Assembly: GCA_002354655.1 (NCBI GenBank)
Contig: DELY01000001.1
Location: 71,006 to 135,005, forward strand
DNA length: 64,000 nt
Source: Pseudomonas sp. UBA2684
GTDB taxonomy: Bacteria; Pseudomonadota; Gammaproteobacteria; Pseudomonadales; Pseudomonadaceae
Reading direction: 5' to 3'
Under the pieces are notes generated by a model, which was not told where the DNA came from, ran no database searches, and was given only the letters and a program-made list of their open reading frames with translations. Below are positions 1 to 64,000 of the stretch, in pieces (position 1 is the stretch's first letter; each line of letters opens with the position of its first letter). The translations under genes were made by a program, and so were the position numbers.

Positions 1-468
1 CAGCCCCAGGAAGTCGACGGCGGCGCTGAAATCCTCGGTATTGATGTCTGGCGAGGCCAGGTCGCGTGGCTCGCCGCTGCTTTCACCGGTGTAGGACGGG
101 TCGAACGCCAGCGTGACGTAGCCGCGCTCGGCCATGGTCTGGGCGTACAGGCCGGACGACTGCTCCTTCACAGCGCCGAACGGGCCACTGACGGCCAGAG
201 CCGGCAGTGGCTGGCTGCCGCGCTCTTTGGGCAGGTACAGATCGGCCGCCAGGGTGATGCCGTAACGATTCTTGAAGGTCACCTTGTGCTGCTCGACCTT
301 GTTGCTTTTGGGGAACGTCTTGTCCCACTGCTGATTGAGGGGCATGGCTTTTTCTCCTGTCGACTTTTTCGGCTCTTGGGCCAATACAGGCGACACGCTG
401 GCGATGGCGGCAATCGCGGCGAAGATCGCGCTCTGGATCACCTTGATGGGGGAATACGCGTTGTTCAT
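1..468 (-). CDS. Exported alpha/beta hydrolase, dienelactone-hydrolase/YcjY-like (partial, runs off the left edge)
   Basis: The first 156 codons of a minus-strand gene are present; the 3' end lies outside the window, so the catalytic residues cannot be seen. The protein starts MNNAYSPIKV and has a hydrophobic segment ending ASVSPVLAQ, a likely Sec signal peptide. The mature part (KVTFKNRYGITLAADLYLP, then GPFGAVKEQSSGLYAQ, then FDPSYTGESSGEPRD) matches the start of YcjY/DLH-type hydrolases. It resembles the complete hydrolase at 3044-4126. The start at 468 is the only ATG before the signal peptide. It is divergent from the AraC-type regulator at 696, which probably controls it (inference). 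The substrate is unknown. Confidence 0.85.
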   Translation of the reverse strand, partial: MNNAYSPIKVIQSAIFAAIAAIASVSPVLAQEPKKSTGEKAMPLNQQWDKTFPKSNKVEQHKVTFKNRYGITLAADLYLPKERGSQPLPALAVSGPFGAVKEQSSGLYAQTMAERGYVTLAFDPSYTGESSGEPRDLASPDINTEDFSAAVDFLGL

Positions 469-695
469 TGAGTGCACTCCGGTGCTTATGTGGGTTGCTT
501 GATCCGTTGTGCGGAGAAACTGGGTCGGCCCGCACTTGATCCGCTGCTGGATCGGTTCGCGGTTCATTCTGCGGAGCTGGCCGCGTGGCCTGTAGCGCAT
601 AGCTCTGGATTACTTGCCTGATCCGATGAGGTTGCGGGCTTTTAGTGGGAAGGCCCGAGCGGGCGGGGTAGAGTTCGGCCACGAGGTAGGCCGAC

Positions 696-1622
696 ATGAC
701 GATCAAGCACCACAACCCCGCTCAGAACACAGCGCTACAGCAGGCGCTGGCGCAGACCATCGGCGCGCGCATCAGCCAACCGGGGGACTACGCCACGCCC
801 ATCGCCGGCCTCGGCTTGTTCCGCCGCGAACAGCCGTCGCCGCCGGTGGTGTGCATGGTCGAGCCGAGCATCATTCTGGTGGCCCAGGGCGAGAAGCGCC
901 TGTGGGTCGGTGGCGAAGGCTATCCCTATGACCCCTCGCGTTTTCTGGTCACCTCGCTGGATCTGCCCGCCAACTCCGAGGTGCTGGTGGCGAGCCCGCA
1001 GCAGCCCTGCGTGGGGCTGACCTTGAAACTCGATCTGCGCATGCTGGCCGAGCTGATCTCCCAGGGCGGCCTGCCGCCGAGCCGTGATCGATCGGTGGCA
1101 ACGAGCGTGGGCATCGGTGCCGCGACCACGCCGTTGTTGTCGTCGTTCGGGCGGCTGCTGGAGTTGCTGGATGAGCCCGACGCCATCGCGGTGCTCGCGC
1201 CGCTGATCCAGCGCGAGATTCACTACCGATTGCTGATGAGCGACCAGGCGGCTCGGCTGCGGCAGATCACCTCTGTCGATGGTCAGGGCTATCGGATCGC
1301 CAAGGCCATCGACTGGCTGAAGCTCAACTACGCCACACCACTGCGCGTCGATGATCTAGCCAGCCGTGTGCAGATGAGCACGCCGACCTTTCACCATCAC
1401 TTCCGCCAACTCACCGCGATGAGCCCGTTGCAGTACCAGAAGTGGTTGCGCCTGAACGAGGCAAAACGCCTGATGCTCAACGAGCATCTGGACGTATCCA
1501 GCGCGGCGTTCAAGGTTGGCTACGAAAGCCCCTCGCAGTTCAGTCGTGAGTACAGTCGCCTGTTTGGCGTACCGCCCAAGCGAAATATTGAGGCTCTGAG
1601 AGGGAAACTGGCTAGCAAGTGA
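696..1622 (+). CDS. AraC-family transcriptional regulator (AraC_N type, YqhC-like)
   Basis: A 308-residue protein. An N-terminal sensor-like domain of the AraC_N family spans about residues 20-175 (PSPPVVCMVEPSIILVAQGEK is typical). The C-terminal AraC double helix-turn-helix spans about 205-300, with MSTPTFHHHFRQLTAMSPLQ in the first reader helix region and VGYESPSQFSREYSRLFG as the family signature. Regulators of this type (YqhC) often control neighbouring reductases or hydrolases in response to aldehydes or electrophiles. It is divergently oriented to the exported hydrolase at 1-468 with 227 bp between them, so that gene is the likeliest target. The effector cannot be read from the sequence. 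Confidence 0.9.
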   Translation: MTIKHHNPAQNTALQQALAQTIGARISQPGDYATPIAGLGLFRREQPSPPVVCMVEPSIILVAQGEKRLWVGGEGYPYDPSRFLVTSLDLPANSEVLVASPQQPCVGLTLKLDLRMLAELISQGGLPPSRDRSVATSVGIGAATTPLLSSFGRLLELLDEPDAIAVLAPLIQREIHYRLLMSDQAARLRQITSVDGQGYRIAKAIDWLKLNYATPLRVDDLASRVQMSTPTFHHHFRQLTAMSPLQYQKWLRLNEAKRLMLNEHLDVSSAAFKVGYESPSQFSREYSRLFGVPPKRNIEALRGKLASK

Positions 1623-1822
1623 AGACAAGTACGGTGTTTCTTATCACGTCTAGCCAAGGTCAGACGTCCGGCCTGACCTGACAGTAAACTGGGGCTTACG
1701 TTGAGCGAATAGGGCAGGAAAAAATCCCTTTTGGCCGACGACCCCAGCCAAGACTGCATACAATATGCGCCCGATTAGCCTGGGCCATGAATATGGCTGC
1801 ATCGAACGAGGAACGCGCCTCC

Positions 1823-2320
1823 ATGGCCTCCCCTGATAAACAGCAAAAACGCGCCCAGCGGGCCAAAGCCAAGGCCAAGCAGAACCGTATGGGCAAGCCC
1901 AAAGCCAACGTCGTGCATCCGCTACTGGCCAATCCGCTGATCAACGAGCCGTTCGACGATGTCGAAATCGATCTGAGCACCTTCGATTTCAAAGACATCG
2001 AAGAGAACGGTTTCGACCCGGCGCACTTCGACGACTTGTTCCAGGCGATGAAAGTCGGCGAGAGCATCAGCCTGCTAGCGATGTGCCTGGTGTTCCTGCA
2101 ATACCCGGTGTTGGAGCTGGTGGTCGCTGAGGAAGCGGAAGACGCGGCCACCGACTTCATGATGGGCCTGCTGATCACCTATCGCGGGATCTTCCACAAT
2201 GAAGACGAAGACACGGCAGTGGATTGGATCGGCGGCGACGCCTTCCAGAATGCCTACAACGAAGCGTCGATGATCCTGCAGAAGAAGAACGCTCGCGGCA
2301 CTCCAGGCCCCCGCGCTTAG
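1823..2320 (+). CDS. Conserved hypothetical protein of Pseudomonas type
   Basis: I do not recognise a named family. The protein opens with a lysine/arginine-rich stretch (DKQQKRAQRAKAKAKQNRMG), followed by an acidic segment (VEIDLSTFDFKDIEENGFD) and a helical C-terminal half with no signal peptide or clear membrane helix. An ATG at 1787 would add 12 residues. I prefer 1823 because GAGGAA lies at the right distance upstream and the protein then begins MASPDKQQK. The basic N-terminus could bind nucleic acid, but this is only a guess. It stands alone between the AraC gene and a hydrolase remnant, in an unremarkable base composition. Confidence 0.7.
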   Translation: MASPDKQQKRAQRAKAKAKQNRMGKPKANVVHPLLANPLINEPFDDVEIDLSTFDFKDIEENGFDPAHFDDLFQAMKVGESISLLAMCLVFLQYPVLELVVAEEAEDAATDFMMGLLITYRGIFHNEDEDTAVDWIGGDAFQNAYNEASMILQKKNARGTPGPRA

Positions 2321-2411
2321 CCGCGCGCCGAGCAGCCACTGCTAGCAAGTCCATTCGGCCGGTATGTGGTGAGCGCGCAGCGCACAGCCGAGGCACGTGG
2401 GGCGCAGGCCC

Positions 2412-2816
2412 GCTATCACCAGCTACATCCCACAGAGCCAAGCGCAGCTAGAAAGCTATGGCATCACGGATGTCGATGTGGTCGAAGTGGTGGACTACAC
2501 CACCACTGTGCGCGGCCAGTAGCCCGGTTCGCCCAACAAGCTGAATGTCGTCAGTACTGGCACCGCCTTCACCTGGGACGCCTTCCACCTGACCGAGAAA
2601 CTGCTGACCCAGCCGCTGCAGATCATTGTCGGCGGAGCCCAGGCCGGAGCCTTTGGCTCCTACCGTGACGGTTTCGAGCTGTTCAACAAGGCCGCCTCGA
2701 AGAACAAGAGCATCTTCGTCGCCCCTGGCGCCACTCATTACGATCTGTATGACAAGCCAGATTGTGTCAGTCAGGCGGTAGAGCGGCTCAAGACGTTCTA
2801 CAGCGAGACGCTGTGA
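2412..2816 (+). pseudogene. Remnant of an alpha/beta hydrolase (C-terminal part, internal stop)
   Basis: One frame reads ITSYIPQSQAQLESYGITDV, then VDYTTTVRGQ, an in-frame TAG at 2520-2522 region, then a long coding-like run that includes GGAQAGAFGSYRDGF and FVAPGATHYDLYDKP, and ends FYSETL at the stop codon 2814-2816. This is the C-terminal half of the same hydrolase family as the genes at 1-468 and 3044-4126; GATHYDLYD corresponds to the catalytic-histidine segment. The N-terminal half and the nucleophile region are missing. The stop codon and missing start show it is not functional. It probably derives from a third paralogue (inference). Confidence 0.8.
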
Positions 2817-3043
2817 CCTGATGGCGCAAAACGGTGACCGTTGTTGGCCGGTTATCCGTCCAGCAACGGCCGGCCTGGACCACTCTGAATCGGCCGAGTA
2901 GTGCCGCTGCTGGTTGAAGTAGGTTGCGACAACCCCTGTGCATTTATGCGAATAAGGCATGATTGCTATCAAATTAATGCCATTTATCCATTAATAGTCA
3001 TGGCGTAAGTTGCTCCTCAACGTTTTCCAGTCGAGAGCACCCC

Positions 3044-4126
3044 ATGACCCAGCACACCATTTCTGTTCGTACGCAACGTAAAACGCTAAAGGCCACGCTT
3101 ATGGCCGCCATTATTGGGCTCTCGGCTGCCGAGGTTGGCGCCGCCGATTACCAGCAGAACCCCTTCACCTTGGCCTACGACGGTGCAATTGCGAAGAACG
3201 AGCCGGGCAAGGTCAACATCCATCCAGTCAGCTACTCGCTCAATGGCCTGGATATTTCAGCCAACGTCTACACCCCGGCGAATTATGACCCTGCGAAGAA
3301 ATACCCCGCAGTAGTCGTGGCGCACCCTAATGGCGGGGTGAAGGAGCAGGTCGCGGGTCTGTATGCCCAGCGTTTGGCGGAGCAAGGCTATATCACCGTT
3401 GCCGCCGATGCGGCTTATCAAGGTGCCAGTGCTGGCCAGCCGCGCAATGTCGACAAACCCGCGTACCGCATCGAGGACATCCACGGCATGGCGGACTTCC
3501 TCACCCAATATGCCGGCGTCGACCAGCAGCGTTTGGGCCTGCTCGGCCTCTGCGGTGGCGGCGGCTACTCATTGGCCGCCGCGCAGACCGACAAGCGCTT
3601 TCAGTCGGTCGCGACCCTGAGCATGTTCAACTCAGGCCGGGTTCGCCGTAATGGCTATGTGGATTCGCAACTGGGCACCATCGCCGAGCGTTTGCAGCAG
3701 GCATCCAATGCCCGCGCCCAGCAAGCAGCCGGCGGCGAGGTGGTCTATTCAGGGGATGCCAATCTGACCGATGAGCAGATCGCCAAGTTGCCGTTCGCGC
3801 TGTATCGGCAGGGCTACGAGTACTACTGGAAGACCCACGCGCACCCCAACTCGACCTTCAAATACACCACCAGCAGCCTGCTGGACCTGATGCGCTTCGA
3901 TGCCACCAACCAGATCGAACTGCTCCAGCAGCCCTTGCTGATGATCGCGGGCACTGAGGCCGACAGCCTGTATATGACTGAGGATGCCTTCGCCAAGGCT
4001 ACCGGCACCCAGGACAAAGAGCTGTTCAAGATCGAGGGGGCTACCCATATCGAAACCTACTGGGTGCCGAAGTATGTGGACGCGGCCATGGACAAGTTGA
4101 CGGCGTTCTACGCCAGGACTCTCTGA
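3044..4126 (+). CDS. Exported alpha/beta hydrolase, dienelactone-hydrolase-like with cysteine nucleophile
   Basis: A complete 360-residue protein with a twin-basic N-terminus and a hydrophobic segment ending SAAEVGAAD, so probably exported. The fold follows the YcjY/DLH family: strand-oxyanion segment [16 protein letters not shown] (about 89-105), nucleophile elbow [10 protein letters not shown] with Cys170 in the nucleophile position, a candidate acid in AGTEADSLY (Asp307) and the histidine in EGATHIETY (His335). A cysteine nucleophile is typical of dienelactone hydrolases. The gene ends 16 bp before the cupin/CMD gene at 4143, and the next gene overlaps that one, so the three form an operon. 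The substrate may be a lactone or ester (inference from family). Confidence 0.88.
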
Positions 4127-4142
4127 GCAAGGATCAGCCATC

Positions 4143-5334
4143 GTGAATAATGTTTTGCTCGGGGTCGCGCTATGCGCTGCGATGCCCTTCGCCAACGCCG
4201 CCAGTCAGGCCAGTGAGCCTGTGGCCATCCAGCAGATCAGTCGCGCCGGCACTCAGGCATCGGTGACGGGATCAGCGGAATATTTCACCGGGCGCGTACG
4301 CGTCGATCCCTTGTTTCCCGCCAGCAGTGAGATCAATGCATCCGCGGCCTATGTCACCTTCGAGCCTGGCGCCCGCTCGGCCTGGCACAGCCATCCGGCC
4401 GGGCAGCGGCTGGTTGTGGTTTCCGGTATTGGCCTGACCCAGGAATGGGGCAAACCCATACAGCACATTCACCCGGGAGACGTGGTCACCTGCCCACCGG
4501 GCGTCAAACACTGGCACGGTGCCGCAGCGACAACCGCAATGATCCACCTGGCGGTTAGTGGCGCAATGGATGGCAAGAGTGTCGAGTGGCTGGAGCACGT
4601 AAGCGACGAGCAATACAGCGCAGGCCAGAGCCCCTTGGCATTGCAGGCGATGCCCGCAGCCTCCGCGACGCTGTCCGCCAGGCAGCAGGCGATCCCGTTA
4701 ATTGCCGCCGCCATGGCCACAAGCGACATGCCCAGGCTCAACGCAGCCTTGAACCAAGGGTTGGACGCGGGCCTGAGCATCAGCGAGGCGAAGGAAATTC
4801 TCGTGCAGCTTTACGCCTACAGCGGCTTTCCCCGCAGCCTTAACGCACTGGGCGAGCTGATGAAGGTAGCGGAAGCACGCCAACAGCGTGGCATCCAGGA
4901 TGCAGCCGGTCGCGAACCTAGCCGCGCCATACCCAGCGGCGATGCATTGCTGGCAGTGGGTAAAGCCAACCAGACCGAGATTGCCGGAGCGCCCGTCCAG
5001 GGCCCGCTGTTCGATTTCGCCCCGGTGATCAACCAGTACCTGCAAGGGCATCTGTTCGGTGCCATCTTCGAGCGTGACAACCTGGATTGGCAAAGCCGCG
5101 AACTGGCCACCGTCGGAGCACTGGCCGCCACCCCCGGCGTGGAGGCGCAACTACGTTCGCACATGGCTGCCAGCATCAGGGTTGGTCTGACCGAATCACA
5201 GCTGCGCCAGCTGATCCAGGTGCTGGAAAAGCACGGCGATGAACAGGCCGCCAAACGCGCCAGTGAGGCATTGGCGCAAGCGCTGGCGATGATGCCAGTC
5301 CCCAAAAGCACCTCGACACGTCAAGGAGAGCAAC

Positions 5335-5345
<11 letters not shown>
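4143..5345 (+). CDS. Exported cupin plus two carboxymuconolactone-decarboxylase-like domains (fusion)
   Basis: Starts with GTG after AAGGA. A signal peptide ([15 protein letters not shown]) precedes a cupin domain at about residues 65-142 with metal-ligand candidates in WHSHPAGQ (His82, His84) and VKHWHG (His123 or His125). Two CMD-like repeats follow: about 185-265, with [19 protein letters not shown], and about 300-385, with [19 protein letters not shown]. The CxxC pair of AhpD-type peroxidases is absent. The 3' end overlaps the aldo/keto reductase start by 11 bp, so translation is probably coupled. In the catechol pathway CMD enzymes act one step from lactone hydrolases, which suits the upstream hydrolase, but the true substrate is unknown. 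Confidence 0.87.
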
Positions 5346-6486
<1,141 letters not shown>

Positions 6487-6496
6487 TGCTTTCAGT

Positions 6497-7390
6497 TCAG
6501 CCCGGATAACGCAGGGCGTCGCGCAGCAAGGTAAAAGCCGGTGAACTCTGCCGCCTGCTTGGGTAATAGAGGTGGTATCCCGAGAACGGCTCGCACCAAT
6601 CCACCAGCACGCGAATCAGCCGGCCTTCGGCGACATGCGTCTGTATCAGGTCTTCGGCCATGTAGGCCAAACCCAGCCCCTGGAGGGCAGCCTCCAGGCG
6701 CATGGCAATGTTGTTGAACACCAGTTGGCCCTCGACCCGTACTTTCAGTTCTTCTCCGTTCTTCTCGAACTCCCAAGGGAAGATGCCGCCATAGGTGGGC
6801 ATGCGGATATTGATGCAATTGTGCTGCATCAGATCACGCGGAATTATTGGCTTCGGGTGCCGGGCGAAATACGCCGGGGAGCCGACTACCGCCATGCGCA
6901 TGTCGGGGCCGATGCGCACCGCGATCATGTCCTTGGCCACTTGCTCACCGAGCCGTACGCCGGCGTCGTAGCCCTCCGCCACGATGTCGGTCAAACCGTA
7001 ATCCACGATGACCTCGATGCTGAGATCAGGGTGGCCAGGCAACAGTTTCGCCAGCACGGGTTGCAGGAGGGTGATCGCCGAATGCTCGCCGGCGGTGATG
7101 CGCAGTTTGCCTGCTGGCTTGTCACGAAACTCGCTGAGTAATCCCAGCTCGATGTTGATTTCTTCGAACCTGGGCGCGACCACCCGCAGTAGATGTTCAC
7201 CCGCCTCCGTGGGGGCAACGCTGCGGGTGGTGCGCGCGAGTAGCCTGACACCCAGGCGCTCTTCCAACTGACGCATGGCCCGACTCAAGGCCGGCTGCGA
7301 CATGCCGAGCTTGGCGGCGGCGCGGGTGAAACTGCGTTCCTGCGCCACGGCCGCGAAGATCGCCAGTTGGTCGTAGCTTTCAGTGGTCAT
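6497..7390 (-). CDS. LysR-family transcriptional regulator
   Basis: A 297-residue protein with the LysR winged helix at residues 5-65 (LAIFAAVAQERSFTRAAAKL, then LSRAMRQLEERLGVRLLART) and a periplasmic-binding-like effector domain from about 90 (GKLRITAGEHSAITLLQP). The fold and wording TTRSVAPTEAGEHLL are typical of the common CrgA-like LysR group. It faces the aldo/keto reductase tail to tail. Its start faces the decayed SDR gene at 7554, so its original divergent target may have been lost; it may still act on the hydrolase-cupin-reductase operon (inference). Confidence 0.92.
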   Translation of the reverse strand: MTTESYDQLAIFAAVAQERSFTRAAAKLGMSQPALSRAMRQLEERLGVRLLARTTRSVAPTEAGEHLLRVVAPRFEEINIELGLLSEFRDKPAGKLRITAGEHSAITLLQPVLAKLLPGHPDLSIEVIVDYGLTDIVAEGYDAGVRLGEQVAKDMIAVRIGPDMRMAVVGSPAYFARHPKPIIPRDLMQHNCINIRMPTYGGIFPWEFEKNGEELKVRVEGQLVFNNIAMRLEAALQGLGLAYMAEDLIQTHVAEGRLIRVLVDWCEPFSGYHLYYPSRRQSSPAFTLLRDALRYPG

Positions 7391-7553
7391 TTATGCGTTC
7401 TCGTTATGAGCCAATTGCGATTGTGCCATTTAGTCTGGTCTATCGCTCGGGTCTACATTGCTCTTCCGCAGGGCGTCGTGGCGACACGGCAGCCGGGGCA
7501 AAACCATCACCCGCAGCACGCCGCCGTCGACCTGTAGGTATTAGGGAAACGTT

Positions 7554-7784
7554 ATGAATGCCACTACAAGTGACGTTGTCCGGCCAGGCAATCGCACGAC
7601 GGGTGGGTGTGGGCAAGCAACTGCTGCTGGCAGACTTGCGAGAGGAAAATGCCAGGACGGCAGCCGAGGTATGGGCCAACGCCGGCAACCTGCATTGCCA
7701 CTGTCGTCGGTACATGCCTTGGCCGAGAAGGCCTTGGCGCTGACACCTACCGGCAGCTTTGGGTCGAAAACAGCCCGTCACTGA
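7554..7784 (+). pseudogene. Degraded short-chain dehydrogenase/reductase (N-terminal remnant)
   Basis: An ATG with an AGGGAAA ribosome site opens the frame, but the recognisable SDR sequence shifts frame. GQAIARRVGVGKQLLLADLR, followed by EENARTAAEVWANAGN, is in the frame beginning at 7558; SSVHALAEKALALT is back in the frame of 7554, which stops at 7784. Together these resemble the first 80 or so residues of a Rossmann-fold SDR (cofactor loop, second strand LLLADLR, and the region after the NADP pocket). At least two frameshifts and the missing catalytic YxxxK half mark it as dead. It was probably the divergent partner of the LysR gene. Confidence 0.6.
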
Positions 7785-7931
7785 GGTTCGTAGAGGGTGA
7801 TCCCCGAGCGGTAGGTTCGGGTGGACCCACAGCGCTGGTCGTAGGGATTTGCCATGCACGGCGTTGCTCGACAAAATCGCGCTCCGATTCGGCCAAAGGC
7901 GCCGGACGCTGATGGTGAAAAGGGACTGGGG

Positions 7932-8627
7932 TTGAACGAACAGACATTGTCTATGCGCCTAGAACGTGTGGCGGCGCATGTGCCAGCAGGTGCGCGGCTA
8001 GCCGATATTGGCTCGGATCACGGCTATCTGCCGGTGGCGTTGATGAGCCGTGGTGCCATCGTGACTGCGGTGGCTGGCGAGGTGGCCTTGACCCCGTTTC
8101 ACGCGGCTGAACGTAGCGTCCGCGAGAGTGGCCTGAGCCAGCGGATCAGCGTGCGCCTGGCCGATGGTTTGGCGGCAATCGAACCGGGAGACGCAATCAC
8201 GGCAATCAGCCTCTGCGGGATGGGCGGCGAGAGGATTCGCGACATCCTCGACAGCGGTAAGGCCCGCCTGAGTGGTCAGGAGCGTCTGATTATGCAGCCC
8301 AACGGCGGTGAGCAGCCGCTGCGCCAATGGCTGATGGAAAACGGCTACCGCATCCTTTGCGAGGAAGTGCTCCGGGAAAACCGCTTTGCATACGAAATCA
8401 TCGTTGCCGAACGCTCTGGGCCGGTGATGTACACCGCCGAGGAGCTGTACTTTGGCCCGCTGCAGATGCAGGTGCGCAGCCCGGCGTTCCTGGCCAAGTG
8501 GCAGCGCATGTTGCGGCTGAAGCAGCAGACCCTGGCCGACTTCGCTCAGGCGCGGCAGGCGGTGTCCGAGGAGAAGGTGCAGAAGGTCGCCCGACAGACG
8601 CAGTGGATTATTGAACTGCTGGCTTGA
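7932..8627 (+). CDS. trmK: tRNA (adenine(22)-N1)-methyltransferase, COG2384 family
   Basis: A SAM-dependent methyltransferase predicted to modify A22 in the D-loop region of tRNA in the cytoplasm. The SAM-binding motif is LADIGSDHGYLPVALMSRGA; the family motif ISLCGMGGERIRDIL and the acceptor-side motif IMQPNGGEQPLRQWL follow. A C-terminal helical, lysine-rich tail (residues about 190-231) is usual. The frame is open from an ATG at 7854, but the segment before 7932 does not look coding. I choose TTG at 7932, which gives NEQTLSMRLERVAAHVP as the start, as in relatives I recall. No operon partner is seen. Confidence 0.85.
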   Translation: MNEQTLSMRLERVAAHVPAGARLADIGSDHGYLPVALMSRGAIVTAVAGEVALTPFHAAERSVRESGLSQRISVRLADGLAAIEPGDAITAISLCGMGGERIRDILDSGKARLSGQERLIMQPNGGEQPLRQWLMENGYRILCEEVLRENRFAYEIIVAERSGPVMYTAEELYFGPLQMQVRSPAFLAKWQRMLRLKQQTLADFAQARQAVSEEKVQKVARQTQWIIELLA

Positions 8628-8677
8628 GGCTAGGGGCGCTAAAGGGGTGATAGGCGATGCCTGGGGCGCGGTAATTC

Positions 8678-8841
8678 GTAGGGTGGGTTAGGCGCATGAC
8701 CATGGATTATAGACTGCTGCATAGTCAGTTGCGCCGTAACCCGCCAGAGAGGGGAGGCCAATTAGCGCTTGGTGGGTTACGTGGCGCACTCATTGCGCAG
8801 TTGTTTTGCTAGCCCACCTCAGCGTCACTAACCCACCCTAC
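8678..8841. repeat. Long inverted repeat, GTAGGGTGGGTTAG ... CTAACCCACCCTAC
   Basis: The two ends are near-perfect reverse complements, and inner parts (GCGCCGTAACCCGCC, GGTGGGTTACGTGGCGC) pair as well. It lies in the 545-bp gap between trmK and polB, where I see no gene. A shorter relative is at 48310-48377. This is a typical dispersed intergenic palindrome of pseudomonads. Confidence 0.8.
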
Positions 8842-8851
8842 AGAGTCTGCG

Positions 8852-8875
8852 TACACACAGTTAACGGGTACATAG
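8852..8875. repeat. Half copy of the 86-bp miniature element
   Basis: ACACACAGTTAACGGGTACA matches the right end of the element at 45088-45173 and the fragment at 59312-59337. The other end is not found here. Confidence 0.55.
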
Positions 8876-8878
8876 ACA

Positions 8879-8907
8879 ACAAAAAACCCGCCGAGGCGGG
8901 TTTTTTC
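8879..8907 (+). terminator. Rho-independent terminator between trmK and polB
   Basis: AAAACCCGCC-GA-GGCGGGTTTT stem followed by T residues; preceded by A residues, so it could work on both strands. It is 250 bp after trmK. The 260 bp that follow, up to polB, hold no gene I can support. Confidence 0.8.
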
Positions 8908-9172
8908 AGACCATTCCGACTTCCTGTCAGTTGCCGTCCTGGCGATGGTCGATCTTCCTTGATTCTGGGCGCGTCCTGCGCATCAGTGATGGGCTTAGAT
9001 TAGGCGCAACGGGGGTCAGCTAATAGAGCGAATCGCAGGCTCTCCGTGTAAGCCTTTCGCTATACCCTGATGCGGACGTGCCGCGAGCGCGCGCCGGCTA
9101 AGGCGCTGCGCAAAGCACTGGCCTCTCGGCCAAGGCGAAGCGGATGTGCGCAGAGGTCGGTAGAATCGCGCC

Positions 9173-11560
9173 GTGAAACAAACGTTCGAGGTTGCAGCGG
9201 TGGAGTTACGGCAGGGCTTTGTCCTGACCCGGCAGTGGCGCGATACGGCCGCGGGCACGGAAGTCGAGTTCTGGCTGGCGACTGATGCCGGGCCGCAGCG
9301 CGTGCGTCTGCCTTATCAGTCGTCGGTGGCGTTTATTCCGGCCGAGCAGCGCGAGCAGGCCGAGGCGCTGCTGCGGGCTGAGCACGCTGTCGAGTTGCGC
9401 GCGCTGGGTCTGCGCGACTTTCGCCATCGACCGGTGCTGGGCCTGTATTGCCAGCAGCATCGCCAGTTGATCAACCTCGACAAGCAGCTGCGCAAGGCCG
9501 GAGTGGATGTGTTCGAGGCGGATGTTCGCCCGCCGGAGCGCTACCTGATGGAGCGCTTCATTACCGCGCCGGTGCTGTTCGGCGGCACGCCCGATGCCAA
9601 CGGCAGCGTGCTCGATGCGTACCTGAAACCCGCGCCGGACTACCGCCCGCGACTGCGGCTGGTGTCTCTCGACATCGAAACCACCGAGCATGGCGAGCTG
9701 TACTCCATCGCCCTGGAAGGTTGCGGCGAGCGCCAGGTGTATATGCTCGGGCCGGCCAACGGCCATGATGCCGAGGTCGACTTCAAGCTCGACTACTGCG
9801 CCAGCCATGCGCACCTGCTGGAACGGCTGAACCAGTGGCTGGCGCAGCATGATCCCGACGCCATCATCGGCTGGAATCTGGTGCAGTTCGACCTGCGCGT
9901 GCTGCACGCGCATGCCCAGCGCCTCAAGGTGCCGCTGCGGCTCGGTCGCGGTGGCGACGAGATGGACTGGCGCGAGCACGGCAGCGGTAAACACTTCTTC
10001 GCCTCCGCCAGCGGGCGGCTGATCATCGACGGTATCGAAGCGCTGCGCTCGGCGACCTGGAGCTTTCCCTCGTTCAGCCTGGAATACGTCGCGCAGACGT
10101 TGCTCGGCGAAGGCAAATCGATCGACACGCCGTACCAGCGCATGGATGAAATCAACCGCATGTTCGCCGAGGACAAGCCCGCACTGGCGCGCTACAACCT
10201 CAAGGACTGCGAATTGGTGACGCGGATCTTCGCCAAGACCGAGTTGCTCACCTTTCTCCTCGAACGCGCGGCCGTCACCGGCCTGCCTGCCGACCGCAGC
10301 GGCGGTTCGGTCGCGGCTTTTGGCCACCTGTATATGCCGCTGATGCACCGCCAGGGCTTCGTCGCGCCGAACCTCGGCGAGAAGATGCCGGAGGCCAGCC
10401 CTGGCGGTTTCGTCATGGACTCGCGGCCGGGGCTGTACGAGTCGGTGTTGGTGCTCGACTACAAGAGCCTGTACCCGTCGATCATCCGCACCTTTCTGAT
10501 CGACCCGGTGGGCCTGGTGGAGGGCCTGCGCCATCCCGACGACAGCCAGTCGGTGGCGGGGTTTCGCGGGGCGCGCTTTTCGCGCACGCGGCATTGCCTG
10601 CCGGCTATCGTCGAACGGGTCTGGCAGGGACGTGAGGCGGCCAAGCGCGAGCACAACCAGCCGCTGTCACAGGCGTTGAAGATCATCATGAATGCCTTCT
10701 ACGGCGTGCTCGGCTCCAGTGGCTGCCGCTTCTTCGACACCCGTCTGGCGTCGTCGATCACCCTGCGCGGCCACGAAATCATGCGCCGCACGCGTGAGCT
10801 GATCGAAGCGCAGGGGCATGTGGTGATTTACGGCGACACCGACTCCACCTTCGTCTGGCTCGGCCGCGAGCACAGCGAAGAGGACGCGGCGCGCATCGGC
10901 CAGGCGCTGGTGCAGCACGTCAACCAGTGGTGGCGCGAACACTTGCAGCGCGAGTTCGATCTGGTCAGTGCGCTGGAACTGCAATTCGAGACGCACTTCA
11001 AGCGCTTCCTGATGCCCACCATTCGCGGCGCGGAGGAGGGCAGCAAGAAGCGCTACGCCGGTCTGGTCAGGCGTCGCGACGGGCGCGAGGAGATGGTCTA
11101 CAAGGGCCTGGAAACGGTACGCACCGACTGGTCGCCGCTGGCCCAGCAGTTCCAGCAGGAACTCTACCAGCGCATCTTCAACCGCCAGCCGTACCAGGAT
11201 TATGTGCGCGATTATGTGCGACGCACCCTGACCGGTGAGCTGGATGAACTGCTGATCTACCGCAAGCGCCTGCGCCGGCAATTGCATGACTACCAGCGCA
11301 ACGTGCCGCCGCATGTCCGTGCCGCGCGCCTCGCCGACGATTACAACGACCTCCAGGGGCGGCCGCGGCAGTACCAGAACGGCGGCTGGATCAGCTACGT
11401 GATCACGCTGGCCGGGCCGGAGCCGCTGGAAATCCGGCGTGCGGCCATCGACTACGATCACTACGTCACGCGCCAGTTGCAGCCGGTGGCGGACGCCATT
11501 CTGCCGTTCGTCCACGACAACTTCAGCACGTTGGTCGGTGGCCAACTCGGTTTGTTCTGA
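9173..11560 (+). CDS. polB: DNA polymerase II (family B)
   Basis: A 795-residue B-family polymerase, close to the 783 of E. coli Pol II, used in lesion bypass and restart. Proofreading motifs: Exo [11 protein letters not shown] (Asp167, Glu169), Exo [16 protein letters not shown], Exo [14 protein letters not shown]. Polymerase motifs: [44 protein letters not shown] with the two metal-binding aspartates. All are intact, so the enzyme should be active in both modes. The start is GTG at 9173. Family members are usually SOS-controlled, but I found no convincing CTG-N10-CAG LexA site just upstream. It has no operon partner. Confidence 0.97.
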
Positions 11561-11658
11561 ACCCGCCGGCATGGCGCGCCAAGGCAAGCGCGCCACGGCT
11601 GAGCAGGATCAAGCAAAGCCTCCCAGCGGTAAGCTCGAGTAGCGCTCCGGCAGGCGCC

Positions 11659-13047
11659 TCACAACCAGTATTCCCACAGCCGTCCGAGCAGTTCCTTGCC
11701 GCGTACGCCGAGGGGGCGGCGGCGCCATTGATCCAGGCTCACGCTGTCCGAGTTCTGCAAGTCGGCGATAAATGCGCGGCGCATCTTCTCGCCAAACCCT
11801 GTGCCCAGAATCACCGCGTTGACCTCCTGGTTATGCAAGAAACTGCGCCAGTCGAGATTGGTCGAGCCGACCGTCGACCAAACGCCGTCGATCACCGCGG
11901 ATTTCACATGCAGCAAGGCATCGCGGCGCTCATACAGTTTCACCCCGGCCTTGAGCAGTTCGCTGTAATAGGCGCGGCCGGCATGCAGCACCAGCCACGA
12001 ATCGGTGCTGCTGGGCAGGATTAGTTTCACATCGACGCCGCGCGCGGCCGCCTCCTTGAGCGCCGCCAGCAACTGCGGGTCGGGCACGAAGTAGGCGTTG
12101 GTCAGCCAGATCTCGGTTTGCGCGCTGCGCAGTGCGGAAATCAGCGTGACGTAGATCAGGCTGTACGGATCGTCCGGCGAGCTGCCCACGGCGCGCACCA
12201 CTTCGTTGCCTTTTTGTTGGGGCTCGGGGAAGTAGTTGCGCGGAGCCAGCGGTTTGCCTTGCTGTTTTTCCCAGGTTTCGATGAACAGCTTTTGCAGCTC
12301 GGTCACCACCGGGCCTTCAAGCTGCAAGTGGGTATCGCGCCAGGGCAGGGCGCCGTCAGGGCGTTTCTTCGAGGGTTGGCTGAACGAGCCGCCGGAATAC
12401 ACGCTGCTGATATTGACGCCGCCGAGAAAGGCCATGCGCCCGTCGACCACCAGCAGCTTGCGATGGTCGCGTTGGTTGACATCCCAGCCGGCTTTGGCAG
12501 TCAGTGGGTTGACCGGGTTGAACTCCAGCACGTTGATCCCCGCGGCGGTGAGCTCGCTGAAGAATGCCCGGGGGGTGTTGAGGGTGCCGACACTGTCATG
12601 GATCACGTTGACCTGTACGCCGGTGCGCTGCTTGGCGATCAGCGCTTGGGCGAAACGTTGGCCGACTTCATCGTCTTCGAGAATGAAGGTTTCCAGGTTG
12701 ATGTGATCGCGTGCGGCTTCGATGGCGGCGACCATGGCTTTGTAGGTGCTGGGGCCGTCTTGCAGGAGTTCGGCTTTGTTGCCGGCCGTCAGCGGGCTGC
12801 CGACGATCGCTTCTTCGAACGCCAGGTGCAGGGTGAATATATCGGTGTCGTCGCCGCTTGCCTTGAGGCGGTCGAGGATGGCCTTGCTGCGTTGGGGGGA
12901 AAGCGGGCCGTCCGGGCCGTCGAGTTGCACCGTCGGCCCACCGTGGCGCGCCATATCCGGTGCCAGGGTCGGCAACGAGCTGCAGGCGGGCAACGCCAGG
13001 CACAGCGCCAATGAGATAGATCGCCGCCATCGAGTGAACGGATTCAT
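11659..13047 (-). CDS. Phospholipase-D-family lipoprotein, cardiolipin synthase-like (ClsC-type)
   Basis: A 462-residue protein with a lipoprotein signal (LALCLALPACSS, lipidated Cys22). It carries two HxKxxxxD motifs: DHRKLLVVDG (His195, Lys197, Asp202) and LHVKSAVIDG (His379, Lys381, Asp386), each followed by a GG or GSTN phosphate-binding element. These define the phospholipase D superfamily; the spacing and the lipoprotein anchor resemble ClsC-like cardiolipin synthases, which join phospholipids in the inner membrane. A phospholipase role is the alternative. It lies convergent with polB, 98 bp apart, and no partner gene is adjacent. Confidence 0.87.
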   Translation of the reverse strand: MNPFTRWRRSISLALCLALPACSSLPTLAPDMARHGGPTVQLDGPDGPLSPQRSKAILDRLKASGDDTDIFTLHLAFEEAIVGSPLTAGNKAELLQDGPSTYKAMVAAIEAARDHINLETFILEDDEVGQRFAQALIAKQRTGVQVNVIHDSVGTLNTPRAFFSELTAAGINVLEFNPVNPLTAKAGWDVNQRDHRKLLVVDGRMAFLGGVNISSVYSGGSFSQPSKKRPDGALPWRDTHLQLEGPVVTELQKLFIETWEKQQGKPLAPRNYFPEPQQKGNEVVRAVGSSPDDPYSLIYVTLISALRSAQTEIWLTNAYFVPDPQLLAALKEAAARGVDVKLILPSSTDSWLVLHAGRAYYSELLKAGVKLYERRDALLHVKSAVIDGVWSTVGSTNLDWRSFLHNQEVNAVILGTGFGEKMRRAFIADLQNSDSVSLDQWRRRPLGVRGKELLGRLWEYWL

Positions 13048-13282
13048 TAGGCATCCTCCCCGTCGTGGAAGGGCTATCGAGTCGCGTATGGCTGACCCAG
13101 TCTTTGCTTGCAGCCGATTGACGAAAGCGCTGTGGGCTTATGCGGTATAGCTGTTTTTTCGAGGTCGTACAGCGTCCAGTGCGGCACGCGTGCCGGATGC
13201 CGCGGCAAGGCGCACCACGCGGCGGCGCGCTCCGGCAATGTTGCCTGTGCAATAGCGCGCGCCGCAGTACCGGGGCGTTGGT

Positions 13283-14500
13283 TCAGGGTTCGGGGTGGCG
13301 CGGCAGGGCGCTGGAAATCAGCGCCGCCAACAGCACGAAGGCCGCCGAGATCCACAGGCAGGCCGCTAGCCCGTAAGCCTGATAGACCCAGCCGGAGAGC
13401 AGGGTGCCGAGCAGCCGGCCCAGGGCGTTGGACATGTAATAGAAGCCGACATCCAGCGACACACCGTCTTCCTTGGCGTAGGAGACGATCAGGTAGCTGT
13501 GCAGCGAGGAATTGACCGCGAACACCACCCCGAACAACAGCAAACCGCCGATCAGCACCACCTGCGGCGCCAGGGCGCTGTGCAAGCCGAGGGCGATGGC
13601 CGCGGGCAGGCCTGCCAGGAGCAACGCCCAGAGACAGGCCGCGCGGCCATCGGGTAGCTGTCCGCGGCGCTTGCCGGTGATCGCCGGCGCGCAGGACTGG
13701 ACGATGCCGTAACCGATGATCCAGAGGGCGAGAAAGCCGCCGACCTGCCAGAAGTCCCAGCCGAAGACGCTGGCCAGGTACACCGGCAGGGCCACCACGA
13801 ACCACACATCGCGGGCGCCGAAGAGGAACAAGCGCGCTGCAGAGAGGAGGTTGATCGCCCGGCTCTTGGAGAGCATGTCGCGGAACTTCGGGGTGGCCTT
13901 GGCCTTGCCTAAATCCTTCTTCAGCAGGCACAGGCTGGCCAGCCAGATCAGCGTCAGCACGGCCGCCATGGCCAGCACCGCACCGGCAAAGCCGAGCAGG
14001 GCGAGCAAGGCGCCGCCGAGGAAGAAACCCACGCCTTTGAGTGCGTTCTTCGAGCCGGTGAGAATCGCCACCCATTTGTACAGCGTGCCCTGCTGGCTGT
14101 TCGGTACCAGTAACTTGATCGAACTCTTGGCGGACATCTTGTTGAGGTCCTTGGCGATGCCCGACAGCGCCTGCGCGCCCATCACCCAGGGAATTGTCAG
14201 CCAGGCCGCCGGCACCGTGAGCATCAGCAGCGCCAGCACCTGAATCGCCAGGCCGATGTTCATGGTGCGATTGAGCCCCAGGCGCGCGCCGAGGTAACCG
14301 CCGACCAGGTTGGTGACCACGCCGAATATTTCATAGAACAGAAACAACGCGGCAATCTGCAACGGCGTGTAGCCCAGGCTGTGGAAATGCAGCACCACCA
14401 GCATGCGCAGCGCGCCGTCGGTCAGGGTGAAGGCCCAGTAGTTGCCGGTCACCAGCAGGTACTGGCGCACGTCGGGGGCGAGGCGGGACAAAGCGTACAT
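13283..14500 (-). CDS. arsJ: Organoarsenical efflux transporter ArsJ (MFS)
   Basis: A 405-residue, 12-helix MFS protein starting MYALSRLAPDVRQYLLVTGN; an upstream ATG at 14632 is in frame but the extra residues come from an intergenic repeat. Hallmarks are VVLHFHSLGYTPLQIAALFL and SGIAKDLNKMSAKSSIKLL. ArsJ exports 1-arseno-3-phosphoglycerate, the unstable product made by the GAPDH encoded next to it; outside the cell it breaks down to arsenate. It is the last gene of the ars operon, 201 bp after the GAPDH gene. A dispersed repeat (14533-14563) sits in that gap. The identification rests on sequence and the GAPDH neighbour together. Confidence 0.9.
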   Translation of the reverse strand: MYALSRLAPDVRQYLLVTGNYWAFTLTDGALRMLVVLHFHSLGYTPLQIAALFLFYEIFGVVTNLVGGYLGARLGLNRTMNIGLAIQVLALLMLTVPAAWLTIPWVMGAQALSGIAKDLNKMSAKSSIKLLVPNSQQGTLYKWVAILTGSKNALKGVGFFLGGALLALLGFAGAVLAMAAVLTLIWLASLCLLKKDLGKAKATPKFRDMLSKSRAINLLSAARLFLFGARDVWFVVALPVYLASVFGWDFWQVGGFLALWIIGYGIVQSCAPAITGKRRGQLPDGRAACLWALLLAGLPAAIALGLHSALAPQVVLIGGLLLFGVVFAVNSSLHSYLIVSYAKEDGVSLDVGFYYMSNALGRLLGTLLSGWVYQAYGLAACLWISAAFVLLAALISSALPRHPEP

Positions 14501-14532
14501 CGATTGCGTCCTGTTGCTGTTGGGTTGAAGGT

Positions 14533-14563
14533 GATGGGTATCGCTGCGCTCAACCCATCCTAC
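14533..14563. repeat. Short palindromic repeat, GATGGGTATCGC...CAACCCATCCTAC family
   Basis: GATGGGTATCGCTGCGCTCAACCCATCCTAC; other copies are at 26932-27000, 36024-36053 and 51228-51308. All lie between genes. Confidence 0.8.
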
Positions 14564-14701
14564 GGCGCGTGGTTGCTCAGCCAATTCCACCCTGTGAGGT
14601 TGCTGCTCGGCGCAGGCGTCTCCGCCGGGCAACTGGCGTAAGCGCTGTCGCGGCTAAGGCGGAATGCCGCCCAGCCCCTCCCACAGTACGGAGAACGGTT
14701 C

Positions 14702-15706
14702 TCAGTCGGCCGAGCCCACCAGGCGCGCCAATTCGACGGTGCGGTTGGCGTAGCCCCATTCGTTGTCGTACCAGGCGTACAGCTTTACCTGGGTGCCGTT
14801 GATCACCAGGGTCGACAGCGCATCGATGATCGAGGAGCGCGGATCGGTGCGGTAGTCGATCGACACCAGCGGGCGCTCTTCATAGCCGAGAATGCCCTGC
14901 AATGGGCCAGCGGCAGCCGCCTTGAGCAGCGCGTTGACCTCATCCACCGAGGTGGCGCGCTCGACTTCGAACACGCAGTCGGTCAGCGACGCATTGGCCA
15001 GCGGCACGCGCACCGCATGGCCATTCAGCTTGCCGCGCAGTTCGGGGAAAATTTCCGCGATAGCGGTGGCGGAACCCGTGGAGGTGGGGATCAGGCTCAT
15101 GCCCGAGGCGCGAGCACGGCGCAGATCCTTGTGCGGCTGGTCGAGAATGCTTTGGGTGTTGGTCAGGTCGTGAATGGTGGTGATCGAGCCGTGGCGGATG
15201 CCGAGGTGTTCGTGGATCACCTTGACTACCGGCGCCAGGCAGTTGGTGGTGCAAGACGCGGCGGTCACGATGCGGTGCTGCGCCGGGTCGAACAGCTGCT
15301 GATTGACGCCCATGACCACGTTCAGCGCACCTTTCTCCTTGACCGGCGCGCACACCACCACACGCTTCACGCCCTGATCCAGATAGGCCTGAAGCACCGC
15401 CACGGTTTTCATCTTGCCGCTGGCTTCGATCACCAGGTCGCAGCCCGACCAGTCGGTGTCGGCAAGCGCCTTGTTGGCGGTGACCGTGAGGCGCTTGGCG
15501 CCAATCACCACCTGCTCGCCCTCGGCGCGGGCTGCGTGCTGCCAGCGGCCGTGTACCGAGTCGAAATTCAGCAGATGGGCATGGGTCGCGGCGTCGCCGG
15601 CCGGGTCGTTGATCTGCACGAACTCCAGCTCTGGCCAATCCCAGGCGGCGCGTAACGCCAGGCGACCGATGCGGCCGAAACCGTTGATACCGACTTTGAT
15701 GGACAT
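14702..15706 (-). CDS. Glyceraldehyde-3-phosphate dehydrogenase of the arsenic operon
   Basis: A 334-residue GAPDH beginning [19 protein letters not shown] after AAGGAGACAACC; the frame is open further upstream, but that part is not GAPDH-like. The Rossmann NAD motif is at residues 3-14, the catalytic cysteine is in [12 protein letters not shown], and [10 protein letters not shown] is near the end. Ars-operon GAPDHs use arsenate instead of phosphate to form 1-arseno-3-phosphoglycerate, the substrate of ArsJ. The position between the phosphatase and arsJ supports this special role rather than central glycolysis. Confidence 0.93.
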
Positions 15707-15728
15707 GGTTGTCTCCTTGAATGACGGA

Positions 15729-16388
15729 TCAGTTGCCGGGTCTGGCAACTGGCTCGAATTGGGCGATGTACTGGACATGCGCGGGGTGTTGCAGGGCGCG
15801 CGGACGCAGGGCCTGCACCTGGCTGATTGCCTCGCGCAGCGGCACGCCACACTCGATCAGCAACTGGGTGGCAATCAGCCCGGTACGGCCCGAGCCGCCC
15901 TTGCAGTGAATGGCGATGTGTTTGCCTTCGCTAACAGGTCGTTGAAAAACTACCTGCGTTGCCGATACGGCGTTAAAAACAGGCTCGGAATGCTCATTTA
16001 CAACACGTAAACTGCGCTTCCTCGCCTGTTTTTGCCTTGTCTCGGCTGCCTCGCCTACGTTTTTCAACGGCCTGCTAAGCAGTTGCTTGATCCGCTCGCG
16101 ATTGGCGTCCCACGCTGCTTGGAACGGTTCGGCGGGTGCCTGGTCGTCTTCCACCGGCAGGTGGAACCACTCGATGCCATGCTGCTGGCACTGCTGCGGC
16201 AGGTCGTCGACTGCGTTCTGGTGCAACTCCTCAGTCGGCATCAGCGTCAGCAAGGCCGAAGCACCGGCTTCTTTCAGGGTGGCCAGCGCCTCGGCGAGCG
16301 ATGTGTCTTGGGTGCCAGGGCACGGCGTGAAGATCAGTTGGCCCTGGATCTGCTTGGCGCTCAGCACGGAGTACGGATGTTGTGGCAC
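15729..16388 (-). CDS. Dual-specificity/tyrosine phosphatase-like protein with an in-frame miniature-element insertion
   Basis: GTG at 16388 follows GAAGGA and gives [17 protein letters not shown] as the start, 219 residues in all. The C-terminal part has the phosphatase loop [14 protein letters not shown] (CX5R), and the middle part has [12 protein letters not shown], typical of CDKN3-like phosphatases found in ars operons. Residues between IKQLLS and [10 protein letters not shown] are encoded by the 140-bp element at 15935-16074 plus its 4-bp target duplication: 48 extra codons with no stop. Without it the protein would be 171 residues, the usual size. The insert lies one strand before the catalytic loop, so activity may be lost. 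The start is 14 bp after the end of arsH. Its role in arsenic resistance is unknown. Confidence 0.85.
15931..16078. mobile_element. 140-bp miniature inverted-repeat element with CTAA target duplication, inside a gene
   Basis: The element spans 15935-16074. Its ends are CAGGTCGTTGAAAAAC and GTTTTTCAACGGCCTG, which are inverted repeats with one or two mismatches. CTAA flanks it on both sides (15931-15934 and 16075-16078). The core includes GCTCATTTACAACACGTAAA. It encodes no transposase and so depends on one elsewhere. A 4-bp CTAR target is characteristic of some IS5-family elements (inference). Confidence 0.85.
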
Positions 16389-16401
16389 GATCAAAAATCC
16401 T

Positions 16402-17118
16402 TCAGATGGCGCGTTGATTAACGCGGTTGGAGAGTTCTTGCGCCGATTCCTTGCGCTCGGAATAGCGATCAACCAGGTAGTCGGAGCGCTCACGTAGCAG
16501 CAGGGTGAACTTCACCAGCTCTTCCATCACGTCCACCACGCGGTCGTAGAAGGCCGAGGGTTTCATCCGGCCGGCCTCGTCGAACTCCAGGTAGGCCTTG
16601 GGCACCGAGGACTGGTTGGGGATGGTGAACATGCGCATCCAGCGCCCCAGCACGCGCAACTGGTTGACCACGTTGAACGACTGCGAGCCACCACACACCT
16701 GCATCACCGCCAGGGTTTTGCCCTGGGTCGGGCGCCGCGCGCCGATGGCCAACGGCACCCAGTCGATCTGCGCCTTGAACACCGCGGTCATCGCGCCGTG
16801 GCGTTCCGGCGAGCACCACACCTGGCCTTCCGACCAGAGCATCAGCTCGCGCAGTTCCTGGACCTTGGGGTGAGTGTCCGCCGAGTCGTCTGGCAACGGC
16901 AGGCCGGAGGGGTTGAAGATTCGCGTCTCGGCGCCGAAGCGGTGCAGCAGGCGCGCGGCTTCTTCGCTGAGCAGACGGCTGAACGAGCGCTCGCGGGTCG
17001 AGCCGTAGAGCAGCAGGATGCGCGGTTTGTGCGTGGCCGCCAGCGGGCTGCCGAGCTTGTCGAGGCTTGGCAGGTCGAGCAGTTCGGCCGCGAGATTGGG
17101 GATGTGTTCTTCGGTCAT
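16402..17118 (-). CDS. arsH: ArsH, NADPH-dependent FMN reductase / organoarsenical oxidase
   Basis: A 238-residue flavodoxin-like protein. The FMN phosphate loop is [20 protein letters not shown] and the flavin-contacting segment is [41 protein letters not shown] is a strong ArsH signature. ArsH oxidises trivalent methylated or aromatic arsenicals to the less toxic pentavalent forms, and also reduces flavins and quinones. It starts 4 bp after the stop of acr3, so the two are co-transcribed and probably coupled. Confidence 0.95.
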
Positions 17119-17122
17119 ATGG

Positions 17123-18184
17123 CTACTCCTGAGCGAGGGCCGCGCTGGGCTGGCCGAACCAGCGGCGCTTGAGCCACAAGGCCACGCCCACCAGGGCGAT
17201 CAGCACCGGTACTTCCACCAGTGGGCCGATCACCGTGGCGAAGGCCACCGGCGAGGCGAGGCCAAAGGTGGCGATGGCCACGGCGATGGCCAGTTCGAAG
17301 TTGTTGCTGGCAGCGGTAAACGCCAGAGCGGTGGTGCGTGGGTAATCGGCGTCGAGCAGTTTGCCCATGGCGAAACTGATGAAAAACATCACCACGAAAT
17401 AGATCGCCAGCGGCAGTGCGATGCGCAGCACATCCAGCGGCAGTTGCAGCACCACGTCGCCCTTGAGGCTGAACATCGCGACGATGGTCAACAGCAGTGC
17501 CACCAGCGTCAGTGGGCTGATCCGTGGGATAAATCGCTGGTTGTACCAGGTTTCGCCTTTGCGCCCGATCAGCAGTTTGCGCGTGAGGAAACCGGCGAGG
17601 AATGGGATGCCCAGGTAAACCAGTACCGATTCGGCGATGCTCAAAAAACTGACGTCGATCACGCTGGCGTGCAAGCCGAACAGCGGCGGCAACACGCCGA
17701 GAAAGAACCAGGCATACAGGCTGAAGAACAGAATCTGGAAGATGCTGTTGAATGCCACCAGGCCAGCCACGTACTGGTTGTTGCCGCCGGCAATCTGGTT
17801 CCACACCAGTACCATGGCGATGCAGCGCGCCAGACCGATAAGAATCAGCCCGGTCATGTACTCCGGCTTGTCGGCCAGGAACACGATGGCCAGGACGAAC
17901 ATCAGCACCGGGCCGATCACCCAGTTCTGCACCAGCGACAGCGCGAGAATGCGCTTGTCCTTGAACACCTCGGGCAGCTCTTCATACCTGACCTTGGCCA
18001 GCGGCGGGTACATCATCACGATCAGGCCGATGGCAATCGGGATATTGGTCGAACCCACCGACAGGCTGTTGAGCCAGCCCGGCAGGCCCTCGAATAGGCT
18101 GCCCAAGCCGACGCCAATCGCCATGGCGAGAAAAATCCAGATCGTCAGGTAGCGATCCAGGAATGAAAGACGGCTTTTGCTCAT
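17123..18184 (-). CDS. acr3: Arsenite efflux permease Acr3
   Basis: A 353-residue, ten-helix inner-membrane protein of the ACR3 (bile acid/arsenite/riboflavin) family. Visible family landmarks are [20 protein letters not shown], the conserved cysteine in [18 protein letters not shown], and [20 protein letters not shown]. It extrudes arsenite using the proton motive force. It lies between arsC and arsH, 16 bp after the former. The acr3 type differs from the ArsB type used in many other Pseudomonas. Confidence 0.96.
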
Positions 18185-18200
18185 CGTCAGGCCTCCAGTG

Positions 18201-18671
18201 TCAGAGCGTGCCGATCAAGGCCAACTCAGCCTTGAGCTGCTCGGCATTCATCTGCTTGAGCGGTAAAGCCAGGAAGGCTTCGATACGGGTGCCGATCTGT
18301 TCCAGGGTGGCGGCAAAAGCCGCTTCGATCTGCTCTTCAGTGCCCGGGTACTCCGATGGGTCAGCCAGCCCCCAGTGAGCCTTGGTCGCCGGCCCGAAAA
18401 ATACTGGGCAGGCCTCGCCAGCAGCCTTGTCGCATACGGTGATCACGAAATCAGGTGCCAGGGCCTCGTGGGCCTCGCTGGATTTGCTGGTGAGCCCTAC
18501 GGTCGAGATGCCGGCGTTTTCCAGGGTCTTCAGGCTCAGCGGGTGCACGACGCCCTTCGGCTGGCTACCAGCGCTATAGGCTTGCATGCCAGTGGGCGCC
18601 ACGTGATTGAATGCAGCCTCGCAAAGAATGCTGCGGCAGCTGTTGGCGGTGCAGAGAAACAAAATCTTCAT
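18201..18671 (-). CDS. arsC: Arsenate reductase, low-molecular-weight phosphatase type
   Basis: A 156-residue protein starting [19 protein letters not shown]. The phosphatase loop CTANSCR (CX5R) binds arsenate as a phosphate analogue. [20 protein letters not shown] and [16 protein letters not shown] supply further cysteines, as in thioredoxin- or glutaredoxin-coupled arsenate reductases. It reduces arsenate to arsenite, which Acr3 then exports. It is preceded by arsR with 30 bp between them. Confidence 0.93.
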
Positions 18672-18701
18672 CAGGCGATCTCTTAAAGGCCAGGCGTGGA
18701 T

Positions 18702-19058
18702 TCAGCAGCAGGCGGCCAGGCGCTGCGGGCGGTCGCCCATCACGTCGAGGCGTTTGGCGTCTGGGCTGAGCCAGTGCCGATTGGCCTCCAGGGTGGTTTT
18801 CAGAATGGCGATCACCCAGTCCGGCAGGCTCGGGTGCAGGCGGTAATACACCCATTGCCCTTGCCGGCGATCTGCGAGCAAACCGCAATTGCGCAGCTGC
18901 GCCAGATGGCGGGAAATCTTCGGCTGACTCTCGTCGAGCGCACAGGTCAGCTCGCACACACACAGCTCTTCCTCACGGGCGATGAGCAACATCAGGCGGA
19001 CGCGGGTTTCGTCAGCCAGGCATTTGAAAACGGTGGTGGGGGTCAGATGGTCAGCCAT
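18702..19058 (-). CDS. arsR: ArsR, arsenite-responsive repressor
   Basis: A 118-residue winged-helix repressor. The metalloid-sensing cysteines are in EEELCVCELTCALDESQPKI (ELCVCEL motif at the start of the recognition helix region); a further cysteine pair ends the protein (RLAACC). RHLAQLRNCGLLADRRQGQW is the DNA-binding part. Arsenite binding releases the operator. It is the second gene of the operon, 6 bp after the phosphatase-like gene, so it represses its own transcription, most likely through the palindrome at 19516-19535. Confidence 0.94.
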   Translation of the reverse strand: MADHLTPTTVFKCLADETRVRLMLLIAREEELCVCELTCALDESQPKISRHLAQLRNCGLLADRRQGQWVYYRLHPSLPDWVIAILKTTLEANRHWLSPDAKRLDVMGDRPQRLAACC

Positions 19059-19064
19059 AGGGTC

Positions 19065-19487
19065 TCAACGTTTGGTTTTCTTGGTTTTCACCAGCACGAA
19101 CATTTTGATGCGTTCGTGTATCTCGTGAAGGGTATGACGGAAGGCGTCGTGCTTAGGGCTGGTCGCCGGGTCTGCAAAGTTCCACGCCAGCACCTCCCCA
19201 GCGCCGGGAAGGGCATGACACTCCAGCGCCGATTTATCGCACAGCGTGATGACGTATTCGAAACGCTCGCCGGCAAACTCATCGATGGACTTGCTGCGCA
19301 GTCCTTGGCTATTCACGCCCAAATGTTCCAGCGCCTCCAGGGTGCGAGGATCGATCTCGCCAGGCTCGGTGCCTGCGCTGAAGGCCTCGAAGCGCTCGGC
19401 GTCAGTGTGCCGCAGCAACGCTTCAGCCAACTGCGAGCGCGCAGCGTTAGCCACGCAAACGAACAGCACGCGGGTCTTGTAGGTCAT
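19065..19487 (-). CDS. Low-molecular-weight phosphatase / second ArsC-like protein, first gene of the ars operon
   Basis: A 140-residue protein starting MTYKTRVLFVCVANAARSQL after GAGG; a TTG two codons earlier is in frame but poorly placed. The CX5R loop is CVANAAR and the acidic segment AWNFADPATSP matches the low-molecular-weight phosphatase fold. FSAGTEPGEIDPRTLEALEH is typical of ArsC-like members. It differs clearly from the arsC at 18201 and has a different cysteine pattern (ITLCDKSALECHALPG), so it could be a second reductase with another reducing partner, or a true phosphatase. It leads the operon next to the promoter. Confidence 0.85.
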   Translation of the reverse strand: MTYKTRVLFVCVANAARSQLAEALLRHTDAERFEAFSAGTEPGEIDPRTLEALEHLGVNSQGLRSKSIDEFAGERFEYVITLCDKSALECHALPGAGEVLAWNFADPATSPKHDAFRHTLHEIHERIKMFVLVKTKKTKR

Positions 19488-19515
19488 GGCCAAGCCTCGA
19501 TGCAGATATGATTTT

Positions 19516-19535
19516 TCGAATATACGTATTTACGA
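19516..19535. promoter_or_regulatory. Candidate ArsR operator, palindrome centred on ATACGTAT
   Basis: TCGAATATACGTATTTACGA reads almost the same on both strands. It lies 29 bp upstream of the first ars gene, in an AT-rich stretch suited to a promoter. A related sequence, CTCGTATATCCGTATT, is at 19659-19674, near the divergent gene at 19744. Binding is inferred. Confidence 0.7.
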
Positions 19536-19743
19536 ATATTAGGTAAAGCTTTGGGCGCTAATTGCTAGGGCCCACGCAGCCATTCGCGCTACATAATCGG
19601 GGTTTAGTGGGTTTTTGATAGTGGAGGCGTGGTTCTTTGCTTAAGTAATATCTGGTTACTCGTATATCCGTATTTTGTAATTAATCTGTCATCGCAGCCG
19701 CTTTAGGCTCTGCAACACCTTAACCCCAAGCAGGAACCTTGCG

Positions 19744-20013
19744 ATGAAGAAGCTCACCCTGACCGCGATGCTGCTGAGCAGCCTGTTCGCCAGCGCGACG
19801 TTTGCCAGCCAATACGACAAACCCGGTTTCGTGACCGAGATCGAGGACGGCCGCCTGTGGGTCTTCCGCGAAGGCTCGCCAGAGCTGGAAGACTTCAAGA
19901 AAACCGGCGAACCGGCCAAGCAATTCACCGACATCGGTTCCGGTCCGGAAGGTATGACGGTCAAATCCGCCGACGAAAAAACGTTGCAGGACTACTTGCA
20001 GTCGCTGAAATAA
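19744..20013 (+). CDS. Small exported protein of unknown function, divergent from the ars operon
   Basis: An 89-residue protein with a clear signal peptide (MKKLTLTAMLLSSLFASATF, cleaved after the following alanine) and a mature domain of about 68 residues: YDKPGFVTEIEDGRLWVFRE, then a charged helix ending TLQDYLQSLK. It has no cysteine, so it is not an obvious metal or arsenic thiol binder. Similar short exported proteins occur in Pseudomonas, but I know no function. The promoter region is shared with the ars operon and has an ArsR-like half-site, so arsenic control is possible (inference). A strong terminator follows. Confidence 0.85.
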   Translation: MKKLTLTAMLLSSLFASATFASQYDKPGFVTEIEDGRLWVFREGSPELEDFKKTGEPAKQFTDIGSGPEGMTVKSADEKTLQDYLQSLK

Positions 20014-20040
20014 CCCCGTCGTAACAGGCTTCTCGACTCG

Positions 20041-20072
20041 GCAAGGCCCCGCTAAAACCGGGGCCTTGCTGT
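20041..20072 (+). terminator. Rho-independent terminator after the small exported protein
   Basis: GCAAGGCCCCG-CTAAAAC-CGGGGCCTTGC, then TGTTTGTT. The 340 bp that follow, to 20415, hold no gene I can support. Confidence 0.85.
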
Positions 20073-20415
20073 TTGTTGGGCGTCTCCGAGTTGGGTGGCA
20101 AGCGGTTACCCGGCAAACGCTACCGCCGCCTTGGCGGCTGCTATGTTTTCAGCGTGCTGCGTTTGCCGTTTGTCGCCGGTGTGACGGCGCAACACCGGGC
20201 ATTTGCCGGATGCACCTGGTGTTGCCGCGGCGGCAAAGCGCGCCGTGCGGGTGGCCCGAGGCGCTAAGCGGCGCCGCAGTTGTGGCGGGTGCAGAAAAAA
20301 ATGCGCAGGCCTTGTCGATCTCGTCGCGGCTGCTTCGACTATTCAGTACAACCGGCCGCACAGGCGTCATGACCCGCCAGGGTGGCCGGACCCTAGCTGA
20401 TCAGGAGGTGCGACG

Positions 20416-20841
20416 ATGCGATTTATGGTGATAGTCAAAGCCAGCCAGGCGTCCGAGGCGGGCGAGATGCCCAGCGAGCAATTGCTGGCGGCGATGGGCG
20501 AGTACAACGAGGCGCTGCTCAAGGCCGGCGTATTGCTCGCCGGAGAGGGCTTGCAACCCAGCGCCAAGGGCGCACGGGTGAGGTTTTCCGGGGCCCAGCG
20601 TTCGGTTATCGACGGCCCTTTTGCCGAGACCAAAGAGCTGATCGCCGGCTTCTGGATATTTCAGGTGTCGTCGCTGGACGAGGCGGTCGAGTGGGTCAAG
20701 CGCTGTCCCAACCCGATGCCGGGAGATGCTGAGATCGAAATCCGCCAGGTGTTCGAGGCCGAGGACTTCGGCGCCGAATTCACCCCCGAACTGCGCGAGC
20801 AGGAAGCGCGTCTGCGCGCGCACATCAACCGCCAAGACTGA
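20416..20841 (+). CDS. YCII/DGPF-domain protein
   Basis: A 141-residue cytoplasmic protein of the YCII-related fold, with the hallmark DGPFAETKELIAGFWIFQV, the source of the DGPF name. MRFMVIVKASQASEAGEMPS is the usual first strand. The family is often encoded beside ECF sigma factors or VOC proteins and has no settled function. Here it is followed after 92 bp by a VOC-fold gene on the same strand. A GGAGG ribosome site precedes the start. I do not see the ECF sigma gene. Confidence 0.9.
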   Translation: MRFMVIVKASQASEAGEMPSEQLLAAMGEYNEALLKAGVLLAGEGLQPSAKGARVRFSGAQRSVIDGPFAETKELIAGFWIFQVSSLDEAVEWVKRCPNPMPGDAEIEIRQVFEAEDFGAEFTPELREQEARLRAHINRQD

Positions 20842-20933
20842 GCAGCAACGCCCCCAGGCGCGCTGCTGGCGTTGCGTTGCGAACGTCTGGAGAACGGCGT
20901 TCGAGAGTTTTACAACCGCTGAGGAGAACACCG

Positions 20934-21353
20934 ATGAAGATCCATGCCTACCTGACGTTCGACGGCCAGTGCGAGGCCGCCTTCAATTTCTACGCCGAGT
21001 GCCTGGGCGGCAGCCTGGAGATGATGCGCTTCGCCGAGTGTCCCGATGCCGGCGAGATTCCGGCGGAGTTTCACCAGCGCATCATGCATGTCTGCCTGAC
21101 CGTGGGCGACCAACTGCTGATGGCCTCCGACAGCATCCCGCAATGCCCCTACGAGGGCATCAAGGGGTGTTCGATCTCGTTGCAGGTGGCTAACGTGCCT
21201 GAAGCCGAGCGCCTGTACGCCGCGTTGTCTGCCCAGGGTTCCGTGCAGATGGAGCTGCAACAGACCTTCTGGGCCACGCGCTTCGCCATGCTCACCGACC
21301 GCTTCGGCGTGTCCTGGATGATCAACTGCGCGGTGGACAGCCAGACGGGCTGA
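20934..21353 (+). CDS. VOC-family protein, PhnB-like
   Basis: A 139-residue glyoxalase-fold protein starting MKIHAYLTFDGQCEAAFNFY after GAGGAGAACACC. FYAECLGGSLEMMRFAEC and FWATRFAMLTDRFGVSWMIN are the PhnB/3-demethylubiquinone-methyltransferase-like signatures (the DRFGVSWMIN ending is diagnostic). The family binds small molecules or metals, and the true activity is unknown. It is paired with the DGPF gene, as is common in Pseudomonas. Confidence 0.9.
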   Translation: MKIHAYLTFDGQCEAAFNFYAECLGGSLEMMRFAECPDAGEIPAEFHQRIMHVCLTVGDQLLMASDSIPQCPYEGIKGCSISLQVANVPEAERLYAALSAQGSVQMELQQTFWATRFAMLTDRFGVSWMINCAVDSQTG

Positions 21354-21380
21354 GCGCCGAGCCCTCCGGGACGCTATTGC

Positions 21381-21420
21381 GGCCAAGGCCATGCACCCTT
21401 GCGGGCATGGCCTTGGCCCG
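21381..21420. terminator. Hairpin between two convergent genes
   Basis: GGCCAAGGCCATGC and GCATGGCCTTGGCC are perfect reverse complements with a 10-base loop. There is no T run, so it is a weak terminator by itself, but its position between converging genes supports a bidirectional role. Confidence 0.6.
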
Positions 21421-21426
21421 CGAGGG

Positions 21427-23679
21427 TCAGCTGGCCAACACCAGCGGCGCTACTTCGTGCTCGGTGACGCCGGCGAGGAACTCGTCGCCCCAGCGGCGAA
21501 TGTCGTTGTAGCTGACGATATCGAACAGTTCGCGCAGCCGCGCCTGGGCCTCAGCCTTGGGCATGTTCAGCGCCAGGTAGCAGGTGCTCGCCAGGTCGGC
21601 GGTGTCGTGCGGGTTGGTCAGCAGCGCGCCCTTGAGTTCGGCGGCGGCGCCGGCGAACTCTGAGAGCGCCAAAACGCCATGGCCTTGCAGCAGGCCTTGG
21701 GTGGCGACGAATTCCTTGGCCACCAGGTTGAGGCCGTCGCGCAACGGGGTGATCCACATCACGTCGGCCATGGCGTACCAGGCCACCACCTGGTCGAACG
21801 GGAAGCTGCGGAAGAAGAACTGCACTGGCGTCCAGCCGATGCGGGCGAAGCGACCATTGATGCGCCCTACGGCCTGTTCGATCTGCGCTTGCAGTTCGTC
21901 GTAGATGGTCATTTCACTGGCGGCAGGCACGCAGATGCTGACCAGGGTGACCTTGCCGAGCAGTTCCGGGTTGTCCGCCAGCAGCCGTTCGAAGGCTTGG
22001 AGCTTTTCCAGGATGCCCTTGGTGTAGTCGAGGCGTTCCACCGAGAGGATCAGCTTGATCCCGCTGAGCTCCTTGCGCAGCCGCGTCATCTGTTGCTGGG
22101 TCTGCTCCAGCGCCAGGGCATTGCGCACGCGGTCGATATCCAGGCCGACCGGATGGGCGCCGAGCTTGACCACCCGGCTGCCGGTGTCGACGGCCGTGGT
22201 CATGCGTTCCAGGCCCACGGCGCAGCCATAGGTGATGAAGCGCGGTGCGCAGTTCTGCCGGCTGACGGTTTGTAGCGGGGTGACGCCGCGCGCCACGTCG
22301 ACGAAGTTCTCCACCTGGCGCGGGATGTGAAAGCCGATGTAGTCGCATTGCAGCAGGCTGCCAATGATTTGCCGGCGCCAGGGCAGCACGTTGAACACGT
22401 CCGCCGAAGGGAAATAGGTGTGGTGGAAAAAGGCGATGCGCAGGTCCGGGCGCAGCTCGCGCAGGTAGCCGGGAACCATCCACAGGTTGTAATCGTGCAG
22501 CCAGACGATGGCGCCCTCGGCGGCTTCCAGGGCGGTGCGCTCGGCGAAGGCGCGGTTGACCTTGAGGAACACCTGCCAGTCGTCCTCGTTGAAGGTGGCG
22601 CGCTCCCAGAAGGTGTGCAGGGTCGGCCAGAAGGCTTCCTTGGAGAAGCGCTTGTAGAAGATGTCGACCTCTGCCTTGCTCAACTTGACCCGCGCGGCGG
22701 TGAGCCTGGGGTAGCGCTCGGCGTCGACCGTGGTGTGCGTGTCGAATGCCTCGTCGCCGTCTTCGTGCACCGCCCAGGCGACCCAGGAGCCCGGGCGGCC
22801 ATCGCCGAAGAAGCTCAGCAGGGTAGGGATGATGCCGTTGGGCGAGGTCGGCCGGCGCCGTTGCAGGGCGCCGCCGACGCGGTGTTCTTCATAGGGCAGG
22901 CGGTGGTAGACCATGACCATTTGCGCCTGTCCGGGCTTGGCCGCCAGGCGCCGTTCGGCGGCAATCCCGTGTTCGCCGAGAAAACCGAAGTGCACGAATG
23001 CCTGGAGAATCCCGCCGCAGCCGGGGCGGCTGGCGTGCAGGGTGCGCGAATAGGCTTCGGTGGCTTGCAGCAGGCCCGCCTCGGACTCGCCGACGCACAC
23101 GCCCTTGAAGGTGCCGCTGAGCATGCTCAGGTCATTGAGGGTGTCGCCCGCGGTCAAGACCTGATCGTTGTCGATGCCCAGCCAGTTGGCCAGGGCTTGC
23201 AGGCTGCTGCCTTTGTTGACGCCCTGCGGCAGAAAATCCAGGTAACGCTCGGCGGAGTAGAGCAGGTCGCAGCCCAAGGCTTGCGCGGCGTCTTGCAGGG
23301 CCGGATCGGCGGCCTGCGCGGGGCTGCAGAAGTACGAGCAGCGGCGCATTTGCGGTACGTCCTGGCGCTCCAGGGCGAAGCCTTCGATGGCGCTGGCGAC
23401 CTGGCTTTCGCCGGGCCACAGGGCATCCACCTGGCTTTGCAGCGGCTGGATCGGTTGCAGGGTATCGCCATGGGTGAAGCTGGCGCCGACGTCGGAAATG
23501 ATGAAGTCCGGTTGCGGCAAGGTCGGGTCGGCCAGTAGCGGCAGCACCGCCTCGAGGCTGCGGCCGGTGACGTAAGCCAGGCGGATTTCCGGGTGGGCGG
23601 CGATGGTCTGGTAAAGACTCAGGCGATCCTCGGGATCGCCAGCGAGAAAGGTTCCATCGAGATCGGTGGCAAGTAGCAT
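21427..23679 (-). CDS. ggpPS: Bifunctional glucosylglycerol-phosphate phosphatase/synthase (GgpPS)
   Basis: A 750-residue fusion. Residues 1-250 are a HAD phosphatase (motif I TDLDGTFLAG; motif IV region LTAGDTLNDLSML). From about 255 a GT20 synthase follows, with GWTPVQFFFRSFPFDQVVAW, then AMADVMWITPLRDGLNLVAK. The FFFRSFPF stretch resembles glucosylglycerol-phosphate synthases more than trehalose-phosphate synthases, and this N-terminal-phosphatase arrangement is known for GgpPS. It would join ADP-glucose and glycerol 3-phosphate and dephosphorylate the product to glucosylglycerol, a salt-stress solute. A trehalose role is the alternative. A good AAGGAGA site precedes the start. Confidence 0.85.
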   Translation of the reverse strand: MLLATDLDGTFLAGDPEDRLSLYQTIAAHPEIRLAYVTGRSLEAVLPLLADPTLPQPDFIISDVGASFTHGDTLQPIQPLQSQVDALWPGESQVASAIEGFALERQDVPQMRRCSYFCSPAQAADPALQDAAQALGCDLLYSAERYLDFLPQGVNKGSSLQALANWLGIDNDQVLTAGDTLNDLSMLSGTFKGVCVGESEAGLLQATEAYSRTLHASRPGCGGILQAFVHFGFLGEHGIAAERRLAAKPGQAQMVMVYHRLPYEEHRVGGALQRRRPTSPNGIIPTLLSFFGDGRPGSWVAWAVHEDGDEAFDTHTTVDAERYPRLTAARVKLSKAEVDIFYKRFSKEAFWPTLHTFWERATFNEDDWQVFLKVNRAFAERTALEAAEGAIVWLHDYNLWMVPGYLRELRPDLRIAFFHHTYFPSADVFNVLPWRRQIIGSLLQCDYIGFHIPRQVENFVDVARGVTPLQTVSRQNCAPRFITYGCAVGLERMTTAVDTGSRVVKLGAHPVGLDIDRVRNALALEQTQQQMTRLRKELSGIKLILSVERLDYTKGILEKLQAFERLLADNPELLGKVTLVSICVPAASEMTIYDELQAQIEQAVGRINGRFARIGWTPVQFFFRSFPFDQVVAWYAMADVMWITPLRDGLNLVAKEFVATQGLLQGHGVLALSEFAGAAAELKGALLTNPHDTADLASTCYLALNMPKAEAQARLRELFDIVSYNDIRRWGDEFLAGVTEHEVAPLVLAS

Positions 23680-23793
23680 GCGCAGTCTCCTTATGCAGTT
23701 GACGCGCCGACATGGGCCGACGTGCTAAGTGTCGGGCGTACTCGCCTCGCGGCGGTCGCCTCTTTTGTGGTGCAGGCGCCGGGCAGCCGGCGT

Positions 23794-25053
23794 CTACGGT
23801 GAAGGGGGCTTGGGTTCCTCGTGCGGGTCGTCGCTGGGCGGCGCATCGGGCATCAGCTCCAGCACCGTGTGGCTGGTGCGCAGCATCGGCATGAAGTGCC
23901 CGTGCGGCTCGCTGACCAGATCGCTGACATGGCGCAGGCGGTACAACGTGTAGGCGGCGAGCAGGCCGAGGGTCGCGGCGAAGTACAGTGGCAGCGCCTG
24001 CGCGCCGAGGTGCTGCATCAGCAACCCGGCCAGCAGTGGGCCGCACACCGAGCCGATGCCATTGACCATCAGCAGGCTGCTGGAGCCGGCCAGAATCTCA
24101 TCGCTGTGCAATTGGTCGATCAACTGCGCCACGGCAATCGGGTAGATGGCAAACGCCAGCCCGCCCCAGATAAACATCAGCCCGAGCAACAGGCGGCCGG
24201 CTGGCAGCAGGCTCATCAGCACGGCCACCAGCACCGCCAGCGCGACCACCCAGAACAGCACCTGGCGGCGGTCATGTTTGTCCGAGTAGAGGCCGATCGG
24301 CCATTGCAGCAGGGCGCCGCCGAGAATCGTGCTGCTCATCAGCAGGCCCACGCCGGTGGCATCGAAGCCGTGCAGGCTGGCATAGACCGGCGCCATGCCC
24401 CAGAACGCGCCGAGCGCCAGGCCGGACAAACCGGCGGCGGCAATCGCCAGTGGGGCGATGCCGAGCAGTTGGCGCAGGTTGGTGTGCAGGGTCTCCGGCA
24501 CGCTGGGCTGGAGTTGTCGGGTCAGGGTGATCGGCATCAGCGCCGCGCTGATCAGCATGGCCGCGAGCACGAAGAGGATGAATTCGCTGGGGTCGGCGAG
24601 GTTGAGCAGCTGCTGCGCCGCAGCCAGCGCCCCGAGGTTGACCGCCATGTACACGGCGAACACCTGGCCGCGTTTGTCGTTGGGCACCTGCGCGTTGAGC
24701 CAGCTCTCGATCACCATGTACAGGCTGACCAGCGCCAGGCCGTAGAGCACGCGCAGGCCCAGCCAGACCCAGGGGTCGACGATCAGCACATGCAGCAGGG
24801 CGGTGATGGCGGCCAGCGCGGCACAAAACGCGAACGCACGGATATGCCCAACGCGACGTACCAGCGGAATCGCCAGCCAAGTGCCGAGGAGAAAACCGAC
24901 AAAGTACCCGGACATAATCAGTCCGAGCATCGAGGTGGAGTAGCCTTCGGCGACGCCACGCAGGGTCAGTAGGGTGTTGAGCAGGCCATTGCCGAGGAGG
25001 AGTAACGCAACCCCACCGAGCAATGAGCTGATAGGGGCAATCAGGGACCACAT
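23794..25053 (-). CDS. MFS transporter, YcaD-like
   Basis: A 419-residue protein with about 12 membrane helices. MSGYFVGFLLGTWLAIPLVR is the early MFS loop, and RVLYGLALVSLYMVIESWLN is characteristic of the YcaD group. The C-terminal tail is hydrophilic and proline-rich (PPSDDPHEEPKPPSP). It lies 114 bp upstream of ggpPS on the same strand, so both may be read from one promoter. YcaD-like proteins have no known substrate. A link to osmolyte transport is speculation from position only. Confidence 0.87.
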   Translation of the reverse strand: MWSLIAPISSLLGGVALLLLGNGLLNTLLTLRGVAEGYSTSMLGLIMSGYFVGFLLGTWLAIPLVRRVGHIRAFAFCAALAAITALLHVLIVDPWVWLGLRVLYGLALVSLYMVIESWLNAQVPNDKRGQVFAVYMAVNLGALAAAQQLLNLADPSEFILFVLAAMLISAALMPITLTRQLQPSVPETLHTNLRQLLGIAPLAIAAAGLSGLALGAFWGMAPVYASLHGFDATGVGLLMSSTILGGALLQWPIGLYSDKHDRRQVLFWVVALAVLVAVLMSLLPAGRLLLGLMFIWGGLAFAIYPIAVAQLIDQLHSDEILAGSSSLLMVNGIGSVCGPLLAGLLMQHLGAQALPLYFAATLGLLAAYTLYRLRHVSDLVSEPHGHFMPMLRTSHTVLELMPDAPPSDDPHEEPKPPSP

Positions 25054-25262
25054 GGCGAACTACCCTAGGGAACTATGCCGCTGAGTGCAAGCATGAAGGG
25101 TGCCAGTGCTTAGCCAGGTAACTAATTAAATTATTGTTTTTAAAGGTTTATTTTTATAGATAAACGGTCTTTTGAATATTTTTGCTCACCCGCTGGCTTC
25201 CTCTTTGGGGCACGGCGATTCGGGGTGCACCACCTTGGTCCTTGCTTTGGAGCAGCCCCTGT

Positions 25263-25321
25263 CGCGACTAAAGCCCCTCCCGCAGGATTCGCGACTACTT
25301 GTGGGAGGGGCTTTAGCCGCG
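25263..25321. repeat. REP-type palindrome (GGGAGGGGCTTTAGCCGCG family)
   Basis: GCGACTAAAGCCCCTCCCGCA pairs with TGTGGGAGGGGCTTTAGCCGC. It lies in the gap between the MFS and phhC genes. Relatives are at 30846-30919 and 55740-55803. Confidence 0.85.
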
Positions 25322-25339
25322 CTGCTTTTTGCGGTTCTC

Positions 25340-26533
25340 TCAGCCACAGACCCGGGCAATCGCGCTGGCCAGCTGATCCAGACGTTCGGCGTCGAGCCCG
25401 GCCATATTCGCTCGGCCGCTGCCGACCATATAGACGCTGAATTCATCACGCAGGCGCTGCACCTGGGTTGGGCTCAGGCCGGTGTAGGAGAACATGCCGC
25501 GCTGCACCGCGATATGCGCAAAGCGCTCATTCAGTCCGTAAGGCTGCAAGGCTTCGACCAGGCCCGCGCGCAGGCTGGCGACGCGCTGGCGCATGGTTTC
25601 CAGCTCGTTGACCCAGAGGTTGTGCAGTTCACTGTCAGCCAGAATGCTGGCGGCCACTGCCGCGCCGTGCGCAGGCGGGGTCGACCAGAGGTTGCGGGCG
25701 ATAAAGGCCAGTTGGCTGCGGACATCCAGCAGCTTGTCCGCTGTCTCGGCGCAAACCAGTAAGGCGCCGGTGCGCTCGCGGTAGAGGCCGAAGTTCTTCG
25801 AGCAGGAGCTGGTGATCAAGAGTTCCGGCAGCTCGGCGGCAAACAGACGCACGGCCCAGGCGTCGGGCCCCAGGCCATCGCCGAAACCCTGGTAGGCGAA
25901 GTCGATCAGCGGCAGCAGCTCGCGTGCCTTGACCACTTCCAGCACGCGGCGCCAATCGGCTTGCGAGAGGTCGAAGCCGGTCGGGTTGTGGCAACAGGCA
26001 TGCAGCAGCACCACATCGCCTTTGGGCACGTGGCTCAACGCGGCGATCATCGCCTCGACCTGCAACTGGTTGTCCGTGCCGACATAGGGGTAATGGCCGA
26101 CGCGTAGGCCTGCGGCAGCAAAGATGCTCTCGTGGATCGGCCAGGTCGGGTCGCTCAGCCAGATGCCACGGCCCGGCAGACAGTGAGCGATAAAGTCCGC
26201 ACAAAGGCGCAGCGCGCCGGTGCCGCCAGGTGTCTGGGTGGCGCCTGCGCGTTCAGCCAGCAGCGGGCTATCTGCGCCCAGTATCAGCTGGCTAAGCAGG
26301 CTGCCAAACAGTGGGTCGCCATGGCCGCCGATATAGCTCTTGGTCGTTTCGCTTTCCACCAGCCGCTGTTCGGCGAGCTTCACTGCGCGCGGAATCGGCG
26401 TCAGGCCCTGAGCGTCCTTGTACACGCCCACGCCGAGGTCGAGCTTGGCCGGGTTGCGGTCGGCGCGAAAGGCGTCCATCAGGCCGAGAATCGGGTCGCC
26501 AGGCACTCGATTGATGCTGTGGAAATGACTCAC
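25340..26533 (-). CDS. phhC: Aromatic amino acid aminotransferase PhhC
   Basis: A 397-residue class I aminotransferase starting at GTG 26533 ([20 protein letters not shown]); the GTG overlaps the phhB stop codon as GTGA, so the genes are translationally coupled. [14 protein letters not shown] holds the conserved [24 protein letters not shown] the PLP lysine, and [11 protein letters not shown] the substrate-carboxylate arginine. It transfers the amino group of tyrosine or phenylalanine to 2-oxoglutarate. It is the third gene of phhABC. Confidence 0.94.
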
Positions 26534-26883
26534 TTGCGGCCCTCGGCGCTGGCTGCCAACAGGTCCGTACGCGCGGCCATGATGAAATCGTTGCGGTGCA
26601 GGCCGCGCATCTCGTGGCTCCACCAGGTAACGGTGACCTTGCCCCATTCGGTGAGCAGGGCCGGGTGGTGGCCCACTTCTTCGGCGATGGCGCCGACCGC
26701 GTTGGTGAAGGCCAGGGCGTGGCGGAAGTTCTTGAACAGGAACACCCGCTCCAGCTCCATATGGTCGTCACGCACTTCGATGTTCCAGTCGGGAATTTCG
26801 CGAAGCAGTTCGGCCAGCTCCTCGTCAGAGACTTTCGGCGCATCGGCGCGGCAGGCTTCGCAGTGGGCTTGGGCAAGGGACAT
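26530..26883 (-). CDS. phhB: Pterin-4a-carbinolamine dehydratase PhhB
   Basis: A 117-residue protein with the family core [40 protein letters not shown] (the two adjacent histidines and the later WSHE are typical). It regenerates the pterin cofactor used by phenylalanine hydroxylase, and in P. aeruginosa it also has a regulatory influence on phhA. It is separated from phhA by 227 bp that carries repeats, and overlaps phhC. Confidence 0.96.
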
Positions 26884-26931
26884 TAGGATTCTCCAGTGTT
26901 CGGTGGTGAGGGGCCGGATGGGTCGGGCCGC

Positions 26932-27000
26932 GTGGGTTGAGCGCGGCGATACCCATCAAGCCGGGAAATGATGGGTATCGCGATGCTCAACCCATCCTAC
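26932..27000. repeat. Inverted repeat in the phhA-phhB gap
   Basis: TGGGTTGAGCGCGGCGATACCCAT is followed by ATGGGTATCGCGATGCTCAACCCA: two head-to-head copies of the unit at 14533. It may reduce phhB transcription from the phhA promoter or protect the message (inference). Confidence 0.8.
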
Positions 27001-27110
27001 ATAAGCAGTTTCGTCGGGTGGACATGCGCAGCTTGTCCACCATCGGTATACGCCACGGCGCACAAGCCTGCGGCATGTCCGCCCTACAGGCTCAACCCAA
27101 GCTACAGCGG

Positions 27111-27896
27111 TCAGGCGGCTTTCGGCGGAAACTTCGGCGCGTGCAGGCCCAGGCGCATGGCGTGGCGGACCATGCCCATGATGTCTTCGTGGGCCAGGTC
27201 GAACAGGCGCTTGAGTTCCGGCAGAACGAAGTACAGCGGCTGCAAGATGTCGATGCGGTAAGGCGTGCGCATCGCTTCCATGGGCGCGAACGCTTGATGT
27301 TCTGGCTGATTGGACAGGCAATAGACGGTTTCCTTCGGCGAGGAGAGGATGCCGCCTCCATAGATCCGCCGGCCGGCCGGGGTATCGACCAGGCCGAACT
27401 CGATGGTCATCCAGTACAGGCGCGCGAGATAGACGCGCTCTTCCTTGCTCGCCAGGAGGCCGAGCTTGCCGTAGGTATGGGTGAATTCGGCGAACCAGGG
27501 ATTGGTCAGCAGCGGGCAGTGGCCAAAGATCTCGTGGAAGATGTCCGGCTCTTGCAGGTAGTCGAGTTCCTGCGGGCTGCGGATAAAGGTCGCGACGGGG
27601 AATTGCTGGCTGGCCAGCAGCTCGAAAAAAGTCTGGAAGGGGATCAGCGCCGGTACGCGGGCGACGCGCCAGCCGGTGGCGGCGTGCAGCACCGTGTTCA
27701 CCTCGGCCAGCTGCGGAATACGCTCAAGGGGCAGACCGAGTTGCTCAATGCCGTCCAGGTATTCCTGGCAGGCCCGCCCCTCGATCACCTGCAACTGCCG
27801 GGTGATCAGGGTGTTCCACACCTGATGCTCGGCCTCGCTGTAGTGGATAAAACCGTTGTCGTCCGGTTGCCGAGCCACGTACTGCGTACTCTTCAT
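27111..27896 (-). CDS. phhA: Phenylalanine-4-hydroxylase PhhA
   Basis: A 261-residue non-haem iron, pterin-dependent monooxygenase, the usual bacterial length. The iron ligands are in EPDIFHEIFGHCPLL (His121, His126) and YWMTIEFGLV (Glu167). RVPALIPFQTFFELLASQQF matches the family entrance loop. It turns phenylalanine into tyrosine and starts the pathway that PhhC continues. It is divergent from phhR, with a TyrR-like box in the shared region. Confidence 0.97.
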   Translation of the reverse strand: MKSTQYVARQPDDNGFIHYSEAEHQVWNTLITRQLQVIEGRACQEYLDGIEQLGLPLERIPQLAEVNTVLHAATGWRVARVPALIPFQTFFELLASQQFPVATFIRSPQELDYLQEPDIFHEIFGHCPLLTNPWFAEFTHTYGKLGLLASKEERVYLARLYWMTIEFGLVDTPAGRRIYGGGILSSPKETVYCLSNQPEHQAFAPMEAMRTPYRIDILQPLYFVLPELKRLFDLAHEDIMGMVRHAMRLGLHAPKFPPKAA

Positions 27897-28006
27897 CGTT
27901 GCCTCCTGCGGGGGCTTTTGTTGTTGTGTTGGACTATGGATATCGCAGGCGCTGCGCTTATGCAGCCAGGGTCGACAGTATTTCAGCCGAACAACGGCGG
28001 GCTTTT

Positions 28007-28024
28007 CGTAAAGAAATGATTACG
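28007..28024. promoter_or_regulatory. Candidate PhhR (TyrR-type) box
   Basis: CGTAAA-N6-ATTACG fits the known TyrR consensus TGTAAA-N6-TTTACA with three differences and is nearly symmetrical. It sits between the divergent phhA (starts 27896) and phhR (starts 28154), so it could serve both. Confidence 0.65.
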
Positions 28025-28153
28025 TTGCTGCGGGTGAGGCCAGCTGTCGTCTTGCTGCTGGGCTAATCTGTCACATATTCTTGACGAAAAATCCGCTGCT
28101 GCACGCGATTGTTCGCCTACGCGGCCCATAAAAAGCCTGACCAGAGCCCCGCC

Positions 28154-29707
<1,554 letters not shown>

Positions 29708-29884
29708 GGGCGGATTGCGGCGAGTGGGTGAACTCAAGTTCGAATGGCCGCTATCGTCGTCAGGTTAACTACGACCTTGGTGCAATAGCTGATGCGTGGG
29801 CGGGTGGGCGAGACTGCAAGTGTTCCAATCCTGCGTGGTTTGGATGCAAGCGTTTCTCCATTCCGCCCGCGGAATGTGTGGGTA

Positions 29885-29912
29885 GGCGACCTGTTTAGGT
29901 CGCCTTTTTTTC
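29885..29912. terminator. Rho-independent terminator downstream of phhR
   Basis: GGCGACCTGTTTAGGTCGCC then a run of seven T. It overlaps the last codons of the convergent LysR gene, whose ending EKKAT is encoded by the A-rich complement. Confidence 0.85.
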
Positions 29913-30815
29913 GTCTGCGTGTTGCCCGGCGAGGTCGGGACGCAGGGTGGCGATCAGCGCCCGCACGCTGCCGGGCAGCGCCTCCAGGTCGCGTACCAGG
30001 ATGCTGCGTTCGCGCACCGCCCAGGCCTCGTCGAGGGCGATGGTCGCCAGTTGCATGGTGCGGCTGTGCCGCTGTGCGGCGGACTCGGGAATCACGCCGA
30101 TGCCGACGCCGGCCTCGATCATCCGGCAGATGGCCTCGAAGCTCGACACCTGGATGCGCAGCGACAGGCTCTCGCCGAGCTTTTCCACCTGTTCGCGCAG
30201 GAAGCTCAGCAAGGTGCTGCCCTCGTGCAGGCCGATGTGCTGGTACTGCAAGGTGTCGCCCAGGCTGACGCTACGCCGCTCGGCCAGCGGATGCCCGAGC
30301 GGCACGGCCAGCACCAGGCGGTCGGTGCTGAAGTGCAGCACCTGCAAGCCGCGCACCTGCACCGGGCCGGCGATGATGCCGAGGTCGGCGGCGCCATCCA
30401 GCACGCCGCGCACGATGTCGCGGCTCAGGCGCTCCTGCAAATCCACGCTGACGCCAGGGCGCGCGGCGAGAAAGCCGGCCAGCACCTCGGGGAGGAACTC
30501 GGTGACCGCCGTGGTGTTGGCGAAGATGCGGATATGCCCGGCGGCGTCGGCACCGTACTCGGTGAACTCGCTTTTCAGGTAATCGACCTGGCGCATGATC
30601 AGCCGCGCATGTTGCAGCAGACGCTGGCCTGCCGGGGTCAGCTCGACGCCACGGCTGTCGCGGTACAGCAGGCGCGAACCGAGCTGCGCTTCCAGGGCCT
30701 TGATCCGCGCACTGGCCGCCGCCGGCGAGAGAAACGCCCGCCGCGCGCCCTGAGTCAGGCTCGGCGACTCGGCGATGTGGATGAACAGGCGCAGGTCGGG
30801 CAGATCGAAGTGCAT
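29895..30815 (-). CDS. LysR-family regulator of the itaconate genes (RipR-like)
   Basis: A 306-residue protein starting MHFDLPDLRLFIHIAESPSL; a further 22 codons upstream are open but are not LysR-like. The helix-turn-helix is SPAAASARIKALEAQLGSRL. The effector domain (from about 88) includes IRIFANTTAVTEFLPEVLAG. It is divergent from the itaconyl-CoA hydratase gene, which is the position of PA0877 (ripR) in PAO1 as I recall. A palindrome at 30939-30959 is its likely site. Itaconate or a CoA thioester is the probable inducer (inference). Confidence 0.88.
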   Translation of the reverse strand: MHFDLPDLRLFIHIAESPSLTQGARRAFLSPAAASARIKALEAQLGSRLLYRDSRGVELTPAGQRLLQHARLIMRQVDYLKSEFTEYGADAAGHIRIFANTTAVTEFLPEVLAGFLAARPGVSVDLQERLSRDIVRGVLDGAADLGIIAGPVQVRGLQVLHFSTDRLVLAVPLGHPLAERRSVSLGDTLQYQHIGLHEGSTLLSFLREQVEKLGESLSLRIQVSSFEAICRMIEAGVGIGVIPESAAQRHSRTMQLATIALDEAWAVRERSILVRDLEALPGSVRALIATLRPDLAGQHADEKKAT

Positions 30816-30845
30816 GGCGTTCCTCTGGGTATGGCAGCCAAGCTG

Positions 30846-30919
30846 TGTAGGAGCGTTCCGTTTTAGCCGCGAGCTTTTCATGGCGGTCTAAAAGCTCGCG
30901 GCTAAAGCCCCTTCCACAG
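30846..30919. repeat. REP-type palindrome
   Basis: TTTTAGCCGCGAGCTTTT and AAAAGCTCGCGGCTAAAG are reverse complements, with outer ends GTAGGAGCGTTCC and CCCCTTCCACA. It lies in the shared promoter region of the LysR and hydratase genes. Confidence 0.8.
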
Positions 30920-30938
30920 CGGGGTAAGCTGTTATTCG

Positions 30939-30959
30939 GCGTTCAGCATAATCGAACGC
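30939..30959. promoter_or_regulatory. Candidate LysR-type operator for the itaconate operon
   Basis: GCGTTC-N9-GAACGC is a perfect 6+6 palindrome with the T-N11-A pattern of LysR sites. It lies 83 bp before the hydratase start and 124 bp from the regulator start. Confidence 0.6.
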
Positions 30960-31041
30960 TGGGTTACGTAAATGCAAATTCTCAGAACGCCAGCCACGTC
31001 GCATGCTCTCAGCACACAAGAACAACGCTGGAACATTGCCC

Positions 31042-31869
31042 ATGAGTGACTCTGCTTTTTCCGCCTGGATCGGCCGCACCGAAGAGGCCCACGACCAACT
31101 CAGTCGTAACCTGGTCAAGCGCATCGCCGCCACCCTCGGCGAGGCCACGCCGGCGCATGGCGAGGTCCTGCCGCCGCTGTGGCACTGGGCGTTCTTTCAG
31201 GAGCCGTTGGCCGAAAGCGGCCTGGGCGAGGACGGCCACCCGGCGCGCGGTGGTTTCCTGCCGCCAGCGGACAACCGTAACCGCATGTGGGCCGGCGGGC
31301 GCGTTGAGTTCTTCCAGGCGCTGCGCGTCGGCGGCGAAGCCAGCCGGGTTTCGACCATCACTCATATCGAGGAAAAGCACGGCCGTACCGGCGCGCTGCT
31401 GTTCGTCACCGTGCGCCACGATTACCTGCAAGACGGCGTACTGGCGCTCCGCGAGGAGCAGGACATCGTCTACCGCGAGCCCAGCCCACCCAAGGCCAGC
31501 AGCGGCGAACCGCTGATCGCCGGCGACTGGCGCGAGGCGGTGACGCCGAGTGCCACGCTGCTGTTCCGCTACTCCGCCGTGACCTTCAACGGCCACCGTA
31601 TTCACTACGACTGGCCCTACGTCACCGAGACCGAGGGCTATGCCGGCCTGGTGGTGCACGGCCCGCTGATCGCCACCCTGAGCCTGCGCGCTTTCTGCCG
31701 CGCCAACCCCGAGGCGCGCCTGCGCCGCTTCGCCTATCGCGGCTTGCGCCCGCTGGTGGCGCCGCAGCCGTTCGAGATCGGCGGGCGCATTGGCGCGGCC
31801 GGCAGTGCGCAGCTGTGGGCGGGCAACGAAGCCGGCCTGGCGCAGCGCGCTGAAGTGCAATTCGACTGA
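31042..31869 (+). CDS. ich: Itaconyl-CoA hydratase (MaoC/mesaconyl-CoA hydratase family)
   Basis: A 275-residue double-hotdog protein starting MSDSAFSAWIGRTEEAHDQL; upstream codons from 31003 are open but not typical. The hydratase part includes FRYSAVTFNGHRIHYDWPYV, with the NxHxxH-like catalytic segment, and GLVVHGPLIATLSL. It adds water to itaconyl-CoA to give citramalyl-CoA. First gene of the cluster, followed by an acyl-CoA dehydrogenase, an MmgE/PrpD protein, the CoA-transferase and the citramalyl-CoA lyase, which is the known Pseudomonas itaconate arrangement. Confidence 0.9.
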   Translation: MSDSAFSAWIGRTEEAHDQLSRNLVKRIAATLGEATPAHGEVLPPLWHWAFFQEPLAESGLGEDGHPARGGFLPPADNRNRMWAGGRVEFFQALRVGGEASRVSTITHIEEKHGRTGALLFVTVRHDYLQDGVLALREEQDIVYREPSPPKASSGEPLIAGDWREAVTPSATLLFRYSAVTFNGHRIHYDWPYVTETEGYAGLVVHGPLIATLSLRAFCRANPEARLRRFAYRGLRPLVAPQPFEIGGRIGAAGSAQLWAGNEAGLAQRAEVQFD

Positions 31870-31879
31870 GCAGCGGATC

Positions 31880-31952
31880 GTAGGGTGGATCGCGCTTCAT
31901 CGATCCACCAGGCGGTGTTTCGGTGGATGTGAAAAGCGACATCCACCCTACG
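31880..31952. repeat. Inverted repeat GTAGGGTGGAT ... ATCCACCCTAC
   Basis: Outer arms GTAGGGTGGAT and ATCCACCCTAC with a further inner hairpin (ATCGATCCACC, GGTGGATGT). It fills most of the gap between ich and the acyl-CoA dehydrogenase. Confidence 0.8.
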
Positions 31953-31987
31953 TCTGCCGCGACAACGAGACAAATCGAGGAACCGAG

Positions 31988-33151
31988 ATGAACCCGAACA
32001 ACAACGAAGAACTGAATGCCATCCGCGAAGGCGTGCGCGCCCTCTGTGCCGAGTTCGATGCTGCCTACTGGCGCAAGATCGATGAAGAGAAAGGCTTTCC
32101 CGAGGCATTCGTCAGCGCCATGACCGAAGCCGGTTGGCTCTCGGCGATGATCCCGGAAGAGTACGGTGGCTCGGGCCTGGGTCTGGCCGAGGCCTCGGTG
32201 ATTCTTGAGGAAGTCAACCGCTGTGGCGGCAACTCCGGCACCGTGCACGGACAGATGTACAACATGTTCACCTTGCTGCGTCACGGCTCCGAAGAGCAGA
32301 AGCGCTACTACCTGCCAAAGCTCGCCGCCGGCGAGTTGCGCTTGCAGTCGATGGGCGTGACCGAGCCGACCACCGGCACCGACACCACCAAGATCAAGAC
32401 CACGGCGGTGAAGCAGGGCGACAAGTACGTGATCAACGGGCAGAAGGTGTGGATCTCGCGCATCCAGCACTCCGACCTGATGATTCTGCTGGCGCGCACC
32501 ACGCCGCTGGCCGAGGTGAAGAAAAAATCCGAAGGCATGTCGATCTTCCTGGTCGACCTGCGCGAGGCCATCGGCAACGGCCTGACCGTGCAGCCGATCG
32601 CCAACATGGTCAACCACGAGACCAACGAGCTGTTCTTCGACAACCTGGAGCTGCCGGCCAGCAGCCTGATCGGCGAGGAGGGCAAGGGCTTCCGCTACAT
32701 CCTCGACGGCCTGAATGCCGAGCGCACGCTGATCGCCGCCGAGTGCATCGGCGACGGCCGCTGGTTTATCGAGAAGGCCAGCGCCTATGCCCGCGACCGC
32801 GTGGTGTTCGGCCGGGCCATCGGGCAGAACCAGGGCGTGCAGTTTCCCATCGCCGAGGCGCATATCGAGATCGAGGCCGCCGACCTGATGCGCTGGCGCG
32901 CCTGTGAGGAATACGACAGCGGCATCAACGCCGGGGCCAGTGCCAACATGGCCAAATACCTGGCGGCCAAGGCCTCCTGGGAGGCGGCCAACGCCTGTCT
33001 GCAAACCCACGGTGGCTTCGGCTTCGCCTGTGAATACGACGTCGAGCGCAAGTTCCGCGAGACCCGCCTGTACCAGGTGGCGCCGATCTCCACCAACTTG
33101 ATCCTGTCGTATGTGGCCGAGCACCTGCTCGAGCTGCCGCGCAGTTTCTAA
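31988..33151 (+). CDS. Acyl-CoA dehydrogenase of the itaconate cluster
   Basis: A 387-residue flavoprotein starting at the ATG after GAGGAACCGAG. MGVTEPTTGTDTTKIKT is the flavin-binding ACAD signature, DRVVFGRAIGQNQGVQFPIA a substrate/FAD segment, and QTHGGFGFACEYDVERKFRE the C-terminal signature. In P. aeruginosa the matching gene (PA0879) belongs to the itaconate operon but is not needed for the three core steps; it may handle side products such as methylsuccinyl-type CoA esters (inference). Confidence 0.93.
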   Translation: MNPNNNEELNAIREGVRALCAEFDAAYWRKIDEEKGFPEAFVSAMTEAGWLSAMIPEEYGGSGLGLAEASVILEEVNRCGGNSGTVHGQMYNMFTLLRHGSEEQKRYYLPKLAAGELRLQSMGVTEPTTGTDTTKIKTTAVKQGDKYVINGQKVWISRIQHSDLMILLARTTPLAEVKKKSEGMSIFLVDLREAIGNGLTVQPIANMVNHETNELFFDNLELPASSLIGEEGKGFRYILDGLNAERTLIAAECIGDGRWFIEKASAYARDRVVFGRAIGQNQGVQFPIAEAHIEIEAADLMRWRACEEYDSGINAGASANMAKYLAAKASWEAANACLQTHGGFGFACEYDVERKFRETRLYQVAPISTNLILSYVAEHLLELPRSF

Positions 33152-33164
33152 GGAGCCTACTTAT

Positions 33165-33290
33165 GATCTGCTGCGCGTCGGCCATGCTGCGTTGTAATCG
33201 GGCTCAGAATGCTCATTTACAACACGTAAACTCCGCTTCTTCACCCGACTCCGCCTTGCCTGACCTTAGCTCGCGAGCTCATAAACAGAC
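33165..33290. repeat. Copy of the dispersed GCTCATTTACAACACGTAAA repeat
   Basis: The core GAATGCTCATTTACAACACG, and more on both sides (CGGGCTCAG, CTCCGCTTCTTCACCCGACT), resembles the core of the element at 15935-16074, but the CAGG...CCTG ends are not visible. It occupies the gap between the dehydrogenase and MmgE/PrpD genes. Confidence 0.7.
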
Positions 33291-33305
33291 TCCTGGGAGC
33301 CGGCC

Positions 33306-34658
33306 ATGAGCAATAACACCCACGCCCTCGCCGAATTTCTCGCCGCGCTGCGTTACGACGATTTGCCCAAGGCGGTGGTCGAGCGCAGCGAAGACCTGTT
33401 CCTCGACTGGCTCGGTTCGGCCCTGGCCAGCAAGGGTCAGCACCCGATTCCGCTATTCGAACGCTATGCCCGGCGCATGGGGCCGTCCGCAGGACGTTGC
33501 CAGGTGCTGGTCAGCGGCGAGCGCAGCTCGGCGTACTTCGCCGCGCTGGTGAATGCCGCCAGCTCGCACTTGGTCGAGCAGGATGACCTGCACAACAGCT
33601 CGGTGCTGCACCCGGCCACGGTGGTCTTCCCGGCGGCGCTGGCCGCAGCGCAGGACCTCGGTAAATCCGGGCGCGAGCTGATCCTCGCCGCGGTCGCCGG
33701 TTACGAGGCGGGCATCCGCATCGGCGAATTCCTCGGTCGCTCGCACTACCGTATCTTCCACACCACGGCGACCGTCGGCACCCTGGCTGCCGCGGTGGCG
33801 GTGGGCAAGCTGTTGGACTTCAACCAGGCGCAGTTCATCAACCTGCTCGGCACTGCCGGCACCCAGGCCGCCGGGCTGTGGGAGTTCCTCCGCGATGCCG
33901 CCGACTCCAAGCAACTGCACACCGCCAAGGCCGCCGCCGATGGTTTGCTTGCCGCCTACCTGACCGATGACGGCCTGACCGGTGCGCAGAACATCCTCGA
34001 AGGCGAGCAGGGCATGGCCGCCGGCATGTCCAGCGACGCCGACCCGAAATACCTGGTCGACCGTCTCGGCAGCCGCTGGGCGCTGAGCGAAACCTCCTTC
34101 AAGTTTCATGCCTCCTGCCGGCATACCCACCCGGCTGCCGATGCGCTGCTGACGCTGATGCAGCGCGAAGCTTTGAGCGCCGAGCAGATCGCCCACGTCA
34201 CCACCCGCGTGCACCAGGGCGCCATCGATGTGCTCGGTCGGGTGACGGTGCCGCAGAGCGTGCACCAGGCGAAGTTTTCCATGGGCACGGTGCTCGGCCT
34301 GATCGCTGTTTACGGCAAGGCCGGGTTGAACGAATTCCATGCGTTCGCGCTGAGCGATCCGCGTATCGCCGCCTTTCGCGACAAGGTCAGCATGCAGCTG
34401 GATGCCGAAGTGGATGGTGCCTATCCGCAGCGCTGGCTCGGCCGCGTCGAGGTGCGCACGGTCGATGGCCGGCACCTGACGGGCGCGATTGACGAGCCCA
34501 AGGGCGATCCGGGCAACAGCCTGTCGCGCGATGAGCTGGAAGACAAATTCCGCCGCTTGCTGGCCTTCTCCGGCGCCGCCACTGCCGATGAGGCGGGCGT
34601 GCTGATCGAGCGTGTCTGGCGTCTGCGCGAAGCGGCCGATGTGTCGCGACTGATCTGA
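33306..34658 (+). CDS. MmgE/PrpD-family protein of the itaconate cluster
   Basis: A 450-residue protein of the MmgE/PrpD family (2-methylcitrate dehydratase, cis-aconitate decarboxylase). NAASSHLVEQDDLHNSSVLH holds the family DD/H active-site segment, and ETSFKFHASCRHTHPAADAL the later catalytic histidine region. It corresponds to PA0881 in PAO1 as I recall. Its role is unproved: it may act on C5 or C6 tricarboxylic acids, for example as an isomerase or cis-aconitate decarboxylase. It starts well after a repeat and is followed by a REP before ict. Confidence 0.88.
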   Translation: MSNNTHALAEFLAALRYDDLPKAVVERSEDLFLDWLGSALASKGQHPIPLFERYARRMGPSAGRCQVLVSGERSSAYFAALVNAASSHLVEQDDLHNSSVLHPATVVFPAALAAAQDLGKSGRELILAAVAGYEAGIRIGEFLGRSHYRIFHTTATVGTLAAAVAVGKLLDFNQAQFINLLGTAGTQAAGLWEFLRDAADSKQLHTAKAAADGLLAAYLTDDGLTGAQNILEGEQGMAAGMSSDADPKYLVDRLGSRWALSETSFKFHASCRHTHPAADALLTLMQREALSAEQIAHVTTRVHQGAIDVLGRVTVPQSVHQAKFSMGTVLGLIAVYGKAGLNEFHAFALSDPRIAAFRDKVSMQLDAEVDGAYPQRWLGRVEVRTVDGRHLTGAIDEPKGDPGNSLSRDELEDKFRRLLAFSGAATADEAGVLIERVWRLREAADVSRLI

Positions 34659-34680
34659 CAAACCGGCGAGAACGTGGATC

Positions 34681-34742
34681 GCGGGCATGGCCCGCTCCTA
34701 CGAACAACCGCGGTTCGACTGTAGGAGCGGGCCATGCCCGCG
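34681..34742. repeat. REP-type palindrome (GTAGGAGCGGGCCATGCCCGC)
   Basis: GCGGGCATGGCCCGCTCCTAC and GTAGGAGCGGGCCATGCCCGC are perfect reverse complements. A partly matching copy is at 45190-45236. Confidence 0.9.
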
Positions 34743-34784
34743 AAACGTAGCCTGGATTGCATCCGGACTAGAGGACAGATAACG

Positions 34785-35990
34785 ATGAACACCACAACAC
34801 AACGCCCACGCCCCCTCGATGGCATCACCGTGGTCAGCCTCGAACACGCCATCGCCGCGCCATTCTGCACCCGCCAATTGGCCGACCTCGGCGCCCGGGT
34901 GATCAAGGTCGAGCGTCCTGGCAGCGGTGATTTCGCCCGTGGCTACGATGAGCGGGTCAGCGGCCTGGCCTCGCACTTCGTCTGGACCAACCGCTCCAAG
35001 GAAAGCCTGACCCTCGACCTCAAGCAGGACGCGGCCTTGCAGGTGATGGACAGCCTGCTGGCAGGTGCCGACGTGCTGGTGCAGAACCTTGCCCCCGGTG
35101 CGGCGGCGCGCATGGGCTTGTCGTTCGAGGCGTTGCACGCACGCTTTCCGCGCTTGATCGTCTGCGACATTTCCGGCTACGGCGAAGGCGGCCCCTATGA
35201 GCAGAAGAAGGCCTACGACCTGCTGATCCAGAGCGAAGGGGGCTTTCTCTCGGTCACCGGCGGGGCGGGTGAGGACGAGATGGCCAAGGCCGGCTGCTCG
35301 ATCGCCGATATCGCCTCGGGCATGTATGCCTACACCGGCGTGATGTCGGCGTTGATGCTGCGCGACAAGACCGGCGAGGGCAGCCGCGTCGATGTGTCGA
35401 TGCTGGAAAGCCTGGTCGAGTGGATGGGCTACCCGCTGTATTACGCCTACCAGGGCGCCACGCCGCCGCCGCGCGCCGGCGCCGCCCACGCCACCATTTA
35501 CCCCTACGGCCCGTTCCCCACTGGCGACGGCGGCACGGTGATGCTCGGTTTGCAGAACGAACGCGAGTGGCCGCTGTTCTGCGACAAAGTCCTGGTGCAA
35601 GCGGACTTGGCCAGCGACGAGCGGTTCTCGGCGAATTCCAAGCGCTCGGCCAATCGCGAGGCGTTGCGCGCACTGATCGTCGAGACCTTTGCCCAGCTCA
35701 GCGCCGAGCAGGTGATCGAGCGCCTCGACAGCGCACAGATCGCCAATGCCCACGTCAACGACATGGCCGGCGTTTGGGCGCACCCGCAGCTCAAGGCGCG
35801 CGCGCGCTGGGTCGAGGTCGACAGCCCGAGCGGGCCGCTGCCGGCGTTGCTGCCGCCGGGGTGCAATAGCGCGTTCGAGCCACGCATGGAGGCGGTGCCG
35901 GCCCTCGGTCAGCACAGCGACAACGTGCTCGCCGAGCTGGGTTACGCGCCCGCCGATATCCAGCGCCTGCGCGAGCAGGGCACGGTGTAA
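34785..35990 (+). CDS. ict: Itaconate CoA-transferase (family III)
   Basis: A 401-residue family III CoA-transferase starting MNTTTQRPRPLDGITVVSLE. FCTRQLADLGARVIKVERPG is the nucleotide-side signature; the catalytic aspartate is expected in KKAYDLLIQSEGG, and DISGYGEGGPY precedes it. It moves CoA from succinyl-CoA to itaconate. The order before the lyase gene is the same as PA0882-PA0883. A GAGG site lies before the ATG; upstream open codons from 34734 are part of a REP. Confidence 0.93.
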   Translation: MNTTTQRPRPLDGITVVSLEHAIAAPFCTRQLADLGARVIKVERPGSGDFARGYDERVSGLASHFVWTNRSKESLTLDLKQDAALQVMDSLLAGADVLVQNLAPGAAARMGLSFEALHARFPRLIVCDISGYGEGGPYEQKKAYDLLIQSEGGFLSVTGGAGEDEMAKAGCSIADIASGMYAYTGVMSALMLRDKTGEGSRVDVSMLESLVEWMGYPLYYAYQGATPPPRAGAAHATIYPYGPFPTGDGGTVMLGLQNEREWPLFCDKVLVQADLASDERFSANSKRSANREALRALIVETFAQLSAEQVIERLDSAQIANAHVNDMAGVWAHPQLKARARWVEVDSPSGPLPALLPPGCNSAFEPRMEAVPALGQHSDNVLAELGYAPADIQRLREQGTV

Positions 35991-36023
35991 CGCCGTCGTG
36001 AGCCTGCGGTCGCCACCGAAACC

Positions 36024-36053
36024 GATGGGTATCGCTTCGCTCAACCCATCCTA
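36024..36053. repeat. Short palindromic repeat, GATGGGTATCGC...CAACCCATCCTAC family
   Basis: Matches the unit at 14533-14563 with one internal change (TTCGC for TGCGC). It lies between ict and ccl. Confidence 0.8.
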
Positions 36054-36093
36054 CTCGCTACAGAAAGCAACTCCGCGGCAACGAGGACAGCTC

Positions 36094-36918
36094 ATGAACA
36101 CAGTGATTATCCGCAGCGCCCTGTTCGTTCCGGCCACGCGCCCGGAGCGGATTCCCAAAGCCCTGGCCAGCGGCACCGATGTGGTCATCGTCGACCTTGA
36201 GGATGCCGTGCAGGAAAGCCTGAAAGCCGAAGCGCGGGCCAACCTCGATGGGTTTCTCGCGGACAACCCACAGGCGCGCCTGCTGGTGCGTATCAACGCG
36301 CCCGGGCATACCGGCCAGGCTGCGGATATCGCCCTGTGCCAGCGCCACGCCGGCGTCATCGGCGTGCTGTTGCCCAAGGTGGAAAGTGCCGAGCAGGTCG
36401 CCCAGGTGGCGCTGTGCGGCAAGCCCGTCTGGCCGATCATCGAAAGCGCCCAGGGCTTGCTGGCGCTGCCGGCGATTGCCCGCGCGGCTGGGGTCGAGCG
36501 CCTGTCGTTCGGCGGTCTCGACCTGGGCCTGGATTTAGGTTTGGCCAGCGGCAGCGCGGCGGCCGAGCGGATTCTCGACCAGGCGCGTTATTCGATTCTG
36601 CTGCACACACGCACCGCCGCGTTGGCGCCGGCACTGGACAGCGTGTTTCCGGCGATTGCCGACCACGCCGGCCTGGCGCGCACCGCGCAGGACGCCAGTG
36701 ACATGGGCTTTGGCGGGTTGCTGTGCATCCACCCCAGCCAAGTCGCCATCGTGCACCACGCCTTGATGCCGGCTGCCGAGGAACTGGCCTGGGCGCGGCG
36801 AGTGCTGGCCGCCGGCGCCAACGGCGACGGCGTGTTCGTGGTCGATGGGCAAATGGTCGATGCGCCCGTCCTCGGTCGCGCCCGCCGCCTGCTCGAAAGG
36901 GCCGGAACCAAGGCCTGA
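36094..36918 (+). CDS. ccl: (S)-citramalyl-CoA lyase (CitE-like, HpcH/HpaI superfamily)
   Basis: A 274-residue TIM-barrel lyase starting MNTVIIRSALFVPATRPERI after AACGAGGACAG. GTDVVIVDLEDAVQESLKAE carries the acidic metal/substrate motif; PIIESAQGLLALPAIARAAG and GFGGLLCIHPSQVAIVHHAL are later CitE landmarks. It splits citramalyl-CoA into acetyl-CoA and pyruvate, the last step of itaconate breakdown. The end products feed central metabolism. Confidence 0.93.
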   Translation: MNTVIIRSALFVPATRPERIPKALASGTDVVIVDLEDAVQESLKAEARANLDGFLADNPQARLLVRINAPGHTGQAADIALCQRHAGVIGVLLPKVESAEQVAQVALCGKPVWPIIESAQGLLALPAIARAAGVERLSFGGLDLGLDLGLASGSAAAERILDQARYSILLHTRTAALAPALDSVFPAIADHAGLARTAQDASDMGFGGLLCIHPSQVAIVHHALMPAAEELAWARRVLAAGANGDGVFVVDGQMVDAPVLGRARRLLERAGTKA

Positions 36919-37028
36919 AGACCCAGGCGTTCGGCATTGCCGAAGGCGCCCTTGGGTAATAGTGAATTCCCCTGGCGGTCTGTCCGCCTTAGCGTCGAAA
37001 ACCCGCAGCAAACACACAATAACAATGA

Positions 37029-38030
<1,002 letters not shown>

Positions 38031-38084
38031 GTCAGCGGATAGGCTTGCGTAGGGGCGGGCGCAACCAGGCCCTCCCTGCGCAAA

Positions 38085-38106
38085 GGCTATGTGCCGATTG
38101 CGTGTT
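38085..38106. repeat. Partial match to the left end of the 86-bp miniature element
   Basis: AAGGCTATGTGCCGATTGCGTGTTGC compared with the left end at 45088; shown here only as a short similarity. It sits in the gap after dctP. The 371-bp gap 38031-38401 otherwise shows only a CAACGATCCTGCTGTTGGGC hairpin and no gene. Confidence 0.5.
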
Positions 38107-38401
38107 GCAAGGGCGATAAGCCGTAGCCTGAGTCGCAGCGCGACGAAGCCCAACGATCCTGCTGTTGGGCTTCGCTGCGTTCAACGCCGACCGACTTGGG
38201 GCTGCGCCAGGGCATCGGCGGCAACCGCGCAACGCCAGGCCAGCCACGCTTGCCTAGCCCATGCGCCACATAGCGGGGCAGCGTGCAGCCTGCGCAAGAC
38301 TATCGTCGTAGAGCGGTAATACGATGGTCGAATGGCTCAAGGAGGGCCCTCTGGCTACAAAATGCACCATAGAACAACAACTACCCGCTGAGGTATTTCT
38401 A

Positions 38402-40357
<1,956 letters not shown>

Positions 40358-40371
40358 CCGCGCTCGGCAAG

Positions 40372-40417
40372 CAACGCCCCGCCCCGGCCACAAGCTAAGG
40401 CGGGGCGTTGTGCTTTT
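40372..40417 (+). terminator. Rho-independent terminator after acsA
   Basis: CAACGCCCCGCC and GGCGGGGCGTTG form a 12-bp stem followed by TGCTTTT. Confidence 0.85.
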
Positions 40418-40689
40418 CGGCCCTGCCGCAGGCTGTTGGGCTGCGCTGTCACCCGCCGGTAACGTCGTGCGTTCGTTTGGGGTGTGCGGAAACGTTTTGC
40501 ACCCGTTTGGCGCGTTCGCGCCGCTTGGGAACACAAGCAACAACCCGCCAAGGCCTATAAAGTAAGGGTCTTGCAAGATCAGGCGCAGTAATTGCTTTAA
40601 TAACTGGTTATTTATTTGTCCTGTCTCTGCATGTTTGCCGGAGGCTGTCAATACGCCCGCCGTGCCCGTCCTGGGCTTTTGTAATTACT

Positions 40690-40737
40690 TGTCGCATTGA
40701 AGAAATATCGACTTCCGAGCTGTCGCTAGAATGCCGC
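40690..40737 (+). promoter_or_regulatory. Candidate ArgR-binding region upstream of aotJ
   Basis: TGTCGCATTGAAGAAA fits the P. aeruginosa ArgR half-site TGTCGC-N8-AA; a second TGTCGC lies 31 bp later at 40721, though without the following AA. The published arrangement has 21-bp spacing, so this is only a partial match. It is 140-190 bp before aotJ. The rest of the 40418-40879 gap shows nothing I can name. Confidence 0.5.
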
Positions 40738-40879
40738 TCACCCAGCCGGAGCCGCTTGTGGTCTGCGTGTTACGCGGAAAAGACGGCGACGTTCTCTACA
40801 ATTCATGCATGGCTGGATGCATTCGCCCACACGCTCTCACTGCCAATCTAAAGCCATTCCCATTCGAAGGAGTCACAAG

Positions 40880-41659
40880 ATGAAGAAGATTGCACTTCTC
40901 GGCGCACTGGCGCTATCCGTGCTGTCGCCGTTGGCCATGGCTGAAGAGGTCAAGCCTCTGCGTATCGGTATCGAAGCGGCGTACCCGCCGTTCGCCTACA
41001 AAACCCCGGAAGGCAACATCACTGGCTTCGATTACGACATCGGCAACGCCTTGTGCGAAGAGATGAAGGTCAAGTGTCAGTGGATTGAGCAAGAGTTCGA
41101 CGGCCTGATCCCAGCCCTGAAAGTGCGCAAGTTCGACGCCGTGCTGTCGTCGATGACCATCACCGAAGACCGCCTGAAGTCCGTGGACTTCTCGAAGAAG
41201 TACTACCACACCCCGGCCAAGCTGGCGATGAAGGCTGGCAGCGTGGTCAACGACCCGCTGGTCGACCTCAAGGGCAAGAAAGTCGGCGTGCAGCGCGCGT
41301 CGATCTACGACCGTTACGCCACCGACGTGTTCGCCCCGGCTGGCGTTGAAGTGGTGCGTTACAGCTCGCAGAACGAAATCTTCCTCGACCTGGCTTCCGG
41401 TCGTCTGGATGCCACCATCGCCGACTCGGTGAACATCGACGATGGCTTCCTCAAGACCGACGCCGGCAAAGGCTTCGCTCTGGTCGGCCCGGATTTCAAC
41501 GAGAAGAAGTACTTCGGTGAAGGCGCCGGGATCGCTGTGCGCAAAGGCGACACCGCCCTGGCCGACAAGATCACCGCGGCCATCGCCGGTATCCGTGCCA
41601 ACGGCAAGTACCAGGAAGTGCAGGACAAGTACTTCGCCTTCGACGTCTACGGCGACTGA
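40880..41659 (+). CDS. aotJ: Arginine/ornithine-binding periplasmic protein AotJ
   Basis: A 259-residue class-3 binding protein (the AotJ length) starting [20 protein letters not shown] with cleavage after [22 protein letters not shown] and [20 protein letters not shown] are the family signature; [20 protein letters not shown] follows. It captures arginine and ornithine for the AotQM permease and AotP ATPase. An upstream ATG at 40805 is in frame but not plausible. A hairpin separates it from aotQ. Confidence 0.95.
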
Positions 41660-41687
41660 TCGAGTAACGCGGTCGCTTTTCACTGAG

Positions 41688-41730
41688 AGTGGCGCAAACT
41701 GGCTGATGCAGGTTTTTGCGCCACTTTTTC
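41688..41730 (+). terminator. Intercistronic hairpin with T run between aotJ and aotQ
   Basis: AGTGGCGCAAA and TTTGCGCCACT form an 11-bp stem with a 14-base loop, then TTTTC. It probably ends part of the transcripts so that the binding protein is made in excess of the permease. Confidence 0.75.
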
Positions 41731-41776
41731 GTTGTACTCCCGGCGCCTGCTGGCGCTCGTATGAGGTAACCAGAGC

Positions 41777-42466
41777 ATGTTGAACGGCTACGGCTCGACC
41801 ATCCTCGAAGGTGCCTGGCTCACCCTGATTCTCGCGCTTACCTCGATGGCGGTGGCGATTGTCCTGGGCCTGCTCGGCGCGGCATTTCGTTTGTCGCCGA
41901 TCAAGTGGCTGGCGATTCTCGGCGAAACCTACGCCACGGTGATTCGCGGTATTCCCGATTTGGTGCTGATTTTGCTGATTTTCTATGGCGGTCAGGACAT
42001 GGTGAACCGTGTGGCGCCGATGCTCGGGTATGACGAGTACATCGACATCAATCCGTTTGTCGCCGGGGTCTTCACCATGGGTTTCATCTTCGGCGCTTAC
42101 CTGTCGGAAACCTTTCGCGGTGCCTTTATGGCGATCCCCAAAGGCCAGGCCGAGGCGGGTGCTGCCTATGGCATGAGCGGTATCAAGGTGTTCTTCCGCA
42201 TCCTCGTGCCGCAGATGATTCGTTTCGCCATTCCCGGTTTCACCAACAACTGGTTGGTGCTGACCAAGGCGACCGCGTTGATTTCCGTGGTCGGCCTGCA
42301 AGACATGATGTTCAAGGCGAAAAGTGCGGCCGATGCCACCCGTGAACCGTTCACCTTTTATTTGGCGGTCGCAGCGCTCTATCTGGTGTTGACCAGCGTG
42401 TCCCTGCTGGCTCTGCGTTACCTGGAAAAACGCTACTCGGTCGGCACCAAAGCCGCCGATCTATAA
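41777..42466 (+). CDS. aotQ: Arginine/ornithine ABC permease AotQ
   Basis: A 229-residue inner-membrane permease of the HisQM type with about five helices. YATVIRGIPDLVLILLIFYG is the periplasmic-side signature, and the EAA loop is in GQAEAGAAYGMSGIKVFFRI, which contacts the ATPase. It pairs with AotM to form the channel. AGGTAA precedes the start. It ends 16 bp before aotM. Confidence 0.94.
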   Translation: MLNGYGSTILEGAWLTLILALTSMAVAIVLGLLGAAFRLSPIKWLAILGETYATVIRGIPDLVLILLIFYGGQDMVNRVAPMLGYDEYIDINPFVAGVFTMGFIFGAYLSETFRGAFMAIPKGQAEAGAAYGMSGIKVFFRILVPQMIRFAIPGFTNNWLVLTKATALISVVGLQDMMFKAKSAADATREPFTFYLAVAALYLVLTSVSLLALRYLEKRYSVGTKAADL

Positions 42467-42482
42467 GCAGGGGAATGCCGCC

Positions 42483-43181
42483 ATGATTTTTGACTACACC
42501 GTGATCTGGGCAAACCTGCCGCTGTACTTGAACGGCGTGTTGTTGACCCTGAAGATTCTGCTGATTTCCCTGGCATTCGGCCTGGCCCTGGCGATTCCGC
42601 TGGGGCTGATGCGGGTGTCCAAATCGCCGCTGGTGAACTTCCCGGCCTGGCTCTACACCTACGTGATCCGCGGCACGCCGATGCTGGTGCAGCTGTTTCT
42701 GATCTATTACGGCCTGGCCCAGTTCGAGGCCGTACGTGCCAGCGTGCTGTGGCCGTACCTGTCCGACGCGACCTTCTGTGCCTGCCTGGCGTTTGCCATC
42801 AACACCAGTGCCTACAGTGCGGAAATCCTCGCCGGTAGCCTGAAGTCCACGCCGCATGGCGAGATCGAAGCGGCCAAGGCCATGGGCATGTCGCGCGCCA
42901 AGCTGTATCGCCGCATCCTGCTGCCGTCGGCCATGCGCCGGGCGTTGCCGCAGTACAGCAACGAGGTGATCATGATGCTGCACACCACCAGCCTGGCGTC
43001 GATTGTCACCCTGATCGACATCACCGGCGCGGCGCGCACCGTCAGCTCGCAGCACTACCTGCCGTTCGAGGCGTTTATCACCGCGGGTGTGCTCTATCTG
43101 TGCCTGACCTTCATCCTGGTGCGCCTGTTCAAACTGGCCGAGCGCCGTTGGCTGGCCTACCTGGCGCCGCGCAAGGCCTGA
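42483..43181 (+). CDS. aotM: Arginine/ornithine ABC permease AotM
   Basis: A 232-residue HisM-type permease. YTYVIRGTPMLVQLFLIYYG matches the early signature and the EAA loop is GEIEAAKAMGMSRAKLYRRI. HTTSLASIVTLIDITGAART lies in a late helix. Heterodimer partner of AotQ. The next gene begins 10 bp later, so the operon continues. Confidence 0.94.
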   Translation: MIFDYTVIWANLPLYLNGVLLTLKILLISLAFGLALAIPLGLMRVSKSPLVNFPAWLYTYVIRGTPMLVQLFLIYYGLAQFEAVRASVLWPYLSDATFCACLAFAINTSAYSAEILAGSLKSTPHGEIEAAKAMGMSRAKLYRRILLPSAMRRALPQYSNEVIMMLHTTSLASIVTLIDITGAARTVSSQHYLPFEAFITAGVLYLCLTFILVRLFKLAERRWLAYLAPRKA

Positions 43182-43191
43182 GGAGGCGAGC

Positions 43192-44304
43192 ATGCAACGC
43201 ATCGAGCACATCCTGCCCTGGAGCAGCCCCGGCACCGAACGGCGCCTGAGCGTGTTCCGCTTTGGCAGCGGGCCATGCAAGGCCTATATCCAGGCTTCGC
43301 TACACGCCGACGAGCTACCGGGTATGCGCGTGGCCGTGGAACTCAAGCGCCGCCTGCGCGAGCTGGAGGCCCAGGGTCGTCTGAGCGGGATGATCGAACT
43401 GGTGCCGGTGGCCAATCCGATCGGCCTGGCGCAGGTGTTCCAGGCGACCCATCAAGGGCGTTTCGAGTTTGCCAGCGGCAACAACTTCAACCGTGATTTT
43501 TTCGACCTGGCCGAGGCCATCGCGCCTGCGCTGAATGGCTGTCTGGGCGACGATGGCCCGGTCAATGTGCGCTTGATCCGCGCGGCCATGCAGGCGGCGC
43601 TGGAGTCTTTGCCGCCGGCCACGTCCGAACTGCAAGGGCTGCAACAGCTGCTGCTCAAGCACGCCTGCGATGCCGACGTGGTGCTCGACCTGCACTGCGA
43701 TTTCGAAGCGGTGGTGCATTTGTATGCGTTGCCGCAGCACTGGCCGCAGCTGCGCCCGCTGGCCGCGCGGCTTGCTGCGGGGGCGGTGTTGACGGCCGAA
43801 GAGTCGGGCGGCAGCTCCTTCGACGAGTCCTGTTCGTTGCCCTGGTTGCGCCTGGCGCGTTGCTTCCCCGAGGCGAACATTCCGCTGGCCTGCCTGGCGA
43901 CTACGGTCGAGTTGGGCGGCATGGCCGATACCGACAAGCCGCAGGCGGAAGCCCGCGCCGAAGGCATCCTGGCGTTTCTCGCCGAGCAGGGCCTGATCGC
44001 CGGTGATTGGCCGCCAGCCCCACAGGCCTGTTGCGAGGCGACGCCGTTCGAAGGTGCCGAATATGCTTACGCGCCGCATGCCGGGGTGGTGAGTTTTCTG
44101 CAACCGGTGGGCGCTCGCGTCAAGGCCGGCGATCCGCTGTTTGAGGTGATCGATCCGCTGGACGATCGCCACAGCACTGTCTGCGCTTCGACCGACGGTG
44201 TGCTCTACGTGCGTGAACGGATGCGTTTTGCCCAGCCCGGTCTGTGGCTGGCCAAGGTGGCCGGTCGTACCCCTATTCGCCAGGGTCGCTTGCTCAGCGA
44301 CTGA
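43192..44304 (+). CDS. Succinylglutamate desuccinylase/aspartoacylase-family protein in the aot operon
   Basis: A 370-residue zinc-hydrolase-like protein with the AstE/AspA fold. QASLHADELPGMRVAVELKR has the first zinc ligands (HADE), FNRDFFDLAE the substrate arginine region, and VVLDLHCDFEAVVHLYALP the third ligand (LHCD). The C-terminal lobe has GVVSFLQPVGARVKAGDPLF, a lipoyl-like hairpin typical of the family. It sits between aotM and aotP, in the place of PA0891. A role in releasing a blocking group from acylated arginine or ornithine is possible; it is not required for transport (inference). Confidence 0.88.
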   Translation: MQRIEHILPWSSPGTERRLSVFRFGSGPCKAYIQASLHADELPGMRVAVELKRRLRELEAQGRLSGMIELVPVANPIGLAQVFQATHQGRFEFASGNNFNRDFFDLAEAIAPALNGCLGDDGPVNVRLIRAAMQAALESLPPATSELQGLQQLLLKHACDADVVLDLHCDFEAVVHLYALPQHWPQLRPLAARLAAGAVLTAEESGGSSFDESCSLPWLRLARCFPEANIPLACLATTVELGGMADTDKPQAEARAEGILAFLAEQGLIAGDWPPAPQACCEATPFEGAEYAYAPHAGVVSFLQPVGARVKAGDPLFEVIDPLDDRHSTVCASTDGVLYVRERMRFAQPGLWLAKVAGRTPIRQGRLLSD

Positions 44305-44322
44305 TTCAAGAGAGTGGAAATC

Positions 44323-45087
44323 ATGTACAAACTTGAAGTTCAGGATCTGCACAAGCGCTACGGCAGTCACGAAGTGCTCAAGGGCGTGTCGCTCGCCGCC
44401 AAGGCCGGCGACGTGATCAGCATCATCGGCTCCAGCGGCTCGGGCAAAAGTACCTTCCTGCGTTGCATCAACCTGCTGGAACAGCCGCACGGCGGCCGGA
44501 TTCTGCTCAACAACGAAGAGCTGAAGCTGGTGCCGAACAAGGAGGGCGCGCTCAAGGCCGCCGACCCCAAGCAGTTGCAGCGCATGCGCTCGCGCCTGGC
44601 CATGGTGTTCCAGCATTTCAACCTGTGGTCGCACATGAGCGCGCTGGAAAACGTCATGGAGGCGCCGGTGCATGTGCTCGGTATGGCCAAGGCCGAAGCC
44701 CGTGAAAAAGCCGAGCATTACCTGAACAAGGTCGGCGTGGCGCACCGCAAGGATGCCTATCCGGCGCACATGAGTGGCGGCGAGCAGCAGCGCGTGGCGA
44801 TTGCCCGCGCGCTGGCGATGGAGCCGGAGGTGATGCTGTTCGACGAACCTACCTCGGCGCTCGACCCGGAACTGGTCGGCGAAGTGCTCAAGGTTATGCA
44901 GGATCTGGCCCTGGAAGGCCGTACCATGGTCGTCGTCACTCACGAGATGGGTTTCGCCCGTGAGGTCTCCAACCAGTTGGTGTTCCTCCACAAGGGCGTG
45001 GTCGAAGAGCGTGGGTGCCCGAAAGAGGTCTTGGTCAATCCGCAGTCCGAACGCCTGCAGCAGTTTCTTTCCGGTAGCCTTAAATAA
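44323..45087 (+). CDS. aotP: Arginine/ornithine ABC transporter ATPase AotP
   Basis: A 254-residue HisP-like ATPase. Walker A is [15 protein letters not shown], the signature motif is [18 protein letters not shown], Walker B is [15 protein letters not shown], and the switch histidine is in [23 protein letters not shown] is the expected start; a GTG three codons earlier is in frame. Its stop TAA is part of a 6-bp direct repeat that flanks the miniature element immediately downstream. Confidence 0.96.
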
Positions 45088-45179
45088 AAGGCTATGTCCC
45101 AGTTACGTGTTGCAGGAGAAGCCGCGCTTTTGTGACAGCGGTCTGCATCAACAGTTAACGGGTACAGAGCCTTAAATAA
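45082..45179. mobile_element. 86-bp miniature element with inverted ends and AAATAA duplication, abutting the aotP stop
   Basis: The element covers 45088-45173. Its ends AAGGCTATGTCCCAGTTA and TAACGGGTACAGAGCCTT are inverted repeats with four mismatches in 18. AAATAA occurs on both sides (45082-45087 and 45174-45179); the left copy includes the aotP stop codon. It codes for nothing. Half copies are at 8852-8875, 59312-59337 and 63983-64000. Confidence 0.7.
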
Positions 45180-45189
45180 GACCTGTTGT

Positions 45190-45236
45190 TCGTAGGAGCG
45201 GCCAAGCGCAATCGCCGGCATGGCCCGCTCCTACGG
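45190..45236. repeat. REP-type palindrome (CGTAGGAGCGG ... CCGCTCCTACG)
   Basis: Arms of about 13 bp near the argR promoter region; same family as 34681-34742. With the element at 45088 it fills the aotP-argR gap. Confidence 0.85.
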
Positions 45237-45300
45237 TGTTTGCTAACGCTTATCCGGGCGATATGCCCTTAAATGCCCACCAGAGCCTAAACTGCCCCAC

Positions 45301-46281
45301 ATGAATGCCCACCGAATCGGCTTCCTGCTTTGGCCCAACACCAAGCCTCTGACCTTGGCCTTGGCCGAGGAAGCCTTGCGCGTCGCCCAGCGTGTCCACC
45401 CTGAAGTGGTCTACGAACTGTCGTTCCTCCAGGCGGAAACGCCGACCGAGGGCGCGTGGCGTCTGCCGGGCGAGCCGTGGGCGGGTAAGTTGGAGGGCTG
45501 TCAGAGGCTCTTTCTGCTTGCCGATGAACCCCCTGGTGCGATGCTTCCGGCGCTGTCCAGTGCGCTCAAGCAACAGGTGCGTGCCGGCTGTGTGATCGGT
45601 GCGGTGGCGGCCGGGGTGTACCCCTTGGCACAACTCGGTTTGCTCGATGGTTACCGCGCGGCGGTGCACTGGCGCTGGCAGGACGACTTCACCGAGCGCT
45701 TCCCCAAAGTCATCGCTACCAGCCACTTGTTCGACTGGGACCGTGACCGCCTGACTGCCTGTGGCGGCCTGGCCGTGCTCGACCTGCTGTTGGCCCTGTT
45801 GGCCCGCGACCATGGCGCCGAACTGGCCGGTGCGGTGTCGGAAGAGCTGGTGGTCGAACGCATCCGCGAGGGCGGCGAGCGCCAGCGTATTCCGTTGCAG
45901 AACCGCCTGGGTTCCAGCCACCCGAAGCTGACCCAGGCGGTGCTGCTGATGGAGGCGAATATCGAAGAGCCACTGACCACCGACGAGATCGCCCAGCATG
46001 TCTGCGTGTCGCGTCGGCAGCTAGAGCGGATCTTCAAGCAGTACCTCAATCGCGTACCCAGCCAGTATTACCTGGAGCTGCGCCTGAACAAGGCCCGGCA
46101 ACTGCTGATGCAGACCAGTAAGTCGATCATCCAGATCGGTCTATCCTGCGGCTTTTCCTCCGGCCCGCATTTCTCCAGCGCCTACCGCAACTTCTTCGGC
46201 GCCACCCCGCGCGAAGACCGTAACCAGCGGCGCAGCAATAGCCCGTTCGAGCTGACCTCGGCGCCGGTCGAGCGCGGCTGA
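45301..46281 (+). CDS. argR: ArgR, AraC-family regulator of arginine metabolism
   Basis: A 326-residue protein, close to P. aeruginosa ArgR. The N-terminal half (1-190) is a DJ-1/PfpI-like domain (FLLADEPPGAMLPALSSALK, then AGCVIGAVAAGVYPLAQLGL), thought to bind arginine. The AraC double helix-turn-helix occupies about 215-310, with CVSRRQLERIFKQYLNRVPS and IGLSCGFSSGPHFSSAYRNF. It activates the aot operon and other arginine genes. It follows aotP by 213 bp of repeats, so it may have its own promoter. Confidence 0.95.
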   Translation: MNAHRIGFLLWPNTKPLTLALAEEALRVAQRVHPEVVYELSFLQAETPTEGAWRLPGEPWAGKLEGCQRLFLLADEPPGAMLPALSSALKQQVRAGCVIGAVAAGVYPLAQLGLLDGYRAAVHWRWQDDFTERFPKVIATSHLFDWDRDRLTACGGLAVLDLLLALLARDHGAELAGAVSEELVVERIREGGERQRIPLQNRLGSSHPKLTQAVLLMEANIEEPLTTDEIAQHVCVSRRQLERIFKQYLNRVPSQYYLELRLNKARQLLMQTSKSIIQIGLSCGFSSGPHFSSAYRNFFGATPREDRNQRRSNSPFELTSAPVERG

Positions 46282-46388
46282 TACGTCAACCCTGGGGCTT
46301 TAAGCCTGGCCACTAGCGGCGCCGCAGCGGCGGACAAGCCTGCGGCATGTCTGCCCTACGAAGGGCGCTGTTTGTCTGAAGCCCTGCA

Positions 46389-47225
46389 TCAGCGCTGATC
46401 GACCTGCCGTGGAAATAGCGGATTGCCGCAGCGGTTACAGAACGCCGCACCGTGCTCGTGGGTGTTTTTCGCGCAGCTGGGGCAGTCGTGCACCAACTGT
46501 TCGTTGCCGCGCATGGCGGTGGCCAGCTCGGCGGTGAAGATGCCGGTGGGCACGGCGATGATCGAGTAACCGGTGATCATCACCAGAGTCGACAGCGCCT
46601 GGCCCAGCGGGGTTTGCGGGACGATATCGCCGAAGCCGACGGTGGTCAGGGTCACCACCGCCCAGTAGATGCCCTTGGGAATGCTGGTGAAGCCATGCAC
46701 GGGGCCTTCGATCACGTACATCAGGGTGCCGAACACCGTCACCAGAATGGCGATGCAGGCGAAGAACACGATGATTTTCTGTTTACTGCCGCGCAGCGCG
46801 GTGAGCAGAAAGTTGGCCTGGCGCAGGTAAGGGCTGAGCTTGAGCACGCGAAACACCCGCAGCATGCGGATCACCCGGATGATCAGCAGGTATTGCGCGT
46901 CCGGGTAGAGCAGGGCGAGCAGGCCGGGGAGGATCGCCAGCAGGTCGATCAACCCGTAGAAGCTGAAGGCATAGCGCAGCGGCTTGGGCGAGCAGTACAG
47001 GCGCACCAGGTATTCCACGGCGAACAGCGCGGTGAAGCCCCACTCCAGACCGGCCAGTAATCCGCCGTATTGGCTGTGGACGTCGTCGATGCTGTCGAGC
47101 ATCACCACGATCAGGCTGGCCAGGATGGTCAGCAGCAGATAACGATCGAAGCGCTGCCCGGCTGGGGTGTCGGTCTGGAAGATGATGACGTACAGGCGCT
47201 GGCGCCAGTCGTGTGAGTTATCCAT
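46389..47225 (-). CDS. Voltage-gated-type potassium channel with C-terminal zinc ribbon
   Basis: A 278-residue six-helix ion channel. The S4-like helix has regularly spaced arginines (IIRVIRMLRVFRVLKL), the pore helix and filter are AVVTLTTVGFGDIVP (TVGFGD), and a last helix follows. The tail has two CxxC pairs (CPSCAKNTHEHGAAFCNRCG), a zinc ribbon, unusual as a regulatory domain in such a channel. It conducts potassium across the inner membrane; the gating signal is unknown. It stands alone, convergent with argR. Confidence 0.9.
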   Translation of the reverse strand: MDNSHDWRQRLYVIIFQTDTPAGQRFDRYLLLTILASLIVVMLDSIDDVHSQYGGLLAGLEWGFTALFAVEYLVRLYCSPKPLRYAFSFYGLIDLLAILPGLLALLYPDAQYLLIIRVIRMLRVFRVLKLSPYLRQANFLLTALRGSKQKIIVFFACIAILVTVFGTLMYVIEGPVHGFTSIPKGIYWAVVTLTTVGFGDIVPQTPLGQALSTLVMITGYSIIAVPTGIFTAELATAMRGNEQLVHDCPSCAKNTHEHGAAFCNRCGNPLFPRQVDQR

Positions 47226-47267
47226 GCGGATTTTGTGTGCTCCCGTGGGCCTGCTGTGCGCGCCAGC

Positions 47268-47327
47268 CTAGCAGACCGTTGAAAACGCCGTATCGGTAAG
47301 GCAGGTAGTTTTTCAACGGCCTGCTAG
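47268..47327. mobile_element. 52-bp deletion derivative of the miniature element, CTAG target duplication
   Basis: The unit 47272-47323 begins CAGACCGTTGAAAA and ends GTTTTTCAACGGCCTG. CTAG flanks both sides. The middle (ACGCCGTATCGG, then GGCAGGTAG) matches one end of the 140-bp element at 15935-16074 on the other strand, so the centre has been lost. Confidence 0.8.
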
Positions 47328-47363
47328 GGAGTTTGGCCGGGGGGATGCAAGCGCATTAGCGCA

Positions 47364-48269
47364 TTAGCGCATCGGCGCGCAATCCGCCGCCGCGCGGCGT
47401 AACAGGCGTTGGCTGGCTTGGATCAGCCAGCAGGCCAGAATGAATGGCATGCTCAGCGCTGGCAGACCAACGGCAGTGAAGCCAGGCTGCAAGAGCAGGG
47501 CAAGCACAATCCCCAGCAACGCTACCCACGCTTGGCGATGCACTTGGCTCAAGGCAATTGCCGCCAGCGCCGCGTTATAGCCATACAGCCCGGCCAGCGC
47601 GCTGTGCTGGGCCCAGCCCTGGTGGAGCGCCAGGCTCAAGCCGCCCGCCGAGCCGAGCAGCGCCCACAGCGCGGCGCGGCGATTGGCCAGGCACAAGCCG
47701 AGCAGCAGGCACAGCCCGGCCAGCGGTGCTTCGAGAAAAATCACTTGGCCCAGCCCGCGTGCCAGGGCCAGCAGTGCGCTGAACCAGCCGATGCTGGGGA
47801 GTGCGGCCTCTGCAATCGGCTGCGGTTGTAACTGCAAGGGCGGCGCCAGCCACAGCAGCAACCAGCTCAGGGCCACGAACGGGAAGGTAAACGCGGGCAG
47901 CCAGTGACGTTCGCGCATGCGCTGCATCCAGGGTGCCAGCAGCAGGCTGGACAGCCCGGCGCTGACGATGATCAGCAACGGAATGAGCGGCGACCAGCTG
48001 AAGTGCAGGCTGATCAGCAGACCGAGGAGGATACCGTTGTAGCCATACAGGCCGCTGTCGATATCGGCCTTGGTGTAGCCGCGTCGTTGCGCCACCAGCA
48101 TGCTGCTGAGCCCGCCGAGCAGGGCGCCGCCGAGCAGATCCGGCGCGCCGACCAGAATCGCCAGGACGATCAGCAACCCGCAGCCGGCGTGCGCCTGCAG
48201 GAAGATCTGGCTGAAACCATGCAGCAAGGCGCGAAAGCCGTGCAGGGCGTGATGGGGCAGTGGCGGCAT
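47364..48269 (-). CDS. Urea transporter (UT family)
   Basis: A 301-residue membrane protein with two halves, each holding the UT signature: GLYGYNGILLGLLISL and LYGYNAALAAIALSQ. GRGLGQ-like and LGQVIFLEAPLAGLCLLLGL segments form the pore region of the second half. UT proteins are channels that let urea pass down its gradient. No urease gene is nearby, so uptake may serve urease elsewhere or arginine/purine breakdown products (inference). Its 5' end overlaps nothing, and a small GCATTAGC repeat lies at its 3' side. Confidence 0.87.
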   Translation of the reverse strand: MPPLPHHALHGFRALLHGFSQIFLQAHAGCGLLIVLAILVGAPDLLGGALLGGLSSMLVAQRRGYTKADIDSGLYGYNGILLGLLISLHFSWSPLIPLLIIVSAGLSSLLLAPWMQRMRERHWLPAFTFPFVALSWLLLWLAPPLQLQPQPIAEAALPSIGWFSALLALARGLGQVIFLEAPLAGLCLLLGLCLANRRAALWALLGSAGGLSLALHQGWAQHSALAGLYGYNAALAAIALSQVHRQAWVALLGIVLALLLQPGFTAVGLPALSMPFILACWLIQASQRLLRRAAADCAPMR

Positions 48270-48309
48270 ACGGGCTCGGGGTGAAAAACCAGGCGCTGGC
48301 GACAGCGAC

Positions 48310-48377
48310 GGTGGGTTACGCGGCGCTCCGTTGTCGTGCTCGACTTGGCGGACGCTGTTCCGCGCCGCTAACCCACC
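48310..48377. repeat. Inverted repeat, GGTGGGTTACGCGGCGC ... GCGCCGCTAACCCACC
   Basis: Arms of about 16 bp; same family as 8678-8841. It lies between the urea transporter and pyruvate kinase genes. Confidence 0.8.
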
Positions 48378-48405
48378 TAGGCAAGGACGCGCCCGCTGTT
48401 ACCGC

Positions 48406-49821
48406 TCAATACAGCGTTTCGATGCGCAGGCTGTTGGTGCTGCCGGGCTGGCCGAAGGGTTCGCCAGCGGTGATCACCACGGTGTCGCCGCGCTTGGCCA
48501 TGCCTTGCGCCTGGGCGATTTCCAGGGCGGTGCTGGTGACCTCTTCGACCTGGTGCAGGCGTTCGTTGACCACCGAGTAGATGCCCCAGGCCACGCTCAG
48601 GCGCCGCGCGGTATTCAGGCTTGGGGTCAGGCTGAGAATCGGCGCCTTCGGCCGCTCACGCGAGGCGCGCAGGCTGGAGCTGCCGGATTCCGTGTAGTTG
48701 ACCAGTGCCGCCACCGGCAGGATCGCGCTGATGCGGCGGATTGCGCAGCTGATCGCATCCGAGGCCGTGGCTTCGGCCTGCGGACGGCTGACGTCGAGCT
48801 GGCTCTGGAAGTCCGGACCGTTTTCCACCTGGCGGATGATCTTGCTCATCATCTGCACGGTTTCCAGCGGGTAATCGCCGGAGGCGGTTTCCGCCGAGAG
48901 CATCACCGCGTCGGTGCCTTCGGCCACGGCGTTGGCCACGTCGGTGACCTCGGCGCGGGTTGGCGCGGGCGAGAAGCGCATGGATTCGAGCATCTGCGTG
49001 GCCACCACCACCGGTTTACCGAGTTGGCGGCAGGTGCGGATGATGTCTCGCTGGATGCGCGGCACGTTTTCCGCCGGCACTTCCACGCCCAGGTCGCCAC
49101 GGGCGACCATGATCGCGTCGCACAGGCGGGCGATGGCTTCGAGGTGCTGCACGGCCGAGGGTTTCTCGATCTTGGCCATCAGAAAGGCGCGATCACCGAT
49201 CAGCTCGCGGGCTTCGACGATGTCCTCGGGGCGCTGCACGAACGACAGCGCCACCCAGTCCACGCCCAGATCCAGGCCGAAGGTCAGGTCGCGGCGGTCC
49301 TTCTCGGTCAGCGGGCTCAGTTGCAGCAGCGCTTCCGGCACGTTGACGCCCTTGCGGTCGGACAGTTCGCCACCGGCAATCACCTGGGTGTCGATGGCCG
49401 TGCCGTGCTTGGCGGTCACTTGCAGGCGCAGGCGGCCGTCGTCGAGCAGCAGGCTCATGCCCGGTTGCAGCGCTTCGATGATTTCCGGGTGCGGCAGGTT
49501 GACCCGCTGGGCATCGCCCGGGGTGCTGTCGAGGTCCAGACGGAAGGCCTGGCCACGGCTCAGGTTGACCTTGCCGTCGGCGAAGCGGCCAACCCGCAGC
49601 TTCGGCCCTTGCAGGTCCATGAGGATGCCGATGGGGGTGTTCAGTTGCTGTTCCACTTCGCGTACCCAGTTGTAGCGCTGGGCGTGGTCGGCGTGTTCGC
49701 CGTGGCTGAAGTTGAGACGGAACAGGTTGACCCCGGCTTCCACCAATTGGCGGATGTCAGCGACGCCTGTAACGGCCGGGCCGAGGGTGGCGAGAATCTT
49801 TACTTTCTTGTCTGGGGTCAT
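48406..49821 (-). CDS. pykF: Pyruvate kinase
   Basis: A 471-residue enzyme of normal length. KVKILATLGPAVTGVADIRQ is the first strand region, FLMAKIEKPSAVQHLEAIAR includes the catalytic lysine, MVARGDLGVEVP and EVTDVANAVAEGTDAVMLSA the metal and potassium sites. It makes pyruvate and ATP from phosphoenolpyruvate. It starts 5 bp after the stop of the glycerate kinase gene, so it is co-transcribed with the glyoxylate genes, as in PAO1. The name pykF follows the PAO1 gene at this position. Confidence 0.95.
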   Translation of the reverse strand: MTPDKKVKILATLGPAVTGVADIRQLVEAGVNLFRLNFSHGEHADHAQRYNWVREVEQQLNTPIGILMDLQGPKLRVGRFADGKVNLSRGQAFRLDLDSTPGDAQRVNLPHPEIIEALQPGMSLLLDDGRLRLQVTAKHGTAIDTQVIAGGELSDRKGVNVPEALLQLSPLTEKDRRDLTFGLDLGVDWVALSFVQRPEDIVEARELIGDRAFLMAKIEKPSAVQHLEAIARLCDAIMVARGDLGVEVPAENVPRIQRDIIRTCRQLGKPVVVATQMLESMRFSPAPTRAEVTDVANAVAEGTDAVMLSAETASGDYPLETVQMMSKIIRQVENGPDFQSQLDVSRPQAEATASDAISCAIRRISAILPVAALVNYTESGSSSLRASRERPKAPILSLTPSLNTARRLSVAWGIYSVVNERLHQVEEVTSTALEIAQAQGMAKRGDTVVITAGEPFGQPGSTNSLRIETLY

Positions 49822-49826
49822 GGCAG

Positions 49827-51092
49827 TTATTTCTCAAGAATCAGAATGGCGCGGAAGTCGTTGACGTTGGTACGCGTCGGCCCGGTGACGATCAGTTCGT
49901 CGAGGGCGGCGAAGTAGCCATAGCCGTTGTTGTTGTCCAGTTCGTCGCGGGCCGAGAGGCCCTGCAAACCGGCGCGGGCGTAGCTGTAGGGGGTCATGAT
50001 GGCGCCGGCGTTGTCTTCCGAGCCGTCGATGCCGTCGGTGTCGCCAGCCAGGGCGTAGACCCCGGCGAGGCCTTTGAGGCTCTCGGTGAGGCTGAGCAGG
50101 AATTCCGCATTGCGCCCGCCACGGCCGTTGCCGCGCACGGTGACGGTGGTTTCGCCGCCGGAGAGGATGACGCAGGGCGGCCGGATCGGCTGGCCGTGCA
50201 GCAGCACTTGTTTGGCGATGCCGGCATGTACCTTGGCCACCTCGCGCGATTCGCCTTCCAGATCGCCGAGGATCAGCGTGGCGAAGCCGGCGGCGCGGGC
50301 TTTGGCGGCGGCGGCGTCGAGGGCCTGCTGCGGCGTGGCGATCAGCTGGAAGTGGCTGCGCGCCAGGCATGGGTCGCCGGGCTTGACGGTTTCCGAGCGC
50401 GGGTCGTGCAGCCAGGCGTGCACGTTGGCCGGGATGTCGATGCTGTAGCGGGCGAGGATCGCCAGCGCCTCGGCCGAGGTGGTCGGGTCGGCCACGGTCG
50501 GGCCGGAGGCAATCACCGTGGCTTCGTCGCCCGGCACGTCGGAAATCGCGTAGGTGTAGACGCTGGCCGGCCAGCAGGCCTTGGCCAGACGGCCGCCCTT
50601 GATCGCCGAGAGGTGCTTGCGCACGCAGTTCATCTCGCCGATCGACGCGCCCGACTTGAGCAGCGCCTTGTTGATCGCCTGCTTGTCCTTGAGGCTGATG
50701 CCGGCGGCCGGCAGGGCGAGCAGGGAAGAGCCGCCGCCGGAGAGCAGGAAGAGCACCCGGTCGGCTTCGCTGAGGCCGCTGACCAGTTCCAGCACGCGGC
50801 GCGCCACGCGTTCGCCGGCATCATCCGGCACCGGGTGGGCGGCTTCGACCACTTCGATCTTGCGGCAGTTGGCGCCGTGCTCGTAGCGGGTGACCACCAG
50901 GCCGGAGACCTCGCCTTGCCATTCGCGTTCGATCACCTCGGCCATCGCCGCGGCGGCCTTGCCGGCGCCGATGACGATGACCCGACCGCTGCGATCTTCC
51001 GGCAGGTAGTCAGCCAACACCTGGCGCGGATGGGCGGCGTCGATGGCGCTGGCGAACAGCTCACGCAGCAGGCTTTGCGGGTCGATAGACAT
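49827..51092 (-). CDS. ttuD: Glycerate 2-kinase, MOFRL family (often annotated TtuD/hydroxypyruvate reductase)
   Basis: A 421-residue protein starting MSIDPQSLLRELFASAIDAA. RSGRVIVIGAGKAAAAMAEV and LFLLSGGGSSLLALPAAGIS are the N-terminal domain loops; LSGGETTVTVRGNGRGGRNA and LAGDTDGIDGSEDNAGAIMT are the MOFRL domain. The family includes ATP-dependent glycerate 2-kinases; older annotation calls it hydroxypyruvate reductase. Kinase activity suits its place between tartronate semialdehyde reductase and pyruvate kinase. Upstream codons to 51143 are open but unlikely. Confidence 0.9.
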   Translation of the reverse strand: MSIDPQSLLRELFASAIDAAHPRQVLADYLPEDRSGRVIVIGAGKAAAAMAEVIEREWQGEVSGLVVTRYEHGANCRKIEVVEAAHPVPDDAGERVARRVLELVSGLSEADRVLFLLSGGGSSLLALPAAGISLKDKQAINKALLKSGASIGEMNCVRKHLSAIKGGRLAKACWPASVYTYAISDVPGDEATVIASGPTVADPTTSAEALAILARYSIDIPANVHAWLHDPRSETVKPGDPCLARSHFQLIATPQQALDAAAAKARAAGFATLILGDLEGESREVAKVHAGIAKQVLLHGQPIRPPCVILSGGETTVTVRGNGRGGRNAEFLLSLTESLKGLAGVYALAGDTDGIDGSEDNAGAIMTPYSYARAGLQGLSARDELDNNNGYGYFAALDELIVTGPTRTNVNDFRAILILEK

Positions 51093-51227
51093 GGCGATCT
51101 CTCTTGTTATGGCTGGAACAACGTCGGTTCTAGTGCGCAGCATCCTGGGGCAAGACGCTGTGCACTAGAATCGACCCACCCGGCAGGCAGGCCGTGACAC
51201 CGCCTGCCGGGAGGTCGAAAGGGGGGG

Positions 51228-51308
51228 TAGGATGGGTTGAGCTTGCGATACCCATCAGGGCGGGCATGGCTTGGCTCGATGGGTATCGCTGCGCTCAACC
51301 CATCCTAC
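51228..51308. repeat. Head-to-head palindromic repeats, GATGGGTTGAGC / GATGGGTATCGC family
   Basis: GATGGGTTGAGCTTGCGATACCC and GATGGGTATCGCTGCGCTCAA are inverted copies with GGGCATGGC between; described in parts here. It lies between the glycerate kinase and reductase genes and may stabilise or split the transcript. Confidence 0.8.
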
Positions 51309-51320
51309 GGGAGTGACGCG

Positions 51321-52211
51321 TCACTCCCCACGGATATTGAAGTTGGCCATATGTTCCAGGCCCTTGATCAACGCCGAGTGGTCCCAGCCGCTGCCGCCGA
51401 TGGCCGCGCAGGTGCTGAACACTTGCTGGGCGTTGGCGGTGTTGGGCAGGTTGAGGCCCAGCTCGCGCGCGCCGGCCAGGGCCAGGTTGAGGTCTTTCTG
51501 GTGCAGGCTGATACGGAAGCCTGGGTCGAAGGTGCCCTTGATCATGCGCTCGCCGTGCACTTCAAGGATCTTCGAACCGGCGAAACCGCCCATCAGCGCT
51601 TCACGCACCTTGGCTGGGTCGGCGCCGTTCTTCGCGGCGAACAGCAGGGCTTCGGCCACCGCCTGGATGTTCAGGGCGACGATGATCTGGTTGGCGACCT
51701 TGGCGGTCTGGCCGTCGCCGCTGCCGCCGACGCGGGTGATGTTCTTGCCCATGGCCTGGAACAGCGGCAGCGCGCGTTCGAAGGCATTCGGGCAACCGCC
51801 GATCATGATCGACAGGGTCGCGGCCTTGGCACCGACTTCACCGCCGGATACCGGCGCGTCAAGGTAGGCAGCGCCAGTGGCTTTGATCTTCTCGGCGAAG
51901 ACTTTGGTCGCGGTCGGCGAGATCGAGCTCATGTCGATCACTACCTTGCCGGCGCCAACACCTTCGGCGACGCCGTCCTTGCGGAACAGCACGTCTTCAA
52001 CCTGCGGGGTATCCGGCACCATGATGATGATGAATTCGGCTTCCTGCGCCACTTCGCGCGGGTTGGCCAGGCCGATGCCGTTGTCGCCCAACAGGTCGGC
52101 CGGGGCCTTGTCGAAGTGCTCGGAGAAGAACAGGGTGTGCCCGGCTTTTTGCAGGTTCTGCGCCATAGGCTTGCCCATGATGCCGGTGCCGATAAATCCG
52201 ATTTTTGCCAT
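51321..52211 (-). CDS. glxR: Tartronate semialdehyde reductase
   Basis: A 296-residue beta-hydroxyacid dehydrogenase. The Rossmann motif is KIGFIGTGIMGKPMAQNLQK, the substrate motif DAPVSGGEVGAKAATLSIMI, and the catalytic lysine is expected in GDGQTAKVANQIIVALNIQA. It reduces tartronate semialdehyde, made by Gcl, to D-glycerate. AGGAT precedes the start. It lies 55 bp after hyi. Confidence 0.95.
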   Translation of the reverse strand: MAKIGFIGTGIMGKPMAQNLQKAGHTLFFSEHFDKAPADLLGDNGIGLANPREVAQEAEFIIIMVPDTPQVEDVLFRKDGVAEGVGAGKVVIDMSSISPTATKVFAEKIKATGAAYLDAPVSGGEVGAKAATLSIMIGGCPNAFERALPLFQAMGKNITRVGGSGDGQTAKVANQIIVALNIQAVAEALLFAAKNGADPAKVREALMGGFAGSKILEVHGERMIKGTFDPGFRISLHQKDLNLALAGARELGLNLPNTANAQQVFSTCAAIGGSGWDHSALIKGLEHMANFNIRGE

Positions 52212-52266
52212 GAGAAAATCCTCTTGTAATTAGTACGTCAGGCTTCTACAGGGAAAGCGAGCGGGG

Positions 52267-53049
52267 TCAGATGACGTTATGGGTTTTCAGCCAGCCGAGG
52301 CCGGCAGCGGTGGTGGTGGCTGGCTTGTATTCGCAGCCGATCCAGCCCTGGTAGCCGATGCGGTCCAGGTGCTCGAAGAGGAAGCGGTAGTTGATCTCGC
52401 CAGTGCCCGGCTCGTTGCGGCCCGGGTTGTCGGCCAGCTGCACATGGTTGATCACGGTGAGGTTGGCCTCGACGGTACGCGCCAGGTCACCTTCCATGAT
52501 TTGCATGTGGTAGATGTCGTATTGCAGGTACAGGTTGCTGCTGGCGACCTTCTCGCGAATGGCCAGGGCCTGCTTCGTGGTGTTCAGGTAGAAGCCGGGG
52601 ATGTCGCGGGTGTTGATCATTTCCATGACCAACTTGATGCCCGCGGCTTCGAGCTTTTCGGCGGCAAACTTGAGGTTGTCGACAAAGGTCTGCTCGACGG
52701 TGGCGCAATCCAGACCCTGCGGGCGGATACCGGCCAGGCAGTTGATCTGCTGGTTGCCCAGCACCTTGGCGTAGGCGATGGCCTGGTCGACACCGGCGCG
52801 GAATTCTTCAACGCGGTCGGGGTGGCAGGCGATACCGCGCTCGCCCTTGGCCCAATCGCCGGCCGGCAGGTTGAACAGCACCTGCTCAAGCTGGTTGGCA
52901 TCCAGGCGCGCCTTGATCACTTCAGCGGCGAAGTCGTAGGGGAAGAGGTATTCGACACCGCTGAAACCGGCGGCAGCGGCGGCGTCGAAACGCTCCAGAA
53001 AGTCCACTTCGGTGAACAGCATGGACAGGTTGGCGGCAAAACGGGGCAT
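52267..53049 (-). CDS. hyi: Hydroxypyruvate isomerase
   Basis: A 260-residue TIM-barrel protein of the Hyi/IolE type. MPRFAANLSMLFTEVDFLER is the usual start after GGAGG. KLVMEMINTRDIPGFYLNTT and LQYDIYHMQIMEGDLARTVE hold the metal-binding acidic residues, and HVQLADNPGRNEPGTGEINY the family signature. It interconverts hydroxypyruvate and tartronate semialdehyde, alongside Gcl and GlxR. Confidence 0.95.
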   Translation of the reverse strand: MPRFAANLSMLFTEVDFLERFDAAAAAGFSGVEYLFPYDFAAEVIKARLDANQLEQVLFNLPAGDWAKGERGIACHPDRVEEFRAGVDQAIAYAKVLGNQQINCLAGIRPQGLDCATVEQTFVDNLKFAAEKLEAAGIKLVMEMINTRDIPGFYLNTTKQALAIREKVASSNLYLQYDIYHMQIMEGDLARTVEANLTVINHVQLADNPGRNEPGTGEINYRFLFEHLDRIGYQGWIGCEYKPATTTAAGLGWLKTHNVI

Positions 53050-53072
53050 ATAAGCCTCCTCTGATCTAGCTA

Positions 53073-53184
53073 CCTCTCCCCTCGGGAAAGGGCTGGGGTG
53101 AGGGCAGCAGCAATTGGGTCGAGACGAAGACTGCGTGCTTCACACAGCCCTCACCCCCGGCCCCTCTCCCAGTGGGAGAGGGGA
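53073..53184. repeat. Inverted repeats between gcl and hyi
   Basis: CCTCTCCC...GGCTGGGGTGAGGG and CCCTCACCCCCGGCCCCTCTCCC are inverted copies 42 bp apart; the second also has its own hairpin, CCCCTCTCCC-AGT-GGGAGAGGGG. No T run. Confidence 0.75.
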
Positions 53185-53194
53185 GCAAAGCGCA

Positions 53195-54970
53195 TCAATC
53201 CAGCAGCGAGATCGCAGTCGGTGCGTCGGCGCCGCGCTCGGCGAGTTCTTCGAACTCGTTGACCGCATTGATCTCGACACCCATGGAGATGTTGGTGACC
53301 CGCTCCAGGATGACCTCGACCACTACCGGCACGCGGTGCTCGGTCATCAGGCGCTGGGCCTCGGCGAAGGCGGCTTGCAGGTTGTTGGCGTCGAGTACGC
53401 GGATGGCCTTGCAACCCAGGCCTTCCACCACGGCAACGTGGTCGACGCCGTAACCGTTGAGCTCCGGTGCGTTGATGTTCTCGAAGGCCAACTGCACGCA
53501 GTAGTCCATCTCGAAACCGCGCTGCGCCTGACGGATCAGACCCAGGTAGGAGTTGTTCACCAGCACGTGGATGTACGGCAGGTTGAACTGCGCACCGACC
53601 GCCAGCTCCTCGATCATGAACTGGAAGTCATAGTCGCCCGACAGCGCCACCACGGAACGGCTCGGATCGGCCTTGACCACGCCAAGGGCCGCCGGAATGG
53701 TCCAGCCCAGTGGGCCTGCCTGGCCACAGTTGATCCAGTGACGCGGCTTGTAGACGTGGAGGAACTGCGCGCCGGCAATCTGCGACAGACCGATGGTGCT
53801 GACGTAGCAGGTGTCCTTGCCGAAGAACTCGTTCATCTCTTCGTAGACGCGCTGCGGCTTGACCGGCACGTTGTCGAAGTGAGTCTTGCGTTGCAGGGTG
53901 CGCTTGCGCTCACGGCAGGATTCGACCCAGGCACTGCGGTCTTTCAGCTTGCCAGCGGCTTTCCACTCGCGGGCTACTTCGAGGAACGCGTCCAGGGCGG
54001 CGCCGGCGTCGGAGACGATGCCCAGGTCCGGGTTGAACACGCGGCCGATTTGCGTCGGCTCGATGTCGACGTGGATGAACTTGCGACCTGCGGTGTACAC
54101 ATCGACGCTGCCGGTGTGGCGGTTGGCCCAACGGTTACCGATGCCGAATACCAGGTCGGATTCCAACAGGGTGGCGTTGCCGTAGCGGTGCGAGGTCTGC
54201 AAGCCGACCATGCCGACCATCAGTTTGTGATCGTCCGGGATCGCGCCCCAGCCCATCAGGGTTGGCACAACCGGTACGCCGGTCAGTTCGGCGAATTCCA
54301 CCAGCTTGTCTGACGCGTCGGCGTTGAAGATGCCGCCACCGGCAACCAGCAGCGGGCGCTCGGCGTCGTTGAGCAGGGCAATGGCTTTCTCCGCCTGCAC
54401 GCGGTTGGCCGCTGGCTTGGCCAGGGGCAGCGGTTCGTAGGCGTCGATGTCGAATTCGATCTCGGCCATCTGCACGTCGAACGGCAGGTCGATCAGCACC
54501 GGGCCTGGACGGCCGCTGCGCATTTCATAGAAGGCTTTCTGGAAGGCACGTGGCACTTGGCCCGGCTCCATCACGGTGGTCGCCCACTTGGTCACCGGCT
54601 TGACGATGCTGGTGATGTCGACGGCCTGGAAGTCTTCCTTGTGCATACGCGCACGCGGCGCTTGGCCGGTGATGCACAGAATCGGGATGGAGTCGGCCGA
54701 TGCCGAGTACAGGCCGGTGACCATGTCGGTGCCAGCCGGGCCGGAGGTGCCGATGCACACGCCGATGTTGCCGGCGTTGGTGCGGGTGTAACCCTCAGCC
54801 ATGTGCGAGGCACCTTCGACGTGGCGAGCCAGGACGTGGTCGATACCGCCGACTTTCTTCAGTGCAGCGTACAGCGGGTTGATGGCGGCGCCGGGGATGC
54901 CGAACGCAGTGTCAACGCCTTCGCGGCGCATCACCAGTACGGCGGCCTCGATTGCTCTCATTTTGGCCAT
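53195..54970 (-). CDS. gcl: Glyoxylate carboligase
   Basis: A 591-residue thiamine-diphosphate enzyme. The usual catalytic glutamate is replaced by Val51 ([14 protein letters not shown]), a known peculiarity of Gcl. ThDP and magnesium are bound by [20 protein letters not shown] and the asparagine pair in VNNSYLG. FAD-binding segments such as [20 protein letters not shown] lie in the middle. It joins two glyoxylates to tartronate semialdehyde and carbon dioxide. GAGG precedes the start. TTGTATACAA lies 27 bp upstream. Confidence 0.97.
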
Positions 54971-54996
54971 TGTCTTGTGCCTCTTTTGTTATCAGA

Positions 54997-55006
54997 TTGT
55001 ATACAA
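54997..55006. promoter_or_regulatory. TTGTATACAA palindrome upstream of gcl
   Basis: Perfect 10-bp palindrome 27 bp from the gcl start. The same TGTATACA core is at 55147-55154, facing the GlcG-like gene, and at 56681-56688 near the TetR and moaA starts. Such cores are typical repressor half-sites, often of GntR-family proteins. Confidence 0.65.
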
Positions 55007-55146
55007 AACAGCTGTGACGGATTCTATTCAGCTCATGACTTCGTGGTCAACAAATTTTCTGCGGCGGGTTGCGCTCAGCAGAAAATCTTTTAAAACGCCT
55101 GTTTGAGCCATGCTGCGCGAATGCCAAGGCGGGCTGCTTGGTTTTA

Positions 55147-55154
55147 TGTATACA
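55147..55154. promoter_or_regulatory. TGTATACA site in the gcl / GlcG-like shared region
   Basis: The second copy of the core, about 150 bp from the first, in an AT-rich stretch. It is 133 bp before the divergent gene at 55287. Confidence 0.55.
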
Positions 55155-55286
55155 AAACAATTTTCTATTGTATCTATCTATTGTGTTTTTTGTTTCTAGT
55201 GGGATAGTTGGGGCGAGCTTTGGATTGCCTCTGCGGGTTTCCCGCGAGGCGTTTCGTTCGACTTATTTCATTTGGAAGGGCAGCAC

Positions 55287-55727
55287 ATGAACGCATTGAA
55301 CCTGCAACTGGCCACCACCTTGAGCAATCGCGCGCTGGCGGTTGGCCGGGAAATCTCAGCGGCGCCGCTGACCGTCGCGGTACTGGATGCCGGTGGTCAC
55401 TTGATCAGCCTGCAACGTGAAGACGGTGCCAGCCTGTTGCGTCCGCAGATCGCCATCGGCAAGGCATGGGGCGCGCTGGCGCTGGGCAAGGGCTCACGCC
55501 TGATCGCCGCCGACGCGCAGCAGCGTCCGGCGTTTATCGGCGCGGTGAACAACCTGGCGGCCGGCAACCTGGTGCCGGCGCCGGGTGGCGTGCTGATCCG
55601 CGATGAGCGCGGCGAGGTGATCGGCGCCATCGGCATCACCGGCGACACCTCGGACATCGACGAGCAGTGCGCAGTCAGCGCGGTGGAAGCGGTTGGGCTT
55701 AAGGCGGATGCGGGTATCGCCGCCTGA
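55287..55727 (+). CDS. GlcG/HbpS-family haem-degrading-like protein
   Basis: A 146-residue DUF336/GlcG protein starting MNALNLQLATTLSNRALAVG; a TTG at 55272 also opens the frame. SAAPLTVAVLDAGGHLISLQ and APGGVLIRDERGEVIGAIGI are the family signatures. GlcG members often accompany glycolate/glyoxylate genes, and their biochemical role is not settled. It is divergent from gcl, and shares its control region. Position and strand match PA1503. Confidence 0.88.
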   Translation: MNALNLQLATTLSNRALAVGREISAAPLTVAVLDAGGHLISLQREDGASLLRPQIAIGKAWGALALGKGSRLIAADAQQRPAFIGAVNNLAAGNLVPAPGGVLIRDERGEVIGAIGITGDTSDIDEQCAVSAVEAVGLKADAGIAA

Positions 55728-55739
55728 GCATGCGCGGCT

Positions 55740-55803
55740 TGTGGGAGGGGCTTCAGCCGCGACTGTAACGATTAACAACTCGCCGCTAAAGCGCCTCCCA
55801 CAG
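55740..55803. repeat. REP-type palindrome (TGTGGGAGGGGCTTCAGCCGCG)
   Basis: Arms TGTGGGAGGGGCTTCAGCCG and CGCCGCTAAAGCGCCTCCCACA, nearly complementary. It is related to 25263-25321. Confidence 0.8.
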
Positions 55804-55827
55804 GTCTGTTGTATGTGAAACAGAAAT

Positions 55828-55866
55828 AAAAAACGGTGAATGCTTTGCGGCATTCACCGTTTTTTA
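55828..55866. terminator. Bidirectional Rho-independent terminator
   Basis: AAAAAACGGTGAATGC-loop-GCATTCACCGTTTTTT, 16-bp stem with A and T runs on the two sides. It separates the convergent GlcG-like and TetR genes. Confidence 0.9.
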
Positions 55867-55904
55867 TTGCAGCCGTTTATTCCGGGCCTGGCGGACAAGC
55901 AGGC

Positions 55905-56549
55905 TTACGCGCTAGTGACCTGCTCGGACGGGCTGGGCACGTTTTCGTCGATCTCGCAGCCCTTGATTACCAGACGGATGATGGTCTGGGCCGCGGCTTC
56001 GTAGTCGTCGTCGCTGAGGCTGGCCTTGCCGGTGACGGTGGCGATCTGCCAATCGAAATCGGCGTAGGTCTGGGTCGCGGCCCAGATGCTGAACATCAGG
56101 TGGTGCGGATCGACGGTGGCCATCAAGCCCTGGTCGATCCAGCGCTGGATGCAGGAGATGTTGTGCTTGGCCTGGGCGTTGAGCTGCTCGGTTTGCTCGG
56201 CGGAGAGGTGCGGCGCACCGTGCATGATCTCGCTGGCGAACACTTTGGAGGCGAACGGCAACTCACGGGAGATGCGAATCTTCGAGCGGATATAGGCCCT
56301 TAGCACTTCGGCTGGATTACCGGGCTGATTGAACGGCGCGGAGGCGGCGAGCAGCGGTTCGATGATGCTTTCCAGCACCTCGCGGTAGAGGTTTTCTTTC
56401 GACTTGAAGTAGTAGTAGACGTTGGGTTTGGGCAGGCCGGCCTTGGCGGCGATGTCACTGGTTTTGCTCGCGGCAAACCCCTTGTCGGCGAACTCTTCAC
56501 TGGCCGCGCGCAAGATCAGCTCTTTGTTGCGCTCGCGAATACTGGTCAT
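55905..56549 (-). CDS. TetR-family regulator (RutR-like), between gcl and moaA loci
   Basis: A 214-residue protein. The helix-turn-helix is FAASKTSDIAAKAGLPKPNV, then YYYFKSKENLYREVLESIIE. The C-terminal domain is of the TetR_C type seen in RutR and related purine/pyrimidine regulators (ISCIQRWIDQGLMATVDPHH). It is PA1504-like by position. It would regulate gcl, moaA or the NCS1 genes (inference). It starts 130 bp from the TGTATACA core at 56681. Confidence 0.87.
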   Translation of the reverse strand: MTSIRERNKELILRAASEEFADKGFAASKTSDIAAKAGLPKPNVYYYFKSKENLYREVLESIIEPLLAASAPFNQPGNPAEVLRAYIRSKIRISRELPFASKVFASEIMHGAPHLSAEQTEQLNAQAKHNISCIQRWIDQGLMATVDPHHLMFSIWAATQTYADFDWQIATVTGKASLSDDDYEAAAQTIIRLVIKGCEIDENVPSPSEQVTSA

Positions 56550-56680
56550 AAGCCTCTATACATTCTTGTGCCACCCGGCGCCGGGCTAGCGGTCGGGCAT
56601 GGTAGCACCGGCCTCGCGACGGCCTCAAGCTGGCGCCCCGTGGGGCTGTGAGCAGATAACTGACTCCGCAGTCAATTTAT

Positions 56681-56688
56681 TGTATACA
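56681..56688. promoter_or_regulatory. TGTATACA site between the divergent TetR and moaA genes
   Basis: TATTGTATACAGG, the third copy of the core. It lies 84 bp before the moaA GTG start and 132 bp before the TetR start. Confidence 0.55.
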
Positions 56689-56771
56689 GGATTTGGTTTT
56701 TCTGTTTCTATCTGCTCCTCTGCGGTTCACAACAAAAACGTCCCGGCTCCTTGAGCACCTGGAGACCCGCT

Positions 56772-57767
56772 GTGCACAACGCCTCGCTGGTCGACCCCTT
56801 CGGTCGGCGCATCACTTACTTGCGGTTGTCGGTCACCGATCGCTGCGATTTTCGCTGCACCTACTGCATGAGCGAGGACATGCTCTTCGCCCCGCGCCAG
56901 CAGATCCTCAGCCTGGAAGAGCTCTATAGCGTGGCCGATGCCTTTATCGGTCTGGGCGTCAAACGCATCCGCATTACCGGTGGCGAACCGCTGGTGCGCA
57001 AGAACCTCTTGAGCCTGTTGGCGCGCCTGGGCAGCCGCCCCGAGCTTGAGGACCTGGCCATCACCACCAACGGTTCGCAACTGGCCGAACTGGCTCCGCA
57101 ACTGCGCGCGGCTGGGGTCAAGCGCCTGAATATCAGCCTCGACTCCTTGCGGCGCGAACGCTTTGCCGCCTTTACCCGGCGCGACCGACTCGACCAGGTA
57201 CTGGCCGGTATCGAGGCGGCGCGCGCGGCGGGTTTCAGCCGGATCAAGCTGAACAGCGTGGTGCAGAAAGGCCGCAACGACGACGAGGTGCTCGATCTGC
57301 TCGAGTTCGCCATCGAGCGCGATCTGGACATCAGCTTTATCGAAGAAATGCCGCTGGGCAGCATCTCCAGTCACCAGCGGCAAGAGACGTTCTGCACCAG
57401 CGATGAGGTGCGCCAGCGCCTCGAACAACGTTATCGCCTGGTGCGCAGCAGCAAGCAGACCGGTGGCCCGTCGCGTTACTGGCAGGTGGTGGGGAGCGCG
57501 ACGCAGGTGGGCTTTATCTCGCCGCACAGCCACAACTTCTGCGGCGACTGCAACCGCGTGCGGGTCACCGCCGAGGGCAAACTGGTGCTGTGTCTGGGGC
57601 ACGAAAACGCCCTCGACCTGAAAGGCCTGCTGCGCGCCCATCCGGGCGATGGCCAGCGCTTGCGCGAGGCGCTGCTGGGCGCGTTGCAGCTTAAGCCGGA
57701 ACGGCATCACTTCCAGGCGGATAGCCAGGTTCAGGTCGTGCGCTTCATGAGCATGACCGGCGGCTGA
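56772..57767 (+). CDS. moaA: GTP 3',8-cyclase MoaA
   Basis: A 331-residue radical-SAM enzyme starting molybdenum cofactor synthesis. The SAM cluster motif is CDFRCTYCM, and ITGGEPLVRKNLL follows. The second iron-sulfur site is FCGDCNRVRVTAEGKLVLCL. The C-terminal pair GG, needed for activity, is present (MTGG). I choose GTG at 56772 (VHNASLVDPFGRRITYLRLS) after GGAGA; a TTG at 56751 is in frame. Only moaA is here, not the other Mo genes, so it is probably a second copy, as PA1505 is in PAO1. Confidence 0.93.
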   Translation: MHNASLVDPFGRRITYLRLSVTDRCDFRCTYCMSEDMLFAPRQQILSLEELYSVADAFIGLGVKRIRITGGEPLVRKNLLSLLARLGSRPELEDLAITTNGSQLAELAPQLRAAGVKRLNISLDSLRRERFAAFTRRDRLDQVLAGIEAARAAGFSRIKLNSVVQKGRNDDEVLDLLEFAIERDLDISFIEEMPLGSISSHQRQETFCTSDEVRQRLEQRYRLVRSSKQTGGPSRYWQVVGSATQVGFISPHSHNFCGDCNRVRVTAEGKLVLCLGHENALDLKGLLRAHPGDGQRLREALLGALQLKPERHHFQADSQVQVVRFMSMTGG

Positions 57768-57834
57768 CTGGGCGCGCCGCCGCTGGCGGGCCATCAGCAT
57801 TCAATTCGATCGACGACTCACCAGGAGGGTTGCT

Positions 57835-58656
57835 GTGAAGCTTGCGCGCGTCTGCAGTCTGTTCGCCGTTGTATGTGCCTCGGGCGCCAGTGCCGAGAGC
57901 TATGTCATCGGTGTGGAAAATCTTGCCTTTGCGCCGCACTACAGCGTCGATAAGCAGGGGCAGTATCAGGGGTTTGCCCGTGAGCTGTTCGACCGCTTCG
58001 CCGCCCACAGCGGGGTGCAGCTCAGTTATAAGGCGCTGCCGGTGGAGCAACTGTTACCGGCGCTGTTAGCGGGGCAGATCGATTTCAAATACCCGGACAG
58101 CGCCACTTGGGCGCAGACGCAGAAAGCCGGCAAGGGCTTGAGCTATAGCCAGGGCGTGGTCAATTACGTGGATGGCGTGCTGGTCGCCCCGCAGCGCCAG
58201 GGGCAACCGCTCGAACGGCTCAAGCGCCTGGCCATGGTCAATGGCTGGACCCCGTGGGGGTATCAGGCGCGTATCGATGCGCAGCAGATTCAACTGACCT
58301 ACAGCGACGATCTGCGGCAGATGATCCGCCAGGCGCTGAAGAAGGACACCGACGGCGCCTACTTCAACGTGGTGGTCGCCACGCATTACCTCGACAACAT
58401 TCGCGCGCGGCCTGGCGCCTTGGTATTCGATGCCAAATTACCGCACACCCGCGGCACCTTTCATTTGTCCACGCGCAAGCATGCGGCGCTGCTACAGCGC
58501 TTCGACCGCTTTCTCCTCGAACAGCAGGCCGAGGTGGCGGCGCTGAAAGGTAAATATCAGGTCGAGGCCAACCTGGATTCGGAGTTCATGGGCCTGGAGC
58601 AGTGGAAGGTCGACTACCTCAAGCGCCGCCAGAGCCGAGACGCCAGCGGCGGTTGA
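57835..58656 (+). CDS. Exported binding-protein-like protein next to moaA
   Basis: A 273-residue protein starting at GTG with AGGAGGGT. A signal peptide (LARVCSLFAVVCASGASA) precedes a class-3 substrate-binding fold: GVENLAFAPHYSVDKQGQYQ, GFARELFDRFAAHSGVQLSY, IDFKYPDSATWAQTQKAGKG. It follows moaA by 67 bp, so they may be co-transcribed. No permease is adjacent, so it may be a sensor partner or an orphan binding protein. Position matches PA1506. The ligand is unknown. Confidence 0.85.
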   Translation: MKLARVCSLFAVVCASGASAESYVIGVENLAFAPHYSVDKQGQYQGFARELFDRFAAHSGVQLSYKALPVEQLLPALLAGQIDFKYPDSATWAQTQKAGKGLSYSQGVVNYVDGVLVAPQRQGQPLERLKRLAMVNGWTPWGYQARIDAQQIQLTYSDDLRQMIRQALKKDTDGAYFNVVVATHYLDNIRARPGALVFDAKLPHTRGTFHLSTRKHAALLQRFDRFLLEQQAEVAALKGKYQVEANLDSEFMGLEQWKVDYLKRRQSRDASGG

Positions 58657-58860
58657 GGCCGTGGCCCGAGCTGCCGTGGTGTTCCGCGACGAACGGTTGC
58701 AGCTCCGCGTAGATCAGGCCTGTAGACGGCTGCTTGGTCTCGGTTCGCGTGGCAACCTGACAGTTTTTCTGAACCTTCGCGCACCGCAGGCCGTCCACTC
58801 ACCTGAGCGGCCAAGCTGCAACCTTGGCTTATACCGATGGACTGATATGAGGAATTCGAA

Positions 58861-59310
58861 ATGGATAACCAAGAAGCGATTTCGGTACTTAACGACCTGA
58901 TTGAAACCAGCAAAGATGGTGAAAAAGGTTTTCGTGAGTGCGCCGAAGACGTCAAAAGCACTCAGCTCAAGACGCTGTTCAACCGCCGTGCGCTGGAGTG
59001 CGCGGCCGCTGCCAACGAGCTTCAGCAGCAGGTTCGCAGCCTGGGCGGCGACCCGCAAACCCGCTCCAGTGTGTCCGCTGCCTTGCACCGTGGCTGGATC
59101 GACTTGAAGAGCGTGATCACCGGCAAAGACGATGAAGCCATTCTCAATGAGTGTGAGCGTGGCGAAGATGTGGCCCTGAAGAACTACAAGGTGGCGCTGA
59201 AGAAAAACTTGCCGGCGAATGTGCGCAGTCTTGTCGAGAAGCAACTGCAAGGCGTGCAGCGTAACCATGACCAGGTGAAATCCCTGCGCGATGTGGCGCG
59301 CGCCAGCTGA
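58861..59310 (+). CDS. DUF2383 four-helix-bundle protein (PA2169-like)
   Basis: A 149-residue all-helical, ferritin-like protein: EAISVLNDLIETSKDGEKGF and RALECAAAANELQQQVRSLG, then GGDPQTRSSVSAALHRGWID, NECERGEDVALKNYKVALKK. These are the DUF2383/PA2169-family helices, which are often induced in stress or stationary phase in Pseudomonas. No metal ligands can be assigned. ATG at 58861 has GAGGAATTCGAA upstream. It is isolated from the genes on both sides. Confidence 0.9.
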   Translation: MDNQEAISVLNDLIETSKDGEKGFRECAEDVKSTQLKTLFNRRALECAAAANELQQQVRSLGGDPQTRSSVSAALHRGWIDLKSVITGKDDEAILNECERGEDVALKNYKVALKKNLPANVRSLVEKQLQGVQRNHDQVKSLRDVARAS

Positions 59311-59311
59311 T

Positions 59312-59337
59312 TACACACAGTTAACGGGTGCAGAGCC
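59312..59337. repeat. Half copy of the 86-bp miniature element
   Basis: TTACACACAGTTAACGGGTG, then CAGAGCCTT, matching the right end at 45156-45173. It begins 2 bp after the stop of the DUF2383 gene. Confidence 0.6.
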
Positions 59338-59379
59338 TTTTTCTTGGTTCTTTATCTTTATATGAACAGTCAGGCTTTT

Positions 59380-59460
59380 GCAGGAGCGGTCTTGACCGCG
59401 AGCTGTTCAGGTCACGCATCAAGGCAGCCCGCAGCGCTCGCGGCCAAGGCCCTTCCTGCC
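59380..59460. repeat. REP-type palindrome (GCAGGAGCGGTCTTGACCGCGAGC)
   Basis: GCAGGAGCGG...CGCGAGC pairs with GCTCGCGG...CCTTCCTGC. The stretch before it (CAGTCAGGCTTTTG) is shared with 63770-63785. Confidence 0.75.
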
Positions 59461-59536
59461 TAGCCCGCGTACGTCTCCTGTGTCCTGCCGCCCGCGTGGA
59501 CCTTGAGCCGCCGCGGGCAAACTGTGCGCCGCGGTT

Positions 59537-61015
59537 TCAGTTGCGCGAGCCGAGTGCCGCTGTTGTGCTTTTGCCGGCGCACTGCTTGCGCATCAGCAGG
59601 TAGTGGAACAGCGCGCCGAGCATGGCGCCGAAGATCCACGAGTAACCCGACAGGCTGCTGAGACCCGGCATCCACACCGAGGCGACGGAGAACAGCGAGG
59701 CAATGCCGAAGGCGATCATCGCCTTGCGATTCCAGCCGCCGTCGTAATAGTAGGTCGAGCCGGCTTCGGCGCTGAACAGGTCTTGCAGGTTGAGCTGTTG
59801 CTTACGCACCAGGTAGTAGTCGGCGACGATGATGCCGTACAGCGGAGCCAGTACCGCGCCGAGGGTGTCGACGAAGGCGGCGATGCCGACGTTGCTGATA
59901 AAGGACACCCACAACGCGCCAATGAAGAAGGCAATCGCCGCGGTGATGAAGCCGCCGGTGCGCGCGCTGATATGCGCCGGTGCCAGGTTGGCGATGTCAT
60001 AGGCCGGTGGGATGAAGTTGGCCACCAGGTTGATGCCGACCGTGGCGGCAAAGAAGGTCAGGGCGGCGATGATGGTCAGGGTCAGGTTGTCCACCCGGGC
60101 GACGATGTCGGTCGGGTTGGTCAGGGTTTCGCCGAACACCACCACGGTGCCGGCGGTAATCACCAGGGCGATCAGCGAGAAGATCGCCAGACTCACCGGC
60201 AGGCCGAGAAAGTTGCCGGCCGTCATCTGCTTTTCGCTTTTCACGAAGCGCGCGAAGTCGCCGTAGTTGATCACCACGGCGGCGAAGTAGGCGACCATGG
60301 TGCCGACCACGGCAATAAAGGCGGCGACCGGACCTGCCGCGTACTCACCCGTGCCCCGGAAGATGCTGCCCAGCTCGCTGAGCAGGCTCGGCCCGGCCTG
60401 GTACCAGATCATCAGCATCAGCGCGATCATCACCAGATAGACCAATGGCCCGGCCCAGTTGAGGAATTTGGTGATCCAGTCGATGCCGCGAATGAACAGC
60501 GCAACCTGGAACACGCAGACGATGACGTAGGACACCCAGCCCACGGCGGTCATGCCGAGGAAGGTGGCGCCCGCACCGGCCGGGTTATCCATTAGCGAGT
60601 TGATCAGCAGGGCCACGGCGGTGGAGGCGAAATAGGTTTGCACGCCGTACCAGAAAATGGCCACGATCCCGCGCACCACGGCGGGGAAGTTGGCGCCGCG
60701 TACCCCCATGCTGGCGCGCGCCATGACCGGGAACGGAATGCCGTACTTGACGCTGGGTTTGCCGGTCAGTTGCACCAGAAACATCACGATAAAACCCGCC
60801 AGGATGATCCCCGCCAGCACGGCCCAGCCGCTGAGGCCGTAGGAGATGAACAGGGTGGCGGCGAGGGTGTAGCCGAACAGGCTCTGGATGTCGTTGGACC
60901 AGACATTGAAAATCTCGAACCAGCCCCATTTGCGTTTATCCGGCGACAAGGGCGCCAAGTCTTCGTTGTGCAACGAGGTATCGATTTGCTGGATACGAAA
61001 GTCATCGGTGGACAT
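59537..61015 (-). CDS. NCS1-family nucleobase:cation symporter
   Basis: A 492-residue, 12-helix transporter. KRKWGWFEIFNVWSNDIQSL is the NCS1 N-terminal signature, and GIPFPVMARASMGVRGANFP and AIFWYGVQTYFASTA line the substrate site. LAPLYGIIVADYYLVRKQQL lies in a late loop. Such proteins import allantoin, uracil, hydantoins or purines with sodium or protons. AAGGAGCAGCCC precedes the start. It faces the DUF2383 gene. Confidence 0.92.
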   Translation of the reverse strand: MSTDDFRIQQIDTSLHNEDLAPLSPDKRKWGWFEIFNVWSNDIQSLFGYTLAATLFISYGLSGWAVLAGIILAGFIVMFLVQLTGKPSVKYGIPFPVMARASMGVRGANFPAVVRGIVAIFWYGVQTYFASTAVALLINSLMDNPAGAGATFLGMTAVGWVSYVIVCVFQVALFIRGIDWITKFLNWAGPLVYLVMIALMLMIWYQAGPSLLSELGSIFRGTGEYAAGPVAAFIAVVGTMVAYFAAVVINYGDFARFVKSEKQMTAGNFLGLPVSLAIFSLIALVITAGTVVVFGETLTNPTDIVARVDNLTLTIIAALTFFAATVGINLVANFIPPAYDIANLAPAHISARTGGFITAAIAFFIGALWVSFISNVGIAAFVDTLGAVLAPLYGIIVADYYLVRKQQLNLQDLFSAEAGSTYYYDGGWNRKAMIAFGIASLFSVASVWMPGLSSLSGYSWIFGAMLGALFHYLLMRKQCAGKSTTAALGSRN

Positions 61016-61178
61016 GGGCTGCTCCTTAATCTTGTGGTGCCGCGGGATGCTCCGGGGCTCTTTCAGTCAGATTAGCCGGGCGCCGCTGCGCAAGGATTCT
61101 GCGGCGCCTGATTCCAGCAGGGCGCCGAGCGTCGTCGACGGCCCTGCTGCCCCGGCGCGGGGCCGGGGCAGCGTTCGC

Positions 61179-62540
61179 TTATTCGCTGAAACGCTTGCAG
61201 GGTGCCCAGTGGCGCATCAGTAGGTAGTAGCTCAGGCCGGCCGGGATCAGGCTGGCGTACCAGGACACGGCGGGGAAGCAGAGGGCGACCGCGGCACCGA
61301 GCAACGAGGCGATGATCGCCGCGTAGTTCACTCCGCGATACGGGCCGTTCTCGTCATACAGCTTGCGCAGGTCCAGCGTGCGCCGGCGCAGGATGAAGTA
61401 GTCCACCACCAGCACAGCAAAGATCGGGCCGAGGAACGCCGAGTAGGTCTGTACGAAAATCTGCAAGCCAGCGGAGGACTCTGCCTTGACCAGCTCCCAG
61501 GGGAAGGTGCAGAAGGCCAGGAGGCCGACGATCACCGTGGCGGTACGAAAGCGCAGCTTGAACACGTCCATCAGGATGTAGGTCGGCGGCACTACGTTGT
61601 TCAACACGTTGGTGGTGACTTGGGCGAAGGCGATGAACAGCAGGGTGGCGATCAGCAGCGGCGTATTGTCGACGGCGCTGGAGAACACCTGAATCGGGTC
61701 GGAGGCCCCGGTCGCACCGGAGACCATCAGGCCGATCAGGCCCATGAACAGGGTGCAGGGCAGGATCGACATGGCGTAGATGGTGGTCAGCAGGCTGGGG
61801 CCGGTGCCTTTCTCCAGTTCGCGCGAGTAGTCGCTGACGTTGAGCATCATGGTGCTGTAGATACCCAGGAAGAGCATGGTCGCCCCCCAGAACGGCAGGC
61901 CCCAGGTGCCCTCGATATTCACCAGGTTGGTGGTGATCTCATCGCCATAGCGGTTGATCACGCTGTAGAACATGTACACCAGAGAGGCGAGGATGAAGGC
62001 GCTGCCGATGTTTTCCAGCCACTTGATGCCCTGGAAGCCGAACATCGACAGGCCGATCTGCAAGAACTGGAAGACCACGAAGTAAAACACCAAGTTGTCG
62101 AAGCCGAGCAGGGTGATCGACACCGCGTTCAGGGCGCCGGCGCCGATCCAACTCTGGAAACCGTACCAGACGATGGCGGGCACCGCCCGGACCAGGCCGG
62201 GGAAGCGCGTGCCGGTGAAGCCGAAGGCACTGCGTGCCTGAACCATGAAGGGAATGCCGTACTTGTAGCCGGCGGCACCGTTGAAGGCCAGGGCGATGCC
62301 GATGACGAAGCAGCTGATGGCGATGGCCAGGGTTGCTTGCAGCAGGTTGAGGGTGCCGACGATGCTGGAACCCATGGCGAAGGTGCCGATCGATACGCAG
62401 CCGCCGAACCAGGCCAGCAGGTAGGAGGTGCGTCCCATGATGCGGTGTTTCTGTGGGGCCAGGGATTCTTCGCCGGCGGCCTTGGTTGCTTCAGGCGCGG
62501 AATGGCTCATGGCCTGCGCGGTGGCATCTTTCGTGTGCAT
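61179..62540 (-). CDS. NCS1-family transporter, cytosine-permease branch
   Basis: A 453-residue, 12-helix protein of the same superfamily but a different branch (GRTSYLLAWFGGCVSIGTFA; GIPFMVQARSAFGFTGTRFP; AIVWYGFQSWIGAGALNAVS). FLGPIFAVLVVDYFILRRRT is the late NCS1 loop. The two NCS1 genes lie 163 bp apart with the same direction. This one adjoins the racemase, so hydantoin or allantoin is a reasonable substrate (inference). The exact start may be the ATG at 62540 or a later one at MSHSAPE. Confidence 0.9.
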   Translation of the reverse strand: MHTKDATAQAMSHSAPEATKAAGEESLAPQKHRIMGRTSYLLAWFGGCVSIGTFAMGSSIVGTLNLLQATLAIAISCFVIGIALAFNGAAGYKYGIPFMVQARSAFGFTGTRFPGLVRAVPAIVWYGFQSWIGAGALNAVSITLLGFDNLVFYFVVFQFLQIGLSMFGFQGIKWLENIGSAFILASLVYMFYSVINRYGDEITTNLVNIEGTWGLPFWGATMLFLGIYSTMMLNVSDYSRELEKGTGPSLLTTIYAMSILPCTLFMGLIGLMVSGATGASDPIQVFSSAVDNTPLLIATLLFIAFAQVTTNVLNNVVPPTYILMDVFKLRFRTATVIVGLLAFCTFPWELVKAESSAGLQIFVQTYSAFLGPIFAVLVVDYFILRRRTLDLRKLYDENGPYRGVNYAAIIASLLGAAVALCFPAVSWYASLIPAGLSYYLLMRHWAPCKRFSE

Positions 62541-62658
62541 GGTGTGAACCTCGGTGCTGGGGCGCGCACTGCAGTCCCCGATTTTGTTGTTGTGTAGTGA
62601 CCTGAGTCCGTATGGCTATTTCGTCCAGCTGCTTCTGGTGTGGCTAGCGCTCCTGCGC

Positions 62659-63396
62659 TCAGTCGGCTTGCGACAGGTAATCGAACTGTCCGGTGAAGGT
62701 CTTGCTGCGGGGGAAGTCGAGGTCGCCGAACTTGCTGGTACCCAAGCCCAGGCTGACCAACGATTCGGCCAGCTTCACCGCCGCGGTGACGCCCTCGACC
62801 ACGGGCAAGCCAACCGCGTCGCGGATCTGCGGGGTCAGGTCGGCCATCCCGCCACAGCCCAGGACGATGGCGCCGATGCCGTCCTCGCGCTTGGCTCGAA
62901 GGCACTCGTCGATGATGCGTTGCAGGGCCTGGTCGCCACTGTCTTCGAGGTCGAGTACTGGGATCTCGGCGGCGCGCACCCGCCGGCAGTGGTGGGCGAA
63001 GCCGTAGTTCTGCAACAGGTGCTCGGCAATGATGCCGGTGCGACCAAGGGTGGTGACGATGGAGAAGCGCGTGCTGATCAGCGTGGCCATGTGGAAGGCC
63101 GCTTCGGCGATACCGATCACTGGCGCGCGGGTCAGTTCGCGGGCGGCCAACAGGCCTGGGTCGCCGAAGCAGGCGATGATGTAGGCATCGGTGTGTTCGC
63201 GCTCCCCGGCACGAACTTCCTCGAGCACGCCGACTGCGCTGATGGCTTCGTCGAAATGGCTCTCGATCGATACCGGACCGCTGCGTGGGTTGCTCGCGAC
63301 GATTCGCGTATCCGCGGCGGCAATACGCGCGGCGGCCTCGCCGATCTTGTCGGTCATGCTGGCGGTGGTATTGGGGTTGATGACACGAATTTTCAT
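62659..63396 (-). CDS. Asp/Glu/hydantoin racemase (hydantoin or allantoin racemase)
   Basis: A 245-residue protein starting MKIRVINPNTTASMTDKIGE; the frame is open to 63504 but that stretch is not typical. Two catalytic cysteines appear at the usual places, in AYIIACFGDPGLLAA and IGAIVLGCGGMADLT. SKTFTGQFDYLSQ ends the protein. It racemises 5-substituted hydantoins or allantoin. The hydantoinase and carbamoylase that would follow are not in this window. TGTACA repeats lie 25-40 bp upstream. Confidence 0.93.
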   Translation of the reverse strand: MKIRVINPNTTASMTDKIGEAAARIAAADTRIVASNPRSGPVSIESHFDEAISAVGVLEEVRAGEREHTDAYIIACFGDPGLLAARELTRAPVIGIAEAAFHMATLISTRFSIVTTLGRTGIIAEHLLQNYGFAHHCRRVRAAEIPVLDLEDSGDQALQRIIDECLRAKREDGIGAIVLGCGGMADLTPQIRDAVGLPVVEGVTAAVKLAESLVSLGLGTSKFGDLDFPRSKTFTGQFDYLSQAD

Positions 63397-63420
63397 GTGG
63401 ATCTCCCGATTTATTTTTGG

Positions 63421-63436
63421 TGTACAACTTTGTACA
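63421..63436. promoter_or_regulatory. Paired TGTACA sites upstream of the racemase
   Basis: GGTGTACAACTTTGTACACA holds two TGTACA palindromes 10 bp apart, one helical turn. This suggests binding by a dimeric repressor. The core differs by two bases from the TGTATACA sites at 54997, 55147 and 56681. Confidence 0.6.
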
Positions 63437-63739
63437 CAAAAATATTTGCTCTGGAAATCACTTTGTCGACGAATTGTCGCAAATTCATGCTTTTTTGTGT
63501 TCAAAAACTTGACATTTAGGTCAGGTTACTGGCTGTAAAAAGCCGTTGGAGCGCTCAGGCCTGAGCTTTTCGTACTCATGCGGCGTTTTTTGGCGAGCCT
63601 GTCGTCCCGGTTCGCCTTAAGTCGGTTTTTTGTACCCAATAAGTGTCCTGCTCGCCCATCCGGGTGTCGCCGGCAGTCACGCAAAAGGTTGAAATGTCCC
63701 ACCGCGGCGCGACTGCGCGGGCAGCGGGTAATCAAGAAA

Positions 63740-63866
63740 AAGGTCATGACCCAATTGCCTGTTGCATGCGCAGTCAGGCTTTTGTGGGAGCGCTCGTTGA
63801 CCACGAAGCGCGCTCAAGGCCGGCGCAAAGCACGCGCAGCCAAGGCCCCGGCTACCCTGCCAGCGC
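63740..63866. repeat. Repeat-rich intergenic DNA at the right edge
   Basis: AAGGTCATGACCCAATTGCC and TTGTGGGAGCGCTCG recall the repeats at 45088 and 59380. I see no gene between 63437 and 64000. Confidence 0.5.
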
Positions 63867-63982
63867 ACGGCGCCTGTGGGCAGATTTGTCGGCTAAAATC
63901 GTCGAAAATTGACTATTTTGCGGTTAAAGCGCGATGAAGTGCTGGGGGCAGCGACAGGTAATGGATGCGGCGGCAAGAAAAA

Positions 63983-64000
63983 GGCTATGTCCCAGTGACG
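63983..64000. repeat. Left end of the 86-bp miniature element, cut by the window edge
   Basis: GGCTATGTCCCAGTGACG matches the left end at 45090-45107 in all but one base. The other end would lie outside the window. Confidence 0.6.

Follow-up and report, generated by a model that had tools for sequence, protein, structure and literature searches.

We propose, with a probability that we put at roughly three in four, that an IS5-type MITE has recently inserted into the phosphatase gene of an arsenic-resistance cluster of Pseudomonas sp. UBA2684, and that this phosphatase is likely still translated, with the ribosomes reaching the GAPDH and arsJ genes beyond it. The insertion lies in the window, that is, the whole stretch of 64,000 nucleotides that was analysed (contig DELY01000001.1, positions 71,006 to 135,005), and the features concerned are collected in Table 1. 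The element is short, carries no transposase, is bounded by terminal inverted repeats and is multicopy, as is characteristic of a MITE. Its description in the first-pass annotation, as a 140-bp element with 16-bp inverted ends (CAGGTCGTTGAAAAAC and CAGGCCGTTGAAAAAC) and a CTAA duplication, is borne out, with one mismatch between the ends, which extend to 19 nt at 89% when the neighbouring bases are included. The same annotation had claimed that element and duplication add exactly 144 bp, or 48 codons, with no stop in the phosphatase frame, and the frame analysis agrees: on the minus strand this frame stays open for 145 codons upstream and 67 downstream up to the next stops, and every other frame of the element has between one and four stops. 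Because the net addition is 144 bp and one of the six frames is free of stops, the insertion would add a segment to the protein instead of truncating it. Nor is the element a chance pattern, since a 160-bp query has 49 matches at E<=0.001 in the genome itself, and the closest of the other copies is 97% identical.

Table 1. The insertion in the phosphatase gene and its surroundings (positions in the window)
Feature	Positions	Strand	Remarks
PTP/DSP-like phosphatase gene	15729..16388	-	219 aa with insert, 171 without
ArsJ-associated GAPDH gene, next downstream	14702..15706	-	NF033735; 22 bp gap to phosphatase
arsJ	13283..14632	-	NF033734; true start probably inside ORF
arsH, next gene upstream	16402..17118	-	TIGR02690
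MITE, 140 bp	15935..16074	-	read with target bases as 48 residues
Target duplication CTAA, copy 1	15931..15934	none	
Target duplication CTAA, copy 2	16075..16078	none	
Terminal inverted repeat CAGGTCGTTGAAAAAC	15935..15950	+	
Terminal inverted repeat CAGGCCGTTGAAAAAC	16059..16074	-	
Element core, common to elements with other terminal repeats	15970..16039		query positions 46-115 of genome search

Alignment with phosphatase homologues from P. benzenivorans (L091) and from genomes G002 (L032), G009 (L033), G012 (L035) and G031 (L034) opens a gap of exactly 48 residues in all five, with no other gap nearby; since all five lack exactly those residues, the copy is an insertion in this gene. The exactness of the gap also supports the earlier statement that removal of the element leaves a protein of 171 residues (of 219), the GTG start being assumed from the alignment with the homologues. 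A sixth match (L036 in G005) was apparently shortened and was excluded from the alignment; this shortened phosphatase of an ars cluster suggests that loss of the gene is possible. The order arsH-phosphatase-GAPDH-arsJ is the same in L091, L032 and L035. At the corresponding site the DNA reads CTCACTGAAGG in L091 and CTGAGTGAAGG in L032 (reverse complement taken by eye), and CTTAGCGAAGG around the insert. A look for an empty site with a single CTAA in close relatives had been suggested as a check: the site is indeed empty in L091 and L032, but the TTAG letters are absent there. Between the phosphatase of the window and that of P. benzenivorans, dN is 0.103 and dS 0.724 over 168 shared codons, a dN/dS over the gene of ~0.14, and the same species pair gives a dN of 0.052 and a dS of 0.711 for GAPDH, and 0.086 and 0.464 for ArsH. 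Identity to the G002 phosphatase is 118/170 for the present protein and 121/168 for that of P. benzenivorans, with no excess divergence. Judged from these comparisons, no decay of the gene is apparent besides the insert, which says little about the age of the insertion because the copy is young, as its near identity to another copy indicates; the intact frame of so young a copy may reflect too little time to decay.

The phosphatase matches the Pfam families Tc-R-P, PTP-SAK and Y_phosphatase3 above cut-off and DSPc and CDKN3 below it, gave zero matches against NCBIfam, and its profile matches solved PTP/DSP chains among the PDB sequences. Its CX5R P-loop motif is intact. The insert directly follows RIKQLL and, in the alignment of homologues, abuts the strand leading into the catalytic P-loop; the stretch matching the insertion site is free of indels in two alignments with PTP chains of known structure, and we take it to be the helix-to-strand turn of the PTP fold. 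A basic excursion of 48 residues adjoining the active site could be accommodated there, probably at the surface of the protein. That the insert is tolerated is plausible in view of the in-frame copies in conserved enzymes, the intact CX5R motif and the ordinary divergence of the gene, and the phosphatase would be weakened or unchanged in its activity rather than improved. The arsenic-resistance cluster also contains acr3 and two LMWPc-family ArsC-like genes, the latter at positions 18201-19493 of the window, both scoring below the cut-offs of the NCBIfam models that they match.

A candidate for the partner IS was sought by a PF05598 transposase search, over ten genomes first, and by a later transposase search over 16 genomes. 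In genome G012, an IS of 1331 bp with ends CAGGCCGTTGAAAAA is present six times, flanked by CTAG in five copies and by CTAA in one; its product of 374 aa matches PF05598 and DDE_Tnp_1 (IS5-type). The ends of the IS and of the MITE agree over 15 bp, with a YTAR target in both, and diverge past ~16 bp; because of this divergence, we infer a shared transposase from ends and target, not common descent, and mobilisation of the MITE in trans by this IS5-family IS is the corresponding proposal. Sequences related to the IS (89-96% identity), interrupted by a stop or in pieces, occur in G073, G091 and G095. An IS with these ends was found neither in the assembly under study (a 59-contig draft) nor in eight others of the 16 genomes searched, and no full-length IS emerged in the genome itself, among paired ends or by transposase search. 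A 1149-bp end pair in L076 was considered as a full IS and rejected, being two separate short elements. The mechanism that we propose is that a non-autonomous IS5-type MITE would have inserted recently at TTAG (CTAA on the plus strand) in the phosphatase gene, the transposase being supplied in trans by an IS of the IS5 family that shares its 15-bp ends and YTAR target. The right orientation and phase would yield a 48-residue, basic, probably linker-like segment without truncation. Full-length translation appears most likely, and ribosomes would pass a strong hairpin to reach GAPDH, 22 bp downstream, and arsJ; it may be surmised that these downstream genes are spared from polarity.

Of the 119 genomes sampled from the genus, at least 62, the present one included, match the family at the peptide level (E<=1e-6); 16 records of the plasmid collection match as well, with zero matches in the phage collection. 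The 4-bp flanks of 96 two-ended elements are identical in 41, differ once in 32 and differ at two or more positions in 23, and 135 of the 192 flanks read CTAG, TTAG, TTAA or CTAA; judged by these flanks, the target of the family is YTAR. The net length (element plus 4) is divisible by three in 74 of 93 N-free elements, owing to a common ancestral length of 140 bp, and the events are not independent. Since 140+4 bp is the canonical size, the 48-codon fit is a property of the family: the fit pointed out in the first-pass annotation stands, its being special to this locus does not. Many of the surveyed loci were recruited by a protein query, which favours an open frame. A set of 34 different 140-bp copies, all found at the DNA level, was compared with 200 simulated runs in which the consensus was mutated by the observed amounts and spectrum; the frame is open in 25 of the 34 copies against a simulated mean of 25.8, and 138 of the 200 simulations gave at least as many. 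Open frames are no commoner than mutation predicts, which gives no sign that the peptide is selected as such; the element does not seem to need it. A codon-score survey of 96 copies found eight that look genic, three of them open in frame and five shifted or stopped. Hosts seem to retain those insertions that happen to do no harm.

In-frame insertion of the element was met in several unrelated conserved proteins, the compared orthologues lacking the insert and the frame of the element being the same throughout; the frame used in the phosphatase-like, acyl-CoA synthetase, NERD, urea carboxylase and PqqE cases is the sole stop-free frame of the consensus. We lean slightly towards the wider hypothesis that, across Pseudomonadaceae, a single MITE family mobilised by an IS5-type IS inserts 48 codons into proteins without disturbing their frame; in one of six combinations of orientation and phase, the product would be a full-length protein bearing the same extra segment, and the family would be a lasting supply of protein variants. 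The acyl-CoA synthetase of Halopseudomonas pachastrellae (L128) aligns with gaps totalling exactly 48 residues to six of ten orthologous loci (L288-L297) and 49 to 85 to the other four, which have other indels; its two halves abut in the orthologues of the genomes listed. The same enzyme of H. sabulinigri (L148) carries its copy at a different site, with gaps of 47 residues against seven of the ten loci and 48 or 49 against three, and the alignment of L128 to L148 has gaps totalling 95. In alignments of a NERD/Zn-ribbon protein (L132, from a Pseudomonas MAG), the matches are interrupted near residues 193 and 240, and the two halves abut in at least 27 genomes among the matches listed. Target duplications are not intact in these cases, reading CTAG/CGGC in L128 and TAAA/TTGA in L132, and likewise in L148.

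Two further examples involve the genome under study itself. Its urea carboxylase (L022/L270, the same gene, C58:98542 region) contains an in-frame, eroded core copy adding 46 codons net relative to most orthologues, and none of the 19 loci (18 genomes) that give both flanks has the insert (L248 of G012 was dropped, having no usable flank pair). Recognisable ends have been lost from this copy, and the nearest other copy is 88% identical over 103 nt. Compared with a typed family-like sequence, 10 of 13 changed codons in the 31-codon core are non-synonymous, as would be expected for a drifting linker. A search of 397 other genomes gave zero matches to the inserted form at E<=1e-30, a cut-off that hides insert-free orthologues too. 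Near the N-terminus of PqqE, the element stands in frame and almost complete in G073 (L363), where it follows MLSSGSSC; at that position the present genome (L364) keeps a shorter remnant, also in frame, and G077, G095, G012 and G013 have no insert. Between insert and domain, the genes of G073 and of the present genome contain no in-frame ATG or GTG but a TTG each, and G013 has a GTG there; the copy is probably inside the protein. Some insertions thus appear to be old, namely the eroded urea carboxylase copy and the PqqE copy common to two species.

The insertions in genes given here are a sample. A first set comprised 18 open frames with the peptide, that of the window included, of which the other 17 were scanned against Pfam. 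Eleven of the 17 are without a Pfam family and were not counted (L106, L123, L103, L134, L099, L109, L131, L112, L114, L136, L102), nor were a gene of the aconitase family (L040) and a Phenol_MetA gene (L122), in which the element stands before the domain and perhaps before the true start. The peptide was present in 36 of 38 further places chosen by hand among the matches listed, and 11 of these were scanned against Pfam. Besides L270, already described, L260 is PqqE and the ABC transporter L265 bears the peptide; the element precedes the domain in L252 (CTI), L253 (MCP) and L267 (Phenol_MetA), and L254, L258, L263, L264 and L269 are without a Pfam family.

A reading to which we give somewhat less than even odds is that the phosphatase is a fresh pseudogene, its activity abolished by the insert, its open frame a one-in-six accident, and its decay yet to begin. 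The position of the insert against the catalytic strand would fit such a loss, as would the recent date of the copy and the agreement of the 25 open frames with the 25.8 that mutation alone predicts, and the seemingly shortened gene of G005 makes dispensability possible. It is opposed by the intact motif and the dN/dS of ~0.14, as well as by the retention of such inserts in conserved enzymes elsewhere. We regard as unlikely a main effect on RNA, whereby the hairpin between arsH and GAPDH-arsJ changes how stable the transcript is or how it is processed, with the consequence for the protein a by-product. The coding strand of the element does fold with an energy of -70.9 kcal/mol, compared with an average of -43.3 for shuffled sequences (z -6.6), and excerpts of PMC3733652 describe MITE hairpins that stabilise or destabilise mRNA; however, any inverted-repeat element is expected to fold in this manner, and Rfam gave zero matches at E<=1 over positions 15700-16400 of the window. 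The idea that the 48 residues are an ancient part of the phosphatase family is refuted by their absence from all five aligned homologues: the same residues, which the first-pass annotation had named as what would speak against an insertion, were looked for there and seen in none. The perfect target duplication also argues against it, as does another copy in this genome that is 97% identical in DNA.

The closest parallel in function is provided by the Rickettsia palindromic elements (RPE), which are described in excerpts of two papers as ~105-150 bp long and inserted, with the frame kept, in conserved genes for unrelated proteins; a guanylate kinase that bears an RPE is reported as translated and active with changed affinity (PMC2229807, PMC10969869). 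The present element is likewise palindromic and in frame in several unrelated conserved proteins, but its host belongs to the Pseudomonadaceae, and both its YTAR target and an IS5-type partner can be given, while a table of PMC2229807 lists the RPE target duplication as '?'; the likeness to RPE, as far as those excerpts go, is one of description. The nearest described MITE that we found in terms of target and IS type is MITEPsy1 of Pseudomonas syringae, given in the parts consulted of PMC3189936 as probably IS5-type, with a 4-bp duplication of CTAG or YTAA and insertions in coding sequences. MITEPsy1 measures 100 nt, with 18-nt ends GGAAGGTCTGAAAAAGCC (PMC3189936, Table 3), and the present element, at 140 bp with ends CAGGYCGTTGAAAAAC, falls outside it on that description; a net 104 nt shifts the frame, unlike the 144 added here. 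Enterobacterial repeats (RU-1/ERIC, RU-2 and RU-3) also occur fused in frame to ORFs, according to an excerpt of PMC2759123, and are set apart by the description given there, since they measure 127, 168 and 103 bp and live in other hosts. None of the papers searched contains any of three end sequences of the present family; insertion-sequence databases may list the family. By analogy with what these excerpts describe, we regard the element as an IS5-type MITE working like RPE, a known kind whose mechanics are unusually clear here.

The reviews, in the portions available, discuss in-frame coding MITEs above all for Rickettsia and give the target duplication as unknown. In the present case we have the element together with its target, a partner IS and natural orthologues that are free of the insert, and the tolerance of a 48-residue parasitic insert can thus be tested directly for each protein. 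If the wider hypothesis is true, the family would be a continuing source of protein variants in free-living bacteria, the phosphatase of the arsenic cluster included. It should also be borne in mind that such segments may be mistaken for protein domains.

The core of the element is also seen with different terminal repeats (AGAACCTGTTC...), often adjoining TTAG, at L020, L021, L025, L028 and other loci. Among 179 distinct core matches, 114 have CAGG-type ends on both sides, 10 have AGAACC-type ends on both and 42 have neither, so that core-bearing elements present the same middle with interchangeable ends. Forms of 52 bp, with the middle deleted and the YTAR flanks kept, occur at positions 1501-1552 of L076 and 5880-5931 of L103.
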